From Hyphomicrobium sp. CS1BSMeth3 (GTDB taxonomy: Bacteria > Pseudomonadota > Alphaproteobacteria > Rhizobiales > Hyphomicrobiaceae), in assembly GCF_900117415.1 (NCBI RefSeq), contig NZ_FPEI01000003.1:124001-188000 (forward strand): 64,000 nt of DNA. The letters are read 5' to 3'. Made by a program: the position numbers and the translations under genes. The stretch's first letter is position 1, and every line of letters starts with the position of its first letter. Below are positions 1 to 64,000 of the stretch, in pieces. Below the pieces are notes generated by a model, which had not been told where the DNA came from, did no database searches, and saw only the letters and a program-made list of their open reading frames with translations.

Positions 1-2
1 CG

Positions 3-566
<564 letters not shown>

Positions 567-1182
567 TCAAAGTATCCCTTCTCCCCGTCCTTGTCGCGCT
601 GGAAGCGCGCCTCTGGCGCGACGAGAAGGTTAGGATGAGGGGCGGGGACTTGTGCCGACGTTGGCGTATGCCGCCGCCCCTCACCCTCTCCCCATTGAAG
701 ACAATGGGGAGAGGAGGAAGAACGGCGTCACACGCGAGCGCTGTCCGCTCGCCAGCGAGGGGACGCAATTAATTGGCACCGGCGCACAACAGTCATGAGC
801 GCGCGACTGCGCGCCGGCCGGTAGGCCGTACCAGGAAACCACAGCGCCTCTTCCCGGCAGCCCGCGATCCCAAGCGATCGCTGTCGCTCTTGCCGCCGCG
901 GGCATAGCACCGCGCGGGAAAGCGATAGCGCCTCTTCCCGGCAGGCCGCGGCAAACAAAATAATGAAAGATGCAGAGCCGCGAAGGCCGTCGCGGCGGAC
1001 GAACCCGCGTGGTCCCTACAATGATGTAGGTGGGCGCCGTGTGTCCGGAACCAGGATCCCGGCCAGGGACAGCTCCCAAGCGGATCTTATAGGCCCCCGG
1101 GTCGTATAGCCCTAACGCACCCCGCAGCCCTGCACCCCAAGAAGTAAGCCAGTTCGGCCCCATTTCCAAGGGGCGCCGCCCC
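567..1182. other. 616-bp non-coding gap with an imperfect 24-bp direct repeat
   Basis: I see no credible gene between katG and the convergent DMT transporter. Open frames on the minus strand (681-1169, 728-958) are rich in Arg, Gly and Ala and resemble no family. The stretch holds the 685-714 hairpin and two copies, with one mismatch, of a 24-base sequence starting AGCGCCTCTTCCCGGCAG at 843-866 and 927-950. Confidence 0.5.
685..714. terminator. 13-bp stem hairpin downstream of katG
   Basis: CCTCTCCCCATTG (685-697) pairs with CAATGGGGAGAGG (702-714) around a 4-base loop. It sits 119 bases after the katG stop. No T-run follows on the plus strand, so it is a weak candidate for an intrinsic terminator. 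It may instead be one of the C/G-rich intergenic palindromes common in Rhizobiales. Confidence 0.45.
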
Positions 1183-2082
1183 TCAGGTCTTGCGGGCGGC
1201 CAACGTGACCCCAGCCAAAATCAGCGCGAAACCGATCACGTGAAAGGCTGCAAGGCGCTCGCCGAGGAAGAACCCCGCCAGGACCGCGCTGTAGAGCGCA
1301 ACCAGGTGCAACAGCGCACCCGCCCGGTTCGGGCCGATCAGCTCCACGCCGCGGTTCCACGACATGTAGGCAACCAGGCTCGGAAAAATCGAGACATAAA
1401 CGATCGTGAGAAGCGTCGTGAGCGTCGGCGCAAAGCGTATGCCCTGCTGATACTCGTGCATGGCAAAGGGCAGCGTACCCAAGGCAGCGATCAGCGCGAA
1501 GACGAACATGAAGCTCGTCCAGTGAATGCTCGGACGAAAACGCAGGCAGGCCGAATAGACAGCCCACACGCCCATGTTGAACAGAATGATGAGATCGCCG
1601 TAGTTGAACGACATCGTGGCCAGCATCGCCGGCTCGCCACGCGTCACAATGAACAGCACGCCGGCGAGCGAGACCGCGATGCCCGCATACTGGATCGGCC
1701 GCATGGTCTCGCCGAACATGATCGCCACCGCCGCGACGATGAACACCGGTCCGAGCGAATTGAGCACGGAGACATTCACCGCGCTCGTGTACTGCAGCCC
1801 GACATACTGGAGCGCACTGAAGAGCGCGCCGCCCGTGAGGCCGAGCACCAGTATGGCCTTCCAGTGCGTCTTGATGACCGGCCAGTCGCGGCCGAGGTGA
1901 TTGCGCGCGAGAAGTCCCGCGATGATGCAGGGAAGTACCCAGCGCAATGCCGAGATGCCGACCGGCGGTACTTGCCCCGCGATCGCGCGGCCGAGCACAT
2001 GATTGCCCGACCAGCAGAGGCCGGCCAGCGCCAGCAAAGCATAGGCCTGCACGGACGATGACCTGACATCCGAGGTCGACAT
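1183..2082 (-). CDS. DMT-superfamily (EamA) transporter
   Basis: The 299-residue product is a typical EamA-family inner-membrane protein: two repeats of about five transmembrane helices with short charged loops. Features are the N-terminal helix with CWSGNHVLGRAIAGQVPP, a central region ending at about residue 150, and the second repeat with GVWAVYSACLRFRP and SLVAYMSWNRGVELIGPNRAG. Members export metabolites or amino acids, but the substrate cannot be read from sequence. The start MSTSDVRSSS gives a normal family length. The gene is monocistronic, convergent with katG, and its upstream region contains twin-hairpin copy 1. Confidence 0.88.
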   Translation of the reverse strand: MSTSDVRSSSVQAYALLALAGLCWSGNHVLGRAIAGQVPPVGISALRWVLPCIIAGLLARNHLGRDWPVIKTHWKAILVLGLTGGALFSALQYVGLQYTSAVNVSVLNSLGPVFIVAAVAIMFGETMRPIQYAGIAVSLAGVLFIVTRGEPAMLATMSFNYGDLIILFNMGVWAVYSACLRFRPSIHWTSFMFVFALIAALGTLPFAMHEYQQGIRFAPTLTTLLTIVYVSIFPSLVAYMSWNRGVELIGPNRAGALLHLVALYSAVLAGFFLGERLAAFHVIGFALILAGVTLAARKT

Positions 2083-2127
2083 GCGATCCAGCTTTCCAAT
2101 TCCCAGGGGATGCGGGGCGGCCCCGCG

Positions 2128-2295
2128 CGAGTGTGATGATCGAGAAATTCGCCGCCACTCGCGGCACGGTATCGAGCGAATTTCTCGATCTGAATCACAC
2201 TAGCAAGATTGTGATCCTAGTGTCCCTTTTGATTCCGATAGTTCGCTCCCGACACTTGCATTGAGGTATGACGAACTTCGGAATCGGGACACTAG
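2128..2295. repeat. twin-hairpin intergenic element, copy 1
   Basis: Two imperfect palindromes stand in tandem. Hairpin A (2128-2203) has GTGTGA...TCACAC outer stems and an inner stem GAGAAATTCGC / GCGAATTTCTC. Hairpin B (2217-2295) runs from CTAG to CTAG with outer stem CTAGTGTCCC / GGGACACTAG and inner ATTCCGA / TCGGAAT. A 13-base spacer separates them. The whole unit recurs in inverted orientation at 34639-34805. It begins 5 bases after the murA stop codon, so hairpin B could also shape the murA transcript end. Confidence 0.85.
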
Positions 2296-2300
2296 AGGCC

Positions 2301-3596
2301 TCAGCCCGTGAGCCGCTCGATGTGGGCGCCGCAGCGCGAGAGCTTCTCCTCGAGCCGCTCGAAGCCGCGGTCGAGATGATACACGCGGTTGATCATGGTC
2401 TCGCCGTCGGCCATGAGCCCGGCAATGACGAGCGACACGGAAGCCCGCAGGTCCGTCGCCATGACAGGCGCGCCGCGCAGCGTGCCGACACCGCGGATGG
2501 TGGCGGAATCACCGTGCAGACGGATGTCCGCACCGAGCCGCGCGAGCTCCTGCACGTGCATGAATCGGTTCTCGAAAATCGTCTCGCGGATCACGCTCGT
2601 GCCCTTGGCCCGCGTCATCAGCGCCATGAGCTGCGCCTGAAGATCCGTCGGGAAGCCCGGGAAGGGCTGCGTCTCGATGCTGACAGGCTCGATGGCATTG
2701 CCATTGCGCGCAATGCGCACGCCCTCTGCCGTCTCCTCGACCGTCGCGCCGGTCTGCTGCAGCGTGTCGAGTGCCGTCTCGAGCAGCTCCTTGCGCGCGC
2801 CCTCGAGCACCACGTCGCCGCCGGTCGCCGCAATGGCAAAGGCGTAGGTGCCCGTCTCGATACGATCGGGCAGCACGTGATGCGTCGCGCCCTCGAGCCT
2901 GTCGCGCCCCTCGATCCTGAGCGTCGACGTGCCGATCCCGTCGATCTTGGCGCCCATCTTCATGAGGCACTGAGCGACGTCGGCGACCTCGGGCTCGCGC
3001 GCCGCATTCTCGATCACGGTCTCGCCGCGCGCGAGGCTCGCCGCCATCAGCACATTGTGCGTCGCGCCGACCGACACCTTCGGCATCACGACGCGCGCGC
3101 CTCTGAGCCCGCCCTTCGGCGCCTTGGCCACAACGTATCCCGCATCGATGTCGATCTCGGCGCCGAGCGCCTTCAAGCCGAGCAGGTGCAGGTCGACCGG
3201 CCTCGTGCCGATGGCGCAGCCGCCGGGAAGCGACACGCGCGCCTCGCCCGCGCGCGCCAGCAGCGGGCCGAGCACCCAGAAGCTCGCGCGCATGCGCGAG
3301 ACCATCTCGTAAGGCGCCGTCGTATCGACAATGTCGCGCGCCGTGAAATGAAAGGTCTCGCCGAGGAGATGGGGATCGGCATTGGCGCGCTTGCCGTCGA
3401 CGGAGTGGTCGACGCCGTGGTTGCGCAGGATGCGCGCCAGCAGATTGACGTCCGCGAGGTTCGGGACATTCTTCAGCGTCAGCCGGTCACTCGTGAGCAG
3501 GCTCGCGATCATCAGCGGCAGGGCAGCATTCTTGGCGCCCGAGATGGGGATCGTCCCCTTGAGCCGCTGTCCTCCAGTGATCCTGATCCGGTCCAT
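2301..3596 (-). CDS. murA: UDP-N-acetylglucosamine 1-carboxyvinyltransferase
   Basis: MurA catalyses the first committed step of peptidoglycan synthesis, transferring enolpyruvate from PEP to UDP-GlcNAc in the cytoplasm. The 431-residue product is the usual length. It has the substrate-binding Lys22-Asn23 in [10 protein letters not shown] and the catalytic loop cysteine, Cys127, in [16 protein letters not shown]. The C-terminal region has the [11 protein letters not shown] helix. The start is ATG at 3596, giving [10 protein letters not shown]. It is preceded by a purine-rich GGAAGGGG, and a longer frame to 3635 adds only low-complexity residues. Confidence 0.96.
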
Positions 3597-4073
3597 AGGT
3601 CCCCTTCCCTGCTCCCCGCCGCGTCCGCGCTTCACCGCGGAGCTGCCTTACGGCGGCATAATGGCGGCCCGGCGGCGCCGGAGCTGCGGCCTCTTCCGCC
3701 AGGTCCTGCAATCAAAGTACGGACCACCGCGGGCGGTCACTGCGACGCGACTCTCGCCACATTTATCCGTGTTTGACAGAGCCGCAGGCCGCCGACAAGG
3801 GCAAGGCAGCCGCCCGGCGGAGGCCGCTCGTCAGGGTTGCATCCACTGCCGCGCCTTGGCCTGCACGCCACGACGCCAGGTTTCGCCCCGCGCAGCTCCC
3901 GTGCCTGCCATCACCGGACTTCCCCCTGGCACGGGGTAAGGCCCCCTTCACGAAGGGTCTTTGGTCGGAGAGCCAGGCCATGCTCGGTGGCAGTGCTGGC
4001 CCGAGTTGGCCATGGCTTGCAGAATCGACGAAATCCTTTAGAGGTTGCGCCCGGCGGCCGGTCCTGGCGCCGA
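3597..4073. other. intergenic region between murA and tRNA-Ser
   Basis: No gene is supported in these 477 bases. The open frames on both strands are short, overlap one another and lack family resemblance. It must contain the murA promoter (minus strand) and the tRNA promoter (plus strand). I cannot place either with confidence. Confidence 0.5.
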
Positions 4074-4163
4074 GGAGAGGTGGCCGAGTGGTTTAAGGCG
4101 CACGCCTGGAACGCGTGTGTACGTGAAAGCGTACCGAGGGTTCGAATCCCTCTCTCTCCGCCA
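4074..4163 (+). tRNA. tRNA-Ser(GGA)
   Basis: A 90-base class II tRNA with encoded CCA. The acceptor GGAGAGG (4074-4080) pairs with TCTCTCC before G-CCA, with one G-U pair at the base. D-arm GCC...GGC, anticodon stem CACGC/GCGTG around loop CTGGAAC with anticodon GGA, a long variable arm (TGTACGTGAAAGCGTACC), and T-arm GAGGG TTCGAAT CCCTC are all visible. The long variable arm and GGA anticodon identify serine. Its last 17 bases plus one are duplicated at 6017-6034. Confidence 0.97.
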
Positions 4164-4164
4164 G
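4147..4164 (+). repeat. att-like direct repeat, left copy
   Basis: This 18-base copy is the T-stem/acceptor 3' end plus CCA of tRNA-Ser and the following G. It is identical to 6017-6034. Confidence 0.7.
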
Positions 4165-4341
4165 GCTTTTGACCGGGTGATAGGGCCGCATCGACGAGCA
4201 CCTGCTAGCGCTCCCCCCGCGGTAGGCTTCCATGCCATTGGAAGCTGTGGACAATCAACGGGAGCAAACAGCTGACCATCGCCGCCACGAGATCGAATCT
4301 GTCGGAGGCCATACACTGCCCCAATTATTGAAGGGGCATTC

Positions 4342-5913
4342 ATGGCATTCTACCTCCGCAAGTCCATTACAGTCGGACCGTTCCGCTTCAACCTCTCGAA
4401 ATCGGGCATAGGGCTGTCCGTTGGCGTGCGTGGGTTGCGCGTCGGCACAGGACCCCGCGGGCACTACATCCATGCGGGAGCAAGCGGCTTCTACTATCGC
4501 GCAGCAATCGGGCGTGCAGGCGATAGGACGCCACCCGCATCGGTCCGTCCACACCAGGCCGCGGTCTCGTTTGTTGACAACGTCGCAATGGAGGAGATCG
4601 AAAGCGGCGACGTCCTCGCGATGACCGATGTGCGTTTCCAGGATGTGATTGACGAGATCAACCGGAAGTGCCGACAGGTCCGGCTATCGTCCATACTTGG
4701 ATGGTCAGTCGGAGGCATAGCCGCATGGATAGCGCTGGGCGTCGCTAATGCTGTGCCGCTCCTGGCCATTCTACCAGCCTATGCGATTGGAAAGTGGCTG
4801 GATGGCCATAGACGAACGACAGTGCTCTTCTACAATCTAGAGCCGCCCGTGCTTGCCGCCTACAGAGAGTTGATAGCTGCATTCGAGCAGATGTCGAGAT
4901 CTGCGAAGTCGTGGCACATCTCAGCGGCAGGCCGCGTCGCGGACCTCCACACATGGAAGCGACATGCTGGCGCGGACAAGCTCATCAAGAGCACCGTGAT
5001 TTCACCGAAGTTGACGCTGCCTACGGAGATCAAATGCAACCTCGACCCTCCGCACTTGAATGTGGGCAAACAGGGCCTCTACTTCTTTCCCGACTTCGTG
5101 TTGGTCATCGAGAGCGGCAGCGCGGGGGCGATCCCATATGCCGAGCTTGGGCTAGATGCTCGTGGCGTGCTGCATATCGAGAACGGCGCTGTGCCAATGG
5201 ATGCGCAAGTCGTGGATCACACATGGCAGCATCCCAATAAGAAGGGCGGCCCTGATCGACGGTTTGCATTCAACAAGCGGCTCCCGATCTGTCGCTATGA
5301 AGAGCTGCATTTGACCAGCCACAGCGGACTGAATGAGCTTGTCACGTTTTCAAGAGCGGGCGGCGCTAGTGCATTTGCCGTCGCTGCTCGATCGCTCTCG
5401 AAGTTTGGAGCACAAGAGGAGTCAGCAGCTCCGCTGATGCCAGGGGATGCACGGCCGTCGCCTGCTAGAAGCTCCAGCGGTTGGAGTAGAAGGGCAGCCA
5501 TCATCGCGATTGGCCTTGGCATTGCTTGCGTGATCGCACTAGGGGCCCGCGGTCCGTCCCCTTCACGGTCTCCAGCGGTGGCGAAGGTGGAGCGCCCCAC
5601 GGTGGTGCCCCCTCCTGCTGCCACGGCACCCACTCCGGCAAAGAATGCACAGTCTCGCGGCCCCAATACCCGAACCGGGCTCGATGAGTGGCGCGTGAGT
5701 GTCAGCCCAAACCTCACAATCGTAGCGCCTCAACCGCATCCATCGCCAAGCAAAGGGGCGAGCACTAAGCCCTCCGCCTCCGTTGATGTCTGCAAGAGCC
5801 ATTGCTCAACGCAACTGAAGTTGGCGGTAAAGCTTGAGCAGCCCTTCAACCGAACTGCTTGCTATGCCGAATGTGTCGCAACCCAACCCAGGCGCACTAA
5901 GACCCCTCAATAG
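4342..5913 (+). CDS. DUF4236-domain membrane protein
   Basis: The 523-residue product starts with a DUF4236 domain (residues 1 to about 55, FYLRKSITVGPFRFNLSKSG... and VGTGPRGHYIHAGASGFYYR). This N-terminal module has no known biochemical role. Hydrophobic segments follow at about 122-155, and one helix lies at about 388-405. The C-terminal part is Pro/Ser/Thr-rich and ends in a short four-cysteine motif, VCKSHC...CYAEC. The start ATG at 4342 follows GAAGGGG. It is the only gene in the tRNA-Ser-flanked insert, and its codon use is less GC-biased than its neighbours. A defence or cargo role is possible but unproven. Confidence 0.8.
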   Translation: MAFYLRKSITVGPFRFNLSKSGIGLSVGVRGLRVGTGPRGHYIHAGASGFYYRAAIGRAGDRTPPASVRPHQAAVSFVDNVAMEEIESGDVLAMTDVRFQDVIDEINRKCRQVRLSSILGWSVGGIAAWIALGVANAVPLLAILPAYAIGKWLDGHRRTTVLFYNLEPPVLAAYRELIAAFEQMSRSAKSWHISAAGRVADLHTWKRHAGADKLIKSTVISPKLTLPTEIKCNLDPPHLNVGKQGLYFFPDFVLVIESGSAGAIPYAELGLDARGVLHIENGAVPMDAQVVDHTWQHPNKKGGPDRRFAFNKRLPICRYEELHLTSHSGLNELVTFSRAGGASAFAVAARSLSKFGAQEESAAPLMPGDARPSPARSSSGWSRRAAIIAIGLGIACVIALGARGPSPSRSPAVAKVERPTVVPPPAATAPTPAKNAQSRGPNTRTGLDEWRVSVSPNLTIVAPQPHPSPSKGASTKPSASVDVCKSHCSTQLKLAVKLEQPFNRTACYAECVATQPRRTKTPQ

Positions 5914-6016
5914 GCCTGCCACTGCCCATCTCGCCACCCCAGAATACCACCCCAATCGGAGCCGGAAACGCAGTAGAATCAACGGCATCAGTACCTTAAC
6001 TGCTATCTCCTGACAG

Positions 6017-6034
6017 TCCCTCTCTCTCCGCCAG
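6017..6034 (+). repeat. att-like direct repeat, right copy
   Basis: Perfect 18-base copy of 4147-4164, lying 103 bases after the DUF4236 stop codon. The rest of the tRNA is not duplicated here. The following 255 bases up to the DctM stop contain no supported gene. Confidence 0.65.
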
Positions 6035-6289
6035 CCTCTGGGCTCGACTAATTCCCTTTTGCCTCAATGCCTTACAAATACGTCACCACCGGACGCTGCC
6101 CCGATTGATCTGGCGGCGCGCGCTGCGGCTTCCCCGGGACCGCAGGCCGGGACGCCGCCACAAAGAGGCACGCGGGCAAGGCAGCGCCTGGAAGCCCTCG
6201 GCACCGACAGCCTCGCCGAAGCACAGCGGCGCCGTGAGGTCAGCCCTCAACGGACGCCGCTAGCAGCTCCACGAGATCGCAATGGTTGG

Positions 6290-7624
6290 CTAGCGCCCGG
6301 GGCCCATGACCTTATCGGGCAACCAGGTCACGATCTCCGGGAATACCGACATCAGCACCATGAACAGGAGCATGATGATCACGAACGGCATCGATCCGCG
6401 CAGGATGACGCCGATCGGAATATCCGGCGCGACACCGCGCAGCACGAACAGATTGAGCCCGACCGGCGGCGTGATGAGACCGATCTCCAGGTTGACCGTC
6501 ATGATGATGGCGAACCAGATCAGGTCGAAATTGTTCGCCTCCAGCACCGGCGTCAGGACCGGCATGCACATCAGGATGATGGCGACGGGCGGCAGGAAGC
6601 AACCTGCGACCAGGAGGAAGACGTTGATCGCCGCCATCAGAACCCAACGGTTCATATGCAGGGAGACGAGCGCCTCTGCCGCGGTCTGCGTGATGTAGAG
6701 CCGCGAGAGCATGTACGAGTAGAGCGCGGCCGCCGCGATGATCATGAGGATCATCGTCGATTCCCGAACCGTGTCGCTGTAGATGCGCCACAGGTCGCGG
6801 GCGCGCCACGTGTTGTAAATCACGATGACGAGCCCGAGCCCGAGCACCGCGGCGATCGCCGCCACTTCGGACGGTGTCGCAAAGCCCCCATACATGAAGA
6901 AGCCGACGGCGATCAGAATGAGCAGGAAAGGACCGGCCTTGGCGAGGCCGGCGATCTTCTCGCCGGTCGTAAAATGAACGTCGGGGAGCGGAACGGCCGA
7001 CGTCGAGGCACGCTCGCGGTTCTCCAGGATCGACGCCAGCCAGGCATAGGCTGCGAAGAGCAATACGAGCAGGATGCCCGGTATGACACCGGCGAGGAAG
7101 AGTCGGCCGATCGACGTCTCGGTCGCAAGACCATAGAGGATGAGCGTCACCGATGGCGGGATGAGGATCCCGAGTGTGCCGCCTGCGCAGACCGAGCCGG
7201 TCGCCAATTCGCGCGACACGCCGCGGCGCAGCATCTCGGGCACGCCGACCTTGCCGATGGCGGCCGCCGTTGCTGGAGACGAGCCGCAGATTGCGGAGAA
7301 CACGCCGCAGGCGAAGATGTTCGCGATCACCAGGCCGCCAGGGACGCGATACAAGAGCCTGTAGAAGCTCTCGTAGATGTCGCGCCCGGCCGCCGTGGCG
7401 CCGATGCTCGCGCCGAGCAGCACGAAGAGCGGGATCGTCAGGAGCGCGAAAGATGCAAGCTCGTCGAGCATGATCAGCGCGACGGCATCGAGGCTTCCGA
7501 AACCCTCGAAGATCAAGAGGAAGGCGATCGCAACGACGGTCAGGCCCCAGGCGATCGGAACGCCAGAGAAGAGGACGAGAAGGGTGGTAACGAGGAGCAC
7601 CCCGCCGATCTGTGTCTCTGTCAT
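6290..7624 (-). CDS. TRAP transporter large permease (DctM family)
   Basis: This 444-residue, very hydrophobic protein is the DctM subunit of a tripartite ATP-independent periplasmic transporter. It carries out sodium-coupled uptake of carboxylates delivered by a binding protein. Family marks include VPLAWGL-like IPIAWGLTVVAIAFLL at the start, GVFSAICGSSPATAAAIGKVGVPEM, and LVAGCFLPPVAIILMCMPVLTP and GLITPPVGLNLFV near the end. It overlaps dctQ by 4 bases and is the last gene of the operon that starts with the enoyl-CoA hydratase at 12385. The substrate is unknown; the operon context suggests a carboxylic acid that is later CoA-activated. Confidence 0.93.
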   Translation of the reverse strand: MTETQIGGVLLVTTLLVLFSGVPIAWGLTVVAIAFLLIFEGFGSLDAVALIMLDELASFALLTIPLFVLLGASIGATAAGRDIYESFYRLLYRVPGGLVIANIFACGVFSAICGSSPATAAAIGKVGVPEMLRRGVSRELATGSVCAGGTLGILIPPSVTLILYGLATETSIGRLFLAGVIPGILLVLLFAAYAWLASILENRERASTSAVPLPDVHFTTGEKIAGLAKAGPFLLILIAVGFFMYGGFATPSEVAAIAAVLGLGLVIVIYNTWRARDLWRIYSDTVRESTMILMIIAAAALYSYMLSRLYITQTAAEALVSLHMNRWVLMAAINVFLLVAGCFLPPVAIILMCMPVLTPVLEANNFDLIWFAIIMTVNLEIGLITPPVGLNLFVLRGVAPDIPIGVILRGSMPFVIIMLLFMVLMSVFPEIVTWLPDKVMGPGR

Positions 7625-8118
7625 TGATGGCCAACCGACGCGTTCGTGTTTGTGGTCCTAAAGAGTTCGGCGACGTACTGCAGCGCCGTCAGCAGCATGC
7701 CGACCGGCATTGTCGCGTAGAGCGGCCACTTGAGCGGATTCCAGATCGAGCCGGTGCGTTCCATCTTCACGAAGGTCTCATGAGTGAGCAGCCATCCCTT
7801 CCATGCGAGGTAGAGACAGACGGCAAGGCCAAGCCACACGACGAACAGGTGAAACCGACGTGCCCATGCGCTCGGCAGATACGTCGTCAGGAGATCGACG
7901 CCGACATGTCCCTTGGTCATGAGGCAGTATGGCGAGCCGAGAAAGCACGCCGCGACCATCATGTAGATGGCCGCTTCGAGTTCCCAGTACGCCGAGTTGC
8001 CGAGGGAGCGCCAAATCACGAGCCAAGTTATGAGCAGCGCCGCGGTCGTTAGCAGCGCGCCCGCCAAGACGGCACAAGTGACCGCGAGCCGGTCGGCGGC
8101 TCTCACAAATCCCTGCAT
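7621..8118 (-). CDS. TRAP transporter small permease (DctQ family)
   Basis: The 165-residue product has four predicted membrane helices, the normal DctQ architecture. The first spans roughly residues 15-35 (AVLAGALLTTAALLITWLV). Conserved features are W-R-S-L near the first loop and FLGSPYCLMTKGHVGVDLL in the second helix region, which resembles the usual G-HV-VD motif. It would form the membrane complex with the overlapping DctM. The start ATG at 8118 lies 66 bases after the dctP stop, across a stable hairpin. Confidence 0.9.
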   Translation of the reverse strand: MQGFVRAADRLAVTCAVLAGALLTTAALLITWLVIWRSLGNSAYWELEAAIYMMVAACFLGSPYCLMTKGHVGVDLLTTYLPSAWARRFHLFVVWLGLAVCLYLAWKGWLLTHETFVKMERTGSIWNPLKWPLYATMPVGMLLTALQYVAELFRTTNTNASVGHQ

Positions 8119-8150
8119 GGATTGATGCTTCCCCGAGAAGATCTAGGCAT

Positions 8151-8173
8151 CGGGCCGCGACGTGCGCGGCCCG
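8151..8173 (-). other. intercistronic hairpin between dctP and dctQ
   Basis: CGGGCCGCG (8151-8159) and CGCGGCCCG (8165-8173) form a perfect 9-bp GC stem with a 5-base loop. No U-run follows on the minus strand. Hairpins at this position in TRAP operons can stabilise the upstream dctP message and so give an excess of binding protein. That function is inferred here. Confidence 0.5.
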
Positions 8174-8184
8174 AGCTAATGAGT

Positions 8185-9204
8185 TCAGCGACCGAGATCG
8201 GTGAGCAGGAGCTTCAGCAGCTCTTTCGCATCGGCGCTCTTATTCTCGAATTCCGGCCACGATGTCTTCTTTGCAAGCGCGACCCACTCGTCATATTCCG
8301 CCTTCGTGAGCGGGCGGACTTTTGCGCCGGCCTTCTTGAAGGCCTCTTCGGCTGCCTTGACGGCTTCGTCCTGGACGCCGTCGAAGAACTTTTCGCTGGC
8401 CGCGGCGCCGGCCTCCAATGCCGCCTTCTGAGCCGGCGTCAGCTTGTCCCAAGTCTTCTTGGAGACGAGCACGGGCTGGAGCAGCATGAACATGGTGTAG
8501 TCGCCACCGATCGTAATGTTCTTCGCCTGCTCATAGAGCCGCATGGAGACGAACGTCTCGGCCGACGTCAGCAGCGAATCCAGCACGCCGGACTGCATGG
8601 CGCTGTAGACCTCGGAGGAGGGCATGCTCTGGATCGATGCACCGACGCTCTTGAGCATAACCTCGTAGATCGGGTCCGCGGCGCGCATCGAGAGGCCCTT
8701 CACCGTCTCCGGCGCGGCAATTTCCCGCGTCTTCGAAGCGAAGCCGCCGGGCGTCCACCACCACGTCAGGATGTGCACGCCGTCCTTGTTGGCGATGGCC
8801 TGGAGCTTGTCGCGGAACGCGGACTTCTTGAGCTTCGCAGCTTCGGCGAGGTTGCCGACCGTGCCCGGCAGAATGGTGATCGAATACTCTGGAACCTTTC
8901 CAGTCGCGTAGACGAGCGGATAGACCGACATGTCGAGGCTGCCCGACTGCAGCGCGTCGTACTGCGCAACCGTCTTGATGTTCAGCGAAAGGCCCGGATA
9001 GATGCGAACCTTCAAGTCGGGGGAGCGCTTCACGGCCTCGTCGACCAGGATGCGCAGCGCGCGATCGCGGGCGTCCGTACCCTGCTTCCACTGATGGGAG
9101 GCCCGCATCTCGACAGTCTGCGTCGACGCAGGCCCGGCAATCAGCAGCGAGCTGGCGGCCACTGCGGCCGCCGAGAGAGCTGCACGACGCGTAAGAAGCT
9201 TCAT
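8185..9204 (-). CDS. TRAP transporter substrate-binding protein (DctP family)
   Basis: The 339-residue periplasmic solute receptor starts with a twin-arginine-like export signal (MKLLTRRAALSAAAVA...). The mature part includes RASHQWKQGTDARDRALRILVDEAVKRS and QYDALQSGSLDMSVYPLVY. The conserved GFASKTREI, in which an Arg normally contacts the ligand carboxylate, lies mid-protein, with SSEVYSAMQSGVLDSLLTSAET after it. It feeds the downstream DctQ and DctM. The 202 bases between this gene and the VOC gene upstream show no clear signal, so a separate promoter is possible. Confidence 0.92.
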   Translation of the reverse strand: MKLLTRRAALSAAAVAASSLLIAGPASTQTVEMRASHQWKQGTDARDRALRILVDEAVKRSPDLKVRIYPGLSLNIKTVAQYDALQSGSLDMSVYPLVYATGKVPEYSITILPGTVGNLAEAAKLKKSAFRDKLQAIANKDGVHILTWWWTPGGFASKTREIAAPETVKGLSMRAADPIYEVMLKSVGASIQSMPSSEVYSAMQSGVLDSLLTSAETFVSMRLYEQAKNITIGGDYTMFMLLQPVLVSKKTWDKLTPAQKAALEAGAAASEKFFDGVQDEAVKAAEEAFKKAGAKVRPLTKAEYDEWVALAKKTSWPEFENKSADAKELLKLLLTDLGR

Positions 9205-9406
9205 ATAGGTTTCCTCTCCTGATCTGCGGGCGCGATGGCCCAGCCGTCACCGTCTTGGCTGCAGGTCCGGCGCCACCCTCGTGAGCTGACCGACAAGAGT
9301 CAACGCCCACAACGGAAGACCAATATCCCGCTCAATGCAGCCGCATCATGAATTCGTGGCCGGCGATCATCGAAGACCGCTGTCCAGCGAGCCGCTCCGC
9401 GCCCGG

Positions 9407-10342
9407 TTAGCCGGGCCGCTCATCGAAGTGGAATAGCACCCCTCCTGTCCCCTTAGGATGAACGAACCCGATAAGACCCGCACGAGAGCCCGGCCGACCC
9501 TTCTTGTCGATAACGGGAACGCCTGCAGCATCGAGGCCGCGAAGAACGGCGTTGATATCGGGCGTCTTCATGGCAACGTGATGGAGGCCGGGCCCGCGCG
9601 ACGCGACAAACTTCGCGATCGCCCCCTGATCCTGCCGCGTCGTGCCCGCGCTGCCGTGGTCGACTACGCCCCTCTGCTGCGGATTGAAGTTCTGCAGGAA
9701 CTCGAGATCGGTGTCCCCGACCGTGATGAAGGCAACGCGCAGGCCGCCAACCGGGATCGGAGCCCGCGAGTGATATACCACGCCGTGCTTGTCGGAGGTG
9801 AAGCTCTCGACCGGGATCATCACCTCCATGTCCGTCTGCTGGCTTTCGATCGGACAACCGAGCCGATGTGACCACGCGGCAATACCGGTCTGATTATCGG
9901 CACTGGCGATGCCCAGATGGTCGAGCCGTTCGATGAGCGGTGCTTTCGCGCGGTCGATGGAAACACGCTCGGTGAGCCACGTCTTGATGCCGGCGGTCTG
10001 ATCAGGTGAGAGCGCGACACGGCGGCGACCGCCGAGGCCTGTCTCGGGTTTTCCAAAGGCCGACACGCCGGCCTTTTCGGCCACGGCAAGACCATCGTCG
10101 ATGTGATCGATACCGAGTGCAATATGATGGACGCCGGGCCGCGTTTCGCCGCCGACGCCCGGATGTCCCTGCGGAAAGAGCGCAAGCGCGCTCTCGCCGA
10201 TCGCGAAGACCGGCAGGCGCTGCCCCGTGCCATCGTCGAGATCATTGCGCTTGAGCCCGAGTTCGCGGCCGAGCACCTGCGCGGTCGTGTCCGTATCGCT
10301 CACCACCAGCGCCACATAGGCGAGATCACGTCCCAAACTCAT
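9407..10342 (-). CDS. double VOC-domain protein, methylmalonyl-CoA-epimerase-like C-terminal half
   Basis: The 311-residue protein has two VOC (glyoxalase/bleomycin) modules, residues about 1-130 and 138-305. The first begins RDLAYVALVVSDTDTTAQVLGRELGL. The second has LDHLGIASAD..., GPGLHHVAMKTPDI and FVHPKGTGGVLFHF, which resembles methylmalonyl-CoA epimerase and its metal-binding His/Glu positions. Metal-dependent epimerisation or isomerisation of an acyl-CoA or an alpha-hydroxy/keto acid fits the context of a CoA-transferase and an enoyl-CoA hydratase. It overlaps the CoA-transferase by 4 bases, implying translational coupling. The exact substrate is unknown. Confidence 0.82.
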   Translation of the reverse strand: MSLGRDLAYVALVVSDTDTTAQVLGRELGLKRNDLDDGTGQRLPVFAIGESALALFPQGHPGVGGETRPGVHHIALGIDHIDDGLAVAEKAGVSAFGKPETGLGGRRRVALSPDQTAGIKTWLTERVSIDRAKAPLIERLDHLGIASADNQTGIAAWSHRLGCPIESQQTDMEVMIPVESFTSDKHGVVYHSRAPIPVGGLRVAFITVGDTDLEFLQNFNPQQRGVVDHGSAGTTRQDQGAIAKFVASRGPGLHHVAMKTPDINAVLRGLDAAGVPVIDKKGRPGSRAGLIGFVHPKGTGGVLFHFDERPG

Positions 10343-11544
10343 TGCGCTTCCCCTGTCTGTACGATGCTTTTTCCGATCAGGTCGTCGACCTGGGCGTCAT
10401 TGAAACCGAAGTCCCGGAGCACGGCGGCCGTGTGCTCGCCGAGCAGAGGCGGCGCCGTGCGAACGGTCTCCTTGCCGATGCTGTCGAGCCGCAGCGGGTT
10501 CGACATGAGCTTGATGTCGCCGAGCTTGGGATGCGCCACGGTCTCGACCATGCCCCAGTGCTTGACCTGGGCGTCCTCGAAGACGTCGGCCATGTCGTAG
10601 ATCGGACCGGCTGGCAGACCGAGCTTCACGAGATCCTTCGTCCATTCGAGACGCGTGCGCGAAGCAAACACGGCGTTGAGCCGCCGCTTGATCTCGTCGC
10701 GATTGCGCATACGCGCGGTGTTGTCCTTGAATTCCGGGTTCGTTGCGAGCTCGTCGAGCCCCGTCAACGCGCAGAGCTTGCGCCACATGTCGTCGGTCAG
10801 CGCGGCCATGTTGAAGGGCCCGTCCTTGGCTTCGAAAGCGCCGTACGGACAGATCACCGGATGGTCGTTGCCGATGCGCTTCGGCGTGTCGCCGAGCGTG
10901 AGCTGGCGCTGGCCCTGCACGTTGAGCATGCCGACGAGGCCGGCAAGCAGCGACGTCTCAACGCGCTGCCCTTTGCCGGACGCCATGCGCTCGATGACCG
11001 CGGCCTGGATGCCGAGCGCCGTCCACATTCCGGCACACACATCGCCGACCGGGAGGCCGACGCGCACCGGTCCGCTCTCCTGCGTACCGGTTATGCTCAT
11101 GAAGCCGGACATGCCTTGCGCGATCTGATCGACGCCGGGCCAATCTCCGTAAGGTCCATCGCGGCCAAAGCCGGTGATGTTTGCGTAGATCAGACGCGGG
11201 TTCGTCTGTTTGAGCGTGTCATAGCCGAGGCCCATGTCCTCCATGGTGCCGGGCTTGAAGTTCTCGACGAGGATGTCGGACTTGGCCGCCAGCTCCGCGA
11301 TCAGAGCGATGCCTTCGGGCTTGCGGAAGTCGAGCACAAGACTGCGCTTGTTGCGATGGACGCTCAGGTAATAGACGCTGATGCCGTCGGCGAACGGCCC
11401 CCAGGAGCGAATCATCTCACCCTTGGGCGACGGCTCGACCTTCACCACGTCGGCGCCGAGGTCCGCGAGGATCATGGTGCAGTAAGGACCGGCAAGCGCG
11501 CGCGACAGGTCCAGAACGCGCAAGCCTTGAAGAGGCAGGGGCAA
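10339..11544 (-). CDS. CaiB/BaiF family (class III) CoA-transferase
   Basis: The product (401 residues from a TTG start) is a class III CoA-transferase, moving CoA between carboxylic acids. Family features are LRVLDLSRALAGPYCTMILADLGADVVKVE at the N-terminus, ENFKPGTMEDMGLGYDTL, and the GVDQIAQGMSGFMSITG region containing the probable catalytic Asp. The TTG at 11544 is chosen because GGAGG lies 8 bases upstream and homology begins right after it. The longer frame to 11748 reads into unrelated residues. It probably activates the acid imported by the downstream TRAP system. Confidence 0.9.
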   Translation of the reverse strand: MPLPLQGLRVLDLSRALAGPYCTMILADLGADVVKVEPSPKGEMIRSWGPFADGISVYYLSVHRNKRSLVLDFRKPEGIALIAELAAKSDILVENFKPGTMEDMGLGYDTLKQTNPRLIYANITGFGRDGPYGDWPGVDQIAQGMSGFMSITGTQESGPVRVGLPVGDVCAGMWTALGIQAAVIERMASGKGQRVETSLLAGLVGMLNVQGQRQLTLGDTPKRIGNDHPVICPYGAFEAKDGPFNMAALTDDMWRKLCALTGLDELATNPEFKDNTARMRNRDEIKRRLNAVFASRTRLEWTKDLVKLGLPAGPIYDMADVFEDAQVKHWGMVETVAHPKLGDIKLMSNPLRLDSIGKETVRTAPPLLGEHTAAVLRDFGFNDAQVDDLIGKSIVQTGEAQ

Positions 11545-11626
11545 GGGGAGATCCTCCGTGTGATGGCTGCACGCCGGTCTGCAGCACTTGAGTTCTTTTG
11601 TTGGCGCCCGATGCCGCGCGCACCTC

Positions 11627-12385
11627 TCAGCGTTTGCGCTCGGGATGAAACCAAAGCTCCGCAAAGACATCGCGCTCCAGGTGCTGTGCGGCTTCGCGGC
11701 CGTTGTCGGCGAGCTCGCGCACGACGCGTTTGAAGGCGGCAACGCCACGGCGGTTCGCGCCTTCGAACTGCGTGAGGAATTCGACGGCCCTTTCGACGAC
11801 GTCGCCGCTTGTCAGCTCATCGACGACACCCAAACGATGGGCCTCCTCGGCGCTTATGCGGGCGCCGCTCAGGGCAAAGCGCTTGGCATTCGCGCGGCCG
11901 CAGATGCTGAGAAGACGCTCGGTCGCGAACCATCCCGGTAGGATGCCCATGCGGACTTGCGGGAGCGAAAGGTTGGCCGAAAGATGGGCAACCCGGAAAT
12001 CACAGGCGAGCGCGAGCTCGAAGCCGCCGCCAATGGCGACGCCATTGATGGCGGCCACCGTCGGCACATCCAGCAGATCGAGCTCGTTCAGAACCTCCCG
12101 CGCATCGTCGAAAACCGGATTGAGCTCTGCCGGCGAGGCGAACACGGAATAGGCTTTAACATCGCCGCCGCTGCAGAAATGCCGGTCGCCGGCACCGGTC
12201 ACGATGAGGCCGCTGATCGTCCGATCCTGGCGAACCGCCTCGAGGTGGGTTCGGAATTCGGCGACGGCCTTGGGTCCGAAGGCATTTGCCGCGTAAGGGC
12301 GGTCGATCACCAGCACGACGACCGATCCGCGCCGCTCGAAGCGGACATCGGGTTGGCCTTGCTCCTTCTGATCGCCTGAAGTCAT
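11627..12385 (-). CDS. enoyl-CoA hydratase/isomerase family protein
   Basis: This 252-residue crotonase-fold protein is normal in length. It has the oxyanion-hole segment HFCSGGDVKAYS, the GVAIGGGFELALACDFRVA motif with the first catalytic Glu, and LSLPQVRMGILPGWFATERL. In hydratases the second motif usually has Glu where Gln stands here, so the chemistry may not be classical hydration. It is the first gene of the catabolic operon. Its upstream region holds a putative GntR operator at 12456-12467. CoA-ligated intermediates of the acid imported by the TRAP system are likely substrates. Confidence 0.9.
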   Translation of the reverse strand: MTSGDQKEQGQPDVRFERRGSVVVLVIDRPYAANAFGPKAVAEFRTHLEAVRQDRTISGLIVTGAGDRHFCSGGDVKAYSVFASPAELNPVFDDAREVLNELDLLDVPTVAAINGVAIGGGFELALACDFRVAHLSANLSLPQVRMGILPGWFATERLLSICGRANAKRFALSGARISAEEAHRLGVVDELTSGDVVERAVEFLTQFEGANRRGVAAFKRVVRELADNGREAAQHLERDVFAELWFHPERKR

Positions 12386-12455
12386 GGCGTATCCCCCCTG
12401 CTGCGCGGCAGAAGAGCGTGCCTCATCGCCCCGCTCGGTCCCCAGCGCCTGCTAT

Positions 12456-12467
12456 ATTGCATACAAT
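12456..12467. promoter_or_regulatory. putative GntR/FCD operator upstream of the catabolic operon
   Basis: ATTGCATACAAT is a near-perfect 12-base palindrome (ideal ATTGTATACAAT). It lies 71 bases upstream of the enoyl-CoA hydratase start and resembles the TNGTATACNA-type sites known for FCD-subgroup GntR regulators. A near-identical site stands at 13328-13339. Confidence 0.6.
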
Positions 12468-12572
12468 CTTTGTTGGATCGTATTACGACGCTGGCGGTGC
12501 CGCAAGAGACAACTTCTGCTGCCGTGACGAGGCCACGCCGAAGGCGACGCCCTGCGGGATGGCTCCAGTCGC

Positions 12573-13262
12573 TCAGGCGGGAGGCAGCACCTTCGTCAGG
12601 TGCATGAGATAATCGGCGAAGCTCGGCCGATGCATGTTGAGATGAAGAAGCATCAGGTTTCTCGCGGCGACCTCCTCCCTCGCGAGGATGCTCTCCACGA
12701 TGAGCGAATGCTCCTTGTGGGATTCCTCGAGCCGCCCGTTCAGGCCGAATATGGAGCGTCGATATGGCTCGAGCCGCAGCCGGATCGACTTCACCTCACG
12801 CTCCAGAAACTCGTTCTGAGAGCCCTTGTAGATGGCATTGTGGAATTCGAGATTGCATTTGACGTAGGCGCCCATATCGGAGGCGGAAACGGCATCGGCA
12901 GCCTTCCGATGGATCTCCACGATCTCGGCCTTCTCCGTCGGCGCGGCGCGGCGTGCGCACAACTCCGCGGCCATCGCTTCGAGTCCCGACATGACTTCGA
13001 ACTGCTGGAGATACTGGGCCAGTGTCAGGCGCGCGACGAATACGCCTTGATTGGGCCGCGTCACCACGAGGCCGGATGCCGCCATCCGGCTCAAGGCTTC
13101 GCGGATGGGCGTGCGGGAAACGCCGAAGCGCAGGCTGAGCTGACGCTCATCCAGGCGCTGATCCGGCGTAAAAGCACCGCTCACAATGTCGTTTTCGATG
13201 GCGACGACGATGTCGGAAATCGAGGTGCGGGCGCGAGAAATGGGCTTCTCTCGTGAACTCAT
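12573..13262 (-). CDS. GntR family transcriptional regulator, FCD (FadR) subgroup
   Basis: The product is 229 residues. An N-terminal winged helix (about residues 15-75) contains DERQLSLRFGVSRTPIREALSRMAASGLV and the wing TRPNQGVFVA. A C-terminal all-helical FCD ligand domain follows, with conserved acid/His positions such as the EFHNAIYKGSQNEFLE helix. FCD regulators usually bind the pathway substrate or a CoA derivative. The start ATG at 13262 has GAGG 6 bases upstream, better than the ATG at 13280. It lies on the same strand as, and upstream of, the catabolic operon and probably controls both itself and that operon. Confidence 0.93.
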   Translation of the reverse strand: MSSREKPISRARTSISDIVVAIENDIVSGAFTPDQRLDERQLSLRFGVSRTPIREALSRMAASGLVVTRPNQGVFVARLTLAQYLQQFEVMSGLEAMAAELCARRAAPTEKAEIVEIHRKAADAVSASDMGAYVKCNLEFHNAIYKGSQNEFLEREVKSIRLRLEPYRRSIFGLNGRLEESHKEHSLIVESILAREEVAARNLMLLHLNMHRPSFADYLMHLTKVLPPA

Positions 13263-13327
13263 GATAGGCCTCGGGGCCAATTCGCTGCGGTGCCTTAGTC
13301 TCTCTGCAGCTAAGGTATCGAACCAAG

Positions 13328-13339
13328 ATTGTATACTAT
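13328..13339. promoter_or_regulatory. putative GntR/FCD autoregulatory operator
   Basis: ATTGTATACTAT matches the palindrome at 12456-12467 in 10 of 12 positions. It lies 66 bases upstream of the gntR start, the expected place for autoregulation. Confidence 0.58.
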
Positions 13340-13606
13340 TTCACGTGCGAAGCACACAAACTCCGCGACGGCCGAACCGGCGCTGTCAGGCTTCGAACAA
13401 GCAGATGTGATGCCTTGGGCCAGCGCCAGCCTCGCCGCAATTACCCAGTCCTCGGATAAGTTGTCGTCACTCTGCGGCGCAGAGAAAGCATCTGAAATAA
13501 GCTGAGACTTCCCGCGACCCCCTCGCATCCAGTCATTCACAATCGATCGAGTGATTCGCGGCCTGTTTGAGACTGCACATTTTATTGCTGAAGAAAGGAA
13601 TTGGTC

Positions 13607-13876
13607 ATGGCCGACAAGAAGAGCGGGCATTCGCTCACTGACAAGCAGCGCGCCGATCTCAAGTCACTGGCAGACAAGACAGACAGCGCCTATCAGGAGC
13701 TGCGGGCTGCGGTTGACGCCGCTGGGCCGGGCTCTGATTTCAGCGCGAGCTGTCGGAGGTGCCCCTCGACGACTGGAGGCCCGATCTGCTCGTCCTTCGA
13801 GGGCGACTTCAACGACCTCGATGCGCGCTGCACGCGATCCTTCTGCGGACATCCGTACTGGGCGCACGTCGGCTGA
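13607..13876 (+). CDS. small cysteine-rich hypothetical protein
   Basis: An 89-residue protein starting MADKKSGHSLTDKQRADLKSL. The ATG at 13607 follows AGAAAGGAA at good spacing. The N-terminal half is charged and probably helical. The C-terminal half carries five Cys and two His in CRRCPSTTGGPIC, CTRSFCGHPYWAHVG, arranged like a small metal-binding module. I recognise no family. It stands alone, with 344 bases upstream to the gntR start. The frame looks genuine because of its ribosome site and non-random Cys spacing, but function is unknown. Confidence 0.55.
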   Translation: MADKKSGHSLTDKQRADLKSLADKTDSAYQELRAAVDAAGPGSDFSASCRRCPSTTGGPICSSFEGDFNDLDARCTRSFCGHPYWAHVG

Positions 13877-14086
13877 GGCTGAGGTTCAGTCCCAGATCGC
13901 TTGAGATCGATCGATAAGCCAGCGAGGGCCTCGCGGCCGCTCGGGACTGGGTGCGGCTGTCTCTGCGCTTGCCGAGAAGGAAGAGAGGGCAACTCACGGC
14001 CCGCAAACAATGAGCGAGAAGCGGCGACAATCTGAGCGTCGAGCCTGGGATTTGGCTGGCGGGACCTCCCCCCGCCACACGGGGCC

Positions 14087-14701
14087 TTATCCGCCGTACT
14101 TCGCGAGAAAGGCCTCGACCGAAAGCTGGCGAAAATCTTCCAGCGCGCCATGGAGCTGCTCGTGGCTCCAGTCCCACCATTTGAGTTTCTGGAGGCGTGC
14201 TGAAATGGCCGTCTCGAAGCGCGGCCGCATGATTCGCGCCGGAACCCCGGCGACAATGCTGTAGGAAGGCACATCCTTCGTGACGACCGCCCCCGCGGCG
14301 ATCACCGCACCATCACCGACGGTGCGCCCCGGCAGGATGATCGCGCCATGGCCGATCCACACGTCATGCCCGATCGTCACGGGATGCTCGCGCCGCCAGT
14401 CGAAGAACTCCGCTTCGTCCTCCGCTCCCTCGAAATAGGCGCTGGCACGGTATGTGAAGTGGCTCTGAGAGGCCCGCCACATGGGATGGTTGCCAGGATT
14501 GATCCGCACCATCGCCGCGATCGAGCAGAATTTTCCAATCGTCGTGTAGATGATGTCGCCGTCATTCACGACGTAGCTGTAGTCGCCGAGCGTCGACTCG
14601 ACCAGCGAGGTCCGTGCACCGACTTCGGTATAGCGGCCGAGCTTGCTGTCACGAACAGTTGCAGAAGCGTCGATGAAAGGCGCAAGGCCGAGCTTCTTCA
14701 T
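14087..14701 (-). CDS. hexapeptide-repeat acetyltransferase, phosphonate-cluster type
   Basis: A 204-residue left-handed beta-helix acyltransferase. The N-terminal coils ([28 protein letters not shown]) lead to the catalytic region [15 protein letters not shown]. The C-terminal coils [33 protein letters not shown] and [12 protein letters not shown] are typical of xenobiotic acetyltransferases. This subtype is regularly found with C-P lyase operons in Alphaproteobacteria (phosphonate metabolism transferase family), and it is the first gene of the Pho island here. Its Pho-box-like site at 14777-14794 supports phosphate control. It may acetylate an aminophosphonate, but the substrate is inferred. 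Confidence 0.88.
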
Positions 14702-14776
14702 GACACCTCGTCACGATTTTAAGAAGAGTCCACGCACGGTCGAACGCTGCATTCGGCCTCCGCCTAACAGCGCCGC

Positions 14777-14794
14777 ATGACAGTTCCATGAACG
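14777..14794 (-). promoter_or_regulatory. Pho box upstream of the acetyltransferase
   Basis: Read on the minus strand it is CGTTCAT-GGAA-CTGTCAT: two 7-mers with an 11-base period. The second is a perfect PhoB half-site (CTGTCAT). It ends 76 bases before the acetyltransferase ATG. Confidence 0.6.
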
Positions 14795-14857
14795 CTTTGT
14801 GCTCTCCAGAAGCGATCCGGTGCACGAAAAGAGCCGCCGCCGCGGAGACGGCTGAAA

Positions 14858-14875
14858 CTGTCATATGACTGCGAT
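14858..14875 (+). promoter_or_regulatory. Pho box upstream of the GT4/methyltransferase operon
   Basis: CTGTCAT-ATGA-CTGCGAT: a perfect first PhoB half-site and a 5-of-7 second one, with the 11-base period typical of PhoB direct repeats. It lies 73 bases upstream of the glycosyltransferase ATG and back to back with the minus-strand box at 14777-14794. Confidence 0.68.
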
Positions 14876-14947
14876 GTGAAGCCGCTATGCGCTCGGTCTG
14901 CGCGCTGCACGAAGCAGTTCCTCTGCAGGCGATCGACGAGGTCGAAC

Positions 14948-16009
14948 ATGATCGTGCTCATAGCCACGGACGCCTGGCATCCGCAGATCAACGGAGTAGT
15001 GCGCACGCTCGAGGCGCTGCGACGCAGCCTCACGGAGCGGGGCGTTGTCGTCGAGTTCCTGACCCCCGAGGGCTTCCCGTCGGTTGCCGTTCCCACCTAT
15101 CCGGGCCTGCGCTGCGCCATTCCGAGCGGACGCGAGATCGCCCGCAGGATCTCGCGCGCGGCGCCCGATGCCGTACATGTTGCGACCGAGGGGCCGATCG
15201 GTCTTGCCGTGCGCCGCTATTGCCTCCGCCGCGGCATTCCCTTCACTACAAGCTTCACGACGCGATTTGCCGAGTATATTTCGGCGCGCGTTCCGGTCCC
15301 GGTCTCCTGGGGCTACGCGGTGATGCGCCGCTTCCATTCGGCCGCCTCGGCAACGATGGTCTCGACGCCCTCACTCAGGTCCGAGCTCGAGGCGCGCGGC
15401 TTCGCCAATCTCTGCATGTGGTCGCGCGGCGTCGATACGGCCCTGTTCCATCCGGCGCGCGCCATAAGGCTTGATCTGCCACGCCCGATTTTCATGAATG
15501 TCGGGCGCATCGCCGTCGAGAAAAACCTCGACGCCTTCCTCTCGCTTGATCTGCCGGGAAGCAAGGTCGTCATCGGCCATGGTCCGCAAGAGGCGGAGCT
15601 GCGCGCGCGCTACCCCGAGGCCCACTTCCTCGGCGCCATGAGCGGCGAGACACTCGCTTCATATCTTGCCGCTGCCGACGTCTTCGTCTTCCCGAGCCTG
15701 ACGGACACATTCGGCATTGCGCAGCTCGAGGCGCTCTCATCAGGCGTGCCCGTTGCCGCATTCCCGGTGACCGGCCCGCAAGACGTTATCGGCGATGCCC
15801 CGGTCGGCGCGCTCAGCGACGATCTCCGCCAGGCCTGCCTCGATGCCCTGGCGGTTTCACGCACGGCCTGCCGCGAGCACGCGATCGGATTTTCCTGGTC
15901 GCGAAGTGCCGCCCAGTTTCTCACGAACCTGAAACCCGTCCACGTGACAGCCGAGCGTGCACAGCTCGTAAAGACCTCCGGCATGCGTGCCGAAGTTGGC
16001 GGGCGCTAA
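14948..16009 (+). CDS. GT4-family glycosyltransferase
   Basis: The 353-residue GT-B fold enzyme has a donor-side N-terminal start MIVLIATDAWHPQINGVVRTL. Its C-terminal sugar-nucleotide motif is FPSLTDTFGIAQLEALSSGVPVAAFPV. The opening resembles bacterial glycosyltransferases that glycosylate diacylglycerol. Given the Pho box upstream and PlcP in the same island, I infer a membrane glycolipid product. The ATG at 14948 has GAGG 7 bases upstream; the longer frame to 14876 adds an unrelated leader. It is the first gene of an apparent operon with the methyltransferase and the Mpo1-like gene. Confidence 0.85.
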   Translation: MIVLIATDAWHPQINGVVRTLEALRRSLTERGVVVEFLTPEGFPSVAVPTYPGLRCAIPSGREIARRISRAAPDAVHVATEGPIGLAVRRYCLRRGIPFTTSFTTRFAEYISARVPVPVSWGYAVMRRFHSAASATMVSTPSLRSELEARGFANLCMWSRGVDTALFHPARAIRLDLPRPIFMNVGRIAVEKNLDAFLSLDLPGSKVVIGHGPQEAELRARYPEAHFLGAMSGETLASYLAAADVFVFPSLTDTFGIAQLEALSSGVPVAAFPVTGPQDVIGDAPVGALSDDLRQACLDALAVSRTACREHAIGFSWSRSAAQFLTNLKPVHVTAERAQLVKTSGMRAEVGGR

Positions 16010-16063
16010 GCCCGCGTTTCCCGCGAAGATCCTCACGAACCAGCGACCTTGGAGTAAATGCCG

Positions 16064-16744
16064 ATGACCCGACCCATGGACCGAGAAGGTGTGGTCAAGA
16101 CCTATGACCGTTGGGCGCCGGTCTATGACCTCGTCTTTGGCACCGTCTTCGAGAAGGCGCGCAAAGCCGCCATCGCAGCCTGCGAAGAGGTCGGCGGCCG
16201 CGTTCTGGAAGTCGGCGTCGGCACTGGCATCTCGCTCCCGTACTACTCGAACCGCTGCAGGATCGTCGGCGTCGACATCTCCGGCGCAATGCTTGAGGTC
16301 GCCCGCCAGCGCGTGGCAGACCTTCGCATGACGAATGTCGAAGAGCTGGCCATCATGGATGTGCAGGATCTCCAGTACGAGACCGCCTCCTTCGACGTCG
16401 TCACCGCACAGTACGTCGTCAACACCGTGCCCGATCCCGAGGCTGCCCTCGACGAGTTCATGCGCGTGCTGAGGCCCGGCGGTGAGCTCATCGTCGTGAA
16501 CCGGGTCGGCGCCGAAAGCGGGGCGCGGCTCAAGGTCGAAAAGCTGCTGGAGCCCGTCGTCGAGCGCCTCGGCTGGCGTTCGGACTTTCCCTGGGCGCGC
16601 TTCGAGAACTGGATGAGCGAGAACGGCAGCGTCGAGCTTGCCGGTCGCCGGCCGCTGCCGCCGCTCGGACATTTCGCGCTCCTGCGCTTTCGCAAAACGG
16701 CCGCCGGTTCGCGCACGAAGCGTGAGCTCGTCACAGCCGCATAG
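16064..16744 (+). CDS. PmtA-like SAM-dependent phospholipid N-methyltransferase
   Basis: The 226-residue class I methyltransferase starts with YDRWAPVYDLVFGTVFEKARK. It has the SAM-binding motif I VLEVGVGTGISLPYY, motif II RIVGVDISGAMLE and post motif FDVVTAQYVVNTVPDPEAALDEFMRVLRPGGELIVVNRVG. This signature matches the soluble alphaproteobacterial PmtA family that converts phosphatidylethanolamine to phosphatidylcholine. In this Pho-controlled context it could methylate another amino-lipid. An ATG at 16058 is also in frame, but the GGAG at 16051 spaces better with 16064. Confidence 0.83.
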   Translation: MTRPMDREGVVKTYDRWAPVYDLVFGTVFEKARKAAIAACEEVGGRVLEVGVGTGISLPYYSNRCRIVGVDISGAMLEVARQRVADLRMTNVEELAIMDVQDLQYETASFDVVTAQYVVNTVPDPEAALDEFMRVLRPGGELIVVNRVGAESGARLKVEKLLEPVVERLGWRSDFPWARFENWMSENGSVELAGRRPLPPLGHFALLRFRKTAAGSRTKRELVTAA

Positions 16745-16803
16745 GTACGCAGTCGCATTATAGCGTTCTCACGTCCGTTCACAGCAAATGGAGGATCTTG
16801 GCC

Positions 16804-17415
16804 ATGGCCGGCTTCATGGAGACACTGCGGGAGCAGAGGTGGGATGACCACCGCTTCTATCATCACAGCCGCATCAATCAGTCACTGCACTTCATCAGCG
16901 CGATCAGCTTCCTGGTTGCGTACGGCATGCTCTTCTACGATCCGCCGATGGCGGCACTGATCGCCTGGATCATTGGCATGCTGACGCGCCAGAGCGGCCA
17001 CTTCTTCTTCGAGCCCAAGGGCTACGACCACGCCAATCAGGTCACCCACGAGCACAAAGAAGAGGTCAAGGTCGGCTACAATCTCTTCCGCAAGGTCATC
17101 CTGATGGGGATCTGGGCCTTCCTGCCGCTGGTCGTCATTCTCGATCCGACGGTCGGCGGCCTGCTCGCGCCGTACGAGGGCTGGGTCGGCTTTGCGCGCC
17201 ATGTCGGCACGATCTGGCTCGCGCTCGGCGTTGCCGGCGTGCTCTTCCGGATGGTGCAGCTTTTCTTCATCCAGGATGTGAAGGCCGGCGTCGTGTGGGT
17301 CACGAAGATCCTCACGGACCCCTTCCACGACATCATGATCTACCACAAGGCGCCGCTGGCGCTCATGCGCGGCGAGCTCATTGATCCCGAGATCGCTTCA
17401 CATCGCCCGCACTGA
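16804..17415 (+). CDS. membrane protein, Mpo1/DUF962-like
   Basis: A 203-residue protein with four or more hydrophobic segments and a set of His residues: HRFYHHSRINQSLHF, RQSGHFFFEPKGYDHANQ and THEHKEE. The Q-x-GH-x-x-FE pattern recalls the Mpo1 (DUF962) family, whose characterised yeast member is an iron-dependent dioxygenase acting on 2-hydroxy fatty acids. The similarity is by eye only. GGAGG sits 9 bases before ATG 16804. It follows the methyltransferase by 59 bases in the same direction and ends convergent with the aminotransferase. A role in lipid acyl or head-group oxidation is inferred. Confidence 0.6.
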   Translation: MAGFMETLREQRWDDHRFYHHSRINQSLHFISAISFLVAYGMLFYDPPMAALIAWIIGMLTRQSGHFFFEPKGYDHANQVTHEHKEEVKVGYNLFRKVILMGIWAFLPLVVILDPTVGGLLAPYEGWVGFARHVGTIWLALGVAGVLFRMVQLFFIQDVKAGVVWVTKILTDPFHDIMIYHKAPLALMRGELIDPEIASHRPH

Positions 17416-17473
17416 TTGTAGGTGATTGCGCGCTGTTTCCTCCCTCTGTCCACACGGGCAGAGGGAGGCGATC

Positions 17474-19156
17474 TCAGGCAGTGACGGTTTTCCGCTTCAG
17501 GATCCCGAGCTGCCACATCTCGCGAAGCACGCGCCGCTTGATGTTCATCGGTGCGGCATTTGCGTCCTGCCACCACCATCCATCACGCGCCATCTCCTCG
17601 GCGGCAGCCACGAACTGGTCGGCGACCGCTGCGAAGTCCTGCGCCGAATAGTTCAGGCTGAAGATGAGACGGCCGCTCCCGACCCAGCTCAAAGCCAGGC
17701 CATGCTTGCGCAGGTAATACTGGAACATCCAGTTGTAGCGCGACGGCCGCGTGTAGAGCACCGTCCAGATGGTCGACATGTTGGCGACGGCCAAGGGCAC
17801 GCCGGCCGCCGCGAGGCGCGCGTTGAGGGCATTCGCGCGGTCGGTCCAAGCCGCGTCGAGATCCTTGTAGATCGCCTGCGTCTGCGGCGCAGAGAAGCGG
17901 CGCAGGAATGCATTCATCGCCCCCATCACCTGGGGGTGCGCGTTGAATGTCCCGCGCGCGAGGCAGATGTCGCCGGGACGATCGTCGCGGTAGCGCTTCA
18001 TGAGATCGCGGCGCCCCGTCAGAACGCCGACCGGAAGCCCACCGCCGAGCGTCTTTCCGTACGTGACCATATCCGCGCGGACGCCGAAATACTCCTGGGA
18101 GCCGCCCGGCGCGAGCCGGAAGCCGAGGAAGATGTCGTCGAGGATGAATACGATGCCGCGCTCCGTGCAGACCTCGCGCACCTTGTGCAGCCATTGCGTA
18201 TAGGCGGCACGATCGAAATGAGCCGCGCGCCCGCTGTCGATCAACGCCGAGTCGCCGGGCGGGCTCGCATTCGGATGCATGGCCTGAATGGGATTGACCA
18301 GCACGCAGGCGATATCGCGACGACGGCGCAGCACCTTGAGCGTTGCTTCCGACATCTCGGCCAGCGTGTAGGTGGATCGCGCCCGCTCGGGGTTGCCGAC
18401 ACCCGGCTGCACATCGCCCCACCAGCCATGATAGGCGCCGCTGAAGCGCACGAGATGCGAGCGGCCCGTATGATAGCGGGCGAGGCGCACGGCCTGCATG
18501 ACCGCCTCGGTGCCCGACATGTGGAAGGACACCTCGTCCAGGCCCGAGATCTCCTTGATGCGCGCGATGTTCTCGGCAATGACCGGATGATAGAGGCCGA
18601 GGACCGGTCCGAGCGCGCCGACGCGCGCGGCCCCTTCCTCCAGGCACTGCTTGTAGAAGTCGTAGCCGAAGACGTTCACGCCGTAGGATCCGGCGAGGTC
18701 ATAGTAAAGATTGCCGTCGACATCGGTGAGCGTCACGCCGCTCGATGCCTCGAGAAAGGGCCCCGCGCCGAGATGCTCACGCACCATCCGGCTGAACGGA
18801 AAAGGCACCCGATAGGTATCGGTGAACTGCATGTCGGACAGCGCGCCCTTGACCTCCGCCTTGAGCGCGATAGTGCGGGGATAGCGCGCCTTATAATCCT
18901 CCGCGAGCCCGTGGAAGGCCTGCCGCCGTCGCGCGGCGACGTCCGCCGGTGCATCGTCGCTGTCGAAAAAGCGCTCGTCGCCGAACTCATAGTGCGGAAT
19001 AAGCGAGGCGACGCGCCGCGACATGCGAACATGCCCGGTCAGCGACGGGTGCTTGGCACGGGACAGCTCGAGACGCGTTTTGGCCTTGGCTGCCGCGGAG
19101 GTGAGCGCGGCGGCACCGATGCCGCCAAGCGCCAGGGTCATAAGACTCAGTTCCAT
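17474..19156 (-). CDS. membrane-anchored class III (GSA-like) PLP aminotransferase
   Basis: The 560-residue protein has an N-terminal hydrophobic anchor (MELSLMTLALGGIGAAALTSAAA), then about 90 residues of linker, then a class III aminotransferase domain like glutamate-1-semialdehyde aminomutase. Visible motifs are MSGTEAVMQAVRLAR (phosphate cup), GAYHGWWGD, FILDDIFLGFR and TYGKTLGGGLPVG with the PLP lysine at about 368. It is longer than soluble relatives, which suggests a membrane-associated substrate. It is divergent from the phosphatidylserine decarboxylase with only 32 bases between starts, so a shared control region lies inside the coding ends. An upstream ATG at 19198 would overlap psd and is less likely. 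Confidence 0.82.
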   Translation of the reverse strand: MELSLMTLALGGIGAAALTSAAAKAKTRLELSRAKHPSLTGHVRMSRRVASLIPHYEFGDERFFDSDDAPADVAARRRQAFHGLAEDYKARYPRTIALKAEVKGALSDMQFTDTYRVPFPFSRMVREHLGAGPFLEASSGVTLTDVDGNLYYDLAGSYGVNVFGYDFYKQCLEEGAARVGALGPVLGLYHPVIAENIARIKEISGLDEVSFHMSGTEAVMQAVRLARYHTGRSHLVRFSGAYHGWWGDVQPGVGNPERARSTYTLAEMSEATLKVLRRRRDIACVLVNPIQAMHPNASPPGDSALIDSGRAAHFDRAAYTQWLHKVREVCTERGIVFILDDIFLGFRLAPGGSQEYFGVRADMVTYGKTLGGGLPVGVLTGRRDLMKRYRDDRPGDICLARGTFNAHPQVMGAMNAFLRRFSAPQTQAIYKDLDAAWTDRANALNARLAAAGVPLAVANMSTIWTVLYTRPSRYNWMFQYYLRKHGLALSWVGSGRLIFSLNYSAQDFAAVADQFVAAAEEMARDGWWWQDANAAPMNIKRRVLREMWQLGILKRKTVTA

Positions 19157-19188
19157 GACAGCCGACCGAATCTCAAGACGAATACAGG

Positions 19189-20061
19189 ATGATGACAATG
19201 CGCACGCTACTGGCGCGCCTCACCGATAACGACGGTCTGAACTACCTCCTCACGAACAGGATTCCGCGGCGATCTCTCACGCGATTCGTCGGCTGGCTGG
19301 CCAAAATCGAGCAGCCCCTCGTGCGCGATCTCTCCATCGCACTCTGGCGCCAGTTTTCCGACCTCGATCTCAGCGAGGCCCGGAAGACGAAATTCCGCAG
19401 TCTGCACGACTGCTTCATCCGCGAGCTCAAGGATGGGGCGCGCCCCATCGATCCGCGCCCTGACATCCTCACCAGCCCATGCGACGCCATCGTCGGCGCG
19501 AACGGCCGGGTTGTCGACGGCGTCATGTTGCAGGTCAAGGGCTCGACCTATGCACTCGAGGAGCTCGTTCGAGACCCGGATCTCGTCGCTGCCTACCGCA
19601 ACGGCATGTACGTCACCCTGCGCCTGACGGCGAGCATGTACCATCGCTTCCACGCGCCGCACGACTGCCGCGTCGAGCAGGTCCATCACATCGCCGGCGA
19701 CACCTGGAATGTGAATCCGCCGACGCTCAAGCGGCAGAACCGCGTTTTCTGCCGCAACGAGCGCGCCGTTCTGCGCCTAAGTCTCGACGCATCGGGACAC
19801 CGGATCGCGCTTGTTCCCGTTGCTGCCATTCTCGTCGCTGGCTTGAAACTCCGCTTCATGGATATGCCGACGGACCGCCAACACGCCGCGCCCTGGGTGC
19901 GCGACTGCGATGTCCACCTCGCAAAAGGCGAGGAAATGGGATGGTTCGAGCACGGCTCGACGATCATCGTTCTCGCGCCGCCGGGGTTCCAGCTCGCCCC
20001 CTCGATCGTCGACGGAAACACCGTTCGCATGGGCGAGCCGCTGATGCTTCTACCCTCGTAA
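19189..20061 (+). CDS. psd: phosphatidylserine decarboxylase, long (E. coli-like) form
   Basis: The proenzyme is 290 residues. It has the aspartate of the processing triad in TSPCDAIVG, the histidine in ASMYHRFHAPHDC and the self-cleavage motif HGST with Ser257, which becomes the pyruvoyl group. RNERAV and KGEEMGWFEHGST are also typical. The enzyme makes phosphatidylethanolamine from phosphatidylserine at the inner membrane. Canonical rhizobial Psd proteins are, to my knowledge, shorter (about 230 residues), so this long form in a Pho island may be a specialised paralogue. Starts at 19192 or 19198 are also possible. It lies just before phnG on the same strand. Confidence 0.88.
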   Translation: MMTMRTLLARLTDNDGLNYLLTNRIPRRSLTRFVGWLAKIEQPLVRDLSIALWRQFSDLDLSEARKTKFRSLHDCFIRELKDGARPIDPRPDILTSPCDAIVGANGRVVDGVMLQVKGSTYALEELVRDPDLVAAYRNGMYVTLRLTASMYHRFHAPHDCRVEQVHHIAGDTWNVNPPTLKRQNRVFCRNERAVLRLSLDASGHRIALVPVAAILVAGLKLRFMDMPTDRQHAAPWVRDCDVHLAKGEEMGWFEHGSTIIVLAPPGFQLAPSIVDGNTVRMGEPLMLLPS

Positions 20062-20120
20062 ATTGACCGCTGTGCGCGGTGTCACAAAAGCTTTAAGTGC
20101 GCCATCTAAGAGCACGGGCC

Positions 20121-20603
20121 ATGCCCGAAGCTCAACGGATTCATGATCACCCGGATGCGCGTGTCGTCAGTGCGCGTCAGGAGCTTATGGAGATCTGCGC
20201 GCACGCGACCGAGGCGGAGCTCACATCGGCGATCGATGCGCTCGATCCTCGGCCCGAAGCCACGGACATCCGCCCCGCCGAAACCGGTCTCGTGATGTTG
20301 CGCGGCCGGATCGGCGGCAGCGGCGCCCCTTTCAATTTCGGAGAGGCGACGGTCACCCGCGCGGCCGTGCGCCTCGGCACCGGCGAAACGGGCTTTTCCT
20401 ATCTCCTCGGCCGCTCGAAGACGCGGGCGCGCCTCGCTGCCGTTCTGGAAGCTGCGGGCCAGCGTCCCGAATATCGCCGATCGATCGTTCAGCATCTCGT
20501 TCGCCCGGTCGCCGAGCGGCTGGAGAGCGAGCGACGCGCCACGCGCGAAGAGGCGGAGGCGACGCGCGTCGAGTTCTTCACACTCGTCCGCGGCGAGGAC
20601 TGA
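20121..20603 (+). CDS. phnG: C-P lyase core subunit PhnG
   Basis: This 160-residue protein matches PhnG, a subunit of the PhnGHIJ core that converts phosphonates to ribosyl triphosphate phosphonates and on to cyclic ribose phosphate. Motifs are MEICAHATEAEL, RPAETGLVMLRGRIGGSGAPFNFGEATVTRAAV and GETGFSYLLGR. The ATG at 20121 is chosen because homologous residues begin shortly after, but an upstream ATG at 20097 exists. It opens an eight-gene operon in which most starts overlap the previous stop. The 59-base gap to psd holds only a single GTGTCAC half-site, so the operon may share the psd promoter. Confidence 0.94.
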   Translation: MPEAQRIHDHPDARVVSARQELMEICAHATEAELTSAIDALDPRPEATDIRPAETGLVMLRGRIGGSGAPFNFGEATVTRAAVRLGTGETGFSYLLGRSKTRARLAAVLEAAGQRPEYRRSIVQHLVRPVAERLESERRATREEAEATRVEFFTLVRGED

Positions 20604-20607
20604 TCCG

Positions 20608-21207
20608 ATGAGCGTCGAGGCAATCGAGCGCGGCTTCGCTGATCCAGTGCATGACGCGCAGAAGGTTTTCCGTGCCGCGCTGGATGCCATGGCGCATCCT
20701 GGGCGCATCGCGCGGCTTGCTTCTTCGCTCACGCCGCCATCGCCGCTGCTCGGCACGTCCGCAAGCCTGCTGCTTGCCCTCGCCGACTACGAGACATCGA
20801 TCTGGCTCGACGACACGCTTTCCGAAAACCCGGCCGTCAGCGATTTCCTGCGCTTCCACACCGGTGCGCGCCTCACGCGCCAGCGCCGCGAGGCCGACTT
20901 CGCCGTCATCGCCGCGCCCGCCGACATGCCGGCGCTCGCGACTTTCGCCGAGGGAACGCCCGAGTATCCCGATCGCTCGACGACGCTGATCGTGCAGGTC
21001 GAAGCGCTTGCCAATCACGGCTGGCACTTCAGCGGCCCCGGCATCCGCGAGCGCATGGCCTTCAGCGCCGCGCCAGTACCCGCCGATTTCCCGCAGCAGC
21101 TCGCCGCCAACCGCGCGCACTTTCCGCGCGGCGTCGATCTCATCTTTGTTACCTCCGTGGAGCTCGCGGCTCTGCCGAGAAGCACCAGGATCGTGGAGAG
21201 CGCCTGA
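20608..21207 (+). CDS. phnH: C-P lyase core subunit PhnH
   Basis: The 199-residue product is PhnH, an essential structural subunit of the C-P lyase core. Recognisable stretches are GFADPVHDAQKVFRAALDAMAHPGRI at the N-terminus, LLALADYETSIWLDD and HFPRGVDLIFV near the C-terminus. It starts 4 bases after the phnG stop and abuts phnI directly, which implies coordinated translation. Confidence 0.95.
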   Translation: MSVEAIERGFADPVHDAQKVFRAALDAMAHPGRIARLASSLTPPSPLLGTSASLLLALADYETSIWLDDTLSENPAVSDFLRFHTGARLTRQRREADFAVIAAPADMPALATFAEGTPEYPDRSTTLIVQVEALANHGWHFSGPGIRERMAFSAAPVPADFPQQLAANRAHFPRGVDLIFVTSVELAALPRSTRIVESA

Positions 21208-22308
21208 ATGTACGTCGCCGTCAAGGGAGGCGAGAGCGCCATCGCGGCAGCTCACACGTTGCTCGCGAAGGAGCGGCGTGGCGATCCTGCCGTTCCCGAG
21301 CTCACCACCGAGCAGATCCGCGAGCAACTCACGCTTGCCGTCGACCGCGTGATGTCCGAGGGCTCGCTCTATGATCGCGATCTCGCCGCGTTGGCCATCA
21401 AGCAGGCACGTGGCGATTTGATCGAAGCGATCTTCCTCGTGCGCGCCTATCGCTCCACGCTGCCGCGCTTCGGTTATGCCGAGCCAATCGAGACGAGCGC
21501 GATGACGATCCGCCGCCGGATCTCGGCGACGTTCAAGGATCTGCCCGGTGGCCAGGTCCTGGGTCCGACGTTCGACTACACGCATCGTTTGCTCGACGAC
21601 AGCCTCAATGGCGGCGCCGCCGGCACGCCCTCATCCCCGGCCCGCAAGCCGGTCTCGGAGGATGCAAAGGTCCCGCACGTGGCCGATCTGCTCGGGCATC
21701 AGGGGCTCATCGAGCCGAACCCGGAGACGGAGAGCGCCGCGCCTGTCGGCGACCTGACGCGCGATCCCCTCTCCTTTCCCGCCGAGCGCGACCTGCGACT
21801 TCAGTCGCTCGCGCGCGGCGATGAAGGCCTTCTGCTCGCGCTCGGCTACTCGACGCAGCGCGGATATGGCCGCACGCACCCCTTTGCGGGCGAGATCCGC
21901 CTAGGTGAGGTCGAGGTCCACCTGGCCCCGGAAGAGCTCGGCTTCGAGGTGCCGCTCGGCACGATCACCGTCACGGAATGCGAGATGGTGAACCAGTTCA
22001 AAGGGAGCGCCGAGAGCCCGCCGCAGTTCACGCGCGGCTATGGGCTCGCATTCGGTCATTGCGAGCGCAAAACCATGTCCATGGCGCTGGTCGACCGCGC
22101 GCTCCGCGCACGCGAGCTCGGCGAGGAGATCGTCGCGCCGGCCCAGGACGAGGAATTCGTTCTCTCGCACGCCGACAACGTGCAGGCGACCGGCTTCGTC
22201 GAGCATCTGAAGCTGCCGCACTACGTCGATTTCCAGGCCGAGTTGCAGCTCGTCCGCCAGATGCGGCGCGAGTGGGAAGACGCGCAACGCAAGGAGGCGG
22301 CGGAATGA
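21208..22308 (+). CDS. phnI: C-P lyase core subunit PhnI
   Basis: This 366-residue protein is the normal PhnI size. Together with PhnGHL it attaches the phosphonate to the ribose of ATP with loss of adenine. Signature regions are MYVAVKGGESAIAAAHTLLAKERRGD, the RISATFKDLPGGQVLGPTFDYTHRLLD stretch, ALGYSTQRGYGRTHPFAGEIR and CEMVNQFKGSAESPPQFTRGYGLAFGHCERK. It overlaps phnJ by four bases (ATGA). Confidence 0.96.
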   Translation: MYVAVKGGESAIAAAHTLLAKERRGDPAVPELTTEQIREQLTLAVDRVMSEGSLYDRDLAALAIKQARGDLIEAIFLVRAYRSTLPRFGYAEPIETSAMTIRRRISATFKDLPGGQVLGPTFDYTHRLLDDSLNGGAAGTPSSPARKPVSEDAKVPHVADLLGHQGLIEPNPETESAAPVGDLTRDPLSFPAERDLRLQSLARGDEGLLLALGYSTQRGYGRTHPFAGEIRLGEVEVHLAPEELGFEVPLGTITVTECEMVNQFKGSAESPPQFTRGYGLAFGHCERKTMSMALVDRALRARELGEEIVAPAQDEEFVLSHADNVQATGFVEHLKLPHYVDFQAELQLVRQMRREWEDAQRKEAAE

Positions 22309-23180
22309 GCGACGCGGCCACCTATAACTTCGGCTACCTCGACGAGCAGACCAAGCGCATGATCCGCCGCGCGCTCCTGAAGGCAATGGCCATCCCCGGC
22401 TATCAGGTGCCCTTCGCGAGCCGCGAAATGCCGATGCCTTACGGCTGGGGAACAGGCGGCGTTCAGGTGACGGCGTCGGTGCTCGGCGCCGACGATACGC
22501 TGAAGGTCATCGACCAGGGCGCCGACGACACGACGAACGCCGTGTCGATCCGCAAGTTCTTCGAGCGCACGGCCGGCATCGCGACGACGACGCACACGAG
22601 CGAAGCAACGGTCATCCAGACGCGCCATCGCATTCCCGAAGCGCCGCTTCGCGAAGGCCAGATCCTTGTCTATCAGGTGCCGATCCCGGAGCCGCTCCGC
22701 TTCCTGGAGCCGCGCGAGACCGAAACGCGCCGCCTGCACGCGCTCGAGGATTACGGCCTCATGCAGGTCAAGCTCTACGAGGACATCGCGCGCCACGGCC
22801 ATATTGCGACGACCTACGCCTACCCGGTGAAGGTCGACGGCCGCTACATCATGGATCCCTCGCCGACGCCGAAGTTCGACAACCCGAAAATGGACATGTG
22901 TCCGGCGATCCAGCTCTTCGGCGCGGGCCGCGAGAAGCGCATCTATGCGCTACCGCCCTATACGAAGGTCGTGAGCCTCGATTTCGAGGATCACCCTTTC
23001 GAGCGAACCAAGTTCGATCGCGGCTGCGCACTCTGCGGATCCGAGGGCATCTACCTCGACGAGGTCGTCACCGACGATCGCGGCGGCCGCATGTTCGTCT
23101 GCTCCGACACCGACTTCTGCGAGAGCCAGCGCGCAGCTCCCAGCGAGGCCGGCCACGGCCTTCACGAGGTGCCACGATGA
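22305..23180 (+). CDS. phnJ: C-P lyase PhnJ, radical SAM carbon-phosphorus bond cleavage
   Basis: PhnJ breaks the C-P bond of ribosyl phosphonates by a radical SAM mechanism, releasing the alkane and cyclic ribose phosphate. The 291-residue product keeps all four key cysteines at the E. coli positions: Cys241, Cys244 and Cys266 for the 4Fe-4S cluster, and Cys272 for the thiyl radical (FDRGCALCGS and FVCSDTDFC). MPYGWGTGGVQVTASVLG and the ATTTHTSEATVIQTRHRIPE region are also conserved. The ATG at 22305 overlaps the phnI stop. The enzyme should be fully active by sequence. Confidence 0.97.
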   Translation: MSDAATYNFGYLDEQTKRMIRRALLKAMAIPGYQVPFASREMPMPYGWGTGGVQVTASVLGADDTLKVIDQGADDTTNAVSIRKFFERTAGIATTTHTSEATVIQTRHRIPEAPLREGQILVYQVPIPEPLRFLEPRETETRRLHALEDYGLMQVKLYEDIARHGHIATTYAYPVKVDGRYIMDPSPTPKFDNPKMDMCPAIQLFGAGREKRIYALPPYTKVVSLDFEDHPFERTKFDRGCALCGSEGIYLDEVVTDDRGGRMFVCSDTDFCESQRAAPSEAGHGLHEVPR

Positions 23181-23962
23181 GCGCGCAGGACGACCGCCCG
23201 CTGCTCGTCGCCGAAGGGCTCTCGAAGCACTACGGGCCCCATCTCGGCTGCGCCGATGTATCGCTGGATATCCACGAGGGCGAGGTCGTCGCCGTCGTCG
23301 GCGAGTCGGGATCGGGCAAGTCGACGCTGCTCGGGCTGCTCTCGACCCAGCTTCTGCCGAGTGCCGGAAGCGTGCGCTACCGGATGCGCGACGGCGAGGA
23401 GCGAGATCTTTTCGCGCTTGGAGAAGCCGAGCGGCGCTTCCTGCTCCGTACGGATTGGGGATTTGTCCACCAGGATGCGCGGCTCGGTCTTCGCATGGGC
23501 GTCTCGGCCGGCGGCAACGTCGGTGAGCGGCTTATGGCCACCGGCTGGCGGCACTATGGCCGCATTCGTGCCGAGGCCGAGCAGTGGCTCGAGCGCGTCG
23601 AGATCGCGCGCGACCGCATCGACGATCGGCCGGATACGTTCTCCGGCGGCATGCGGCAGCGTCTCCAGATCGCCAAGAACATGGTGACGCGTCCACGGCT
23701 CATTTTCATGGACGAGCCGACAGGCGGTCTCGACGTCTCCGTGCAGGCGCGCCTGCTCGACCTCATCCGCAGCTTCGTCGGCGACTATGGCCTCGCCGCC
23801 GTGATCGTGACGCACGATCTCGCAGTCGCGCGGCTGCTCTCCCACCGCATTGTCGTCATGCGCCACGGCCGCGTTATCGAGACGGGCCTCACCGACCAGG
23901 TGCTCGACGATCCGCGCGAGCCTTACACGCAGCTCCTCGTTGCCTCGATCCTTCAGGCATGA
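23177..23962 (+). CDS. phnK: C-P lyase-associated ATPase PhnK
   Basis: The 261-residue ABC-type ATPase has Walker A GESGSGKST, signature FSGGMRQRLQIAKN and Walker B LIFMDEPTGG. The H-loop is VIVTHDLAV. PhnK binds the PhnGHIJ core rather than a membrane permease and is thought to drive its conformational cycle. It overlaps phnJ and phnL by four bases each. The order is typical of phnGHIJKL operons. Confidence 0.95.
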   Translation: MSAQDDRPLLVAEGLSKHYGPHLGCADVSLDIHEGEVVAVVGESGSGKSTLLGLLSTQLLPSAGSVRYRMRDGEERDLFALGEAERRFLLRTDWGFVHQDARLGLRMGVSAGGNVGERLMATGWRHYGRIRAEAEQWLERVEIARDRIDDRPDTFSGGMRQRLQIAKNMVTRPRLIFMDEPTGGLDVSVQARLLDLIRSFVGDYGLAAVIVTHDLAVARLLSHRIVVMRHGRVIETGLTDQVLDDPREPYTQLLVASILQA

Positions 23963-24684
23963 CCGCCATGTCCCTCGATCGCGAAATGATCCGCCTCGAT
24001 GCCGTCACCAAGACGTTCGTGATGCATCTGCGCGGCGGCGCGCGGCTGCCGGTCGTGAACAATGTCGCGTTCGCGGTTCGCGGCGGCGAATGTGTCGTGC
24101 TCGGCGGTCCCTCGGGCACGGGCAAGTCGTCGATCCTCAAAATGATCTACGGCAACTACCGCGCGGACGGCGGCCGCATCGACATCAACGGCCCCACGGG
24201 CTGGGTGGATATTGCGCGCGCCGTGCCACGCGCGGTGCTCACGCTCCGCCAGAGCACGATCGGCTATGTGAGCCAGTTTCTTCGCGTGATCCCGCGCATT
24301 GGCGCCCTCGACATCGTCGCCTCCTCGGCGCGCGAGATCGGTCTCGATGAGCCGGCTGCACGTGCCAAGGCGGCTTCCTTGCTCGAAAGGCTCAATGTGC
24401 CGGAGCGCCTCTGGCACCTCCCGCCGGCGACATTCTCCGGCGGCGAGCAGCAGCGCATCAACATTGCGCGCGGATTTGCGGCCGAGCGGCCCATTCTTCT
24501 TCTGGACGAGCCGACCGCCTCGCTCGATGGCGCGAACCGCGCCGCCGTCGTCGAACTGATCGAAGCGCGCAAACGCGCCGGTGCGGCCCTTCTCGGCATC
24601 TTCCACGATGAGGATGTCCGCGATCGTGTTGCCGACCGCGTCATCGACGTCACCAAGTTTGCACCTGAGGCCTCAGCCCGATGA
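23959..24684 (+). CDS. phnL: C-P lyase-associated ATPase PhnL
   Basis: PhnL is the second ABC ATPase of the C-P lyase complex. The 241-residue product has Walker A GGPSGTGKSS, the PhnL-typical region STIGYVSQFLRVIPRIGALDIVA, signature FSGGEQQRINIARG and Walker B PILLLDEPTASLDG, with FHDEDVR replacing a simple H-loop. The start overlapping the phnK stop (ATGA) is chosen; an ATG at 23968 is an alternative. PhnL is required with PhnGHI for the nucleosidase step. Confidence 0.95.
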   Translation: MTAMSLDREMIRLDAVTKTFVMHLRGGARLPVVNNVAFAVRGGECVVLGGPSGTGKSSILKMIYGNYRADGGRIDINGPTGWVDIARAVPRAVLTLRQSTIGYVSQFLRVIPRIGALDIVASSAREIGLDEPAARAKAASLLERLNVPERLWHLPPATFSGGEQQRINIARGFAAERPILLLDEPTASLDGANRAAVVELIEARKRAGAALLGIFHDEDVRDRVADRVIDVTKFAPEASAR

Positions 24685-25823
24685 CCCGCGATCTCGTTTT
24701 CGCCAATGCCAAAGTGGCCCTCGCCGATGAGATCATCGAGGGGTGGGTGGCGGTTCGCGACGGCGTGATCGTCGAGATCGGCCGCGGTGCCGCGCCCCGC
24801 GACAGCATCGACGTGTCCGGCGATCTTGTCATTCCTGGCCTCATCGAACTGCATACCGATCACCTCGAGACCCACCTGAAGCCGCGTCCGAAGGTTCATT
24901 GGCCTGAGGCCTCAGCGATCATGGCATTCGACGCTCAGATCGCGGCGTCCGGCATCACGACGGTTTTCGATTGCATCCGCGCGGGCCGCGATGTCGACTA
25001 TGCGCCGCAGGCCAACGAGATCGTCTCGGTCATCGGGAGCCTCGCGCAGGCACGTGAGCGCGACCTGCTCCGCGCCGACCACCGCCTGCACCTGAGGTGC
25101 GAGCTGACCGCCGATGGCGTGCTGGAGGAAGCTGAAGCCGCCATGGGACGGCACCGCGTCGATCTCATTTCGCTCATGGACCACACGCCGGGCGCGCGCC
25201 AGTTCGCGAGCCTCGATGCCTGGCGCACCTACTACGGTGGGAAGTCGGGCTTTCCGCCCGACCAGTTGGACCGGCTGATCGAGACGAAGCGCGTCATGCA
25301 CGAGCGCAACTACAAGCGCCATCGCGCGTGCATCGTCGCTCTGGCGCGCGAGCGCGGTGTCGTACTCGCGAGCCACGACGACACGACGCCCGCGCACGTG
25401 GACGAATCCATCACCGATCGCGTGGCCATAGCGGAGTTTCCGACCTCCCTCGAAGCCGCGCGCCTCTCGCACGAGGCCGGGATCGATGTCCTGATGGGCG
25501 CGCCCAATGTCGTCCGTGGCGGCTCGCATTCGGGCAATGTCGCAGCGGAGGCGCTCGCGCGCGCCGGCCACCTCGATATCCTGTCCTCGGACTACGTGCC
25601 GGCGAGCCTGCTCTTCGGCGCTTTCGAGCTGGCCCGGCGCATCGAGGGCTTCGGCCTCGCCAAGGCATTGCGCACCGTGACGCTCAATCCGGCCCGTGCC
25701 GCAAGCCTCGAAGATCGCGGTGAGATTGCCGAAGGCAAGCGCGCCGATCTCGTGCGCGTTCGTCTGGTCGATGGCCAGCCCGTTGTCCGCGAGGTCTATC
25801 GGGAGGGGCGGCGTGTCTCTTGA
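24681..25823 (+). CDS. phnM: alpha-D-ribose 1-methylphosphonate 5-triphosphate diphosphatase PhnM
   Basis: PhnM is an amidohydrolase-fold enzyme that removes pyrophosphate from ribosyl phosphonate triphosphate before PhnJ acts. The 380-residue product shows the metal-binding motif ELHTDHLETHLKPRP, the conserved SLMDHTPGARQF, the SHDDTTPAHV histidine/aspartate segment and GAPNVVRGGSHSGNV. The closing metal-ligand region is ILSSDYVPASLL. It overlaps phnL by four bases and phnN by eleven. Confidence 0.96.
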   Translation: MTRDLVFANAKVALADEIIEGWVAVRDGVIVEIGRGAAPRDSIDVSGDLVIPGLIELHTDHLETHLKPRPKVHWPEASAIMAFDAQIAASGITTVFDCIRAGRDVDYAPQANEIVSVIGSLAQARERDLLRADHRLHLRCELTADGVLEEAEAAMGRHRVDLISLMDHTPGARQFASLDAWRTYYGGKSGFPPDQLDRLIETKRVMHERNYKRHRACIVALARERGVVLASHDDTTPAHVDESITDRVAIAEFPTSLEAARLSHEAGIDVLMGAPNVVRGGSHSGNVAAEALARAGHLDILSSDYVPASLLFGAFELARRIEGFGLAKALRTVTLNPARAASLEDRGEIAEGKRADLVRVRLVDGQPVVREVYREGRRVS

Positions 25824-26412
25824 TGCGCGAGAAGGCGCTCGGGTTTCTTCTCCGCTCGGGCCCGGTGTTCTGGCGCTCATCGTCGGCGCGAGCGGCGTCG
25901 GCAAGGATGCGCTGATCGTCGGCGCGCGCTCGATCCTTGCGGACGACAGCCGCTTTGTCTTTCCCGAGCGCACGATCACGCGTCCACCCCACGGCTCGGA
26001 AAAGCACATCCCCATAAGCGATGCGGAATTCGCCAAGGCCGCACAGGAGGGGCAGTTCGCACTCACCTGGGAAGCGCACGGGCTAAGCTACGCCGTGCCG
26101 GCAAGCATCGACGAGATGATCGGGCGCGGACAGACGGTGATCGTCAACAGCTCGCGCGCCATCACGGGCGCCGCAAGACAGCGCTATGCCCAGGTCCACC
26201 TCGTCCTGATCGAGTGTCCCCTCGCGGTCCGTGCCGAGCGACTGGCGCAGCGTGGACGCGAGCCCGCGGAAAGCGTTCAGGCGCGTCTCATGCGCAAGGT
26301 CTCTGATTTCGACCCGGGCGAGGCTGACGTGCGGATCGATAACTCCGGCACACTCGCCGATGGCGTGGCTGCACTCGTCGCCGCCTTGCGGTCTTTCCCT
26401 GGTCGCCCCTAA
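25813..26412 (+). CDS. phnN: ribose 1,5-bisphosphate phosphokinase PhnN
   Basis: PhnN phosphorylates ribose 1,5-bisphosphate to PRPP, returning the C-P lyase ribose to nucleotide metabolism. The 199-residue guanylate-kinase-like protein has the P-loop GASGVGKDA, the ERTITRPPHGSEKHIPIS region and VNSSRAI. The GTG at 25813 is chosen because GGGAGGGG precedes it and it gives the family length; it overlaps the phnM end in another frame. The gene ends convergently with the DUF1045 gene, overlapping by 4 bases. Confidence 0.92.
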   Translation: MSLDAREGARVSSPLGPGVLALIVGASGVGKDALIVGARSILADDSRFVFPERTITRPPHGSEKHIPISDAEFAKAAQEGQFALTWEAHGLSYAVPASIDEMIGRGQTVIVNSSRAITGAARQRYAQVHLVLIECPLAVRAERLAQRGREPAESVQARLMRKVSDFDPGEADVRIDNSGTLADGVAALVAALRSFPGRP

Positions 26413-27119
26413 GGCCCAAAACTGATTGCCGGAACATCGGCGCGGAGCGCGAACCGCTCGAGCAGAACGAACCTGCTCTCTCGCGTGGGCTGAACGAGCA
26501 CTGAAATCGCATCGATCCAGACTGCCGCACGCGTACGGCGATGAAGGTCCTGCAGCGCCTCCAGCACCTGCGGCTGAAGTGATTTCGGGATCGATCCCGT
26601 GAGCGTCATGTGGAAGCGGAAGTCGTCGAAAACATAAGGATAGCCCCAGCGATCGAGATGCTCATGCTGGCGCTGCGTGAGCACCTGAGAGAGGCGCCGA
26701 GCGCGATCCGCATCGTCGAGCGGTGCGCGAAAATCATCGAACTCCCGCACACACGCAGCCGCCAGCCGATTGAGCTCGGCATCCTCGGCGAGCGGACGCA
26801 GCGCCACAAAACTACCCAGGGATGCGACTTCCAGCGCCGGTAAGTAGATCGGCGCCCAATGTCGGCTCAGCTCTGCGGCGCGCTCCAAGAGGGCGTGTTC
26901 CGTCATTCCGGGGGCGAGCGCGAACGGCGCCTTCAGAGTGCCATGAAATCCGTAACGGGCAGGCGTTTCCTGAGCGCGCACGAACCACGGCTCGTGCCAC
27001 AACCCGTGCTTGGGATAGGCGGCAGCCCCACGCGTCGCGGCATCATAGCCAAGCACAGAGCACCCGAAGCGCCAGAGAGTTGTCTCCGGCGGCGGTGTGA
27101 AATAGATCGCGTAGCGCAT
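26409..27119 (-). CDS. DUF1045 2H phosphoesterase, phosphonate-operon protein
   Basis: A 236-residue protein of the phosphonate-linked DUF1045 family. It starts MRYAIYFTPPPETTLWRFG and has the two HxT motifs of 2H phosphoesterases, RYGFHGTLKAPF and FRFHMTLTG, which act on 2',3'-cyclic or related cyclic phosphates. No phnP, the usual phosphoribosyl cyclic phosphodiesterase, is visible in this cluster. That makes this a plausible substitute, though this is inference. The true start is ATG 27119; a much longer minus-strand frame running up to 28502 only shadows the GT21 gene. A Pho-box-like repeat lies just upstream. Confidence 0.9.
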   Translation of the reverse strand: MRYAIYFTPPPETTLWRFGCSVLGYDAATRGAAAYPKHGLWHEPWFVRAQETPARYGFHGTLKAPFALAPGMTEHALLERAAELSRHWAPIYLPALEVASLGSFVALRPLAEDAELNRLAAACVREFDDFRAPLDDADRARRLSQVLTQRQHEHLDRWGYPYVFDDFRFHMTLTGSIPKSLQPQVLEALQDLHRRTRAAVWIDAISVLVQPTRESRFVLLERFALRADVPAISFGP

Positions 27120-27143
27120 CGTGCGGAATGCTAGCCGGCTGCG

Positions 27144-27161
27144 GCAACAGGTTTGTGACAA
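27144..27161 (-). promoter_or_regulatory. Pho-box-like repeat upstream of DUF1045
   Basis: On the minus strand it reads TTGTCAC-AAAC-CTGTTGC, two PhoB-like half-sites (6 and 5 of 7) with an 11-base period. It ends only 25 bases before the ATG, so the transcript would have a very short leader. A weaker plus-strand repeat, ATGTCAC-ACCT-GCGTCGT at 27196-27213, faces the GT21 gene. Confidence 0.45.
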
Positions 27162-27260
27162 TCTGGCGCGGCGCCGGTTGAGATGTAATCGGCGGATGTC
27201 ACACCTGCGTCGTGCGACTCTGGTCAGGAGAGAGGTAGAACCTCGACTCGCGAGCCAGGA

Positions 27261-28424
27261 ATGCCTACCACCGTTTCCGCCGCTCTCGCCTTCGTCCTCG
27301 TTGCGACGACCGTTCACCTCTTCTCCATCGGCCTGGCGATGTGGCGATGCCATCGATCCAAATCGCCAACTTCGGGAGGGCGTCCGGCCGTCGGCGTCGC
27401 GCTTGTGCGTACGATCCGCGACCTCGGAGCTCACGAGGAAGAGACGCTGCGGTCGTCGTTCAATCTGACGCACCCGCATCACGAGGTGATTTTCTGCGCC
27501 GCATCGGACAGCGACCCCGCCGTCGCCACCGTGCGCAAGCTCATCGCGGAGTATCCGCACGTCCAGGCCCGCCTGCTCATTGGCGATGATCGCATCAGCG
27601 CCAATCCGAAGCTCAACAACATGCTCAAGGGCTGGCAGGACGCGAAGTACGACTGGATCGTCTTCGCGGACAGCAATCTCATGCTTCCGCCCGACTATCT
27701 CGAGCAGGTTCTGACGGCCTGGACATCGGATACGGGCGCTGTCTGCGCGCCACCGATCGGCAGCGCGCCGGCCGGCTTCTGGGCCGAGGTGGAATGCGCG
27801 TTTCTCAATACCTACCAGGCGCGCTGGCAGTATGCCGCCGACAGCCTCGGGCTCGGGTTCGCGCAGGGCAAGACCATGCTCTTCCGCCGGGATGTGCTGG
27901 AGAGCCAGGGTGGCATTGCCGCGCTCGGCTCGGAGCTCGCCGAGGATGCAGCGACGACAAAAATCGTGCGCAATGCAGGCCTCCGCATCCGTCTTGCCGG
28001 GCCCTCTTTCTTCCAGCCCCTGGGCCAGCGCTCTGCCGGCAACGTTTTCGCGCGGCAGCTCCGGTGGGCGCAACTGCGCCGCCTGACGTTCCCCGGCTGG
28101 TTCGCACTCGAGCTTCTGACGGGAAGCGCCGCCCCTCTGCTCGCGATGATCGTCGCCGCGCCGGCATTCGGCCTCCCGCCGGCTATCGCCGTTGCCGCAT
28201 TGGCTGCTCTTTGGTTCGGCGGTGAGGCGCTTCTTGCGCGGACAGGCGGATGGCACCTCTCCTGGCGCGCGCCCGTGTCCTGGCTCCTGCGCGATCTGCT
28301 CATTCCCGTGATCTGGCTGCGGGCCTGGACCGCGCATGGTTACCAGTGGGGCGGGCACAAGGTTGCCTGGCAGCCAGGTGGCTCGGCCAGCATGACCACT
28401 GAGAGCGCCGTCGGAATCAGGTGA
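27261..28424 (+). CDS. GT21/ceramide-glucosyltransferase-like lipid glycosyltransferase (Agt/Pgt type)
   Basis: The 387-residue membrane enzyme has an N-terminal helix, a GT-A catalytic domain and three C-terminal hydrophobic segments. GT21 motifs are visible: the first Asp in CAASDSDPAV, the D2 region in DWIVFADSNLMLPPDYL, D3 in SELAEDAATTKIV and the (Q/R)xxRW element in RQLRWAQLRR. Related rhizobial enzymes (Agt, Pgt) transfer glucose or glucuronic acid to diacylglycerol under phosphate limitation. The receiver gene and plcP follow on the same strand, making a coherent lipid-remodelling unit with PlcP supplying diacylglycerol. Confidence 0.87.
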   Translation: MPTTVSAALAFVLVATTVHLFSIGLAMWRCHRSKSPTSGGRPAVGVALVRTIRDLGAHEEETLRSSFNLTHPHHEVIFCAASDSDPAVATVRKLIAEYPHVQARLLIGDDRISANPKLNNMLKGWQDAKYDWIVFADSNLMLPPDYLEQVLTAWTSDTGAVCAPPIGSAPAGFWAEVECAFLNTYQARWQYAADSLGLGFAQGKTMLFRRDVLESQGGIAALGSELAEDAATTKIVRNAGLRIRLAGPSFFQPLGQRSAGNVFARQLRWAQLRRLTFPGWFALELLTGSAAPLLAMIVAAPAFGLPPAIAVAALAALWFGGEALLARTGGWHLSWRAPVSWLLRDLLIPVIWLRAWTAHGYQWGGHKVAWQPGGSASMTTESAVGIR

Positions 28425-28455
28425 GCCGCGTGCTCCAGCCTCGGGACCAGAAACC

Positions 28456-28854
28456 ATGGGCACGCATTTGCCCGCAAAGTCAGCACCGCGGATAGCTCTC
28501 ATCGAGGATGACGAGAGCCTTGCTCTGCTGCTGCACTACAATCTCGATGCCATGGGTTTCGAGGTCGAGTGGACGGCGCATGGCACGGTCGCGCTGAGGC
28601 GCCTGCTCAGTGACCCGCCCGACCTTGTCGTCCTCGACTGGGTCGTTCCGGGCCTCTCCGGCATCGAAATCCTTCGGCAGCTTCGCCAGAACGCCCACAC
28701 GCGCGCGCTGCCGGTCTTCATGCTGACCGCGCGGACGAACCCCGAGGATCGGAAGCGGGCAAGCGAACTCGGCGTCGAGGCCTTTATCCCCAAGCCATTT
28801 GCATTGGGTGATGTGCTCTCGCGCATGCAGCAGCTCTTGCTGTCATCCGGCTGA
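28456..28854 (+). CDS. stand-alone PhoB-type response regulator receiver
   Basis: The 132-residue protein is a single CheY-like receiver. It has the acidic pair IEDDES, phosphoacceptor Asp61 in VVLDWVVPG, the Thr switch in VFMLTART and Lys in FIPKPFALGDVL. The sequence is close to OmpR/PhoB receivers (PDLVVLDWVVPGLSGIE), but no DNA-binding domain follows before the stop. It stands between the GT21 and plcP genes. It may modulate PhoR/PhoB phosphorelay or bind a partner directly; this is inference. Confidence 0.88.
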   Translation: MGTHLPAKSAPRIALIEDDESLALLLHYNLDAMGFEVEWTAHGTVALRRLLSDPPDLVVLDWVVPGLSGIEILRQLRQNAHTRALPVFMLTARTNPEDRKRASELGVEAFIPKPFALGDVLSRMQQLLLSSG

Positions 28855-28881
28855 TACCTGAATCTCTTAGGAGCTTGGGCT

Positions 28882-29709
28882 ATGCAATACGCCACCCCGC
28901 CCGAGCAACTGGACGACATACCCGACGTGCGCTATCGGGCCGTATTCATTTCCGATATCCATCTCGGCACGCGCACCTCCCAGGCTCACGCGCTTTTGGA
29001 GTTCCTGCGCACGGTAGAGGCCGACACTTTCTACCTCGTCGGCGATATCGTCGACTTCTGGAAGGTCCGCCGCGGCCCGCACTGGCCGCAGGCGCACAAC
29101 GATGTGCTCCAGAAGCTGCTCCGCAAAGTGCGCAAGGGCGCGCGAATCATCTTCATTCCGGGAAATCACGACGAAGGGCTCCGCGATTTCTGCGGAATGC
29201 ACTTCGGCGGCATCGAGATTCATCAGAGCTGCGTCCACCTGACGGCGACCGGCCGCCGCTACATCGTCATGCACGGCGACGAGTTCGATATCGTCGTGCG
29301 CAACGCCAAATGGCTGGCATTTCTGGGTGACCGCGGATACGAGACCGCGCTCTGGCTCAACAATCCACTGAACTGGATCCGCCGTCACCTCGGGCTTGGG
29401 TACTGGTCATTCTCCGCCTACCTCAAGAACCGCGTGAAGAAGGCCGTCGCTTTCATCGGCGCCTACGAGGAGGCCGTTGCGGGTGAGGCGCGCCGCCATG
29501 GCGCCGACGGCATCATCTGCGGGCACATTCACTTTGCGGCCGATCGCAACATCGGCGACGTCCACTATCTGAACTGCGGTGACTGGGTCGAAAGCTGCAC
29601 GGCGATCGTCGAGTCACATGAAGGTGAGCTGCGTCTCGTCCACTGGGCGGCCGACGCCACCTGGAGCCAGTCCAAGTCCGTCCCCGAGCCGACGTACGCC
29701 GTCGGCTGA
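28882..29709 (+). CDS. plcP: PlcP-like metallophosphoesterase (phospholipase C for lipid remodelling)
   Basis: The 275-residue calcineurin-type phosphoesterase has the full metal-binding series: FISDIHLGTRTS, VGDIVDFWKV, PGNHDEGLRD, VMHGDEFDIV and ICGHIHFAADR. It resembles UDP-2,3-diacylglucosamine hydrolase (LpxH). However, this longer rhizobial form next to a lipid glycosyltransferase matches PlcP of Sinorhizobium, which degrades phosphatidylcholine and related lipids to diacylglycerol during phosphate starvation. The start ATG at 28882 follows AGGAGC. Position between the GT21 gene and phnC supports the PlcP reading over lipid A synthesis. Confidence 0.85.
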   Translation: MQYATPPEQLDDIPDVRYRAVFISDIHLGTRTSQAHALLEFLRTVEADTFYLVGDIVDFWKVRRGPHWPQAHNDVLQKLLRKVRKGARIIFIPGNHDEGLRDFCGMHFGGIEIHQSCVHLTATGRRYIVMHGDEFDIVVRNAKWLAFLGDRGYETALWLNNPLNWIRRHLGLGYWSFSAYLKNRVKKAVAFIGAYEEAVAGEARRHGADGIICGHIHFAADRNIGDVHYLNCGDWVESCTAIVESHEGELRLVHWAADATWSQSKSVPEPTYAVG

Positions 29710-29750
29710 GGCGTCACACTACCGCCCCCCGCCCTCTGTTCCCCTCCAAT

Positions 29751-29768
29751 ATGACGTTCAGATGACGC
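29751..29768 (-). promoter_or_regulatory. Pho-box-like repeat between plcP and phnC (minus orientation)
   Basis: On the minus strand it reads GCGTCAT-CTGA-ACGTCAT, with an 11-base period and 5 of 7 matches in each half. No minus-strand gene starts nearby, so it may act on phnC in reverse or be fortuitous. Confidence 0.35.
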
Positions 29769-29810
29769 ACGCGCCGCGATGCGAAAGTGCGCCGATGAGG
29801 GCCTAGGAAA

Positions 29811-29828
29811 TCGTCACATGGCTGTTGC
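29811..29828 (+). promoter_or_regulatory. Pho-box-like repeat upstream of phnC
   Basis: TCGTCAC-ATGG-CTGTTGC has two PhoB-like half-sites (5 of 7 each) with an 11-base period. It ends 54 bases before the phnC ATG, a suitable place for PhoB activation of the transporter operon. Confidence 0.45.
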
Positions 29829-29881
29829 ACCGCCGAACTAGGTGTTGCCGGCATAGGGCGATCCAACTGCAAAGAGGTCCC

Positions 29882-30703
<822 letters not shown>

Positions 30704-30787
30704 TCTGAACGCTGCGGCAGCGAGGGCACCGCACGCCAGCGTCACAACATGCCCAAGCTCACGACACTCTAACCGATAGAGGACATC

Positions 30788-31717
30788 ATGCTGAATCGTC
30801 GTCTTGTACTTGCCGGCGCCGCCGGTCTTGCGCTCACGAACGGCCTCGCGCTCGGCGCCGGCCCGGCAAAGGCTCAGGAGTGGAAGTCGAAGTTCCCGGA
30901 GCTGGTCTTCGCGGTCATTCCGCATGAGAATGCGAGCACCACCACGACGCGCTACACGCCGTTCGTCGAGTACCTGAGCCGCGAGCTCGGCACGAAAGTC
31001 ACCCTGCGCATCGCCAATGACTATGCGGCGGTCATCGAGGGCCAGCGCGCAGGCAACATCCACATCGCCATGTACGGCCCGGCTTCCTACGCCCGCGCCA
31101 GGGCTACCGGCGTCAGCATCGAGCCGTTCGCCATCGAAGTGAACAACGACGGCACGCGCGGCTATCACTCGGTGCTCTATGTGAAGGCCAGCTCGCCCTT
31201 CCAGAAGATCGAGGACCTCAAGGGCAAGAACCTCTGCCTCGTCGATCCGAACTCCACGTCCGGCAACAACGTCCCGCGCTTTGCCATGGACAAGATGGGC
31301 ATCGATCCCGACAAGTTCTTCAGCAAGGTCGTCTACTCGGGATCGCACGAGAATGCCGTGCTCGCGGTCGACCAGGGCACCTGCGACGGCGCGTTCAACT
31401 GGTGGAACGACGAGCAGGAATCGAACCTGATGCGCATGTCGGGCCGCGGGCTCGTCAAGGCCGAGAACTTCCGCATCATCTTCAAGTCCGCTCAGATCGT
31501 GAACTCGCCGATGGCCTATCTGGCGAGCCTGCCGGCGGATCTGAAGGCCTCGGTCCGTGACGCCGTCCTCAACATCGCGACCAAGGACAAGGCGACGTTC
31601 GACGGCATCTATGGCGGCAAGCAGCGCCCCTTCGAATCGGTCGAGCACGCGGCCTATGAGCCGGTCGTCGAGCTGATCAAGTTCGTCGACTCGCTCCGCA
31701 AGAAGTCGGGCTCCTAA
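30788..31717 (+). CDS. phnD: phosphonate-binding periplasmic protein PhnD (copy 1)
   Basis: A 309-residue binding protein with an N-terminal export signal ending at about GPAKAQEW. The mature part starts FPELVFAVIPHENASTTT and contains the ligand-binding motif NSTSGNNVPRFAMDKMG, YGPASYARA and YSGSHENAV. It captures phosphonates for PhnC/E. It stands in tandem with a diverged second copy, and a 64-base stretch inside the conserved core is identical between them at the DNA level. Confidence 0.94.
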   Translation: MLNRRLVLAGAAGLALTNGLALGAGPAKAQEWKSKFPELVFAVIPHENASTTTTRYTPFVEYLSRELGTKVTLRIANDYAAVIEGQRAGNIHIAMYGPASYARARATGVSIEPFAIEVNNDGTRGYHSVLYVKASSPFQKIEDLKGKNLCLVDPNSTSGNNVPRFAMDKMGIDPDKFFSKVVYSGSHENAVLAVDQGTCDGAFNWWNDEQESNLMRMSGRGLVKAENFRIIFKSAQIVNSPMAYLASLPADLKASVRDAVLNIATKDKATFDGIYGGKQRPFESVEHAAYEPVVELIKFVDSLRKKSGS

Positions 31718-31790
31718 GGCCTCAGATCCGAGCTACGCGGGCGCGCGGCCGACGGCTTCGCGCCCGCAATCCAATCCGATGGAGGTCTTC

Positions 31791-32699
31791 ATGTGGACTC
31801 GCCGATTTATTCTCACGGCAGCAGCCGCAACGCTGCTTGCTGCTCCCGCAGGTGCGAGCGACTGGCGCGCGCAGTATCCCGAGGTCGTGTTCTCGATCAT
31901 CCCGTCCGAGAATGCCGGCGGCGTGCTGAACCGCTACGAGCCGCTCATGCAGCACCTTTCCACGGTGCTCGGCGTCAAAGTGACCCTCCGCGTCGCCAAT
32001 GACTACGCGGCCGTCATCGAGGCCATGCGCTCAGGCCAGGTGCATGTGGCCCACTTCGGTCCTTCGGCTTATGCGCGCGCCTATCAGGTGACCAACGGCG
32101 ACGTCGAGCCGTTCGCCACAGCCATGAACTCCGCGGGCGCTGTCGGCTACTACTCGGTGCTCTACGTGCGCGCCGACGACAAGGCGCAGAGCATCCAGGA
32201 CCTCAAGGGCAAGAACCTCTGCCTCGTCGATCCGAACTCCACGTCCGGCAACAACGTCCCACGCTTTGCCATGGACAAGATGGGGATCGACCCAGATGCC
32301 TTCTTCGGCAAGCTTCTCTATTCCGGCAGCCATGAGAATGCCGTGACCGCGCTCCTGCAGGGCACGTGCGACGCAGCATTCAACTGGTGGAATACCGAGA
32401 AGGAGTCGAATCTCCTGCGCATGGCCGCGCGTGGCGCCGTGAAGGCGGATAGCGTGCGCATCATCATGAAGTCGGACCTCATTCCCGGCTCGCCCACGAC
32501 CCTCAAGCGCTCGCTGCCCGAGGCCATGAAGGCCGACATCAAGCGCGCTTTCCTCGAAGCGCCCGTGAAAGGACGCGAAGCATGGCTGCGCATCAGCGAC
32601 GGCAATGCGACCGGCTATCATGAGGTGAAGCACGAGGACTACCAGGTCATTATCGACCTCAACCGCTTCGTCGATCGCCTGCGTCGCAAGCCATCATGA
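31791..32699 (+). CDS. phnD: phosphonate-binding periplasmic protein PhnD (copy 2)
   Basis: The 302-residue paralogue has its own signal peptide (MWTRRFILTAAAATLLAAPAGA) and begins WRAQYPEVVFSIIPSENAGG. FGPSAYARA, NSTSGNNVPRFAMDKMG and YSGSHENAV are kept. The ligand-pocket flanks differ from copy 1, so its specificity may differ. The ATG at 31791 has GGAGG 6 bases upstream; an in-frame ATG at 31779 is less likely. It overlaps phnE by 4 bases. Confidence 0.93.
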   Translation: MWTRRFILTAAAATLLAAPAGASDWRAQYPEVVFSIIPSENAGGVLNRYEPLMQHLSTVLGVKVTLRVANDYAAVIEAMRSGQVHVAHFGPSAYARAYQVTNGDVEPFATAMNSAGAVGYYSVLYVRADDKAQSIQDLKGKNLCLVDPNSTSGNNVPRFAMDKMGIDPDAFFGKLLYSGSHENAVTALLQGTCDAAFNWWNTEKESNLLRMAARGAVKADSVRIIMKSDLIPGSPTTLKRSLPEAMKADIKRAFLEAPVKGREAWLRISDGNATGYHEVKHEDYQVIIDLNRFVDRLRRKPS

Positions 32700-33607
32700 C
32701 CGCCACTTCACCTGGCGCAGCAGGCGGGGTTGCATTGCCCCGCCTGCCCGACCACCAGCTCACTCCGCTCGCTGAGGCTTATGCACGTGCCAACGCCGCC
32801 AAGCGGCGCAGCACGCTGCTGCTCATCGTGGCCATCATCATCGCGTCACTGGTGGCCGGCGGCGTCGCGGAAGTCGACCTCGCCAAGCTCTTCGCGAATA
32901 TCGATCGCTTCACCAACTATATCGTACGGCTCTTCTATCTCGAGAGCGGCGCACCCGTCTGGACGGATCCCGCTGAATGGTTCTGGGGCTGGAAGAAGTG
33001 GCTGGCGCTGCTCGGCGACACGCTTCTTATTGCCTATCTCGGCACGCTGCTCGGGACGATCGCCGCGTTCTTCCTGTGCTTTCTCGCCAGCGTAAACTTG
33101 AACTCCAACGCTTGGACGCGCGGCCTCATCCGGCGGCTCCTCGAGTTCTGCCGCACAGTGCCGGAGCTCGTCTTCGCGCTCATTTTCGTCGTGGCTTTCG
33201 GCCTCGGCCCTCTGCCTGGCGTCCTGGCGCTCGCGATTCACACGACCGGCGCTCTGGGCAAGCTCTTTGCCGAGGTGGTCGAGAACATCGACATGAAGCC
33301 CGTGGAGGGCGTGACGGCCACCGGAGCCACCTGGTGGCAGACCGTGCATCTCGCCGTCGTTCCGCAGGTGCTCGCAAATTTCGCAAGCTATGGCCTGCTG
33401 CGCTTCGAGATCAATGTGCGCGGCGCCTCGGTCATGGGCTTCGTCGGTGCCGGCGGCATCGGCCAGGATCTGATCGAGAGCATCCGCAAGTTCTACTATT
33501 CCGATGTCTCGGCCGTGCTTCTGCTGATCATTGCCACGGTCATGATCATCGACGTCGCGACCGAGCGCATGCGCCATCACTTCATTGGGCAGGGAATGCG
33601 CCCATGA
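32696..33607 (+). CDS. phnE: phosphonate ABC transporter permease PhnE (copy 1)
   Basis: The 303-residue inner-membrane permease has about six hydrophobic segments. It carries the PhnE signature LEFCRTVPELVFALIFVVAFGLGPLPGVLALAIHT and the EAA loop TATGATWWQTVHLAVVPQVL, which docks on the ATPase. GFVGAGGIGQDLIESIRKF near the end is typical. The first 60 residues form a soluble leader before the first helix. Its start overlaps the phnD copy 2 stop (ATGA). Confidence 0.94.
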   Translation: MTATSPGAAGGVALPRLPDHQLTPLAEAYARANAAKRRSTLLLIVAIIIASLVAGGVAEVDLAKLFANIDRFTNYIVRLFYLESGAPVWTDPAEWFWGWKKWLALLGDTLLIAYLGTLLGTIAAFFLCFLASVNLNSNAWTRGLIRRLLEFCRTVPELVFALIFVVAFGLGPLPGVLALAIHTTGALGKLFAEVVENIDMKPVEGVTATGATWWQTVHLAVVPQVLANFASYGLLRFEINVRGASVMGFVGAGGIGQDLIESIRKFYYSDVSAVLLLIIATVMIIDVATERMRHHFIGQGMRP

Positions 33608-34470
33608 GCGAACGCCGCCAATTGGTGCTGCCGGCCGACCCGGCAATCCTTGCCGGCCAAGCCGGTCTTCTGCGGGCACAAGCTCTCTCGCGCCTCAAGA
33701 TGGCGCTGCTCGTGGGCGTGCTGATCGCGCTTGCCGTGTTCGCATTCTGGCGCCTCGATGTCTCCTTCTGGAGGATCGTGAAGGGCTTCGGCGATCTCGG
33801 TAAATTCGTCGTGCTCATGGTCCCGCCGAATGCCGGCTCATGGGCAAACGCGCTCGTCTACCTTCACTCCCTCGCCGAGACCGTTGCCATCGCCTTCCTC
33901 GGCACGATGCTGGCTGCATTGTTCGCCTTTCCGCTCGGCCTGCTCGCCGCGCGCAATGTCGTGCCCGTACGCATCTTCCAGTTCATGACGCGACGGTCGC
34001 TCGACACCGTGCGCGGCATCGATACGCTCATCTGGGCGCTCATCTGGGTGAACGTCGTCGGCCTCGGGCCGTTCGCCGGCGTCCTCGCGATCATGACGTC
34101 GGACATCGGCACGCTCGGCAAGCTCTTCTCGGAGGCCATCGAGGCGTCGGACCGCAAGCCGGTCGAAGGCGTGACGGCAGCGGGCGGCAGCCGAGTGCAC
34201 CAGGTCCGCTTCGGACTCCTGCCGCAGGTCATGCCCGTGATGCTCTCGCAGGTGCTCTACTTCTTCGAGTCGAATACGCGCTCGGCGACCATCATCGGCA
34301 TTGTCGGCGCCGGCGGCATCGGACTGCATCTGGTCGAGCAGATTCGCACCTTCGAGTGGGACCGCGTCGCGTTCCTCATCCTGCTGATTCTCGCGGCCGT
34401 CGCCGCGATCGATTGGCTTTCGGCCCACCTCCGGCACGCGATAATCGGCAAGTCCTCGGTCGCGGTGTGA
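33604..34470 (+). CDS. phnE: phosphonate ABC transporter permease PhnE (copy 2)
   Basis: This 288-residue partner permease starts at the ATG overlapping the previous stop. It has TRRSLDTVRGIDTLIWALIWVNVVGLGPFAGVLAIM, the EAA-like loop TAAGGSRVHQVRFGLLPQVM and IVGAGGIGLHLVEQI. The two PhnE proteins probably form a heterodimer in the membrane. It is the last gene of the phnCDDEE operon, with the twin-hairpin copy 2 168 bases downstream. Confidence 0.94.
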   Translation: MSERRQLVLPADPAILAGQAGLLRAQALSRLKMALLVGVLIALAVFAFWRLDVSFWRIVKGFGDLGKFVVLMVPPNAGSWANALVYLHSLAETVAIAFLGTMLAALFAFPLGLLAARNVVPVRIFQFMTRRSLDTVRGIDTLIWALIWVNVVGLGPFAGVLAIMTSDIGTLGKLFSEAIEASDRKPVEGVTAAGGSRVHQVRFGLLPQVMPVMLSQVLYFFESNTRSATIIGIVGAGGIGLHLVEQIRTFEWDRVAFLILLILAAVAAIDWLSAHLRHAIIGKSSVAV

Positions 34471-34638
34471 ACAACGCCGCACCCACCGCGATCAACTTTA
34501 TTGTGTATTTCCAAAGCGCTACGGCCCTGCCGGGCGCGGGGGCGCTCCATCCCGCCAGGTATCGCCCGCGGCTGCTTCTGGACGCGAACCAAGCTCATGG
34601 ATGATGATGTCACCATGGTGAGCTGATCTGGCCTCACA

Positions 34639-34805
34639 CTAGTGTCCCGATTCCGAAGTTCGCCTGACCTCGATGCTGGCATCCCGAGCGAATTTCGGAA
34701 TCAAAAGGGACACTAGAATCATAAACTTGCTAGTGTGATTCAGATCGAGAAATTCGCTCGATACCGTGCCCCGAGATGCGGCGAATTTCTCGATCATCAC
34801 ACTAG
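34639..34805. repeat. twin-hairpin intergenic element, copy 2 (inverted relative to copy 1)
   Basis: Hairpin B' (34639-34716) and hairpin A' (34730-34805) are each bounded by CTAG and separated by 13 bases. The reverse complement matches 2128-2295 over nearly its whole length. Inner stems such as AATTCGC/GCGAATT are conserved, while loops and some flank bases vary. It fills the gap between phnE and the L,D-transpeptidase and could act as a terminator for the phn transporter operon. Confidence 0.87.
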
Positions 34806-34875
34806 GAGCCCATCGATCAAGGCCTCGACACAGCCGGCAGAGCAGTGAGAGGATGCGGAAAATCTGGGGGATCAA

Positions 34876-35646
34876 ATGGACTTCGTTCGGTCGGCACTGC
34901 TCTGCGTCATCGCAGGCACTGGGGTGACGTGGGCTGCATCCGAGGCGCGGGCGCAGGCCCAGTGGGCGCCGGGTGGCGCGCCCGTTTTCCAAAGCGACGT
35001 CGAACGGCGCGAACGCCAGCTCGAAGCGGAACGCGCCGAACGCCGCAAGACCTACGGCAATACGGCCTATCCCAAATTTATGGATGGCGGCGAGAAGCCC
35101 GACATCGCGCCGGAGAAGCCGCCGGTGGTCTATCTCGAGAAGAATGAGTCCCCCGGCACGATCATCGTCGATACGGGCGGCCGCAAACTCTACTACGTCC
35201 TGCCCGACCGTCGCGCCTATGCTTATCCGATCTCGGTCGGCCGCGAGGGCTTCGAGTGGACGGGAACCGAGCGGATCAGCCGCATTGCTTCATGGCCGTC
35301 CTGGACGCCGCCGCCTGAGATGCACAAGCGTCAGCCGGGCCTGCCGATCACGGTTTCGGGCGGCGTCATCAATCCGCTCGGCGCGCGGGCGCTCTACCTC
35401 GGCAACACCATCTACCGCATTCACGGCACCAACAATGCGCGCTCGATCGGGCGGGCGTCATCATCGGGCTGCTTCCGCATGATGAACCAGCACGTCATCC
35501 ATCTCACGACACTCGCGCGCGTGGGGACGACAGTGCGCGTCGTCGCGAACTACTCGGGCGTCAACACGTCCGCGCCGATGTCCTCTCTCTTCTCGGGCTT
35601 TGGATTTGGCGAGGAGCCGAGCCCGAAGCGGAGCAAGAAGAAGTAG
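34876..35646 (+). CDS. L,D-transpeptidase (YkuD domain)
   Basis: The 256-residue exported protein has a signal peptide ending near SEARAQAQW and a charged linker. The YkuD catalytic domain (about residues 95-225) includes IIVDTGGRKLYYVLPDRRAYAYPISVGREGF, HGTNNARSIGRASSSGCFRMMN and the catalytic Cys at about 199. Such enzymes form 3-3 cross-links in peptidoglycan or attach proteins to it. The ATG at 34876 follows GGGGGA. The gene stands alone. Confidence 0.92.
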   Translation: MDFVRSALLCVIAGTGVTWAASEARAQAQWAPGGAPVFQSDVERRERQLEAERAERRKTYGNTAYPKFMDGGEKPDIAPEKPPVVYLEKNESPGTIIVDTGGRKLYYVLPDRRAYAYPISVGREGFEWTGTERISRIASWPSWTPPPEMHKRQPGLPITVSGGVINPLGARALYLGNTIYRIHGTNNARSIGRASSSGCFRMMNQHVIHLTTLARVGTTVRVVANYSGVNTSAPMSSLFSGFGFGEEPSPKRSKKK

Positions 35647-35801
35647 CATTGGCCGGCAGGCACGGATTGATGTTTGCCACTCACATCTGGCGGCAAGCAT
35701 CTTGCTATTTATTGAGCACGCAGACTCGAAGAGAAAAGCACGGGGTCATTTCCATCCCAACTCACCTTTGACGTTCGAATGCGACGCCGGGGGTCTCGTT
35801 C

Positions 35802-37301
35802 ATGTCTGGCACCACCACGGTCACCGCCGCGCACCTCTATGATCTGGTCTCCTGCCCCCACCGCGTCATGCTCGACGCGTTCGGCGATCTCACACAGCGG
35901 GACGAGATAGGTCCGTTCGTGCGGATGCTTTGGGAGCGCGGGAGCGCGTACGAAGCATCCGTGATCGAAAAGCTCGCGGGCATCGAGCCCGTGCTGGACC
36001 TCTCCACCGTACCGCTCGGCGAGCGCGAAGCACGCACCCTGGATGCCATGCGGAATGGGGTGGCGCTCATCTACCAGGGCCGGCTGCGGGCGGGCGATCT
36101 GCTCGGCAGCCCCGACCTGCTGCGCATGGAAGGTGCAGGCTACGTCCCGATCGACATCAAGTCCGGGCGCGGCGAGGAAGGTGGCGATGAGGACAGTGAT
36201 CCTTCCCCCAAGGAGCACTACGCCGTCCAGCTCGGGCTCTACGTCGACGCCCTCGAACAGCTTGGCTTCTCGGCTGGCCGTCGCGCTTATGTCTGGGACA
36301 TCCTCGGCAACGAGGTGCTCTATGACTTCGCTGTCCTCTACGGTACGCGCAACCCGCGCACGCTCTGGAGCGACTATCAGGACGCTCTCTCTTCGGCGCG
36401 GCGCATCCTGAGCCGTGCAGACATCACGAGACCCGCATACGCGGCGAGCTGCAAGCTGTGCCATTGGTACTCGCACTGCCTGGATGCGCTCCAGACGGCC
36501 GATGACCTCACGCTGATCCCCAAGCTGGGCCGCAGCCTGCAGACCGTGATGATCGACCAGATCCCGACCATCGCAGACTTGGCTTCAGCCAACCCGGATG
36601 CCTACATCACCGGCACCAGAACCGTCTTTCGCGGACTTGGCGCAGACCGGCTGCGCACATTCCATGAGCGTGCCAAGCTCATCAAATCCGACAATCCGCA
36701 ACCTCGTCTCCTGCAGCCGCTGCAGCTTCCGTCGCGCCATCTCGAAATCTTCTTCGATATCGAAGCCGACCCCATGCAGGACATCTGCTATCTGCATGGC
36801 TTCCTCGAGCGACGTGGCGGCGACAATGCCTCGGAGAGGTTCGTTCCGTTCTTTGCGGACGATGCGACGCGCGAAGCCGAGGAGCAGGTATTTCGCGACG
36901 CGTGGACTTATTTGCGCGCCAACTCCGATGCTGTGATCTTCTACTATTCGAAGTACGAGCGCACCGCGTACCGCAAACTGCAGGCGCGCTATCCTGGCGC
37001 CTGCACCGCCGAGGAGGTCGAAGCGCTCTTCGCGCGCGATCGCTCCGTCGATCTCTACTTCGATGTCGTCGAGGCAGCGACCATGTGGCCGACGCGCGAC
37101 CACTCCATCAAGACGCTCGCCAAGTTCCTGGGCTTTTCCTGGCGCGACACCGATCCGTCCGGCGCCGCCTCGATCGAATGGTATCAGCGCTGGACCGAGC
37201 AGCGGGACCCGGCGATCAAGAGCCGCATCCTCGAATACAACGAGGATGATTGCCGAGCGACGCGCGTACTCCTCGATGCCGTGAGACGAATGGCGTCGTA
37301 G
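35802..37301 (+). CDS. TM0106-family RecB-like nuclease fused to a DEDD exonuclease-like domain
   Basis: The 499-residue protein has an N-terminal Cas4/RecB-like PD-(D/E)xK nuclease with the core VPIDIKSGRG. Four cysteines (Cys18, then CKLC at about 217-220 and Cys227) resemble the Fe-S staple of Cas4 and AddB. The C-terminal half has an RNase H-like fold with EIFFDIEADPM and a final NEDDCRATRVLLD. Such proteins are linked to DNA processing, but no function is established. No CRISPR, cas or toxin partner is nearby, so a housekeeping role is as likely as defence. Confidence 0.87.
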   Translation: MSGTTTVTAAHLYDLVSCPHRVMLDAFGDLTQRDEIGPFVRMLWERGSAYEASVIEKLAGIEPVLDLSTVPLGEREARTLDAMRNGVALIYQGRLRAGDLLGSPDLLRMEGAGYVPIDIKSGRGEEGGDEDSDPSPKEHYAVQLGLYVDALEQLGFSAGRRAYVWDILGNEVLYDFAVLYGTRNPRTLWSDYQDALSSARRILSRADITRPAYAASCKLCHWYSHCLDALQTADDLTLIPKLGRSLQTVMIDQIPTIADLASANPDAYITGTRTVFRGLGADRLRTFHERAKLIKSDNPQPRLLQPLQLPSRHLEIFFDIEADPMQDICYLHGFLERRGGDNASERFVPFFADDATREAEEQVFRDAWTYLRANSDAVIFYYSKYERTAYRKLQARYPGACTAEEVEALFARDRSVDLYFDVVEAATMWPTRDHSIKTLAKFLGFSWRDTDPSGAASIEWYQRWTEQRDPAIKSRILEYNEDDCRATRVLLDAVRRMAS

Positions 37302-37393
37302 CGCAGGCCGCGAGCGCTCCGCGGCTGAGACTACGAGCCGCGCCAAGAAAGACGGAGCCTTTCGGGTTCAGTGTCAGAGAGCAGCCGGCCGGA

Positions 37394-37609
37394 TCAGGCG
37401 CCGCCCTCGTACTTGAAGGACACCTTCAGCCGGCAGCGATAGGCCTTCACCTTGCCGTCCTCGACAGCAAGGTCCTGCTCGACCACCTCCGCGATGCGAA
37501 GATCGCGCAGCGAATTTCCGGCGCGCTCGATGGCGCTCCTCGCCGCGTGTTCCCAGGACTCGGTGCTGGTGCCGACAAGTTCGACGATTTTGTAGACGCT
37601 GCCCGTCAT
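37394..37609 (-). CDS. dodecin (flavin-binding storage protein)
   Basis: A 71-residue protein starting MTGSVYKIVELVGTSTESWEHAARSAIERAG. It has the dodecin pattern including the W in SWEHAA that stacks on flavin, followed by EQDLAVEDGKVKAYRCRLKVSFKYEG. Dodecins form dodecamers that bind flavins or CoA. The ATG at 37609 has GGAGG 6 bases upstream. The longer frame to 37777 has no dodecin resemblance in its extra residues. Confidence 0.93.
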   Translation of the reverse strand: MTGSVYKIVELVGTSTESWEHAARSAIERAGNSLRDLRIAEVVEQDLAVEDGKVKAYRCRLKVSFKYEGGA

Positions 37610-37956
37610 GGCGTGCCTCCTACCGTTGGCGCAGGCGAGGCGAGGGCGATCACGGCCGTCAGAACGGCCGATGCCGTCCGTCTCAACTCGAAATCGGTAG
37701 CACCGGCCAGAACGCGCGTCAAACTTCGGGTGCGCCAAGTCTCGGCTCCGGCTTCCGCGCCACGGTATCGCGCTCACCGATCATTCTGCGGCACGCGACG
37801 CCATAACGGTGCGTGAAGATATTTGAGATCAAGTTGAAAGATTGAGCATGTTCTGCCCAAATTCGGGCAGGGACGCTGATCCGATCACGCACACGCTGTA
37901 CGTCGAGGAATACGAGCTGATACGTTGAGCAGGCGCGTTCAGAAGGACAACGATTC
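37610..37956. other. 347-bp intergenic region upstream of eutB with an 18-bp palindrome
   Basis: No coding frame is supported. CTGCCCAAATTCGGGCAG at 37853-37870 is an inverted repeat with 6-bp perfect arms, 87 bases before the eutB ATG. It could be an operator or a small hairpin. I see no cobalamin riboswitch (B12 box) although the eut enzyme needs B12. Confidence 0.4.
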
Positions 37957-39345
37957 ATGAGCTATCGCCACGCCATCGGCACACGCGCCTATGTGTTCGA
38001 GGACATGAGGACGCTGCTCGCAAAGGCGACGCCGATCCGGTCGGGTGATCAGCTCGCGGGCCTCGCCGCCGAGAGCGCCGAGGAGAGCGTGGCGGCGCGC
38101 ATGGCGCTCGCGGACGTACCGCTGACCACTTTCCTCAATGAAATGGTCGTGCCGTACGAGGAGGACGAGGTCACGCGCCTCATCATGGATTCGCACGACG
38201 CCGCTGCATTCAAGCCGATCGCGAGCCAGACCGTCGGCAGCTTCCGCGACTGGCTCCTCTCCGAAGAGGCAACGACCGAGCGTCTTGCCGCCATCGCGCC
38301 AGGCGTGACGCCCGAGATGGCGGCAGCCGTCAGCAAGCTCATGCGCAACCAGGATCTGATCGCGGTCGCGCGCCGATGCAGTGTCGTAACGCGCTTCCGC
38401 AATACGATCGGCCTGCCGGGAACGATGGCCGTCAGGCTGCAGCCGAACCATCCGGCCGATGATCTGCGCGGCATTGCTGCCTCGATCGCCGACGGTCTCG
38501 CCTATGGCTGCGGCGATGCCGTGATCGGCATCAATCCCGTTTCCGACAACATGCAGGTGCTGGCTGACCTGCTCAAGATGCTCGACGAGCTCATTTCGCG
38601 GCTCGCAATCCCGACGCAAGGATGCGTGCTCACGCACGTGACCTCGTCAGTGGAGCTCATCAATCGCGGCGTGCCGGTCGATCTCGTGTTTCAGTCGGTG
38701 GCCGGCACGGAAGCTGCGAACAAATCCTTCGGCATTGATCTCGCCGTCCTGCGCGAAGGCTTCGAGGCGGGCCGCGCGCTGAAGCGCGGCACGGTCGGCA
38801 ACAACGTCATGTACTTCGAGACGGGACAGGGCTCGGCGCTCTCGGCAGGCGCGCACCATGATGTAGACCAGCAGACGCTCGAAGCGCGCGCGTATGCCGT
38901 CTGCCGGGCCTTCGAGCCGCTGCTGGTCAACACCGTCGTCGGGTTCATCGGCCCCGAGTACCTCTACGACGGAAAGCAGATCGTGCGCGCCGGGCTCGAG
39001 GACCACTTCTGCGGCAAGCTCATGGGCGTGCCGCTCGGTTGCGACATCTGCTACACGAACCATGCCGAAGCCGATCAGGACGACATGGATACGCTGCTGA
39101 CGCTGCTCGGCGCCGCGGGCGTCAACTACATCATGGGCATTCCCGGCGCGGACGACGTGATGCTCAACTACCAATCGACGTCCTTCCACGACCAGCTCTA
39201 CATTCGCGAGGTCCTGGGCCTCAAGCGCGCGCCGGAATTCGAAGCGTGGCTCGCCGCGCAGGGCATCACGGGTGCAGGCGGCCGTCTCATCGCGCCGGGG
39301 CAGGCGCTGCAGCTCCTCGGTCCTCTGGCGGAGATCGCGCAATGA
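37957..39345 (+). CDS. eutB: ethanolamine ammonia-lyase large subunit
   Basis: EutB is the catalytic subunit of the coenzyme B12-dependent lyase that turns ethanolamine into acetaldehyde and ammonia. The 462-residue product keeps FEDMRTLLAKATPIRSGDQLAG, NPVSDNMQVLADLL, YFETGQGSALSAGAHHDVDQQTLEARAY and LGCDICYTNHAEADQDDMD. The last of these is part of the active-site region of the TIM barrel. It overlaps eutC by 4 bases. No eutA, eutG or shell-protein genes accompany it, so a microcompartment is unlikely here. Ethanolamine from lipid turnover is a possible source. Confidence 0.96.
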   Translation: MSYRHAIGTRAYVFEDMRTLLAKATPIRSGDQLAGLAAESAEESVAARMALADVPLTTFLNEMVVPYEEDEVTRLIMDSHDAAAFKPIASQTVGSFRDWLLSEEATTERLAAIAPGVTPEMAAAVSKLMRNQDLIAVARRCSVVTRFRNTIGLPGTMAVRLQPNHPADDLRGIAASIADGLAYGCGDAVIGINPVSDNMQVLADLLKMLDELISRLAIPTQGCVLTHVTSSVELINRGVPVDLVFQSVAGTEAANKSFGIDLAVLREGFEAGRALKRGTVGNNVMYFETGQGSALSAGAHHDVDQQTLEARAYAVCRAFEPLLVNTVVGFIGPEYLYDGKQIVRAGLEDHFCGKLMGVPLGCDICYTNHAEADQDDMDTLLTLLGAAGVNYIMGIPGADDVMLNYQSTSFHDQLYIREVLGLKRAPEFEAWLAAQGITGAGGRLIAPGQALQLLGPLAEIAQ

Positions 39346-40130
39346 TTTCCGACGAAGCCTGGCGCCGCTTGAGCGAACTCACACCGGCACGCATTGCCCT
39401 CGGCCGCACAGGCTCGGGCCTGCCGACTACGGAAGCCATGAAGTTTGCGCTCGCGCACGCGCAAGCGCGTGATGCCGTGCACACGCCGCTCGATCCGGCA
39501 CAGCTCGCGGCAGGCCTCGACGACCTCGGCCTTGCGCACCTGATGGTTTCGAGCAGCGCCGTCTCGCGCCATTCCTACCTCCTGCGCCCGGATCTCGGCC
39601 GGCGCCTCGATGCATCGGGCCGCCAAGCCGTCTCTGCGCGGCGACCGACAGGTGGCGTCGATATCGCGCTGGTGATTGCCGACGGCCTCTCAGCGCGCGC
39701 AGCCCACGCGCACGCGATTGGCATGACCGCGGCGTTGATCCCCTACATCCAGAAGAATGCGTGGTCGCTGGGGCCCGTGGCCGTCGTCACGCAGGGGCGC
39801 GTCGCGATCGGTGATGAGATCGGCGCGCTGCTCGGGGCCCGGCTCGCGCTCGTGATGATCGGCGAGCGGCCCGGACTTTCCTCTCCCGACAGCCTTGGTC
39901 TCTATCTGACTTTCGCACCCGAGCCGGGCCGGACGGATGGCGAGCGGAACTGCCTGTCGAACATTCACGGCGCCGGCATGAGCCTTGAGGAAGCGGCCTT
40001 CAAGGCCGCGTGGTTGATGCGCGAGGCCTTTTCGCGGCGCCTCACGGGCGTCTCTCTCAAGGATGAGAGCGGCATCTTTCTTCCCGACGGGCGCGGCATC
40101 GATAGGCCGGCGCTGCCGCCATCCGCCTGA
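39342..40130 (+). CDS. eutC: ethanolamine ammonia-lyase small subunit
   Basis: The 262-residue EutC binds the cobalamin cofactor with EutB. Typical regions are TPARIALGRTGSGLPTTEAMKFALAHAQARDAVH, VIADGLSARAAHAHA, KNAWSLGPVAVVTQGRVAIGDEIG and ERPGLSSPDSLGLYLTFAPEPGRTDGERNCLSNIH. The start ATG overlaps the eutB stop, marking translational coupling. Confidence 0.96.
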   Translation: MISDEAWRRLSELTPARIALGRTGSGLPTTEAMKFALAHAQARDAVHTPLDPAQLAAGLDDLGLAHLMVSSSAVSRHSYLLRPDLGRRLDASGRQAVSARRPTGGVDIALVIADGLSARAAHAHAIGMTAALIPYIQKNAWSLGPVAVVTQGRVAIGDEIGALLGARLALVMIGERPGLSSPDSLGLYLTFAPEPGRTDGERNCLSNIHGAGMSLEEAAFKAAWLMREAFSRRLTGVSLKDESGIFLPDGRGIDRPALPPSA

Positions 40131-40304
40131 TCCAGGCGGGGAGAATTATAACTTACTGATTTTTCTTGATTTCAATGGGCGCCGCACAATTTCGCGCGCC
40201 CTTTGAACCTTTCGGCGCGCCCCCGCGACAGAATGAACAGAACCTCAGGCACTGCCTGTCGTTCCCAACGATCAAAGTAGCTCGCTTAGACCAGGGGAAC
40301 CGCC

Positions 40305-40397
40305 ATGCAAGCGCTCATCGCACCGGTACTGCTCTTCGTCATATCGCACCTCGTCATCCTCTTCGTTGCCCTGCAGATGTACGCAACGGGCAAATAG
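40305..40397 (+). CDS. 30-residue single-helix membrane peptide
   Basis: A short frame encodes MQALIAPVLLFVISHLVILF followed by VALQMYATGK and a TAG stop. Nearly all of it is one transmembrane helix with a short positive tail. An AGGGGA ribosome site lies 7 bases upstream of the ATG. Such peptides (KdpF- or CydX-like in size) often tune a membrane complex, but I recognise no family or partner. Confidence 0.55.
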   Translation: MQALIAPVLLFVISHLVILFVALQMYATGK

Positions 40398-40416
40398 CGC
40401 AACCCCCGCGCTCCAC

Positions 40417-40710
40417 TCACGCGATCAGGTCGCGATATTCGGGATGGCTTCCCACGAACTCGCGAACGAACCAGCAGCGCGGCACGACCTTGAGGTTGCG
40501 CCGCCTGACATCCTCCAGGACGCCACGCACGAGCTTGTCGCCCATGCCCTGCCCGCGCAGGGCCGGCGGCACCTCTGTGTGGAAGATGATAAGCGTATCG
40601 CCGTCGCGCCGGTACTCGGCAACGGCGAGCCCGGCGCTCGTCTCCATCTCGAAGCGTTGCTGCTCGGGGTTGTCGCGAACAGCATATGCCGTGTCATTCC
40701 CGGTGGTCAT
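40417..40710 (-). CDS. GNAT-related N-acetyltransferase, YidJ/Acetyltransf_CG type
   Basis: The 97-residue protein is a minimal GNAT-fold member with RFEMETSAGLAVAEYRRDGDTLIIFHTEVPPALRGQGMGDKLVRGVLE, including the acetyl-CoA-binding RGQGMG, and a C-terminal CWFVREFVGSHPEYRDLI. Substrates of this family are not known. It follows the amidohydrolase on the same strand with a 15-base gap, so the two are likely co-transcribed. Confidence 0.9.
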   Translation of the reverse strand: MTTGNDTAYAVRDNPEQQRFEMETSAGLAVAEYRRDGDTLIIFHTEVPPALRGQGMGDKLVRGVLEDVRRRNLKVVPRCWFVREFVGSHPEYRDLIA

Positions 40711-40725
40711 TGAGCCTCGTGCTCC

Positions 40726-41721
40726 TCAATCCGCTCTGAGCTTCAACAGAGCATCGGCATTCCCGTGCGTGAGCTTTGCCATATCCGAGGGCGCCAGCGA
40801 AATGCGATCGAGGAACGCACGCCCCTTGGCATTGGATGCATAAGGGTAGTCCACAGAGAACATGATGCGATCGATGCCGAACGTGAGCAGCGCGGCGAGG
40901 AACGGCGGCTCCGTGAAAATACCGCTTGTCGTCAGCCAGACCTGATCGAGGATCGTGCGGCTGATCGGCCTCTGCAGGTGCCCGACGTCCAGCGCGAAGA
41001 CCTCGTCCGCGCGCGCCATCATCATGGGCAGCATCTCGCCCATGTGTCCGATGATCAGCTTGAGCCGCGGATGCCGGTCGAGCGTTCCGGCGAGCACGAG
41101 GCGCAAAATGTGGATCGCCGTCTCCGAGTGCCAGCCCCAGCCGGCCGCCTCCAAGACGCGGCTCGCACCGGGCTCGAGACCTGCGTAGTAAGCCTGCCGC
41201 ACGGCCTCGGGCGCGAGATGCGGATGAACGTAAATCGGCACATCGAGCTCGACTGCCGCAGCCAGCAGGCCATCGTAGCTCGGGTCATCGAGAAAGCGGC
41301 CGTCGGTCGTGCCATTGATGAGGGCGCCGATGAAACCCAGCTCCCTGACCGCGCGCACGAGCTCGGTGGCTGTTGCATCAGGGCTCTGCATGGGAAGTAC
41401 GGCGAAACCGGCAAAGCGATCGGGATGGCGGGTGATTGCCGCCGCGAGATGATCGTTCATCTCCTTGGCGAGTGCGATCCCGTCGGCGCCCGGCACGAGA
41501 TCCGGCCCCGGCCCGGTGTTCGACAGCACTTGCACGCTGATGCCGGCCTCGTCCATGGACTGCAGCCTCTGCTCGCCGATCTCCGGTGCCAGCTCGAGCG
41601 GATTGGGGCCGTTGGCCGGTGCGCGGCGCGCGCGAAATCCGCGACGCGCGATGGCGCTCGGATCAATGCGGCTGACGAGCTTGGGGACCGTGAAGTGCTC
41701 CTCGAGCGCCACGACGCGCAT
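40726..41721 (-). CDS. amidohydrolase-family (ACMSD/gamma-resorcylate decarboxylase-like) enzyme
   Basis: The 331-residue TIM-barrel protein has the N-terminal metal motif ALEEHFTV, followed by VPIYVHPHLAPE, LIIGHMGEMLPMM and FSVDYPYAS, which supply the metal-binding His and Asp residues. Relatives decarboxylate aromatic acids or hydrolyse lactones. The EEH variant at the start (rather than HxH) points to the decarboxylase-like subgroup. It is divergent from the cupin gene with a 144-base gap. Confidence 0.88.
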   Translation of the reverse strand: MRVVALEEHFTVPKLVSRIDPSAIARRGFRARRAPANGPNPLELAPEIGEQRLQSMDEAGISVQVLSNTGPGPDLVPGADGIALAKEMNDHLAAAITRHPDRFAGFAVLPMQSPDATATELVRAVRELGFIGALINGTTDGRFLDDPSYDGLLAAAVELDVPIYVHPHLAPEAVRQAYYAGLEPGASRVLEAAGWGWHSETAIHILRLVLAGTLDRHPRLKLIIGHMGEMLPMMMARADEVFALDVGHLQRPISRTILDQVWLTTSGIFTEPPFLAALLTFGIDRIMFSVDYPYASNAKGRAFLDRISLAPSDMAKLTHGNADALLKLRAD

Positions 41722-41865
41722 GTGAAATCCTCCCGTCCGACGTCGACCGAGATCCGTGCGCTCGGGCTATCCCGAGCAGGCGTGGATGCATGGACCCGAC
41801 CAGTTGCCAAAGTTCGTCCCGAATGGGACCTTGTCAACGGAAGTGTTCATCCATGGGGCCGATCC

Positions 41866-42261
41866 ATGCCTATGACCGTTGTCGATCACGCAAGCCAGCC
41901 GAAGGACGAGTGGCGGCCAGGTGTTCTCACGCGCATGGTCGCATCAGCAGCGGCGGGCACGTCGCAGCTCGCCGTGTTCGAGCAGTGGTGCGATCCAGGC
42001 CTCGGCGCTCCAGCGCACCTGCACGCCGTCGAGGAAATTCTGACCGTTCTGGAAGGTGAGGCAGAGGTCTGGGTCGAAGGCGAGCGGCGGCAACTGACAG
42101 CCGGCCAGTCGGCGATCATTCCCGCGGGTCGCAAGCACGGCTTTCACAATACCGGCTCGGGCATTCTGCGTGTCCAGGCCATCCTGGCCTCGCCTGTGTT
42201 CGAGGCAGCCTACGACGACGCGCGCGAAACGCCGCGACGCTGGCTCCCGACCGCGAGGTGA
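41866..42261 (+). CDS. small cupin-domain protein
   Basis: A 131-residue single cupin. The two cupin motifs are visible as GAPAHLHAVEEILTVLEGEAEVWVEGE and IIPAGRKHGFHNTGSGILRVQAILASP, with His and Glu residues placed to bind a metal. The ATG at 41866 is adopted; 41872 is also possible. Function is unknown; the neighbouring divergent amidohydrolase suggests involvement in the same aromatic or lactone metabolism. Confidence 0.85.
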   Translation: MPMTVVDHASQPKDEWRPGVLTRMVASAAAGTSQLAVFEQWCDPGLGAPAHLHAVEEILTVLEGEAEVWVEGERRQLTAGQSAIIPAGRKHGFHNTGSGILRVQAILASPVFEAAYDDARETPRRWLPTAR

Positions 42262-42367
42262 GCCTTCGCGTGAACGGCACGCGCATGTCGAGCGCCAATC
42301 TGGCCCGCCGAGGCCGCAACGCGTGCTCGTAGGGGTTTTCACGGATCGTGCTCACGCGTCCCAAGGG

Positions 42368-42532
42368 CTAAAGCAACGGACTTGAAATTCGCCTCACCTC
42401 GATTGCGGGCAGGGCGCGAATTTCAAGTCCAAAGTTGCTTTAGAAATATTGAGTCTAAAGCGTCTTTGGACCTCGAATGCGACTTCGAGCCCGACCCGAA
42501 CCGTGGGTCGCATTCGAGGTCCGACACTTTAG
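42368..42532. repeat. twin-hairpin intergenic element, copy 3 (diverged)
   Basis: Two tandem hairpins, 42368-42443 and 42455-42532, are each bounded by CTAAAG/CTTTAG and separated by 11 bases. The first has inner stem CTTGAAATTCGC / GCGAATTTCAAG and the loop CTCACCTCGATTGC, like copy 2. The second has GGACCTCGAATGCGA / TCGCATTCGAGGTCC. Sizes (76 and 78 bases) equal those of copies 1 and 2 although the outer stems differ. Confidence 0.8.
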
Positions 42533-42578
42533 TCATCACGCGACGATCGCACCCCTCGGACCAGAAATGAGGTGAGCC

Positions 42579-43271
42579 ATGCCTGGAAGCAACCGCACGT
42601 TGGCACTTGCCGGAGCCTGCGCACTTCTTGCCGTCTCATTCACGCCAGGCCTTGCACAAGGCACGCTGCGTGAGCGCCTGGCGTCAGCCATGGAGACGAT
42701 CGAAGGCGCGTGCGCAAAAGAAATCTCCAACTACTGCGGGAACGTCACGCGAGGCGACGGCCGGCTCGTCCTGTGCATGCAGGCGCATGAGGACCGTCTG
42801 GGGCTGCGGTGCCAGTTTGCGCTTTACCGCGCCTCTCGCCGGCTCGAAGGCGTTCTCAATCGCGTAGAGCAGATCGCCGACGCCTGCTGGAACGATATCG
42901 AGGCGCAGTGTGGGCAGGCAGAGTCGATCGGACGTTGCGTCGTCGAGAAACGCGATTCGATGTCCCCGTCTTGCCGGACCGTCGTAAGCAAGCTCAAAGA
43001 GGCGACCCTGGGGCTGGCATCCCTCAGAGGCTTGCCCGTATTCAGCTCAGACTCGCAGGACATCGGCCAGGTGGTTGATGTCGTGCGCAAGCCAGACGGG
43101 TCTGTCCAAGCCATCCAGATCGAAGTTGGCCAGCGGCTAGGGCTCGGGCCGAAGACGATCACCATCGATGCGGACAAGCTCGACCAATTCATGGATCAGG
43201 TGCGCCTGCGCTTGGGGCGCGACGAAATCATGAACATGCCGGGCACCACGCCGGGCGCGCAGAAGAAGTAG
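42579..43271 (+). CDS. exported Cys-rich repeat protein with C-terminal PRC-barrel
   Basis: The 230-residue protein has a signal peptide (cleavage near GLAQG). Two cysteine-rich segments similar to eukaryotic GLG1/FGFR-type repeats follow: ACAKEISNYCG...RLVLCMQAHEDRLGLRCQ and ACWNDIEAQCG...GRCVVEKRDSMSPSCR. A PRC-barrel-like domain (about residues 148-210, LRGLPVFSSDSQDIGQVVDVV) comes last. The combination suggests a periplasmic binding or surface protein, but no function is established. The start ATG follows GAGG. Confidence 0.82.
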   Translation: MPGSNRTLALAGACALLAVSFTPGLAQGTLRERLASAMETIEGACAKEISNYCGNVTRGDGRLVLCMQAHEDRLGLRCQFALYRASRRLEGVLNRVEQIADACWNDIEAQCGQAESIGRCVVEKRDSMSPSCRTVVSKLKEATLGLASLRGLPVFSSDSQDIGQVVDVVRKPDGSVQAIQIEVGQRLGLGPKTITIDADKLDQFMDQVRLRLGRDEIMNMPGTTPGAQKK

Positions 43272-43528
43272 TGCGAGAACTCGTGCTGCCGGCCTGATGC
43301 GCGACGCATTCATCTCAGACCGGCAGCGCGCACCTGCTTACCAACCAGTCGATCATCGAGAGCCTTCTCCGCGATGTTTCGCGCGGAGGCTGTGCGGCGC
43401 CCGGCGCAAGTGCCTTACAGGCGAGAGCAAGTACGGTTTCTTCGACCGCACCACCGCACTTCTCCCAATGGCAAGATGCTCCGCAAATCGCGACTATTCC
43501 TTGGGCTGACAGCATCGGAGAATAACTC

Positions 43529-43879
43529 ATGCCTCGCTCGCCATGGATCATCGCCGCCCTGTCCACGTGTGGCGCGGCCGCGCTTTCAACGTCGGCCATG
43601 GCCTGCGGCTACGGCGACTGCGGTCGCTATGGATATGTCTATGCCTCGCCTCCTGCAGTCATCTACGCACCCTTCGCGGTCGTCGAGGCTCGGCCGGTCT
43701 ACATCGCCCCGCCAGTTGTCACCTATGCGCCGCCGCGCCCTGTCTATGGATATGTGCGCGCGCCATCCTGCGCTTCTGGGCGGGTCCACGCGTCCGCGCC
43801 GCCATACGCCTACGGGTACGCGCCGGGATGGGGCGGCTATGCCTCGTACTACCCGGAGCGCCGTTGGCGCGGCTGGTGA
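43529..43879 (+). CDS. Tyr/Pro/Gly-rich exported hypothetical protein
   Basis: The 116-residue product has a signal peptide (MPRSPWIIAALSTCGAAALSTSAMA) and then a low-complexity Tyr/Pro/Val stretch (YVYASPPAVIYAPF, IAPPVVTYAPPRPVYGYV). The tail is YGYAPGWGGYASYYPERRWRGW. Similar tyrosine/proline-rich periplasmic proteins occur in rhizobia without a known role. A GGAG lies 8 bases upstream of the ATG. Confidence 0.72.
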   Translation: MPRSPWIIAALSTCGAAALSTSAMACGYGDCGRYGYVYASPPAVIYAPFAVVEARPVYIAPPVVTYAPPRPVYGYVRAPSCASGRVHASAPPYAYGYAPGWGGYASYYPERRWRGW

Positions 43880-43947
43880 CGAAGCCTCCGACTTCCGCAG
43901 ATCATGAAACGGCCGACAGCCGAAGTCTTGAGCTGCTCGGGCTCGAG

Positions 43948-44697
43948 CTAAACTACGCGCGCGAAGCTCGTGGAATGCTCGCGAACAAAGTCATCGTATG
44001 GCGGAAGCGGCTCGATGAGCGGCGATAGGAGCTGCGCAGCCTCGGCGACTGTCACCACGTCGCGGCGATCGAGCTTCAGTATTTCCGCGGCACCTGGCTC
44101 CGGCTCCCAGACGCTTTCGCCGATCAGCCGGCCCAGATCATCGTACCGCCAGATCATGTAGAACGTATTCTTGTAGAGATACATCGAGCCGGCATCGCCC
44201 TTGCCCGTGCGCCGCGTATTCAAAGCGACATTCAGCAGATATCGCGAGGCAAACTTCGGGAGATAGCTGACGATCTTGGTCTCGCGCAGCGAGCGTCCCG
44301 ATATCTGATGATAGCCAAGCGATACGGAGCTCACGAAATCATCGGATACCGCAATGGTCTCCTTCTCGACATAGAAGACGGTTTCGTTGCTCTCAGCCCA
44401 GCTTCGATACATGCTCTCGACCATGTCGCGGCCTTCCAGCCTGACCTGCACGCCATGGGCCGCGAGATGATAAACGGGTTCGGGCACCATCATATCCGGC
44501 GCGAAGAGCTCCTGATATAGCCCGGCCATTTCAAGACTGCGATGGCGGTCATAGGCTTTCAGAAGAAAGCGGTGCCGTCTGTTCGTGGTTTCGGAGATGA
44601 GCTGGCGGACGAACCTGTTGGTGTCGACGATATTGCGCACAGTCACTTCTGCCTCCACGCGATAGCACTCGCTCTGGACTCTATGGAGCCAACCCAT
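43948..44697 (-). CDS. NTF2-like (SnoaL-type) hypothetical protein
   Basis: The 249-residue protein has a central region (about residues 45-190) that fits the NTF2/SnoaL cone fold: helical MAGLYQELFAPDMMVPEPVYHLAAHGVQVRLEGRDMVESMYRSW, then strands ending NTFYMIWRYDDLGRLIGESVWEPE. Such folds bind small hydrophobic ligands or act as isomerases. I cannot assign a substrate. An alternative GTG start at 44646 has a better ribosome site (GAGG). Confidence 0.6.
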   Translation of the reverse strand: MGWLHRVQSECYRVEAEVTVRNIVDTNRFVRQLISETTNRRHRFLLKAYDRHRSLEMAGLYQELFAPDMMVPEPVYHLAAHGVQVRLEGRDMVESMYRSWAESNETVFYVEKETIAVSDDFVSSVSLGYHQISGRSLRETKIVSYLPKFASRYLLNVALNTRRTGKGDAGSMYLYKNTFYMIWRYDDLGRLIGESVWEPEPGAAEILKLDRRDVVTVAEAAQLLSPLIEPLPPYDDFVREHSTSFARVV

Positions 44698-44886
44698 TCC
44701 TTGAAGACAAGCTCGCGCTCCCCATAGCGTTTATGCTGTATTTATCCGCGCGACATCGGGTGTCGCACTCATTCCTGAGCCGACGATGCCTCGTCACCTT
44801 CGGTGGAACTTCTGCGAAGCGCTCTTGTTCCTGGGGATCGCGCTATACGCGCCCGCCGGTCGCTGATTGCAGAAAATTGAAGAGGA

Positions 44887-46710
44887 TCAGGAAACGGCGC
44901 GCGGTGGAAGAACGGCATGAATGCGCACGCCTTCGTGCGGCGCACTCGTCAATGCAAGACGGCCCCCTACCTGCCGGATGCGCATCCGCATTCCTTTGAG
45001 GCCGGCCCCTGCCACGGGCGGAAGCGCGGATGTCTTGCGGCGGACATGCTTGTCGATGCCGGGTCCGTTATCGGCGACGATAACGTGCAAGTTCCGATTG
45101 ATGACGCGCACCTGGATCGACGCTTTGCTCGCGCCGGCGTGGCGGAAGATATTGGTGAGGCTCTCTTGCAATACGCGAAAAGCCGTGTGCAAGGCTGCGC
45201 TCGAGAATTCGGTCACGGGCCTGTCGCACCTGAAGCTGCACTCGAGGCCGCTGCGCGTGCTGAAGCCGCGAACATAGTGGGCGGCTGCAGAGGGAAAGTT
45301 TCTGGCGCTCACCGATGCCGGGTGCATCAGGTAGCTGAGTGTGCGCACTTCCTTGATGGCTTGAGAGAGCGAGGACTCGAGGGCGGACATCGCCGCATTC
45401 ATCGTGTTTTCATCGGCGCGCCGTAGCTCGCTGACCATGAGCGAAGCGGCGACGAGATGTTGAATCGTCGTGTCGTGGAGTTCCTGGAAAATATTGCGGC
45501 GCTCGATTTGCTGGACCTGCTCCACCTGCACGGCCAATCTCAGTGCGCGAGCGCGCAAACGCTTCTGGCGCGTGATGTCCGAAACGACGCCGACGAGGCG
45601 CTTCGAAACGGCATCGTTCTGATAGACCCGCCCGGTGACCTCGAGCCAGCGCTTCGAACGCTTGTTGTTGATCAGCTCGCCAATGAGGTGGATTTTGCCG
45701 TTGCGGCGAACTGCGCGCTGCAGCCGCTCCAGGATGTGGTTTCGATCATCGGCATGCAGGTGCGCGGAAAGCGTATCGCTGAGGCTCAGCGGGCCCGAGG
45801 CACGGTCACGCCCAAAGATCTCGTATATGCGGTCATTCTCCCACAGGCACACGTCGGTTTCGGGATTCCATTCGAAGACACCGAGGGCCGCTGCTTCTGT
45901 GGCAACGCGCAGCCGCGCCTCCTTTTCACGAAGGATCTGCGCGTCCTGCCGCTCTCTCGTCGTGTCGAGCGCCACTCCGAAGATGCGATCGTCCTTGATG
46001 TCGGCGCGCAGACGCACCCACCGCGACGCGGATCCCTCCCCGTCGAATTCCACTTCTATCGGCTGGCCGGATCCTGCGCTCTTCAACGAGGCGAGCGTGG
46101 AGATGAGCGTCTCCACCGATTGGATTTCCTGTGCGCCATGCTTCTCGAGCGAGATCTGCTCGACGGTGGCGGGCAAATTCAGAAGCCGCGCCATCTGCGG
46201 ATCGATGGATAGCGTGGCGCGACGATGATCGATCTCGAATGTCCCCATCTTCGCGGCTTCGAGCGCGAACTGATAGCGCTGGTTCATCGCCTTGAGCGAG
46301 ATCTCCGCCTCCTTCAAGGCGGTGATGTCGATCACGGTTCCGAGCGAAGCTTCCGGCACACCGCCGGCCCTGTAGAGACGACGTCCGCGTATTGCCACCC
46401 AGCGAATGCTCTGATCGGGCCGCACCGTGCGACAAACCACGGCCCATCTGCCGTCGGGTGCGTCTGCCGCCCTCTGCGCAGCTTCGATGAGTCTCGGCCT
46501 ATCCTCGGGATGAATGAGCTCCAATGCGCGCTCGTAGCTGAGCTCGCCTTGGCCCTCGACGCCGGCAATGCGCTGCAATTGTGGGGAGAATTGCGTTCGG
46601 CGAGTGAATAGATCGGCACGGAATATACCAATATTACCCACTTCCAAAGCGAGGTCCAAATAGGCCCCCTCTTCGCGCGATAATATCGGAAGTGCACGCC
46701 GCTGAGACAT
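44887..46710 (-). CDS. three-PAS NarL-type sensor histidine kinase
   Basis: The 607-residue kinase has three PAS domains (about residues 20-133, 145-255 and 265-380). The HisKA_3 box ERRNIFQELHDTTIQHLV follows, with the phosphorylated His at about 412, and then an HATPase with NIFRHAGASKASIQV, VADNGPGI and GLKGMRMRIRQVGG. No membrane segment is visible, so it senses a cytoplasmic signal such as redox or oxygen. It probably phosphorylates one or both NarL-type regulators about 1 kb away. A possible FNR/FixK box precedes its start. Confidence 0.92.
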   Translation of the reverse strand: MSQRRALPILSREEGAYLDLALEVGNIGIFRADLFTRRTQFSPQLQRIAGVEGQGELSYERALELIHPEDRPRLIEAAQRAADAPDGRWAVVCRTVRPDQSIRWVAIRGRRLYRAGGVPEASLGTVIDITALKEAEISLKAMNQRYQFALEAAKMGTFEIDHRRATLSIDPQMARLLNLPATVEQISLEKHGAQEIQSVETLISTLASLKSAGSGQPIEVEFDGEGSASRWVRLRADIKDDRIFGVALDTTRERQDAQILREKEARLRVATEAAALGVFEWNPETDVCLWENDRIYEIFGRDRASGPLSLSDTLSAHLHADDRNHILERLQRAVRRNGKIHLIGELINNKRSKRWLEVTGRVYQNDAVSKRLVGVVSDITRQKRLRARALRLAVQVEQVQQIERRNIFQELHDTTIQHLVAASLMVSELRRADENTMNAAMSALESSLSQAIKEVRTLSYLMHPASVSARNFPSAAAHYVRGFSTRSGLECSFRCDRPVTEFSSAALHTAFRVLQESLTNIFRHAGASKASIQVRVINRNLHVIVADNGPGIDKHVRRKTSALPPVAGAGLKGMRMRIRQVGGRLALTSAPHEGVRIHAVLPPRAVS

Positions 46711-46781
46711 AGATCCGTCTACTGAACGGGGCTAATTATCAGCTTACTAGATTAGGTTACTCAAGCAATCATCTCAATGTA

Positions 46782-46795
46782 TTGACCGAAATCAA
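46782..46795. promoter_or_regulatory. FNR/FixK-type box upstream of the histidine kinase
   Basis: TTGACCGAAATCAA matches the TTGAY-N4-RTCAA consensus of the Crp/FNR family in all ten fixed positions. It lies 72 bases before the kinase start (minus strand) and 129 bases before the small plus-strand ORF at 46924, so it could act on either. Confidence 0.6.
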
Positions 46796-46923
46796 TAGAT
46801 AATATGGTTTATTTCATATGTTCAGAAATGGGCAAAATGGATCGGCATTCCGGTCTTTCCCTGATGGCAAGCGCATCTCTCTTGCTCGCATGCTTCGGTG
46901 ATCAAAAATCGGGGACCGCTCTC

Positions 46924-47043
46924 ATGCAGCGTCTGAAGCAAGAAGTTTTCGAGATTGCGTGGCTGGCCGCTGTCGTAAGCGGCCTCTGTCTTTTTGGGGC
47001 ACTCGCGGGCGTAGGCTTTGCGATGGCGTTCTTTCCACAATAG
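46924..47043 (+). CDS. 39-residue single-helix membrane peptide
   Basis: The frame encodes MQRLKQEVFEIAW followed by one transmembrane helix (LAAVVSGLCLFGALAGVGFAM) and AFFPQ. GGGGA stands about 9 bases before the ATG. The longer frame from 46804 adds residues without a ribosome site. No family is recognised. Confidence 0.45.
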   Translation: MQRLKQEVFEIAWLAAVVSGLCLFGALAGVGFAMAFFPQ

Positions 47044-47163
47044 CTGCAGCACCGCCAATCGGCTGCATCAGTCGGCGGGATAGTTCCGAAGCCTTACCGC
47101 GTTTATCCGTATGTACTCGCGCCCACCAGCGACTAGCCTTGTTGCATTCAGGGGAGAGCGCGA

Positions 47164-47460
47164 ATGAAAATCCTTCTGCCATTTGCTTCCACGCTCGCTA
47201 TTTGCTCAGCCTGCATCGCGTCAGAGGTCGTGGCGCAGACACCTCCCACCAAGCCAACAAGCAAAGCGGCAGCTCCCGCGCGCGACGTCGACAAGGAAGT
47301 CGTTCGGCGCCGTGTCGAGGACTGGCTTCGAGGCTGCCTCGCAAATTGGGAGAAGGACACGCACATGACCCGCGCCGAATGGCGGGCGACCTGCGAGCGG
47401 GTCGCGAAAGAGCGTGGCAAGGCTCTCATGGACGACAGAGCACAGCGCAAGAGCAACTGA
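47164..47460 (+). CDS. small exported hypothetical protein
   Basis: The 98-residue product has a signal peptide (MKILLPFASTLAICSACIA...) and a charged, probably helical mature part with VEDWLRGCLANWEKDTHMTRAEWRATCERV. The two cysteines may form a disulfide in the periplasm. The start ATG has AGGGGAG upstream. Function unknown. Confidence 0.68.
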   Translation: MKILLPFASTLAICSACIASEVVAQTPPTKPTSKAAAPARDVDKEVVRRRVEDWLRGCLANWEKDTHMTRAEWRATCERVAKERGKALMDDRAQRKSN

Positions 47461-47492
47461 GCCGCGTCGATCCCGCGGCGTTCTCGCGCAAG

Positions 47493-48125
47493 CTAAGGCT
47501 CGATCAGATAATTTCGAATGGCATAGCGCACGAGGTCAGCGGACGATTTGGCGCCGAGCTTCTTCATGATCGCAGCGCGATGCGACTCCACCGTCTTCAG
47601 GGTGACCTTCAGCAACCGGCCAATCTGCTTGTTGGAATAGCCCTCGGCAATCAATTGAACGACGCTACGCTCCCGGCTGGACAGGCGGACGCTGCCGTCG
47701 GCGTGCTCGTGCGTCAGGTTGCCGACGAGCTTCGACGCAATGCTGTCCGAGAAATACGGGCGGTGTGCCGCCAGCGCGAATATGGCGTCGAGCAGCGCAT
47801 TGGTGGGTGAACCTTTGACGACGTAACCCTGCGCGCCGGACCGCAGCACCTCTTCCACCACGATGTCATTGTCGTGCATCGTGTAGATCAGCACTTGAGT
47901 GTTGGCGGACTTTTCGCGGATGGCGCGGGCAACCTCGGCGCCATTCTTCACCGGCAGAGAGAAGTCGATAATGGCAATGTCGGGCTGCGTCTCGATCGCT
48001 TTATCGATGGCGCCCTGACCTTCGGAGGCTTCCGCTACGACCTCCAGCCCAGGCGAGTTTTCGCAAAGCCGGCGAACTCCCGCCAGCACGATCTCGTGGT
48101 CATCAGCGATCAACACGCGAACCAT
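47493..48125 (-). CDS. NarL/FixJ-type response regulator (copy 1)
   Basis: The 210-residue protein has a receiver (IADDHEI, phosphorylated Asp54 in IIDFSLPVKNG, VVKG lysine). A C-terminal LuxR helix-turn-helix follows, with LSSRERSVVQLIAEGYSNKQIGRLLKVTLKTVESHRAAIMKKL. The ATG at 48125 is correct for the family; an upstream extension to 48269 is not conserved. Partner kinase is probably the PAS kinase at 44887-46710. Target genes are unknown. Confidence 0.93.
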   Translation of the reverse strand: MVRVLIADDHEIVLAGVRRLCENSPGLEVVAEASEGQGAIDKAIETQPDIAIIDFSLPVKNGAEVARAIREKSANTQVLIYTMHDNDIVVEEVLRSGAQGYVVKGSPTNALLDAIFALAAHRPYFSDSIASKLVGNLTHEHADGSVRLSSRERSVVQLIAEGYSNKQIGRLLKVTLKTVESHRAAIMKKLGAKSSADLVRYAIRNYLIEP

Positions 48126-48271
48126 TGAAGCCTCGCGCCTGGACTTTATGGCATTGTGGCTCCAGTGGCCAGCAAATACCATCCGTGGTAACCACGAGAG
48201 ATCCTGAGCGAAGCCCCGCAATTCTTGAGACGCGCAAGCGAATAGGAAGATTGGTTGGTTGTTATGCAAAT

Positions 48272-48904
48272 TTACGCAGAAACAATTTTATTGCGAACAG
48301 CATAACGGACCAGACTAGCTGAAGACGGCATATTGAGTTTCCGCATGACAGCGGCTCTGTGCGTCTCCACCGTTTTTATGCTGATACCGAGCGCCTCGGC
48401 CACGTCCTTATTCTTGTTTCCGAGTGCAATGAGACGCACGACGTCTCGCTCCCGATCGGTCAAGACACTGAGCGAATCTCGCGGTGCCTTCAGAAAGCGC
48501 TCCCGAATGTGATCGGATATTGTGCTCGAGAAGAAATATCTGCCGCTCGCGACGTACTTGACCGCCTCGATAAGATATTGATCTGCTTCGGTCTTTAGAA
48601 GGTAGCCTTGCACGCCTTCCTGAAGGAGCTGCGTCAGGATCGTCTCGCAATCGTGCATCGTGAAGGCCAGGATCCGCGTCTTCGGGAGCGCTTTCAAGAT
48701 CTTGGCAGTGGCCTCAATGCCGTTCATGACGGGCAGTGAATAATCGAGCACCACGACGTCCGGCTTGTGCAGCAGCGTCTGATTGACCGCTTCAAGGCCA
48801 TCCGCCGCTTCTCCGACGACTTCCCAACCGCTCCTCGTCTGCAAAATCTGACGCAACCCAATTCTTACGACCGCGTGGTCGTCAGCGATCAAAATACGGG
48901 TCAT
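48272..48904 (-). CDS. NarL/FixJ-type response regulator (copy 2)
   Basis: A 210-residue paralogue of the gene at 47493-48125. It has the same layout: IADDHAVVR, Asp54 in VVLDYSLPVMNG, the LKTE lysine and LTDRERDVVRLIALGNKNKDVAEALGISIKTVETHRAAVMRKL. It is separated from copy 1 by 146 bases, so they are tandem but not overlapping. An 11-bp inverted repeat lies just upstream. Confidence 0.93.
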   Translation of the reverse strand: MTRILIADDHAVVRIGLRQILQTRSGWEVVGEAADGLEAVNQTLLHKPDVVVLDYSLPVMNGIEATAKILKALPKTRILAFTMHDCETILTQLLQEGVQGYLLKTEADQYLIEAVKYVASGRYFFSSTISDHIRERFLKAPRDSLSVLTDRERDVVRLIALGNKNKDVAEALGISIKTVETHRAAVMRKLNMPSSASLVRYAVRNKIVSA

Positions 48905-48930
48905 TATCCCCTCCCCCGGGCTCGTGCCGA

Positions 48931-48993
48931 AATCTTAACCGTAAATCTAACGTACTCCATCAGGGAAAACCCGGATTTGGTGCGGTTAAGATT
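48931..48993. promoter_or_regulatory. 11-bp perfect inverted repeat upstream of response regulator copy 2
   Basis: AATCTTAACCG (48931-48941) and CGGTTAAGATT (48983-48993) are exact reverse complements, 41 bases apart. They lie 27 bases before the regulator ATG and after the HlyD stop. Paired operators for the regulator, or a long-loop terminator for the HlyD gene, are both possible. Confidence 0.5.
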
Positions 48994-49022
48994 AGCGCCG
49001 AGCTCCGTTGTGTTGTTTGCTC

Positions 49023-50240
49023 CTAGTGGCTCACGCCGATCAATACCTTCACAGGCAGCACGAGAGCCTGCAGGCGCAGAACCAGTGCGTGCACCAGCGC
49101 GACGGCGTCGACCGCGTGAAGGTAGATGCTCTCCCATAGCCCTGTATCTGGCTTCGACAATCTCTCGTGATTGCTCGTGTAGATGTTCGCGATGCAGCTA
49201 CTGCCGGGCGTCACCCCGTCCATGCCGCCTGCATAGAGAGGCTCCAAGAATACGGTCAGTGTACCAGGGCGCGCCACCTGCTGCAGATCGATGAGAGCCT
49301 CGGTCGAGCGGACCTGCCCCGCCGCCACATAGTCCTGAACACTTGCGACCACCATCGGGATGATCGTCAGGGGCTTCGACGTACACGTGGCTTCAGCGAT
49401 GAGGCCTGGCCTGATGACTTGCGCTTCGATCTGCGAGAAGCCCGCCACCAGACGCGCCCCAACGCCCTCCGGGACGAGCACGCCCGCCGGCCTCATCAGC
49501 GGATTGACGATATCTCCCGGGCGCAAAAGAAACTGTTCGACGCGACCGTCGACGCCTGCGACGACAACGGTCTTATCAAGATCCACCTGCGCCTGCCTTT
49601 CAGCGGCTTCAGCGCTCGCGCGCTCCGCGGGCAGCAAGGTCGAAAGCTTGATCTCGGCGGCTTCTTTGTTGGCGGTCGCGGCATTCAGGGTGCCGAGACG
49701 ACTGTCGACAAGCTTTTCGAGCCGCTCGATTTCCCGCTGCGCCACCACCTCCGCGATCTTGCGCTTCGTGTTCAGTTCATCCACGGCCTGCTCGTAGGAG
49801 CCTTTGGCCTCCAGCACCTGACCTTCGGCGGCGGCGATATCCGCTTTCGCCGAGATCATCCGGGCGTCGACCTCGGCAATGTTTCGCCGTGCCAGCTCGA
49901 GCGCCGCCTGCTGCTTGCTGCTGTCCAGCCTGAAGAGCTTCGTTCCGCGCGTCACATCAGCGCTCGGCCCGACGTACACTTCGGCAACTCTGCCGTTGGT
50001 CTCGGGCACAATGGGAATGATGCGGAAAAGGCTGACAACGTTGGTGGATCCGGGATGATAGTAGAGCACGACCGTGATGAGGCCGACCGTGAGCATGATG
50101 CAGCTCGTGATGCCGTATCGGAGCTCGTACCAGACGTTATAGAAGTTGATCTCGTGCCCCCAGCGCTTCCCCTGCACGTAGCGCCGGTAGAGATAGTCCG
50201 GGAGCAGCGTGAACAACGAGCACAGCATCAACTCGAGCAT
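49023..50240 (-). CDS. HlyD/EmrA-type membrane fusion protein
   Basis: The 405-residue protein has an N-terminal cytoplasmic/membrane part with a helix at about residues 43-62. The biotinyl-lipoyl half RVAEVYVGPSADVTRGTKLFRLD leads into a long coiled coil (about residues 105-215, rich in Ala/Glu/Lys). The second half is VAGVDGRVEQFLLRPGDIV. It would bridge an inner-membrane transporter to the outer membrane. No ABC, MFS or TolC-type gene is adjacent; the upstream membrane protein is its only obvious partner. Confidence 0.85.
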   Translation of the reverse strand: MLELMLCSLFTLLPDYLYRRYVQGKRWGHEINFYNVWYELRYGITSCIMLTVGLITVVLYYHPGSTNVVSLFRIIPIVPETNGRVAEVYVGPSADVTRGTKLFRLDSSKQQAALELARRNIAEVDARMISAKADIAAAEGQVLEAKGSYEQAVDELNTKRKIAEVVAQREIERLEKLVDSRLGTLNAATANKEAAEIKLSTLLPAERASAEAAERQAQVDLDKTVVVAGVDGRVEQFLLRPGDIVNPLMRPAGVLVPEGVGARLVAGFSQIEAQVIRPGLIAEATCTSKPLTIIPMVVASVQDYVAAGQVRSTEALIDLQQVARPGTLTVFLEPLYAGGMDGVTPGSSCIANIYTSNHERLSKPDTGLWESIYLHAVDAVALVHALVLRLQALVLPVKVLIGVSH

Positions 50241-50255
50241 GAACAGCGTCTTCCC

Positions 50256-50876
50256 TTAGTGCGTCTGGGGGCGCGGCGCATCGCCCTCCGGCTTCGGCCC
50301 TATTTTCTCATTGCGTAGTTCGGAGCCATCCGGCCGTTCCGCGATCTGCTCCAATGATGCCGTCATGCGCTCGAGCGTGCGCCCGAAATAGCTTCGCGAG
50401 AGATCCGGCACCTTGACGAACGCCAGGAGGAGTGCAGCGACCCAGAAGGCATGTATGTGCGTGAACAGCGACAAGAGCGCGAGCACGGCGACGAGATCGA
50501 TGTGAAACTTGCTCGACTTATGTACGAGCCGCTCGGGCAGCGCGTGCAGCCAGAAAAAGAACACCCCGAAGAACAGGATTGTCGCAATGAGCACGACGGC
50601 CATGAGATTGAGGAGCGTGTCGGGCGTGCCGGGCGCTGTGATGAACCACGGGGCGTGGCTGGTTGCGATCGGATTGCGCGGCGGAAGAGGAGGCCCTTCG
50701 GCCCGCCCGCCTAGAGCGGAGATGGCGATGATCAGCAAGAAGAGAACGCCGGCCACCACCAATACGTGCCACCACCAGTCGCGCAGCAGGGCGAACCAAT
50801 AGCCGCTTTCACTCTTGGCGTCGGCGCTTTGGACGGGTTGGGATGAACTCGAACTCGCCCTAGGAGCATCCTGCAT
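50256..50876 (-). CDS. inner-membrane protein paired with the HlyD-type protein
   Basis: The 206-residue product has a soluble Ser-rich N-terminus. Membrane helices are visible at about 38-55 (WHVLVVAGVLFLLIIAISALG) and 90-115, and further hydrophobic segments lie at about 130-160 (HIDLVAVLALLSLF). A charged tail ends it. The next gene follows 15 bases later, so both are translated together. I recognise no domain. The start ATG at 50876 is preferred to 50981, whose extra residues do not look coding. Confidence 0.68.
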   Translation of the reverse strand: MQDAPRASSSSSQPVQSADAKSESGYWFALLRDWWWHVLVVAGVLFLLIIAISALGGRAEGPPLPPRNPIATSHAPWFITAPGTPDTLLNLMAVVLIATILFFGVFFFWLHALPERLVHKSSKFHIDLVAVLALLSLFTHIHAFWVAALLLAFVKVPDLSRSYFGRTLERMTASLEQIAERPDGSELRNEKIGPKPEGDAPRPQTH

Positions 50877-51279
50877 ACGCGAGATCCGTTTGAGTAATTT
50901 TTTGCGTCGCACTGCCCGGGGGACCCCGCCCGGAACTCTAACCCTGAGCCCGCACGCGAATATCGGTAGAAACCCCGACATGCGCCGCGCTTTTCCCGCG
51001 GGAGAAAAGCGCCATTTTTCGCGATTGCGCTGAGTTTCCGTCCACGCCCAGTCGATGATGTTATGGCCACCGTCGATATGGTCGGTCCCGCGAGGACGCG
51101 CCTACTCAGACAACGATCGTAGTGCTGGCGCCCGTAATGTCGCTAAACTAGGATGTCAGCATTGTTTCGTGGGGCTGTCCGGAACTGTTGGGCGGTTAGC
51201 ACCCCTTCTTCGTCAGCGGGGGACGACCCGACGCAGGCTGCCTCGGAGGGAACACCGCCGTCACAGGGGCTGCCTGCTC

Positions 51280-51855
51280 ATGTCTCACACCTCGCCGCCG
51301 TCCCGGCCGGCGCCGCCCAGAGGCTATCTGGCCGTCATCCGCACGATCGACGCGATCACGGAGCGGTCGAGCTATCTGTTCCTGCTCCTGATCATTCCGC
51401 TGATCTTCGCCAACGTGATCGAGGTCTTTGCCCGCTACGTACTGCGTGACCCGACCATCTGGGCACTCGACGTAACGACCATGTCGTATGCGGCGCTCTT
51501 CATGCTCGGCAGCGCCCTCGCCCTTCTGAAAGGGGCGCACGTCCGCACGGACCTGCTGTGGGAGGGCTTCTCGGATCGCACCAAGGGCATGATCGACAGC
51601 CTGGCCTTCCTCTTTCTTTTCCTGCCGACCATGGCCGTGCTGTTCTACATCTCGATCGACGACTTCCTCTACTCGATCTCGATCAACGAGCGCGGCAGCT
51701 CCGGCGCCTGGACGCCGGTGCTCTGGCCCATGCGTGGCATCATCCCGCTGACCGCGTTCCTGCTCTTCATGCAAGGCATCTCGGAGCTCATGAAGAGTCT
51801 CTGGGCCTGGCGAACTGGAGAATTCCTGACCAAGCACGAAAAAATCGAGGTCTGA
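51280..51855 (+). CDS. TRAP transporter small permease (DctQ family), second system
   Basis: A 191-residue membrane protein with four helices, starting MSHTSPPSRPAPPRG. It carries the DctQ motifs VIEVFARYVLRDPTIWALDVTTMSYAALFMLGSALALLKGAHVRTDLL. Its stop is 5 bases before the DctM start. The preceding 298 or so bases hold no supported gene. Confidence 0.9.
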   Translation: MSHTSPPSRPAPPRGYLAVIRTIDAITERSSYLFLLLIIPLIFANVIEVFARYVLRDPTIWALDVTTMSYAALFMLGSALALLKGAHVRTDLLWEGFSDRTKGMIDSLAFLFLFLPTMAVLFYISIDDFLYSISINERGSSGAWTPVLWPMRGIIPLTAFLLFMQGISELMKSLWAWRTGEFLTKHEKIEV

Positions 51856-51860
51856 CGGTC

Positions 51861-53396
51861 ATGAGCTTCACCGAAGTCCTCGGCTTTATCATGCTGTTCG
51901 GGATGGTCGCCGTCATCTTCATCGGCTTCCCGATCTCGTTCACGCTCCTGTTCCTCGCCATCATCTTCGGCGGCATCGGCCTCGGATGGGACCAGACCTT
52001 CAATCTGGCCTACCTGCAGATCTGGGGCACGATGAAGGACGAGATCTTTCCCGCCGTGCCGCTTTTCATCTTCATGGGCTACATGACCGAGCAGGCCGGG
52101 CTCATGGAGCGCTTGTTCGGCGCGCTGCGCAGCCTGCTCGCTACGCTGCGCGGCTCGCTCTACCTCGCCGTGATCCTGACCGCGACGATCTTCGCCATGG
52201 CGACGGGCATTGTCGGCGCCGCCGTGACCGTGCTCGGCATCATGGCCGGCCCGATGATGATCAAGGCGGGCTATGACGCGCGCCTGTCCGCCGGCGCCAT
52301 TGCAGCAGGCGGCACGCTCGGCATTCTCATCCCGCCGAGCGTCATGCTGGTCGTCATGGGCCCGACCATGGGCATACCGGTCAATCTGCTCTACTCGGCA
52401 GCATTCGGACCGGGCTTTCTGCTGGCCGCCCTCTACGTTGCCTATGCGCTGATCCGCAGCTTCCTCAATCCCAAGCTCGGTCCTGCCATGACCGACGACG
52501 AGAGGCAGGCGGCCTACCACGCGATGACGACGGAGGAGGTAGGAGCGCCGGTACGAGTCCTGGGCCTCGTGTGCCTGGTGGTGATCACGTATGTGATCCT
52601 CGATGTCGTGCTGAGCCAAGCGGGCATCCCGCGCCTTGCCTTCACGGTCGGCAGGCTCGACATCTCGATCATCGGGCTGGCGCTGGCATCGCTGAGTGCG
52701 CTTCCTTACAACCGCAATGCTTACTTCCGTGCCGTTGTCCTCGGCATCGCGCCGCTCAGTGCGCTCATCGGCTTCACGCTCGGCACCATCGTCGGAGGTC
52801 TCGCCACGCCCACCGAAGCCGCCTCCTGTGGTGCTTTCGGCGCAGCGCTGCTCGCACTCGTCTATGGCCGCCTCGATCTGAAGTCGGCCACCAATGCGGC
52901 GCGCGGCACGATGATCACATCGGCCATGGTGCTGTTCCTGGCTGTCGCGTCGACCGTCTTCGGCGCCATCTTCACGAAGCTCGGCACGGCGAACCTGATC
53001 ACCGACTCGCTGCTCGCCATTCCGCTCGGCGACTGGTGGAAGCTCGGGCTGATCATGTTCATCTTCTTCCTGCTCGGATGGCCCTTCGAGTGGCCGGTGA
53101 TCATCCTCGTGTTCCTGCCGATCGTGCTGCCGGTCGTCGAGAAGCTGCAGCTCGGCCTCAGCAAGCTCGACCTTCTGCTGTGGTTCGGCGCGCTCACCGC
53201 AGTGAACATGCAGACAGCGTTCCTGAGCCCGCCCGTCGCCATGTCGGCCTACTACCTGCGCAATGTCGTGCCGCAGTGGAGCCTGCTGACGATCTACCGA
53301 GGCATGATGGACTACATGGCCATTCAGGTTCTGGTCCTGATCCTCATGCTCATGTTCCCCGCCATCGCGCTCTGGCTGCCGCATCTCGTGCGATAG
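51861..53396 (+). CDS. TRAP transporter large permease (DctM family), long form
   Basis: At 511 residues it is longer than the usual 430, with an extra central loop of about 60-80 residues (KLGPAMTDDERQAAYHAMTTEEVGAP and following). Motifs include PLFIFMGYMTEQAGLM, FAMATGIVGAAVTVLGIMAGPMM, GGTLGILIPPSVMLVVMGP and LSPPVAMSAYYLRNVVPQW. Long forms often accompany TakP-like receptors for 2-oxo or hydroxy acids. It ends convergent with dctP (53460-54572), sharing a bidirectional terminator. Confidence 0.92.
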   Translation: MSFTEVLGFIMLFGMVAVIFIGFPISFTLLFLAIIFGGIGLGWDQTFNLAYLQIWGTMKDEIFPAVPLFIFMGYMTEQAGLMERLFGALRSLLATLRGSLYLAVILTATIFAMATGIVGAAVTVLGIMAGPMMIKAGYDARLSAGAIAAGGTLGILIPPSVMLVVMGPTMGIPVNLLYSAAFGPGFLLAALYVAYALIRSFLNPKLGPAMTDDERQAAYHAMTTEEVGAPVRVLGLVCLVVITYVILDVVLSQAGIPRLAFTVGRLDISIIGLALASLSALPYNRNAYFRAVVLGIAPLSALIGFTLGTIVGGLATPTEAASCGAFGAALLALVYGRLDLKSATNAARGTMITSAMVLFLAVASTVFGAIFTKLGTANLITDSLLAIPLGDWWKLGLIMFIFFLLGWPFEWPVIILVFLPIVLPVVEKLQLGLSKLDLLLWFGALTAVNMQTAFLSPPVAMSAYYLRNVVPQWSLLTIYRGMMDYMAIQVLVLILMLMFPAIALWLPHLVR

Positions 53397-53418
53397 GCCG
53401 GCGGCGCCCCAACAAAAA

Positions 53419-53440
53419 AAGGGCGGCTCAAGCCGCCCTT
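53419..53440. terminator. bidirectional rho-independent terminator
   Basis: AAGGGCGGCT (53419-53428) and AGCCGCCCTT (53431-53440) form a near-perfect hairpin. Seven A residues lie at 53414-53420 on the plus strand. Read from dctP on the minus strand, the hairpin is therefore followed by a T-run. It serves the convergent dctM and dctP genes. Confidence 0.85.
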
Positions 53441-53459
53441 CATTCTCTTGTGGGCTTGG

Positions 53460-54572
53460 TTACTGCTTCTTCGGCGGGAAGTAGTGATCGGCCTGGACGT
53501 TGTAGGGCGGGAACATGAAGCGCTTGGCCGGCACGACCTTCGCGGCATAGGCCCGCTGCGACTCGTAGACCTTCTTGAAGAACGGGTTCTTGGCTGCCTC
53601 CGCCGCGGCGAACTCATCCCACGTCTTCAGGAACGCCTGATTGATCTCGGGCGGGGCCGTCAGAAGATGCACGCCGTGCTTCGTGGTGAACTCGTCGATG
53701 GCATCCGCGTTCTGCTTCTGGAACTTCGCCCACCAGCGCAGGAACGTCTCCGAGTTTGCCGACTTGATGGCTTCCTGGTGATGCGGCGGCAGGCTGTCCC
53801 ACACGTCCTTGTTGATGGCGAACTCGGCAACGGAGGCGCTCTCGTGCATGCCGGGCGTGTAGTGGTACTTCCAAACCGTATGCAGGCCGAGACGCAGATC
53901 CTCGACGCCACCGACCCACTCCGCGCAATCGATCGTGCCACGCTCGGCGGCCGGCAGGATTTCACCGCCCGGCATGTTGACCACAGCCATGCCCATCTTG
54001 GCGTAGAGCTGCGAGACGATCCCCGTCTGACGGCACTTCATGCCCCTGAAGTCGGCGAGATCCTTGATGGGTCTCTTGAACCAGCCGAGCGCCTGCGGGC
54101 TCGGAGGGATGCTCGGGAAGGCCACCAGATTGAGCTTCAGCTCCTTCTGGTAGAACTCGTTCCACAGCTCGAGCCCGCCGCCCTCATAAACCCAGCCGAT
54201 GAAGTCGATGGCATCCATCCCGAAGATACCCGCCGGCGTATTCGAGAACAGCGTCGCCGTCGGGCTCTTGCCGTACCACCAATAGGAAATGCCGTAGGCG
54301 CCATCGAGGACCTTCTTGGCCGCCCCGTCCAGGATCTCGAACGGCGGCACCACCGCGCCACCTGCGAGCGCATCGATCTTGAGCTGGCCGCCGGTGATCT
54401 TGTCGACGCGTTCTGCGAGGAACTTCAGTGCATCCTGCGTGGTGGAGGCAGGCGGCACGGCTGTCTGCACTTTAAGAACTCGCGGCTGCTGGGCGAGCGC
54501 CGGGGTGGCAACCGCCAAAGCCGTCGATAGGGCCGCAGCCACCGCCGCGGTCACGAGAGAAGTATTTTTCAT
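53460..54572 (-). CDS. TRAP substrate-binding protein, TakP-like
   Basis: The 370-residue receptor starts with a signal peptide (MKNTSLVTAAVAAALSTALAVATPALA). Its mature part carries PPFEILDGAAKKVLDGAYGISYWWYG, the ligand-contacting FRGMKCRQTGIVSQLYAKMG and PGGEILPAAERGTIDCAEWVGGVEDL, matching receptors for 2-oxo or related acids. GGAGG precedes the ATG by 8 bases. It is convergent with its presumed permeases, an unusual arrangement for TRAP systems, where receptor and permeases are normally co-directional. Confidence 0.9.
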   Translation of the reverse strand: MKNTSLVTAAVAAALSTALAVATPALAQQPRVLKVQTAVPPASTTQDALKFLAERVDKITGGQLKIDALAGGAVVPPFEILDGAAKKVLDGAYGISYWWYGKSPTATLFSNTPAGIFGMDAIDFIGWVYEGGGLELWNEFYQKELKLNLVAFPSIPPSPQALGWFKRPIKDLADFRGMKCRQTGIVSQLYAKMGMAVVNMPGGEILPAAERGTIDCAEWVGGVEDLRLGLHTVWKYHYTPGMHESASVAEFAINKDVWDSLPPHHQEAIKSANSETFLRWWAKFQKQNADAIDEFTTKHGVHLLTAPPEINQAFLKTWDEFAAAEAAKNPFFKKVYESQRAYAAKVVPAKRFMFPPYNVQADHYFPPKKQ

Positions 54573-54679
54573 TATGCTATTCCTCCCTTGAGCAAAACAT
54601 CGGTGGTTTACGGAAGCCACCGACCATTCAAAACTAGCGCTGCGGGGAAGCCTCCACCAGTCTCGTGCGATCCAATTTA

Positions 54680-54726
54680 TTGCAGCAATTGCAGTGTCCG
54701 CGCGCATTTCGGCGCTGCAATATTGC
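54680..54726. promoter_or_regulatory. putative operator cluster between dctP and aldolase genes
   Basis: TTGCAGCAATTGCAG (54680-54694) contains two direct TTGCAG copies. GCAATATTGC (54717-54726) is a perfect palindrome. Both lie in the 268-base divergent promoter region. No regulator gene for them is adjacent. Confidence 0.4.
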
Positions 54727-54840
54727 GAAGTGCGAATGCGAACGGTCCCGCTATGGGCAACGCGCGCAGGTGAACTAGGATGTCCTTGCGAAGGGCACGC
54801 AGCAGGTTGAAGCTCTGCGCAGAGCAATTGGAGGCGCGCG

Positions 54841-55629
54841 ATGAGCAGCACGTATGACCTGAAATTCCCGTCCATTCGGTCGTCGGTATCCGAGGCCGAA
54901 TGGGAAGCGCGCGTCAACCTCGCCGCCTGCTTCCGCCTTACCGACCACTACGGCATGTCGGACATGATCTATACCCACATCACCGCCCGCGCGCCGGACA
55001 ACCCGAACCACTTCCTGCTCAACCTGCATGGCCTGCTCTTCGAGGAGATGACGGCATCGTCGTTCATGCGCGTCGATCTCGATGGCAACATCCTCATCAA
55101 ACCCGAGCTCGATCACGGCTATGGCTTGCACATGGCCGCCTTCGTGATCCACAGCGCCATCTATCGCGCACGCCCCGATGTCATGGCGATCATGCACACC
55201 CACACGATCGCGGGGATGGCCGTGTCCTCGCTCAAGTGCGGGCTGCTGCCGCTCACCCAGACCTCGCATCGCTTCTATCCGCGCGTCGCCTATCACGACT
55301 TCACCGGACCGGAGCGCGATCCCGCCGAGCGCGAGAAGCTCGCCGCGCACCTCGGCAAGAGCGACATCATGATCCTGCGGAACCACGGCCTGCTGACGGT
55401 CGGCCCGAGCATTCCGGAGACCTTCAATCGGATGTACGGGCTCGAGCGCTCGTGCCAGGCGCAGCTCGCAGCACTCGCGTGCAATACCGAGCTCAACACG
55501 CTCGCGGCCGCGGTCGTCGAGAAATCGACGGCGATGTACGCACCAGGCGCTGTCCGCCCCTATGGCCTGCTCGAATGGCCTGCTCTGCTGCGGCTCCTCG
55601 ACCGCAAGGATCCGTCCTATCGGGATTGA
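54841..55629 (+). CDS. class II aldolase/adducin-domain protein
   Basis: The 262-residue protein has the class II aldolase fold with the zinc-binding HTHT (VMAIMHTHTIAGMAV), a further His in LLPLTQTSHRF and LRNHGLLTVG. Relatives cleave or decarboxylate sugar phosphates and hydroxy acids. It is divergent from the TRAP receptor with a shared regulatory gap and may process the imported acid. The last 13 bases overlap the convergent lipocalin-like gene. Confidence 0.88.
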   Translation: MSSTYDLKFPSIRSSVSEAEWEARVNLAACFRLTDHYGMSDMIYTHITARAPDNPNHFLLNLHGLLFEEMTASSFMRVDLDGNILIKPELDHGYGLHMAAFVIHSAIYRARPDVMAIMHTHTIAGMAVSSLKCGLLPLTQTSHRFYPRVAYHDFTGPERDPAEREKLAAHLGKSDIMILRNHGLLTVGPSIPETFNRMYGLERSCQAQLAALACNTELNTLAAAVVEKSTAMYAPGAVRPYGLLEWPALLRLLDRKDPSYRD

Positions 55630-56042
55630 GCGCGCCGCCAGACGATACGCTGCGTGCGCGCTGCGCCCGGAGCGAAATCAGGCCCCGAAAGCGTCAGCCG
55701 ATCACCCTCGAGCTGAATGTACCGCGTGCTCCTGATGCCGATCAGGGCTGGGTTCGTCGCGATCTCGATCGAATGAAAGACCGTGCCGTCACGGACCTCG
55801 TAGCGGCCCGCATAGGCGAAGGTCTCGGCATAGGCGGCCGCCTTCGCAGCCTCGGAAGATGGCGCCGTGGCCGGACGACCGGCCTTCATGAGCGTCGCCG
55901 CGACGTGACCGTCCTCGGTGTACATGATGAGCCCTTGCGCATCCTGCCCGAGAGGAAACTCCGGCGGACGACCGTCCTCATAGACAAGCGACCAGCTCTC
56001 GAGGCGCCACGCACCGATGAGAACCTTCGCAGTGGCCGTCAT
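55617..56042 (-). CDS. lipocalin-like domain protein
   Basis: The 141-residue product starts MTATAKVLIGAWRLESWSLVYEDGRPPEFPLG, the opening typical of the lipocalin-like (PF13924-type) family. It continues with GLIMYTEDGHVAATLMKAGRP and AYAGRYEVRDGTVFHSIEI. Such proteins form small beta-barrels of unknown ligand. A GGAGAGGG lies upstream of the ATG at 56042; the longer frame to 56072 lacks this support. The SDR gene diverges from it. Confidence 0.82.
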   Translation of the reverse strand: MTATAKVLIGAWRLESWSLVYEDGRPPEFPLGQDAQGLIMYTEDGHVAATLMKAGRPATAPSSEAAKAAAYAETFAYAGRYEVRDGTVFHSIEIATNPALIGIRSTRYIQLEGDRLTLSGPDFAPGAARTQRIVWRRAQSR

Positions 56043-56191
56043 TGTGTCCCTCTCCACTAAGCATTCCCGCACCGATTGATGGGCACATCCTCGCGAACTG
56101 TGCCTTGCATCGGGCCGTGGTCAAGCCTCACATTGGCACCCGGAAACAGAAACGCGGCGCGATACCTGCGACCGCAAAAGGGAGAACGGCC

Positions 56192-56944
56192 ATGGAGCTT
56201 CGGGGCACGGTAGCGCTGGTGACGGGCGGCAATGGCGGGCTCGGGCAGCGCATCTGTCACGCACTGGCCAGGGAAGGCGTGCACATCGCGGTCATGTACG
56301 CCAAGAGCCGCGATCAAGCCGAGAGCGTCGCGCGCGAGCTTGCTTCGAGCTACCAGATCAACGCAGCGGCCTTCGCCTGCGACATTGCTGATGGTGCAGC
56401 CGTCGATCGTCTCGTCGGTGACGTGAAGGCGCACTTCGGTCGCCTCGACATTCTTGTCAACGACGCGGCCTACAACATCGCGATCCCTTTCCCGGACCTC
56501 GACGGCCTCACACAGGAGGTATGGGACAAGATCATGGCGGTGAACCTCACCGGCCCCATGCGTCTTATGAAGGCCGTGGCGCCGATAATGAAAGCGCAGG
56601 GGCGCGGACGCATTGTAAACATCGCTTCGGTCGCGGGGCTCGGCCCCACGGGATCCTCGATCGCCTACGCGGTCTCGAAAGCAGGGCTGATCCATCTCAC
56701 GCGCTGCATGGCCGTTGCCATGGCGCCGGAGACGATCGTCAATTGCATTGCTCCCGGCCTTCTCGAAGGCACGCGCGCAACTTCCAATCTCCGTGCCGAG
56801 CACATCGAGCGCTCGGCCGCAGCGTCACTGCTCAAGAAACCCGCCGACAAGGACGACTGCGCGGACATGGTCGTCACCATGTGCCGCACGGAGACGATGA
56901 CCGGCCAAACGATCGTCATCGATTCAGGCCGCGTCTTTCATTGA
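56192..56944 (+). CDS. short-chain dehydrogenase/reductase (classical SDR)
   Basis: The 250-residue oxidoreductase has the nucleotide-binding TGGNGGLG and NDAAYNIA. Its active-site set is Ser in NIASVAG, then YAVSK with Tyr and Lys. C-terminal NCIAPGLLEGTRA and TGQTIVIDSGRVFH complete the family pattern. NAD(P)-dependent reduction of a keto acid or sugar fits with the adjoining aldolase and transporters, but the substrate is not identifiable. The ATG at 56192 follows AGGGAG. Confidence 0.92.
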   Translation: MELRGTVALVTGGNGGLGQRICHALAREGVHIAVMYAKSRDQAESVARELASSYQINAAAFACDIADGAAVDRLVGDVKAHFGRLDILVNDAAYNIAIPFPDLDGLTQEVWDKIMAVNLTGPMRLMKAVAPIMKAQGRGRIVNIASVAGLGPTGSSIAYAVSKAGLIHLTRCMAVAMAPETIVNCIAPGLLEGTRATSNLRAEHIERSAAASLLKKPADKDDCADMVVTMCRTETMTGQTIVIDSGRVFH

Positions 56945-57237
56945 TGCGCGCCAAATGCGAGGGGCCGCAGAAAGTCCGCGGACGGCGTCACGCATTCCAA
57001 GCGCGGAACATACTCGAGCCATCCCCGCAGACGGATCTGCATCTCCTTGAGTTGTCTGACAGATCGACCTTCAATCTGCGCAGGCCGGCCAGCGGCCTGC
57101 GGCACTTCCATTCGTTGAAGAACCCTGTTAAGAGCACTTTACTGCCGCCGTGGGCTTCAAGCGACCGATCGCTCCCCTAGCGACCAGTTTCAAATAATAA
57201 AATGGGCCCGCAAAGCGGCCCTGCCCGTGGAGGAAAC

Positions 57238-58290
<1,053 letters not shown>

Positions 58291-58341
58291 AAGCCAATAA
58301 AAACAAGAAGCACGTCTTCAACCACTAGGGAAGGAAGCATT

Positions 58342-59676
58342 ATGGCACTGATCACCAGACGCACAGCCCTGCAACTCGGCGCGAGCGCCGCAGCGCTCGG
58401 CGTCACAGGCGGTTTCGCCTTGGCCCAGTCCAACATCAAGACGGCGGACGCGACACCGCCGAAGCTGGATATCGAGAAGGGCGCATCCCTGCGCGTGCTC
58501 CGCCCGGCCCGCTTCGTGCCGCCGGATGAGGAGATCTTCCGCGCGAACTGCGCCAGGTTCACCAAGGAGACGGGCGTCGAGGTCCGCGTCGACTTCGTCG
58601 GCTGGGAGGACATCACGCAGCAGACGGCCGTCACGGCCAACACGGGCGCCGGCCCGGACATCATCCTCGGCTTCAACGAGGCGCCGCACATCTACACCGA
58701 CAAGCTCGTCGAGCTCTCGGATGTCGCCGAGTACATCGGCAAGAAGTACGGCGGATGGCTGCCGCTCGCGCAGAAGTACGGCAAGAAGCACGGCACGAAC
58801 AACTGGATCGGCCTGCCGTTCGGCGCCTCGGGCGGCCCGCTCGTGTGGCGCAAGTCGGCGGTGAATGCCGCGGGCTACGATGCGCCGCCGGATGATCTCG
58901 ACAAGTATCTCGACCTCTGCCGCAAGCTGCACGCCGCCGGCAAGCCCCCGGGCTTCGCGCTCGGCAACGCAGTCGGCGACGGCAACGGCTTCGCCAACTG
59001 GCTGGTCTGGTCGCACGGCGGCTTCCTCGTCGACGAGGACAACAAGGTCGCGATCAACCGCAAGGAGACGGTCGAGGCGCTCAAGTATCTCCAGGAGCTC
59101 TACAAGACCTTCATTCCCGGCACGATCGCCTGGAACGACATCAGCAACAACCGCGCCTATGCCGCCAATGAAATCTGGCTGACGGCGAACGGTGTGTCGA
59201 TGTACTTCGCGCTGAAGCGCGATGAGAAGCTCCGCCCGATCGCCGACGACACGCAGCACAGCCTGCTGCCGAAGGGCAAGCTGAACGTCTCGCCGATGGC
59301 GGGCCTCACGCTGAACGCGATGGTCTTCAAGCACAGCAAGGCCCAGAACGCGGCAAAGTCGCTGCTGTCGTTCCTGCTCGAGAAGGACCAGTACGATCCG
59401 TGGCTGCAGGCCAACCTCGGCTACTGGTCGCAGCCGCTCGAGAACTATTCGACGAGCGCAGTGTGGGAAAGCGATCCCAAGGTCTCGCTGTTCAAGAACA
59501 CGATGCGGAGCAATTTCTGGATCGGCTACAAGGGCCCGATCAGCCAGGCCTCCGCCGCGGCCAACGCCGACTACATCATGGTGCAGATGTGCGCCGCCGT
59601 CGCCTCGGGCCAGTCTACGCCCGAAGCCGCGGCCGCCGAAGCGGAGCGCCGCGCGCGCCGCTTCTTCCGCAGCTAG
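58342..59676 (+). CDS. extracellular solute-binding protein family 1 (ABC transporter)
   Basis: The 444-residue binding protein has a twin-arginine-type signal (MALITRRTALQLGASAAALG). The family 1 fold is seen in VRVDFVGWEDITQQTAVTANTGAGPDIILGFNEAPHIY, IGLPFGASGGPLVWRKSAVNAAGY and VSPMAGLTLNAMVFKHSKAQNAAKSLLSFLL. It would deliver a carbohydrate or related compound to the two downstream permeases. Confidence 0.92.
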   Translation: MALITRRTALQLGASAAALGVTGGFALAQSNIKTADATPPKLDIEKGASLRVLRPARFVPPDEEIFRANCARFTKETGVEVRVDFVGWEDITQQTAVTANTGAGPDIILGFNEAPHIYTDKLVELSDVAEYIGKKYGGWLPLAQKYGKKHGTNNWIGLPFGASGGPLVWRKSAVNAAGYDAPPDDLDKYLDLCRKLHAAGKPPGFALGNAVGDGNGFANWLVWSHGGFLVDEDNKVAINRKETVEALKYLQELYKTFIPGTIAWNDISNNRAYAANEIWLTANGVSMYFALKRDEKLRPIADDTQHSLLPKGKLNVSPMAGLTLNAMVFKHSKAQNAAKSLLSFLLEKDQYDPWLQANLGYWSQPLENYSTSAVWESDPKVSLFKNTMRSNFWIGYKGPISQASAAANADYIMVQMCAAVASGQSTPEAAAAEAERRARRFFRS

Positions 59677-59738
59677 ACTGAACGGTACGGCGGCGTTCCT
59701 CGCGAGCGCCGCCGTCACCTCGCAGGATAATTTGCGCC

Positions 59739-60692
59739 ATGACCGACGCCTCGCTCTCCACCTGGGTGCATCGCCGCGCCGAACCTTCCTGGCTTGGCCG
59801 CCTGTTCGACTCGAAACCATTCCTGGTGGTGGTCTGCCTGTTCCCGGCGGTCGGTCTGTTGATGACCTTCCTGACCTATCCGCTGGCCCTCGGCATCTAC
59901 CTCGCATTCACCGACACCACGATCGGCCGGGCCGGCATCTGGGTCGGCGTCGAGAACTTCACGTACCTCTTCCAGGACCCGATCTTCTGGGGCGCGGTCT
60001 TCTACAGCGTGTTCTACACGGGCATCGCAACGATCGGGAAATTCGGCCTCGGATTGTGGCTCGCGCTGCTGCTGAACAATCACCTGCCGTTCAAGAGCTT
60101 CCTGCGCGCGATCATTCTGCTGCCGTGGATCGTGCCGACCGTGCTCACGGCCATCGCCTTCTGGTGGATCTATGATCCGCAGTTCTCGATCATCTCGCAT
60201 CTGCTGATCAAGTCGGGCCTGCGCGAGACGAACGTCGACTTCATCAACACGGCCTGGCCGGCACGCTGGTCGCTGATCGCCGCCAATATCTGGCGCGGCA
60301 TTCCCTTCGTCGCCATCTCGCTGCTCGCAGGCCTGCAGACCATCTCGCCCTCGCTCTACGAGGCGGCGATGCTGGACGGCGCGACAGCCTGGCAACGCTT
60401 CAAGTACATCACTTTCCCGATGCTGCTGCCGATCCTCGCGATCGTCATGACCTTCAGCATCATCTTCACCTTCACCGACTTCCAGCTCGTCTATGCCATC
60501 ACGCGCGGCGGGCCGGTGAACTCGACGCACCTCCTAGCCACGCTCGCCTTCCAGCGCGCCATTCCGGGCGGCCAGCTCGGCGAAGGCTCGGCGATCGCCG
60601 TATCGATGATCCCGTTCCTCGTCTTTGCGACGCTGTTCAGCTACTTCGCCCTCGCGCGGCGCAAGTGGCAGCAGGGAGAGACCAATGACTGA
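59739..60692 (+). CDS. ABC transporter permease (MalF/UgpA-like)
   Basis: The 317-residue permease has six hydrophobic segments. The EAA loop is PSLYEAAMLDGATAWQRFKYITFPMLLPI, and IILLPWIVPTVLTAIAFWWIYDPQFS is also typical. It pairs with the following MalG-like permease, whose start it overlaps by 8 bases. Confidence 0.93.
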   Translation: MTDASLSTWVHRRAEPSWLGRLFDSKPFLVVVCLFPAVGLLMTFLTYPLALGIYLAFTDTTIGRAGIWVGVENFTYLFQDPIFWGAVFYSVFYTGIATIGKFGLGLWLALLLNNHLPFKSFLRAIILLPWIVPTVLTAIAFWWIYDPQFSIISHLLIKSGLRETNVDFINTAWPARWSLIAANIWRGIPFVAISLLAGLQTISPSLYEAAMLDGATAWQRFKYITFPMLLPILAIVMTFSIIFTFTDFQLVYAITRGGPVNSTHLLATLAFQRAIPGGQLGEGSAIAVSMIPFLVFATLFSYFALARRKWQQGETND

Positions 60693-61587
60693 CGCAGCCG
60701 CAACCGCAGAAAACAAGCCGGTCACTGCGCCCGAGAACGAGACCATGGCGTGGGACAGCCGCGCGCGCCGTATGGTCGTGCTGTGGCTCCCGCTCACCTG
60801 CTTCGTGATCATCCTGCTCTTCCCGTTCTACTGGATGACGGTCACGGCCTTCAAACCGGACGCCGAGCTCTACGACTTCAATAAGTACAACCCGCTCTGG
60901 ATCAGCTCGCCGACGCTCGACCACATCCATCACCTGCTCTTCAAGACGTCGTATCCGAGCTGGCTCTGGACCACGATGCTGGTGGCATTCGGGGCGACGT
61001 TCCTCTCGCTCTTCGCGAGCGCGCTCGCCGCCTATGCCATCCAGCGGCTGCGCTTCCAAGGAAGCCAGTACGTCGGCCTTGCGATCTACCTCGCCTACCT
61101 CGTCCCGCCGTCGATCCTGTTCATTCCACTTGCGACGATGGTGGTGCAGCTCGGGCTCTTCGATAGCCCGCTGGCGCTGATCCTCGTCTACCCGACGTTC
61201 CTCGTGCCCTTCTGCACGTGGCTGCTGATCGGCTATTTCAAATCCATCCCCTTCGAGCTCGAGGAATGCGCCCTCATCGATGGCGCAACCCGCCTCCAGA
61301 TCCTGCGCCAGATCACGCTGCCGCTCGCCGTGCCGGGCCTGATCTCGGCCGGCATCTTCTCCTTCACGCTCTCCTGGAACGAGTTCATCTACGCGCTCGC
61401 CTTCATCCAGAGCAGCGAGAACAAGACCGTGCCGGTCGCCATCCTGACGGAGCTGGTCACGGGCGACGTCTATCAGTGGGGTGCGCTCATGGCGGGATCG
61501 CTGCTCGGCTCGCTGCCGGTCGCGATCTTCTATTCCTTCTTCGTCGACTACTACGTCTCGTCGCTGACGGGCGCCGTGAAGGAATAG
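60685..61587 (+). CDS. ABC transporter permease (MalG/UgpE-like)
   Basis: The 300-residue permease has an N-terminal soluble part, six membrane segments, LFPFYWMTVTAFKPDAELYD and the EAA loop PFELEECALIDGATRLQILRQITLPLAVPGL. The ATG at 60685 follows AGGGAGAG. It ends the transporter operon; a terminator follows 39 bases later. Confidence 0.93.
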   Translation: MTDAAATAENKPVTAPENETMAWDSRARRMVVLWLPLTCFVIILLFPFYWMTVTAFKPDAELYDFNKYNPLWISSPTLDHIHHLLFKTSYPSWLWTTMLVAFGATFLSLFASALAAYAIQRLRFQGSQYVGLAIYLAYLVPPSILFIPLATMVVQLGLFDSPLALILVYPTFLVPFCTWLLIGYFKSIPFELEECALIDGATRLQILRQITLPLAVPGLISAGIFSFTLSWNEFIYALAFIQSSENKTVPVAILTELVTGDVYQWGALMAGSLLGSLPVAIFYSFFVDYYVSSLTGAVKE

Positions 61588-61626
61588 GGGCGGCCTGCGC
61601 CGTCACATCCTGCTGCAGGAAGAAAT

Positions 61627-61660
61627 TACGGCACCGGCTGCTTTCGCAACCGGTGCCGTA
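61627..61660. terminator. hairpin between convergent ABC permease and peroxiredoxin
   Basis: TACGGCACCGG (61627-61637) pairs perfectly with CCGGTGCCGTA (61650-61660) over a 12-base loop. There is no strong T-run, but the location between convergent genes suits a shared terminator. Confidence 0.6.
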
Positions 61661-61666
61661 TCTCAA

Positions 61667-61710
61667 TCAGCCTTTGCTCAGCGCTTATTCAGCGCTTGCT
61701 CAGCCCTGGG
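61667..61710. repeat. four 11-bp tandem repeats at the peroxiredoxin 3' end
   Basis: Four imperfect units (TCAGCCTTTGC, TCAGCGCTTAT, TCAGCGCTTGC, TCAGCCCTGGG) follow one another. The last contains the peroxiredoxin stop codon. This points to local slippage that duplicated the gene end; it may lengthen or shorten the 3' untranslated region. Confidence 0.6.
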
Positions 61711-62359
61711 GCTGCTTGGTCACGCGGATATAGGGCTTGGGCCGCGTGAAGCCGCCGAACTTCGCCTGTGCCTCCTCGTCGGAAACAGCCGGCGTGATGA
61801 TCACATCCTCGCCCGGCTTCCATTGCGCGGGCGTTGCGACCTTGTGCTTGGCCGTGAGCTGCAGGCTGTCGATGACGCGCAGGATCTCATCGAAGTTCCG
61901 GCCCGTCGTCATCGGATAGGTCAGCGAAAGCTTGATCTTCTTGTCTGGCCCGACGACGAACACCGATCGCACCGTCGCATTGTCCGCCGGCGTGCGGCCC
62001 TCGGAGCTGCTTCCGGCACTTGCCGGCAGCATTTCATAGAGCTTGGCGATCTTCAGCTCGGGATCGCCGATCAGGGGGTAGTCCACGGCGTGGCCGGTGA
62101 CGTCCTTGATGTCCTGCTTCCAACGCTGGTGGCTCTCGACGGGATCGACCGAGATGCCGATGATCTTCGTATTGCGCTTTGCGAAGTCTCCGGCGAGGCC
62201 GGCCATGTAACCGAGCTCGGTCGTGCAGACGGGTGTGAAGTCCTTGGGATGGGAGAAGAGCACGGCCCAGCCGTCTCCAATCCATTCGTGGAAATTGATC
62301 GGACCGGCTGTGGTGTCCGCGGAGAAGTCTGGGGCTTCGTCATTGATACGCAGTGCCAT
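61700..62359 (-). CDS. 1-Cys peroxiredoxin (Prx6/AhpC-TSA family)
   Basis: The 219-residue protein has the peroxidatic Cys45 in FSHPKDFTPVCTTELGYM. The long C-terminal part DPELKIAKLYEMLPASAG, VVGPDKKIKLSLTYPMTTGRNFDEILRVIDSLQ and TPAQWKPGEDVII is typical of the Prx6 group. It reduces hydrogen and lipid peroxides. The ATG at 62359 has GAGG at normal spacing; an upstream ATG at 62374 is less well placed. Confidence 0.95.
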   Translation of the reverse strand: MALRINDEAPDFSADTTAGPINFHEWIGDGWAVLFSHPKDFTPVCTTELGYMAGLAGDFAKRNTKIIGISVDPVESHQRWKQDIKDVTGHAVDYPLIGDPELKIAKLYEMLPASAGSSSEGRTPADNATVRSVFVVGPDKKIKLSLTYPMTTGRNFDEILRVIDSLQLTAKHKVATPAQWKPGEDVIITPAVSDEEAQAKFGGFTRPKPYIRVTKQPQG

Positions 62360-62516
62360 TGTTGCCTCGCTCAATGATGAGGGTGGCGACGGCCCGCCCT
62401 CGGGGACTGTCAGACCCGTATCAGCTTAGGGCAGGCTGTTGTCAGGTTCAAATCAGCTACCACGGCCCGTGTCGGCCACCTCGTTCAAATTGATGCGAAG
62501 CTTATGAGAGGGCGGT

Positions 62517-63236
62517 CTAAGGATCGGCGCGCGCCGGCAGCTCAGGGTCGATGCGGCGTATGCGGATATCGATCGCTGCGCCGCCGGCATCGACCGCGAC
62601 GGCGCCGACAATGCCTTCCGACACATCGAAACCCTCGAACCGCCACGACCGCAGCACTCCGGCATCACCGCCGATACCGATCGGCCGAATAGCCACGTCG
62701 GCGGTCGGCTCGGTCTCGAGGCTCTGCAGGCCGCCGGCGAGGCCATCCCCTGTCGCCTTCAGATAGGCCTCTTTGGCAACCCAACTTCGAAAGAAGGCGC
62801 GCGTACGGTCGCCCGGCACGATCGCGGCATACAAGCCGAGCTCCCGCTCGCTGAACACATTGGTCGCCAGGTCATCGATGGCCGGCCGCAATGCCTCGAT
62901 ATCGACACCCAGGCGCGCGACGGCACCGGTCGCGAGCGCGCAATAGCCACCGCTGTGCGACAGGTTGAACGCTACCGGCGCCGAGATACCCTCGAGATGA
63001 GGCTTGCCTCGTGCCTCCGTCCTGAACACGACGGCCTCCGGCGGGATGCCGCAGAGGGCCCCCAAACGCTCGCGCGCCACTCCATGGCTGACGATCAACT
63101 CGCGCGCGCTGTCGGTGCGCATCTTCTCGATGCGCGACCTCTCTGCAGAATCGAGGATCGTGTGAAGGCTCTCCAGTCGCCCGGCAGACACCGAGATCGG
63201 CCAGATCGAGACTGTGACAGGGATGAGACTGGGCAT
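62517..63236 (-). CDS. 4'-phosphopantetheinyl transferase (Sfp type)
   Basis: The 239-residue Sfp-like enzyme transfers the phosphopantetheine arm of CoA to carrier proteins. The two core motifs are VARLGVDIEALRP and RTRAFFRSWVAKEAYLKATGDGLAGGL, which carry the magnesium and CoA contacts. PVAFNLSHSGGYCALA is also family-typical. The start ATG at 63236 is chosen over an extension to 63320 that lacks similarity. Its carrier-protein clients are not in this window. Confidence 0.9.
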   Translation of the reverse strand: MPSLIPVTVSIWPISVSAGRLESLHTILDSAERSRIEKMRTDSARELIVSHGVARERLGALCGIPPEAVVFRTEARGKPHLEGISAPVAFNLSHSGGYCALATGAVARLGVDIEALRPAIDDLATNVFSERELGLYAAIVPGDRTRAFFRSWVAKEAYLKATGDGLAGGLQSLETEPTADVAIRPIGIGGDAGVLRSWRFEGFDVSEGIVGAVAVDAGGAAIDIRIRRIDPELPARADP

Positions 63237-63471
63237 GTCACACAATGCTGCGGGCCTTTGCCGAAGACTATCATGAGCGCGATGGAATGCCAGCGCAGCA
63301 CCGATCGAGCACCGGCGCACTGCAGCTTCGTGCGCGCATTCCGGTGCGCGGGCTGATGCCGGAGGCCCCGGCGATACGTTGACAAGCCTTGCCCGGGTTG
63401 TAGTTTGGCCCCCTCGCTGGCCGCGCAGCCGCCGCTAGATGATGCTCGCTTGGCTGCGTATAGGATTGCGT

Positions 63472-64000
63472 ATGATTTCTATTGTGCTGCCAAGTGGGAT
63501 TACCACAAGCAAACTGGGATTTGGCACCGCCAGGCTGCACCATATGGGCAGCTCGAAGGACCGGCAGCGGTTGCTCGCTGCGGCTTTTGACCTTGGGCTG
63601 CACCATTTCGACACGGCCCCCTCGTACGGACACGGCCTGGCCGAGCGCGAGTTGCAGACCTTCCTGCGCCCTCGTCGCAATTCCTTCACCGTCGCGACGA
63701 AGTACGGGATTCCCGCGGCGGGGTGGATCGCCCGCGCGCCTCTTTCGGCTGTGCGTCCCGCTCTCGTGTTGCAGAAGGTCGCCAGCAAGGTCGGCCTCGC
63801 GCGCGAGGTATGGCCGGAGCTCACATCGGAAGGGCTGAGGCGAACCGTCGAGGACTCGCTCAGGCGCCTCAAGGTGGATGTGATCGACATCCATTTTCTG
63901 CACGAGGCCAATTTGCAGCGCGCGACGCGGCCGCAGGAGCTTGCGGAGACCTACCGCAGCCTCATCAAGCAAGGCCTCATTCGGGCGTTCGGCATCGCCG
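63472..64000 (+). CDS. aldo/keto reductase family protein (3' end outside window)
   Basis: The frame from ATG 63472 runs open to the window end (176 residues). It begins MISIVLPSGITTSKLGFGTA and keeps the family's catalytic set: Asp and Tyr in HHFDTAPSYGHG, Lys in TVATKYGIP and His in VIDIHFLHEA. NAD(P)H-dependent reduction of an aldehyde or sugar is expected. The closing TIM-barrel strands and cofactor-binding end are cut off. AGG lies 6-8 bases before the ATG, a moderate ribosome site. Confidence 0.85.
   Translation, partial: MISIVLPSGITTSKLGFGTARLHHMGSSKDRQRLLAAAFDLGLHHFDTAPSYGHGLAERELQTFLRPRRNSFTVATKYGIPAAGWIARAPLSAVRPALVLQKVASKVGLAREVWPELTSEGLRRTVEDSLRRLKVDVIDIHFLHEANLQRATRPQELAETYRSLIKQGLIRAFGIA

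What the first reader, a model, noticed from the sequence alone, without database searches (positions are those of the whole stretch)
2128..2295. Family of twin-hairpin intergenic elements with conserved geometry (with 34639-34805 and 42368-42532)
Three elements in one 64 kb window each consist of two tandem hairpins of 76-79 bases separated by 11-13 bases (total 165-168). Copies 1 and 2 are inverted relatives bounded by CTAG. Copy 3 is bounded by CTAAAG/CTTTAG and has quite different stems, yet keeps the same size, spacing and an AATTCGC/GCGAATT core, with a shared CCTSACCTCGATKC-type loop in one hairpin. Paired changes on both sides of stems imply selection or copying of structure. This is BIME/MITE-like, but I know no named family with this layout.
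Basis: partly seen in the sequence, partly recalled or inferred. Interest (0 to 1): 0.8.

Follow-up and report, generated by a model that had tools for sequence, protein, structure and literature searches.

The report
Twin-hairpin jumping DNA of IS630 type
The three odd double hairpins are copies of two families of short jumping DNA elements, over a hundred in this genome, whose ends and CTAG landing sites match a known class of bacterial transposon (IS630), but in which each end has been doubled into a hairpin.

Summary
Window 2128-2295 and 34639-34805 belong to family A (about 95 places in the 6.02 Mb genome), 42368-42532 to family B (34 places). Both look mobile. A copy of B sits inside a copy of A at an internal CTAG with TA duplicated, and the same A in a sister species lacks it; in 24 of 26 site comparisons the sister species have no element. 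No REP-type (Y1) transposase was found in the genome. Family A's outer arms match the inverted repeats of IS630-family transposons in relatives and in alphaproteobacterial plasmids (best case 20/23 and 18/23, left for right), which also sit in C-TA-G. So A is an IS630 (Tc1/mariner) type MITE; B very probably is too, its transposon not found. Unusual anatomy: each transposon end is followed by an inverted copy of itself carrying a 3-4 nt insert after its seventh base. My inference is that these inner copies are disabled ends. Stem pairs covary strongly, but single changes look neutral for pairing, which argues against an RNA function in place. Closest described thing: Caulobacter/Brucella CIR elements (two arms plus linker, TA termini), whose mobility was unexplained in the 2007 review read here.

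The parts
2128..2295 (+). Family A twin-hairpin MITE, copy 1 (left CTAG decayed to CGAG)
2128..2203 (+). Copy 1 hairpin 1: outer arm a (transposon end, GATCG type) and inner arm b with TCA insert
2217..2295 (+). Copy 1 hairpin 2: inner arm c with TTTT insert and outer arm d (transposon end, GATTC type); ends 5 nt from the murA stop codon
34639..34805 (-). Family A twin-hairpin MITE, copy 2
34639..34716 (-). Copy 2 hairpin 2 (arms c, d)
34730..34805 (-). Copy 2 hairpin 1 (arms a, b)
42368..42532 (+). Family B twin-hairpin MITE (C-TA-AAGC...CTTTAG type)
42368..42443 (+). Family B hairpin 1, AAA bulge on its inner (3') side
42455..42532 (+). Family B hairpin 2, TTT bulge on its inner (5') side

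Best explanation
A and B are non-autonomous IS630/Tc1-mariner-type transposons (MITEs) with doubled ends. SHOWN: they are dispersed; B entered a copy of A at TA within CTAG and duplicated the TA; most sites examined have no element in sister species; family A's outer 23-nt arms match the inverted repeats of IS630-family transposons, in the clearest cases left for right. SHOWN: each outer arm is followed, after a variable loop, by an inverted copy of itself that carries a 3-4 nt insert after its seventh base, in both families and, for A, across genera. INFERRED: an IS630 transposase, supplied from elsewhere since none was found in this genome, binds the outer arms, cuts next to the flanking TA and pastes the whole unit into another CTAG-like site; CTAG is rare, and rarer still in genes, so insertions fall between genes and on stop codons. 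INFERRED, less sure: the inserts push the cut site of the inner arms out of register with the transposase-binding part, so inner ends are not used and the unit moves whole. INFERRED: stems stay paired because arms are copied onto each other, or all bind transposase, in the transposing lineage, not because an RNA hairpin is needed where the copy lies.
For: Copy number: 95 A places and 34 B places at 100 bits or more after dropping reverse-strand duplicates, counted by eye (150 candidates scored each, so lower bounds). Mobility: B inside A at CACAC-TA[AAGC...GCTT]TA-GCGAGG, while the orthologous A in G002 has no B. Of 26 site-by-genome comparisons with both flanks matched (9 own sites), 1 is occupied and 1 keeps a 14-nt end remnant; model searches of the 116.9 kb of relatives found only 2 elements, that one and one at another place. 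Parent: ends of the G006 IS630 (L154) match arm d 20/23 and arm a 18/23, 0 of 20000 shuffles each, crossed pairs 15/23. Of seven IS630s compared, left-for-right correspondence is clear in L154, L191 (Bradyrhizobium sp. CB82; 16 v 14 and 18 v 13) and L193 (Roseomonas; 16 v 14 and 18 v 15) and partial in L159 (d 18 v 10, a 15 v 15). The L159 transposase scores 285 bits to NCBIfam IS630 (cut-off 100). IS630 prefers TA in CTAG (title of Tenzen and Ohtsubo 1991, seen only in the reference list of PMC2170065). In the IS630-family element ISY100 the 24-bp repeat is what transposase protects and 30 bp per end suffice (passages of PMC2170065). Inserts: A arm b 65 of 65; arm c 60 of 65 by column count, 63 by reading; B 19 and 21 of 21. 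Intergenic: 66 of 67 fetched elements not flagged coding after removal, against 850 of 2000 random positions.
Against: No IS630 transposase found in this genome (PF13358; lineage search); the lineage is in only 11 of 103 family genomes and absent from G001, G002 and G004, which carry A. Three of the seven IS630s compared (L156, L194, L195) show no left-for-right correspondence. The repeat pair of L159 (14/24) is by itself at the level that 14 of 270 shuffled loci reach; L154, L156, L191, L193, L194 and L195 are at 16-21, reached by 1 of 270. Family B's outer arms match the IS ends tested at 11/23 at best. By eye none of the IS630 ends folded is itself a doubled hairpin, so no intermediate was seen. 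Two empty sites read CTTG rather than CTAG, others do not resolve. The c-arm insert varies more (13%) than the stems. No transposition was observed; disabling of inner ends is untested. At the one shared site loops differ more than stems by eye, which could mean some constraint in place.
Confidence: 0.85

Rival explanations
1. The twin hairpins are functional in place (terminator, mRNA stabiliser, CcrM or protein binding site) and are kept paired by selection on the RNA or DNA structure at each locus.
For: Very stable folds; 84 double-change cells against 8.5 +- 2.7 in shuffles; stems vary 3.6% and loops 20% among 34 own copies; many copies lie just after stop codons, median 22 nt for 53 stop sides.
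Against: Single-sided stem changes give 30 G:T and 77 mispaired cells, about what I reckon unselected mutation would give, while two-sided changes are 84 Watson-Crick, 0 wobble and 6 mispaired; private changes in stems (1.6%) and loops (2.5%) differ little, p = 0.03, against a nearly sixfold difference for all changes; sites are mostly not shared between species; no Rfam match at gathering score; intergenic placement is also explained by CTAG scarcity: outside elements 54 sites where composition predicts 462, and 4 of 54 flagged coding against 1150 of 2000 random positions.
Confidence: 0.1
2. REP/BIME elements moved by a Y1 (RAYT) transposase as single-stranded hairpins.
For: Paired hairpins with bulges in mirror orientation, intergenic, 3'-end proximity.
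Against: No PF01797 match in the genome, while the control rings in 5 of 14 genomes; TA duplication; ends match DDE-type IS630 repeats; foot is CTAG or CTAAAG, not GTAG or CGTC (families as described in PMC3733652, passages).
Confidence: 0.02
3. Stem pairing is maintained only by template-switch or gene-conversion correction of one arm by the other, without any role of the hairpin in transposition; the inner arms are passengers.
For: Two-sided changes are 84 Watson-Crick, 0 wobble, 6 mispaired; two hairpins whose loop has flipped and whose inner insert is gone, as if recopied from the outer arm (L064, L097:981-1143); inner and outer arms vary equally (4-7% versus 5-6%).
Against: Such correction should erase the inserts, yet the b-arm insert is the least variable stretch (2%; the c-arm insert varies 13% in sequence) and inserts recur in both families at the same offset.
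Confidence: 0.35

Closest known systems
CIR elements of Caulobacter and Brucella (Chen and Shapiro 2003; known here only through section 7 and table passages of PMC2229807)
   Same: Alphaproteobacterial, intergenic, two long hairpin arms joined by a linker, 5'-TA-3' at termini, several sequence families, GANTC sites (A has 3.3 per copy against 0.63 in shuffles).
   Different: CIRs are about 110 bp (these 158-170); GANTC is not enriched in B (0.76 against 0.69); no CIR sequence was available, so sequence relation is untested; the review says more information is needed on the mechanism of CIR mobility.
IS630/Tc1-mariner MITEs such as RUP of Streptococcus pneumoniae (PMC2229807 passages)
   Same: Short non-autonomous element, TA duplication, terminal repeats like those of an IS630-family transposon.
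   Different: RUP is 107 bp with 9-bp TIRs; the review says that bacterial repeat elements other than CIR form one stem-loop by pairing of the two ends, whereas here each end pairs with its own inverted copy, giving two hairpins with inner inserts.
IS630-family transposons with GTGTCCTGAT-like ends (L154, L191, L193, L195)
   Same: C-TA-G context and, in L154, L191 and L193, the same left/right end difference as A's arms a and d.
   Different: Full transposons of about 1.15-1.18 kb with transposase; no doubled ends seen in the copies folded (L191, L193 and L195 were not folded).
REP/BIME and REPIN elements
   Same: Intergenic hairpin pairs, high copy number.
   Different: Different transposase class, foot sequence and target duplication.
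RIME elements of Rhizobium (Osteras 1995; not held; recalled)
   Same: Recalled as intergenic with two large palindromes in Rhizobiales.
   Different: No sequence to compare; A (copy 2) and B (window copy) match nothing in 72,556 plasmid records by blastn at 1e-5.

Membership tests
IS630-type MITE | Duplicates TA on insertion | tested here: met
   Nested B in A with TA duplicated and orthologous A without B in G002. For A itself shown less directly: TA at both ends and empty sites that do not all resolve
IS630-type MITE | Terminal repeats match an IS630-family transposon (family A) | tested here: met
   20/23 and 18/23 to the two ends of L154, 0 of 20000 shuffles each (its printed header wrongly says 100000); L191, L193, L195 16-18/23
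IS630-type MITE | Terminal repeats match an IS630-family transposon (family B) | tested here: inconclusive
   At most 11/23; arm B_a related to A_a (14/23)
IS630-type MITE | CTAG target preference | tested here: met
   C-TA at the left and TA-G at the right end in most copies; two empty sites read CTTG
IS630-type MITE | Transposase present in the host genome | tested here: not met
   PF13358 and the lineage's transposase both 0 in G000; present in G003, same genus. Not strictly defining, since MITEs can outlive their transposase
REP/BIME with RAYT | Y1 tyrosine transposase in the genome | tested here: not met
   PF01797 0 matches
REP/BIME with RAYT | GTAG or CGTC tag at the hairpin foot | tested here: not met
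   Foot is CTAG or CTAAAG
CIR elements | Two hairpin arms with linker, TA at termini | tested here: met
CIR elements | About 110 bp long | tested here: not met
   158-170 bp for complete copies
CIR elements | Conserved GANTC methylation site | tested here: inconclusive
   Enriched in A, not in B
CIR elements | Sequence homology with CIR1-CIR4 | not testable with these tools
   Chen and Shapiro 2003 not held; no CIR sequence at hand
RIME | Sequence homology with RIME1/RIME2 | not testable with these tools
   Osteras 1995 not held
Known RNA family | Rfam match at gathering score | tested here: not met
   Only 6S and tRNA in the window

The most novel reading that the evidence does not exclude
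The twin-hairpin intergenic repeats of Alphaproteobacteria (these, CIR and perhaps RIME) are one superfamily of IS630-type MITEs in which each transposon end is duplicated as an inverted, register-shifted decoy; the decoy arms with their 3-4 nt inserts are a working part of transposition (end choice, or capture of transposase without cutting), conserved while stem sequences turn over.
Probability: 0.3. Interest if true: 0.72.

Novelty: new variant of a known kind. Interest (0 to 1): 0.55.

Why it matters
It names a likely mover and a landing rule for a kind of alphaproteobacterial repeat whose mobility was reported as unexplained in the 2007 review that I read in part, and it gives a concrete, cheap test: does an IS630 transposase mobilise a 165-bp element whose ends are doubled into register-shifted hairpins? 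It also gives simple non-functional explanations for three features often read as regulatory function: stable hairpins, covariation, and placement after stop codons (CTAG targeting).

Tried and rejected
RAYT/Y1 hypothesis: rejected for lack of a PF01797 match. IS630 transposase in the own genome: sought, not found. Plasmid and viral copies: none found, by blastn at 1e-5 with one A and one B copy and by one exact pattern each in viral contigs. Naming the host: the one genome-contig scan, with a neighbouring protein, gave only a 42% hit in a Hyphomonadaceae MAG, and a TRAP permease search of plasmids gave hits under 60%, so the genus is not named; that it is Hyphomicrobiales-like is only my guess. 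Rfam: no family. CcrM/GANTC as the common function: rejected as general because B shows no excess. A third stem family in the sampled 143.8 kb: none beyond A and B, although subfamilies with swapped stems occur (L066, L068, L070; L106:6419-6585; L169). Doubled ends on the IS itself: none seen by eye in folds of 8 IS copies, two of them identical. Literature searches for this layout with IS630; none of the listed titles and abstract starts describes it, but subscription papers are mostly not held and I did not open most of the papers listed. Some IS630 loci of relatives gave best repeats bounded by ATA and TAT (L163, L165, L171), so other IS630 groups there do not sit in CTAG.

Full report
WHAT IS THERE. 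The three elements are as described; copies 1 and 3 fold far better than shuffles (z -8.7 and -10.3). Window 2128-2295 (+) and 34639-34805 (-) are family A; 42368-42532 (+) is family B. Covariance models built from 22 A and 21 B copies find 95 A places and 34 B places at 100 bits or more in the 6.02 Mb genome. I counted these by eye from 97 and 45 rows after dropping reverse-strand duplicates; one A row is truncated (130 nt) and one spans a nested pair; 150 candidates were scored per search, so these are lower bounds. A few single hairpins also occur (for example L079, L085, L095). By blastn, A is in 18 of 60 genomes sampled, own included: 18 of the 36 of its own family (several only weakly) and 0 of the 24 of other families. 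None was found in plasmids or viral contigs. B outside the own genome was seen only as blastn matches in G002, G003 and G004.

ANATOMY. Write a copy as arm a, loop, arm b' (inverted), spacer of usually 11-13 nt, arm c, loop, arm d' (inverted). In A: a = GTGTGAT-GATCGAGAAATTCGCC, b = GTGTGAT-TCA-GATCGAGAAATTCGCT, c = GTGTCCC-TTTT-GATTCCGAAGTTCGCT, d = GTGTCCC-GATTCCGAAGTTCGCC. In B: a = AAGCAAC-GGACTTGAAATTCGCC, b = AAGCAAC-TTT-GGACTTG..., c = AAGCGTC-TTT-GGACCTC..., d = AAGCGTC-GGACCTCGAATGCGAC (consensus). Each is preceded by C-TA in most copies. So the two inner arms are copies of the two outer arms with 3-4 nt inserted after base 7. A scan blind to family finds the bulge on the inner side in 35 of 36 element hairpins, on the outer side in none. 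I aligned 65 A copies from 13 genomes (40 own), chosen by me; left out were, among fetched copies, the truncated ones, L069, L073 and L075, and L136, which reads the same as L135. The b-arm insert is present in 65 of 65; the c-arm insert passes the column count in 60, three more have a 3-nt TTT placed one column later, and two (L064, L097:981-1143) lack it and have the loop flipped. In 21 own B copies the inserts are complete in 19 (hairpin 1) and 21 (hairpin 2). One ancestral hairpin is likely, not shown.

MOBILITY. L072 holds an A copy cut by a B copy...GTCACAC-TA-[AAGC...GCTT]-TA-GCGAGGCTATGATTCTAGTG.... The G002 genome has the same A at the same site without B. This fixes B's ends and a TA duplication. 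For nine own sites in two 20-kb stretches, 26 comparisons with sister species had both flanks matched; junction letters were printed for 20 of them and for two more with one flank. One is occupied (that A in G002), one (G004) keeps a 14-nt remnant of the left end, and models run over all 116.9 kb of fetched relatives find only one further element, in G004 at a different place between two own sites. Two empty sites read CTTG in one relative each where the element is bounded by CTAG-like ends; others do not resolve, so the target is not always seen as CTAG. In G011 two nearly identical A copies share one CTAG, as do two identical IS630 copies in G006.

THE MOVER. No Y1 transposase (PF01797) and no IS630 DDE_3 domain (PF13358) was found in the genome. 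Of 29 genomes searched (own plus 28 of its family), 11 have PF13358. I fetched 20 such loci and looked for TA-bounded inverted repeats: the best pair is bounded by CTA and TAG in 8 of 20, and by ATA and TAT in others (L163, L165, L171). A shuffled control run later shows that a C-TA/TA-G pair of 13/24 or more arises in 39 of 270 shuffled loci, of 14 or more in 14, and of 16 or more in 1; L154 (18), L156 (17), L167 (17), L168 (19), L172 (18), L180 (19), L191 (16), L193 (17), L194 (16) and L195 (21) are beyond it, while L159 (14), L164 (15), L161 and L179 (13) are not on this score alone. L159 is supported by L191, whose transposase is 88% identical and whose ends are similar. In G006 (L154, two tandem copies) the ends are GTGTCCTGATTCCGAAGTTTTCCG and GTGTCCTGATCGATAAATTTCCCG, 20/23 to arm d and 18/23 to arm a, against 15/23 for the crossed pairs; L159 gives d 18 v 10 and a 15 v 15; L156 of G003, the own genus, 17/23 to both arms at one end and 13/23 to both at the other (20000 shuffles each, although its header says 100000). 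The L159 transposase is IS630 by NCBIfam (285 bits, cut-off 100) with DDE_3 and HTH domains. Searching it in 103 family genomes gives 11, none of them the own genome, G001, G002 or G004; of 12 of its loci examined, 7 gave C-TA-G-bounded repeats, four of them elements already taken, not counting a weak pair in L186. Five plasmid relatives were taken: Bradyrhizobium sp. CB82 (a 16 v 14, d 18 v 13), Roseomonas marmotae (a 16 v 14, d 18 v 15), Rhodovastum atsumiense (a 17 at both ends, d 16 at both), Sinorhizobium fredii (a 10 and 13, d 13 and 15), B. barranii none found. In L154, L159, L191 and L193 the GATCG-type end lies on the transposase-start side and the GATTC-type end on the other, the same difference as between A's arms a and d. 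So left-for-right correspondence is clear in three of seven, partial in one and absent in three. Preference for TA in CTAG is known for IS630 (title of Tenzen and Ohtsubo 1991 in the reference list of PMC2170065), and in ISY100, of the IS630 family, the 24-bp repeat is what transposase protects and 30 bp per end suffice (passages). Hence A is an IS630-type MITE; B shares layout and TA duplication and partly sequence, but its transposon was not found (11/23 at best). By eye none of eight IS copies folded has a doubled end.

COVARIATION AND WHAT IT MEANS. On the 65 A copies, 27 of 45 pairs change on both sides in at least one copy, 84 cells against 8.5 +- 2.7 in shuffles and 9-18 in slid controls; on 21 B copies, 6 of 57 pairs (11 of 500 shuffles reach that), 17 cells against 6.5 +- 2.7. 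Cells are not independent events. Stems vary far less than loops (3.6% against 20% in 34 own copies), and inner arms as little as outer arms; the b-arm insert varies 2%, the c-arm insert 13%. But single-sided stem changes comprise 30 G:T and 77 mispaired cells, no sign that wobble pairs are favoured by my reckoning, while two-sided changes are 84 Watson-Crick, 0 wobble and 6 mispaired; and private changes are nearly even between stem and loop (55/3497 against 38/1526, p = 0.03). I read this as pairing kept in the transposing lineage, by arm-to-arm copying or by transposase binding, followed by near-neutral decay after insertion. Caveats: private changes are undercounted in variable loops, and at the one shared site (L072 against L119) loops differ more than stems by eye.

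CONTEXT. For 67 fetched elements (of about 129), a crude gene caller gives 53 facing stop codons at a median of 22 nt and 80 facing starts at 84.5 nt; in 16 of 53 the stop ends within the element's own terminal bases (A's end reads TAG, B's TAA). After removing the element in silico, 1 of 67 sites looks coding (L074) against 1150 of 2000 random positions. Outside elements CTAG occurs 54 times where composition predicts 462, and 4 of 54 are flagged coding, so targeting CTAG alone would give intergenic and stop-codon insertion.

LITERATURE. CIR elements of Caulobacter and Brucella are described in PMC2229807 (section 7 and passages read) as two arms with a linker, TA at termini, a GANTC site, mechanism of mobility not ascertained. 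In the MITE review PMC10969869 a text search found no occurrence of IS630 or hairpin (five passages seen). PMC3733652 (passages) covers GTAG and CGTC REPs. PMC2873474 and PMC2573895 (passages) cite or name RIME among annotated repeats. Chen and Shapiro 2003 and Osteras 1995 were not held. GANTC is enriched in A (3.3 per copy against 0.63) but not in B (0.76 against 0.69); in A it falls in the transposon-end sequence GATTCC, at the b-arm insert and in the spacer, so it may be a by-product.

VERDICT. Real, mobile, and of a known transposon class, with an anatomy (ends doubled as inverted, register-shifted copies) that I did not find described in the searches listed. The disabled-inner-end mechanism is inference.

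Noticed in passing
L064, L097:981-1143, L069: Single hairpins within a twin can be flipped or have an inverted loop, in two cases with the inner insert gone, as if one arm had been recopied from the other.
   Followed up: partly
G011 (listing): 14 of the 15 listed A copies of G011 read on the + strand of its two large contigs; other genomes are mixed. May be chance or an effect of which candidates were scored and listed.
   Followed up: no
L154 (G006:C84:72300-76575): Two identical IS630 copies in tandem share a single CTAG; the neighbouring ORF at 94-1164 looks to me like a recombinase (recalled, not searched).
   Followed up: partly
L107:10065-10186 and 10476-10622: Another dispersed intergenic repeat (CCCTCACCCTA..CCCTCTCCCC type) with 90-93% matches elsewhere in G002 and G003.
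   Followed up: no
L158:1126-1291 and L169:955-1119: A-type twin elements lie near IS630-type (PF13358) coding stretches; the L169 copy has yet another stem sequence (GTTTCGCAAGTTCC).
   Followed up: partly
window and L106-L109: Outside elements CTAG is depleted more than eight-fold (54 seen, 462 expected) and 4 of 54 sites look coding, which by itself makes a CTAG-targeting element intergenic.
   Followed up: yes
window 971-1133 (-): 6S RNA (Rfam, 65 bits), about 1 kb from element 1.
   Followed up: no
window 2296-2301: Element 1 ends 5 nt from the stop codon of murA (gene on the minus strand), so any read-through from murA would enter the twin hairpin at once.
   Followed up: no
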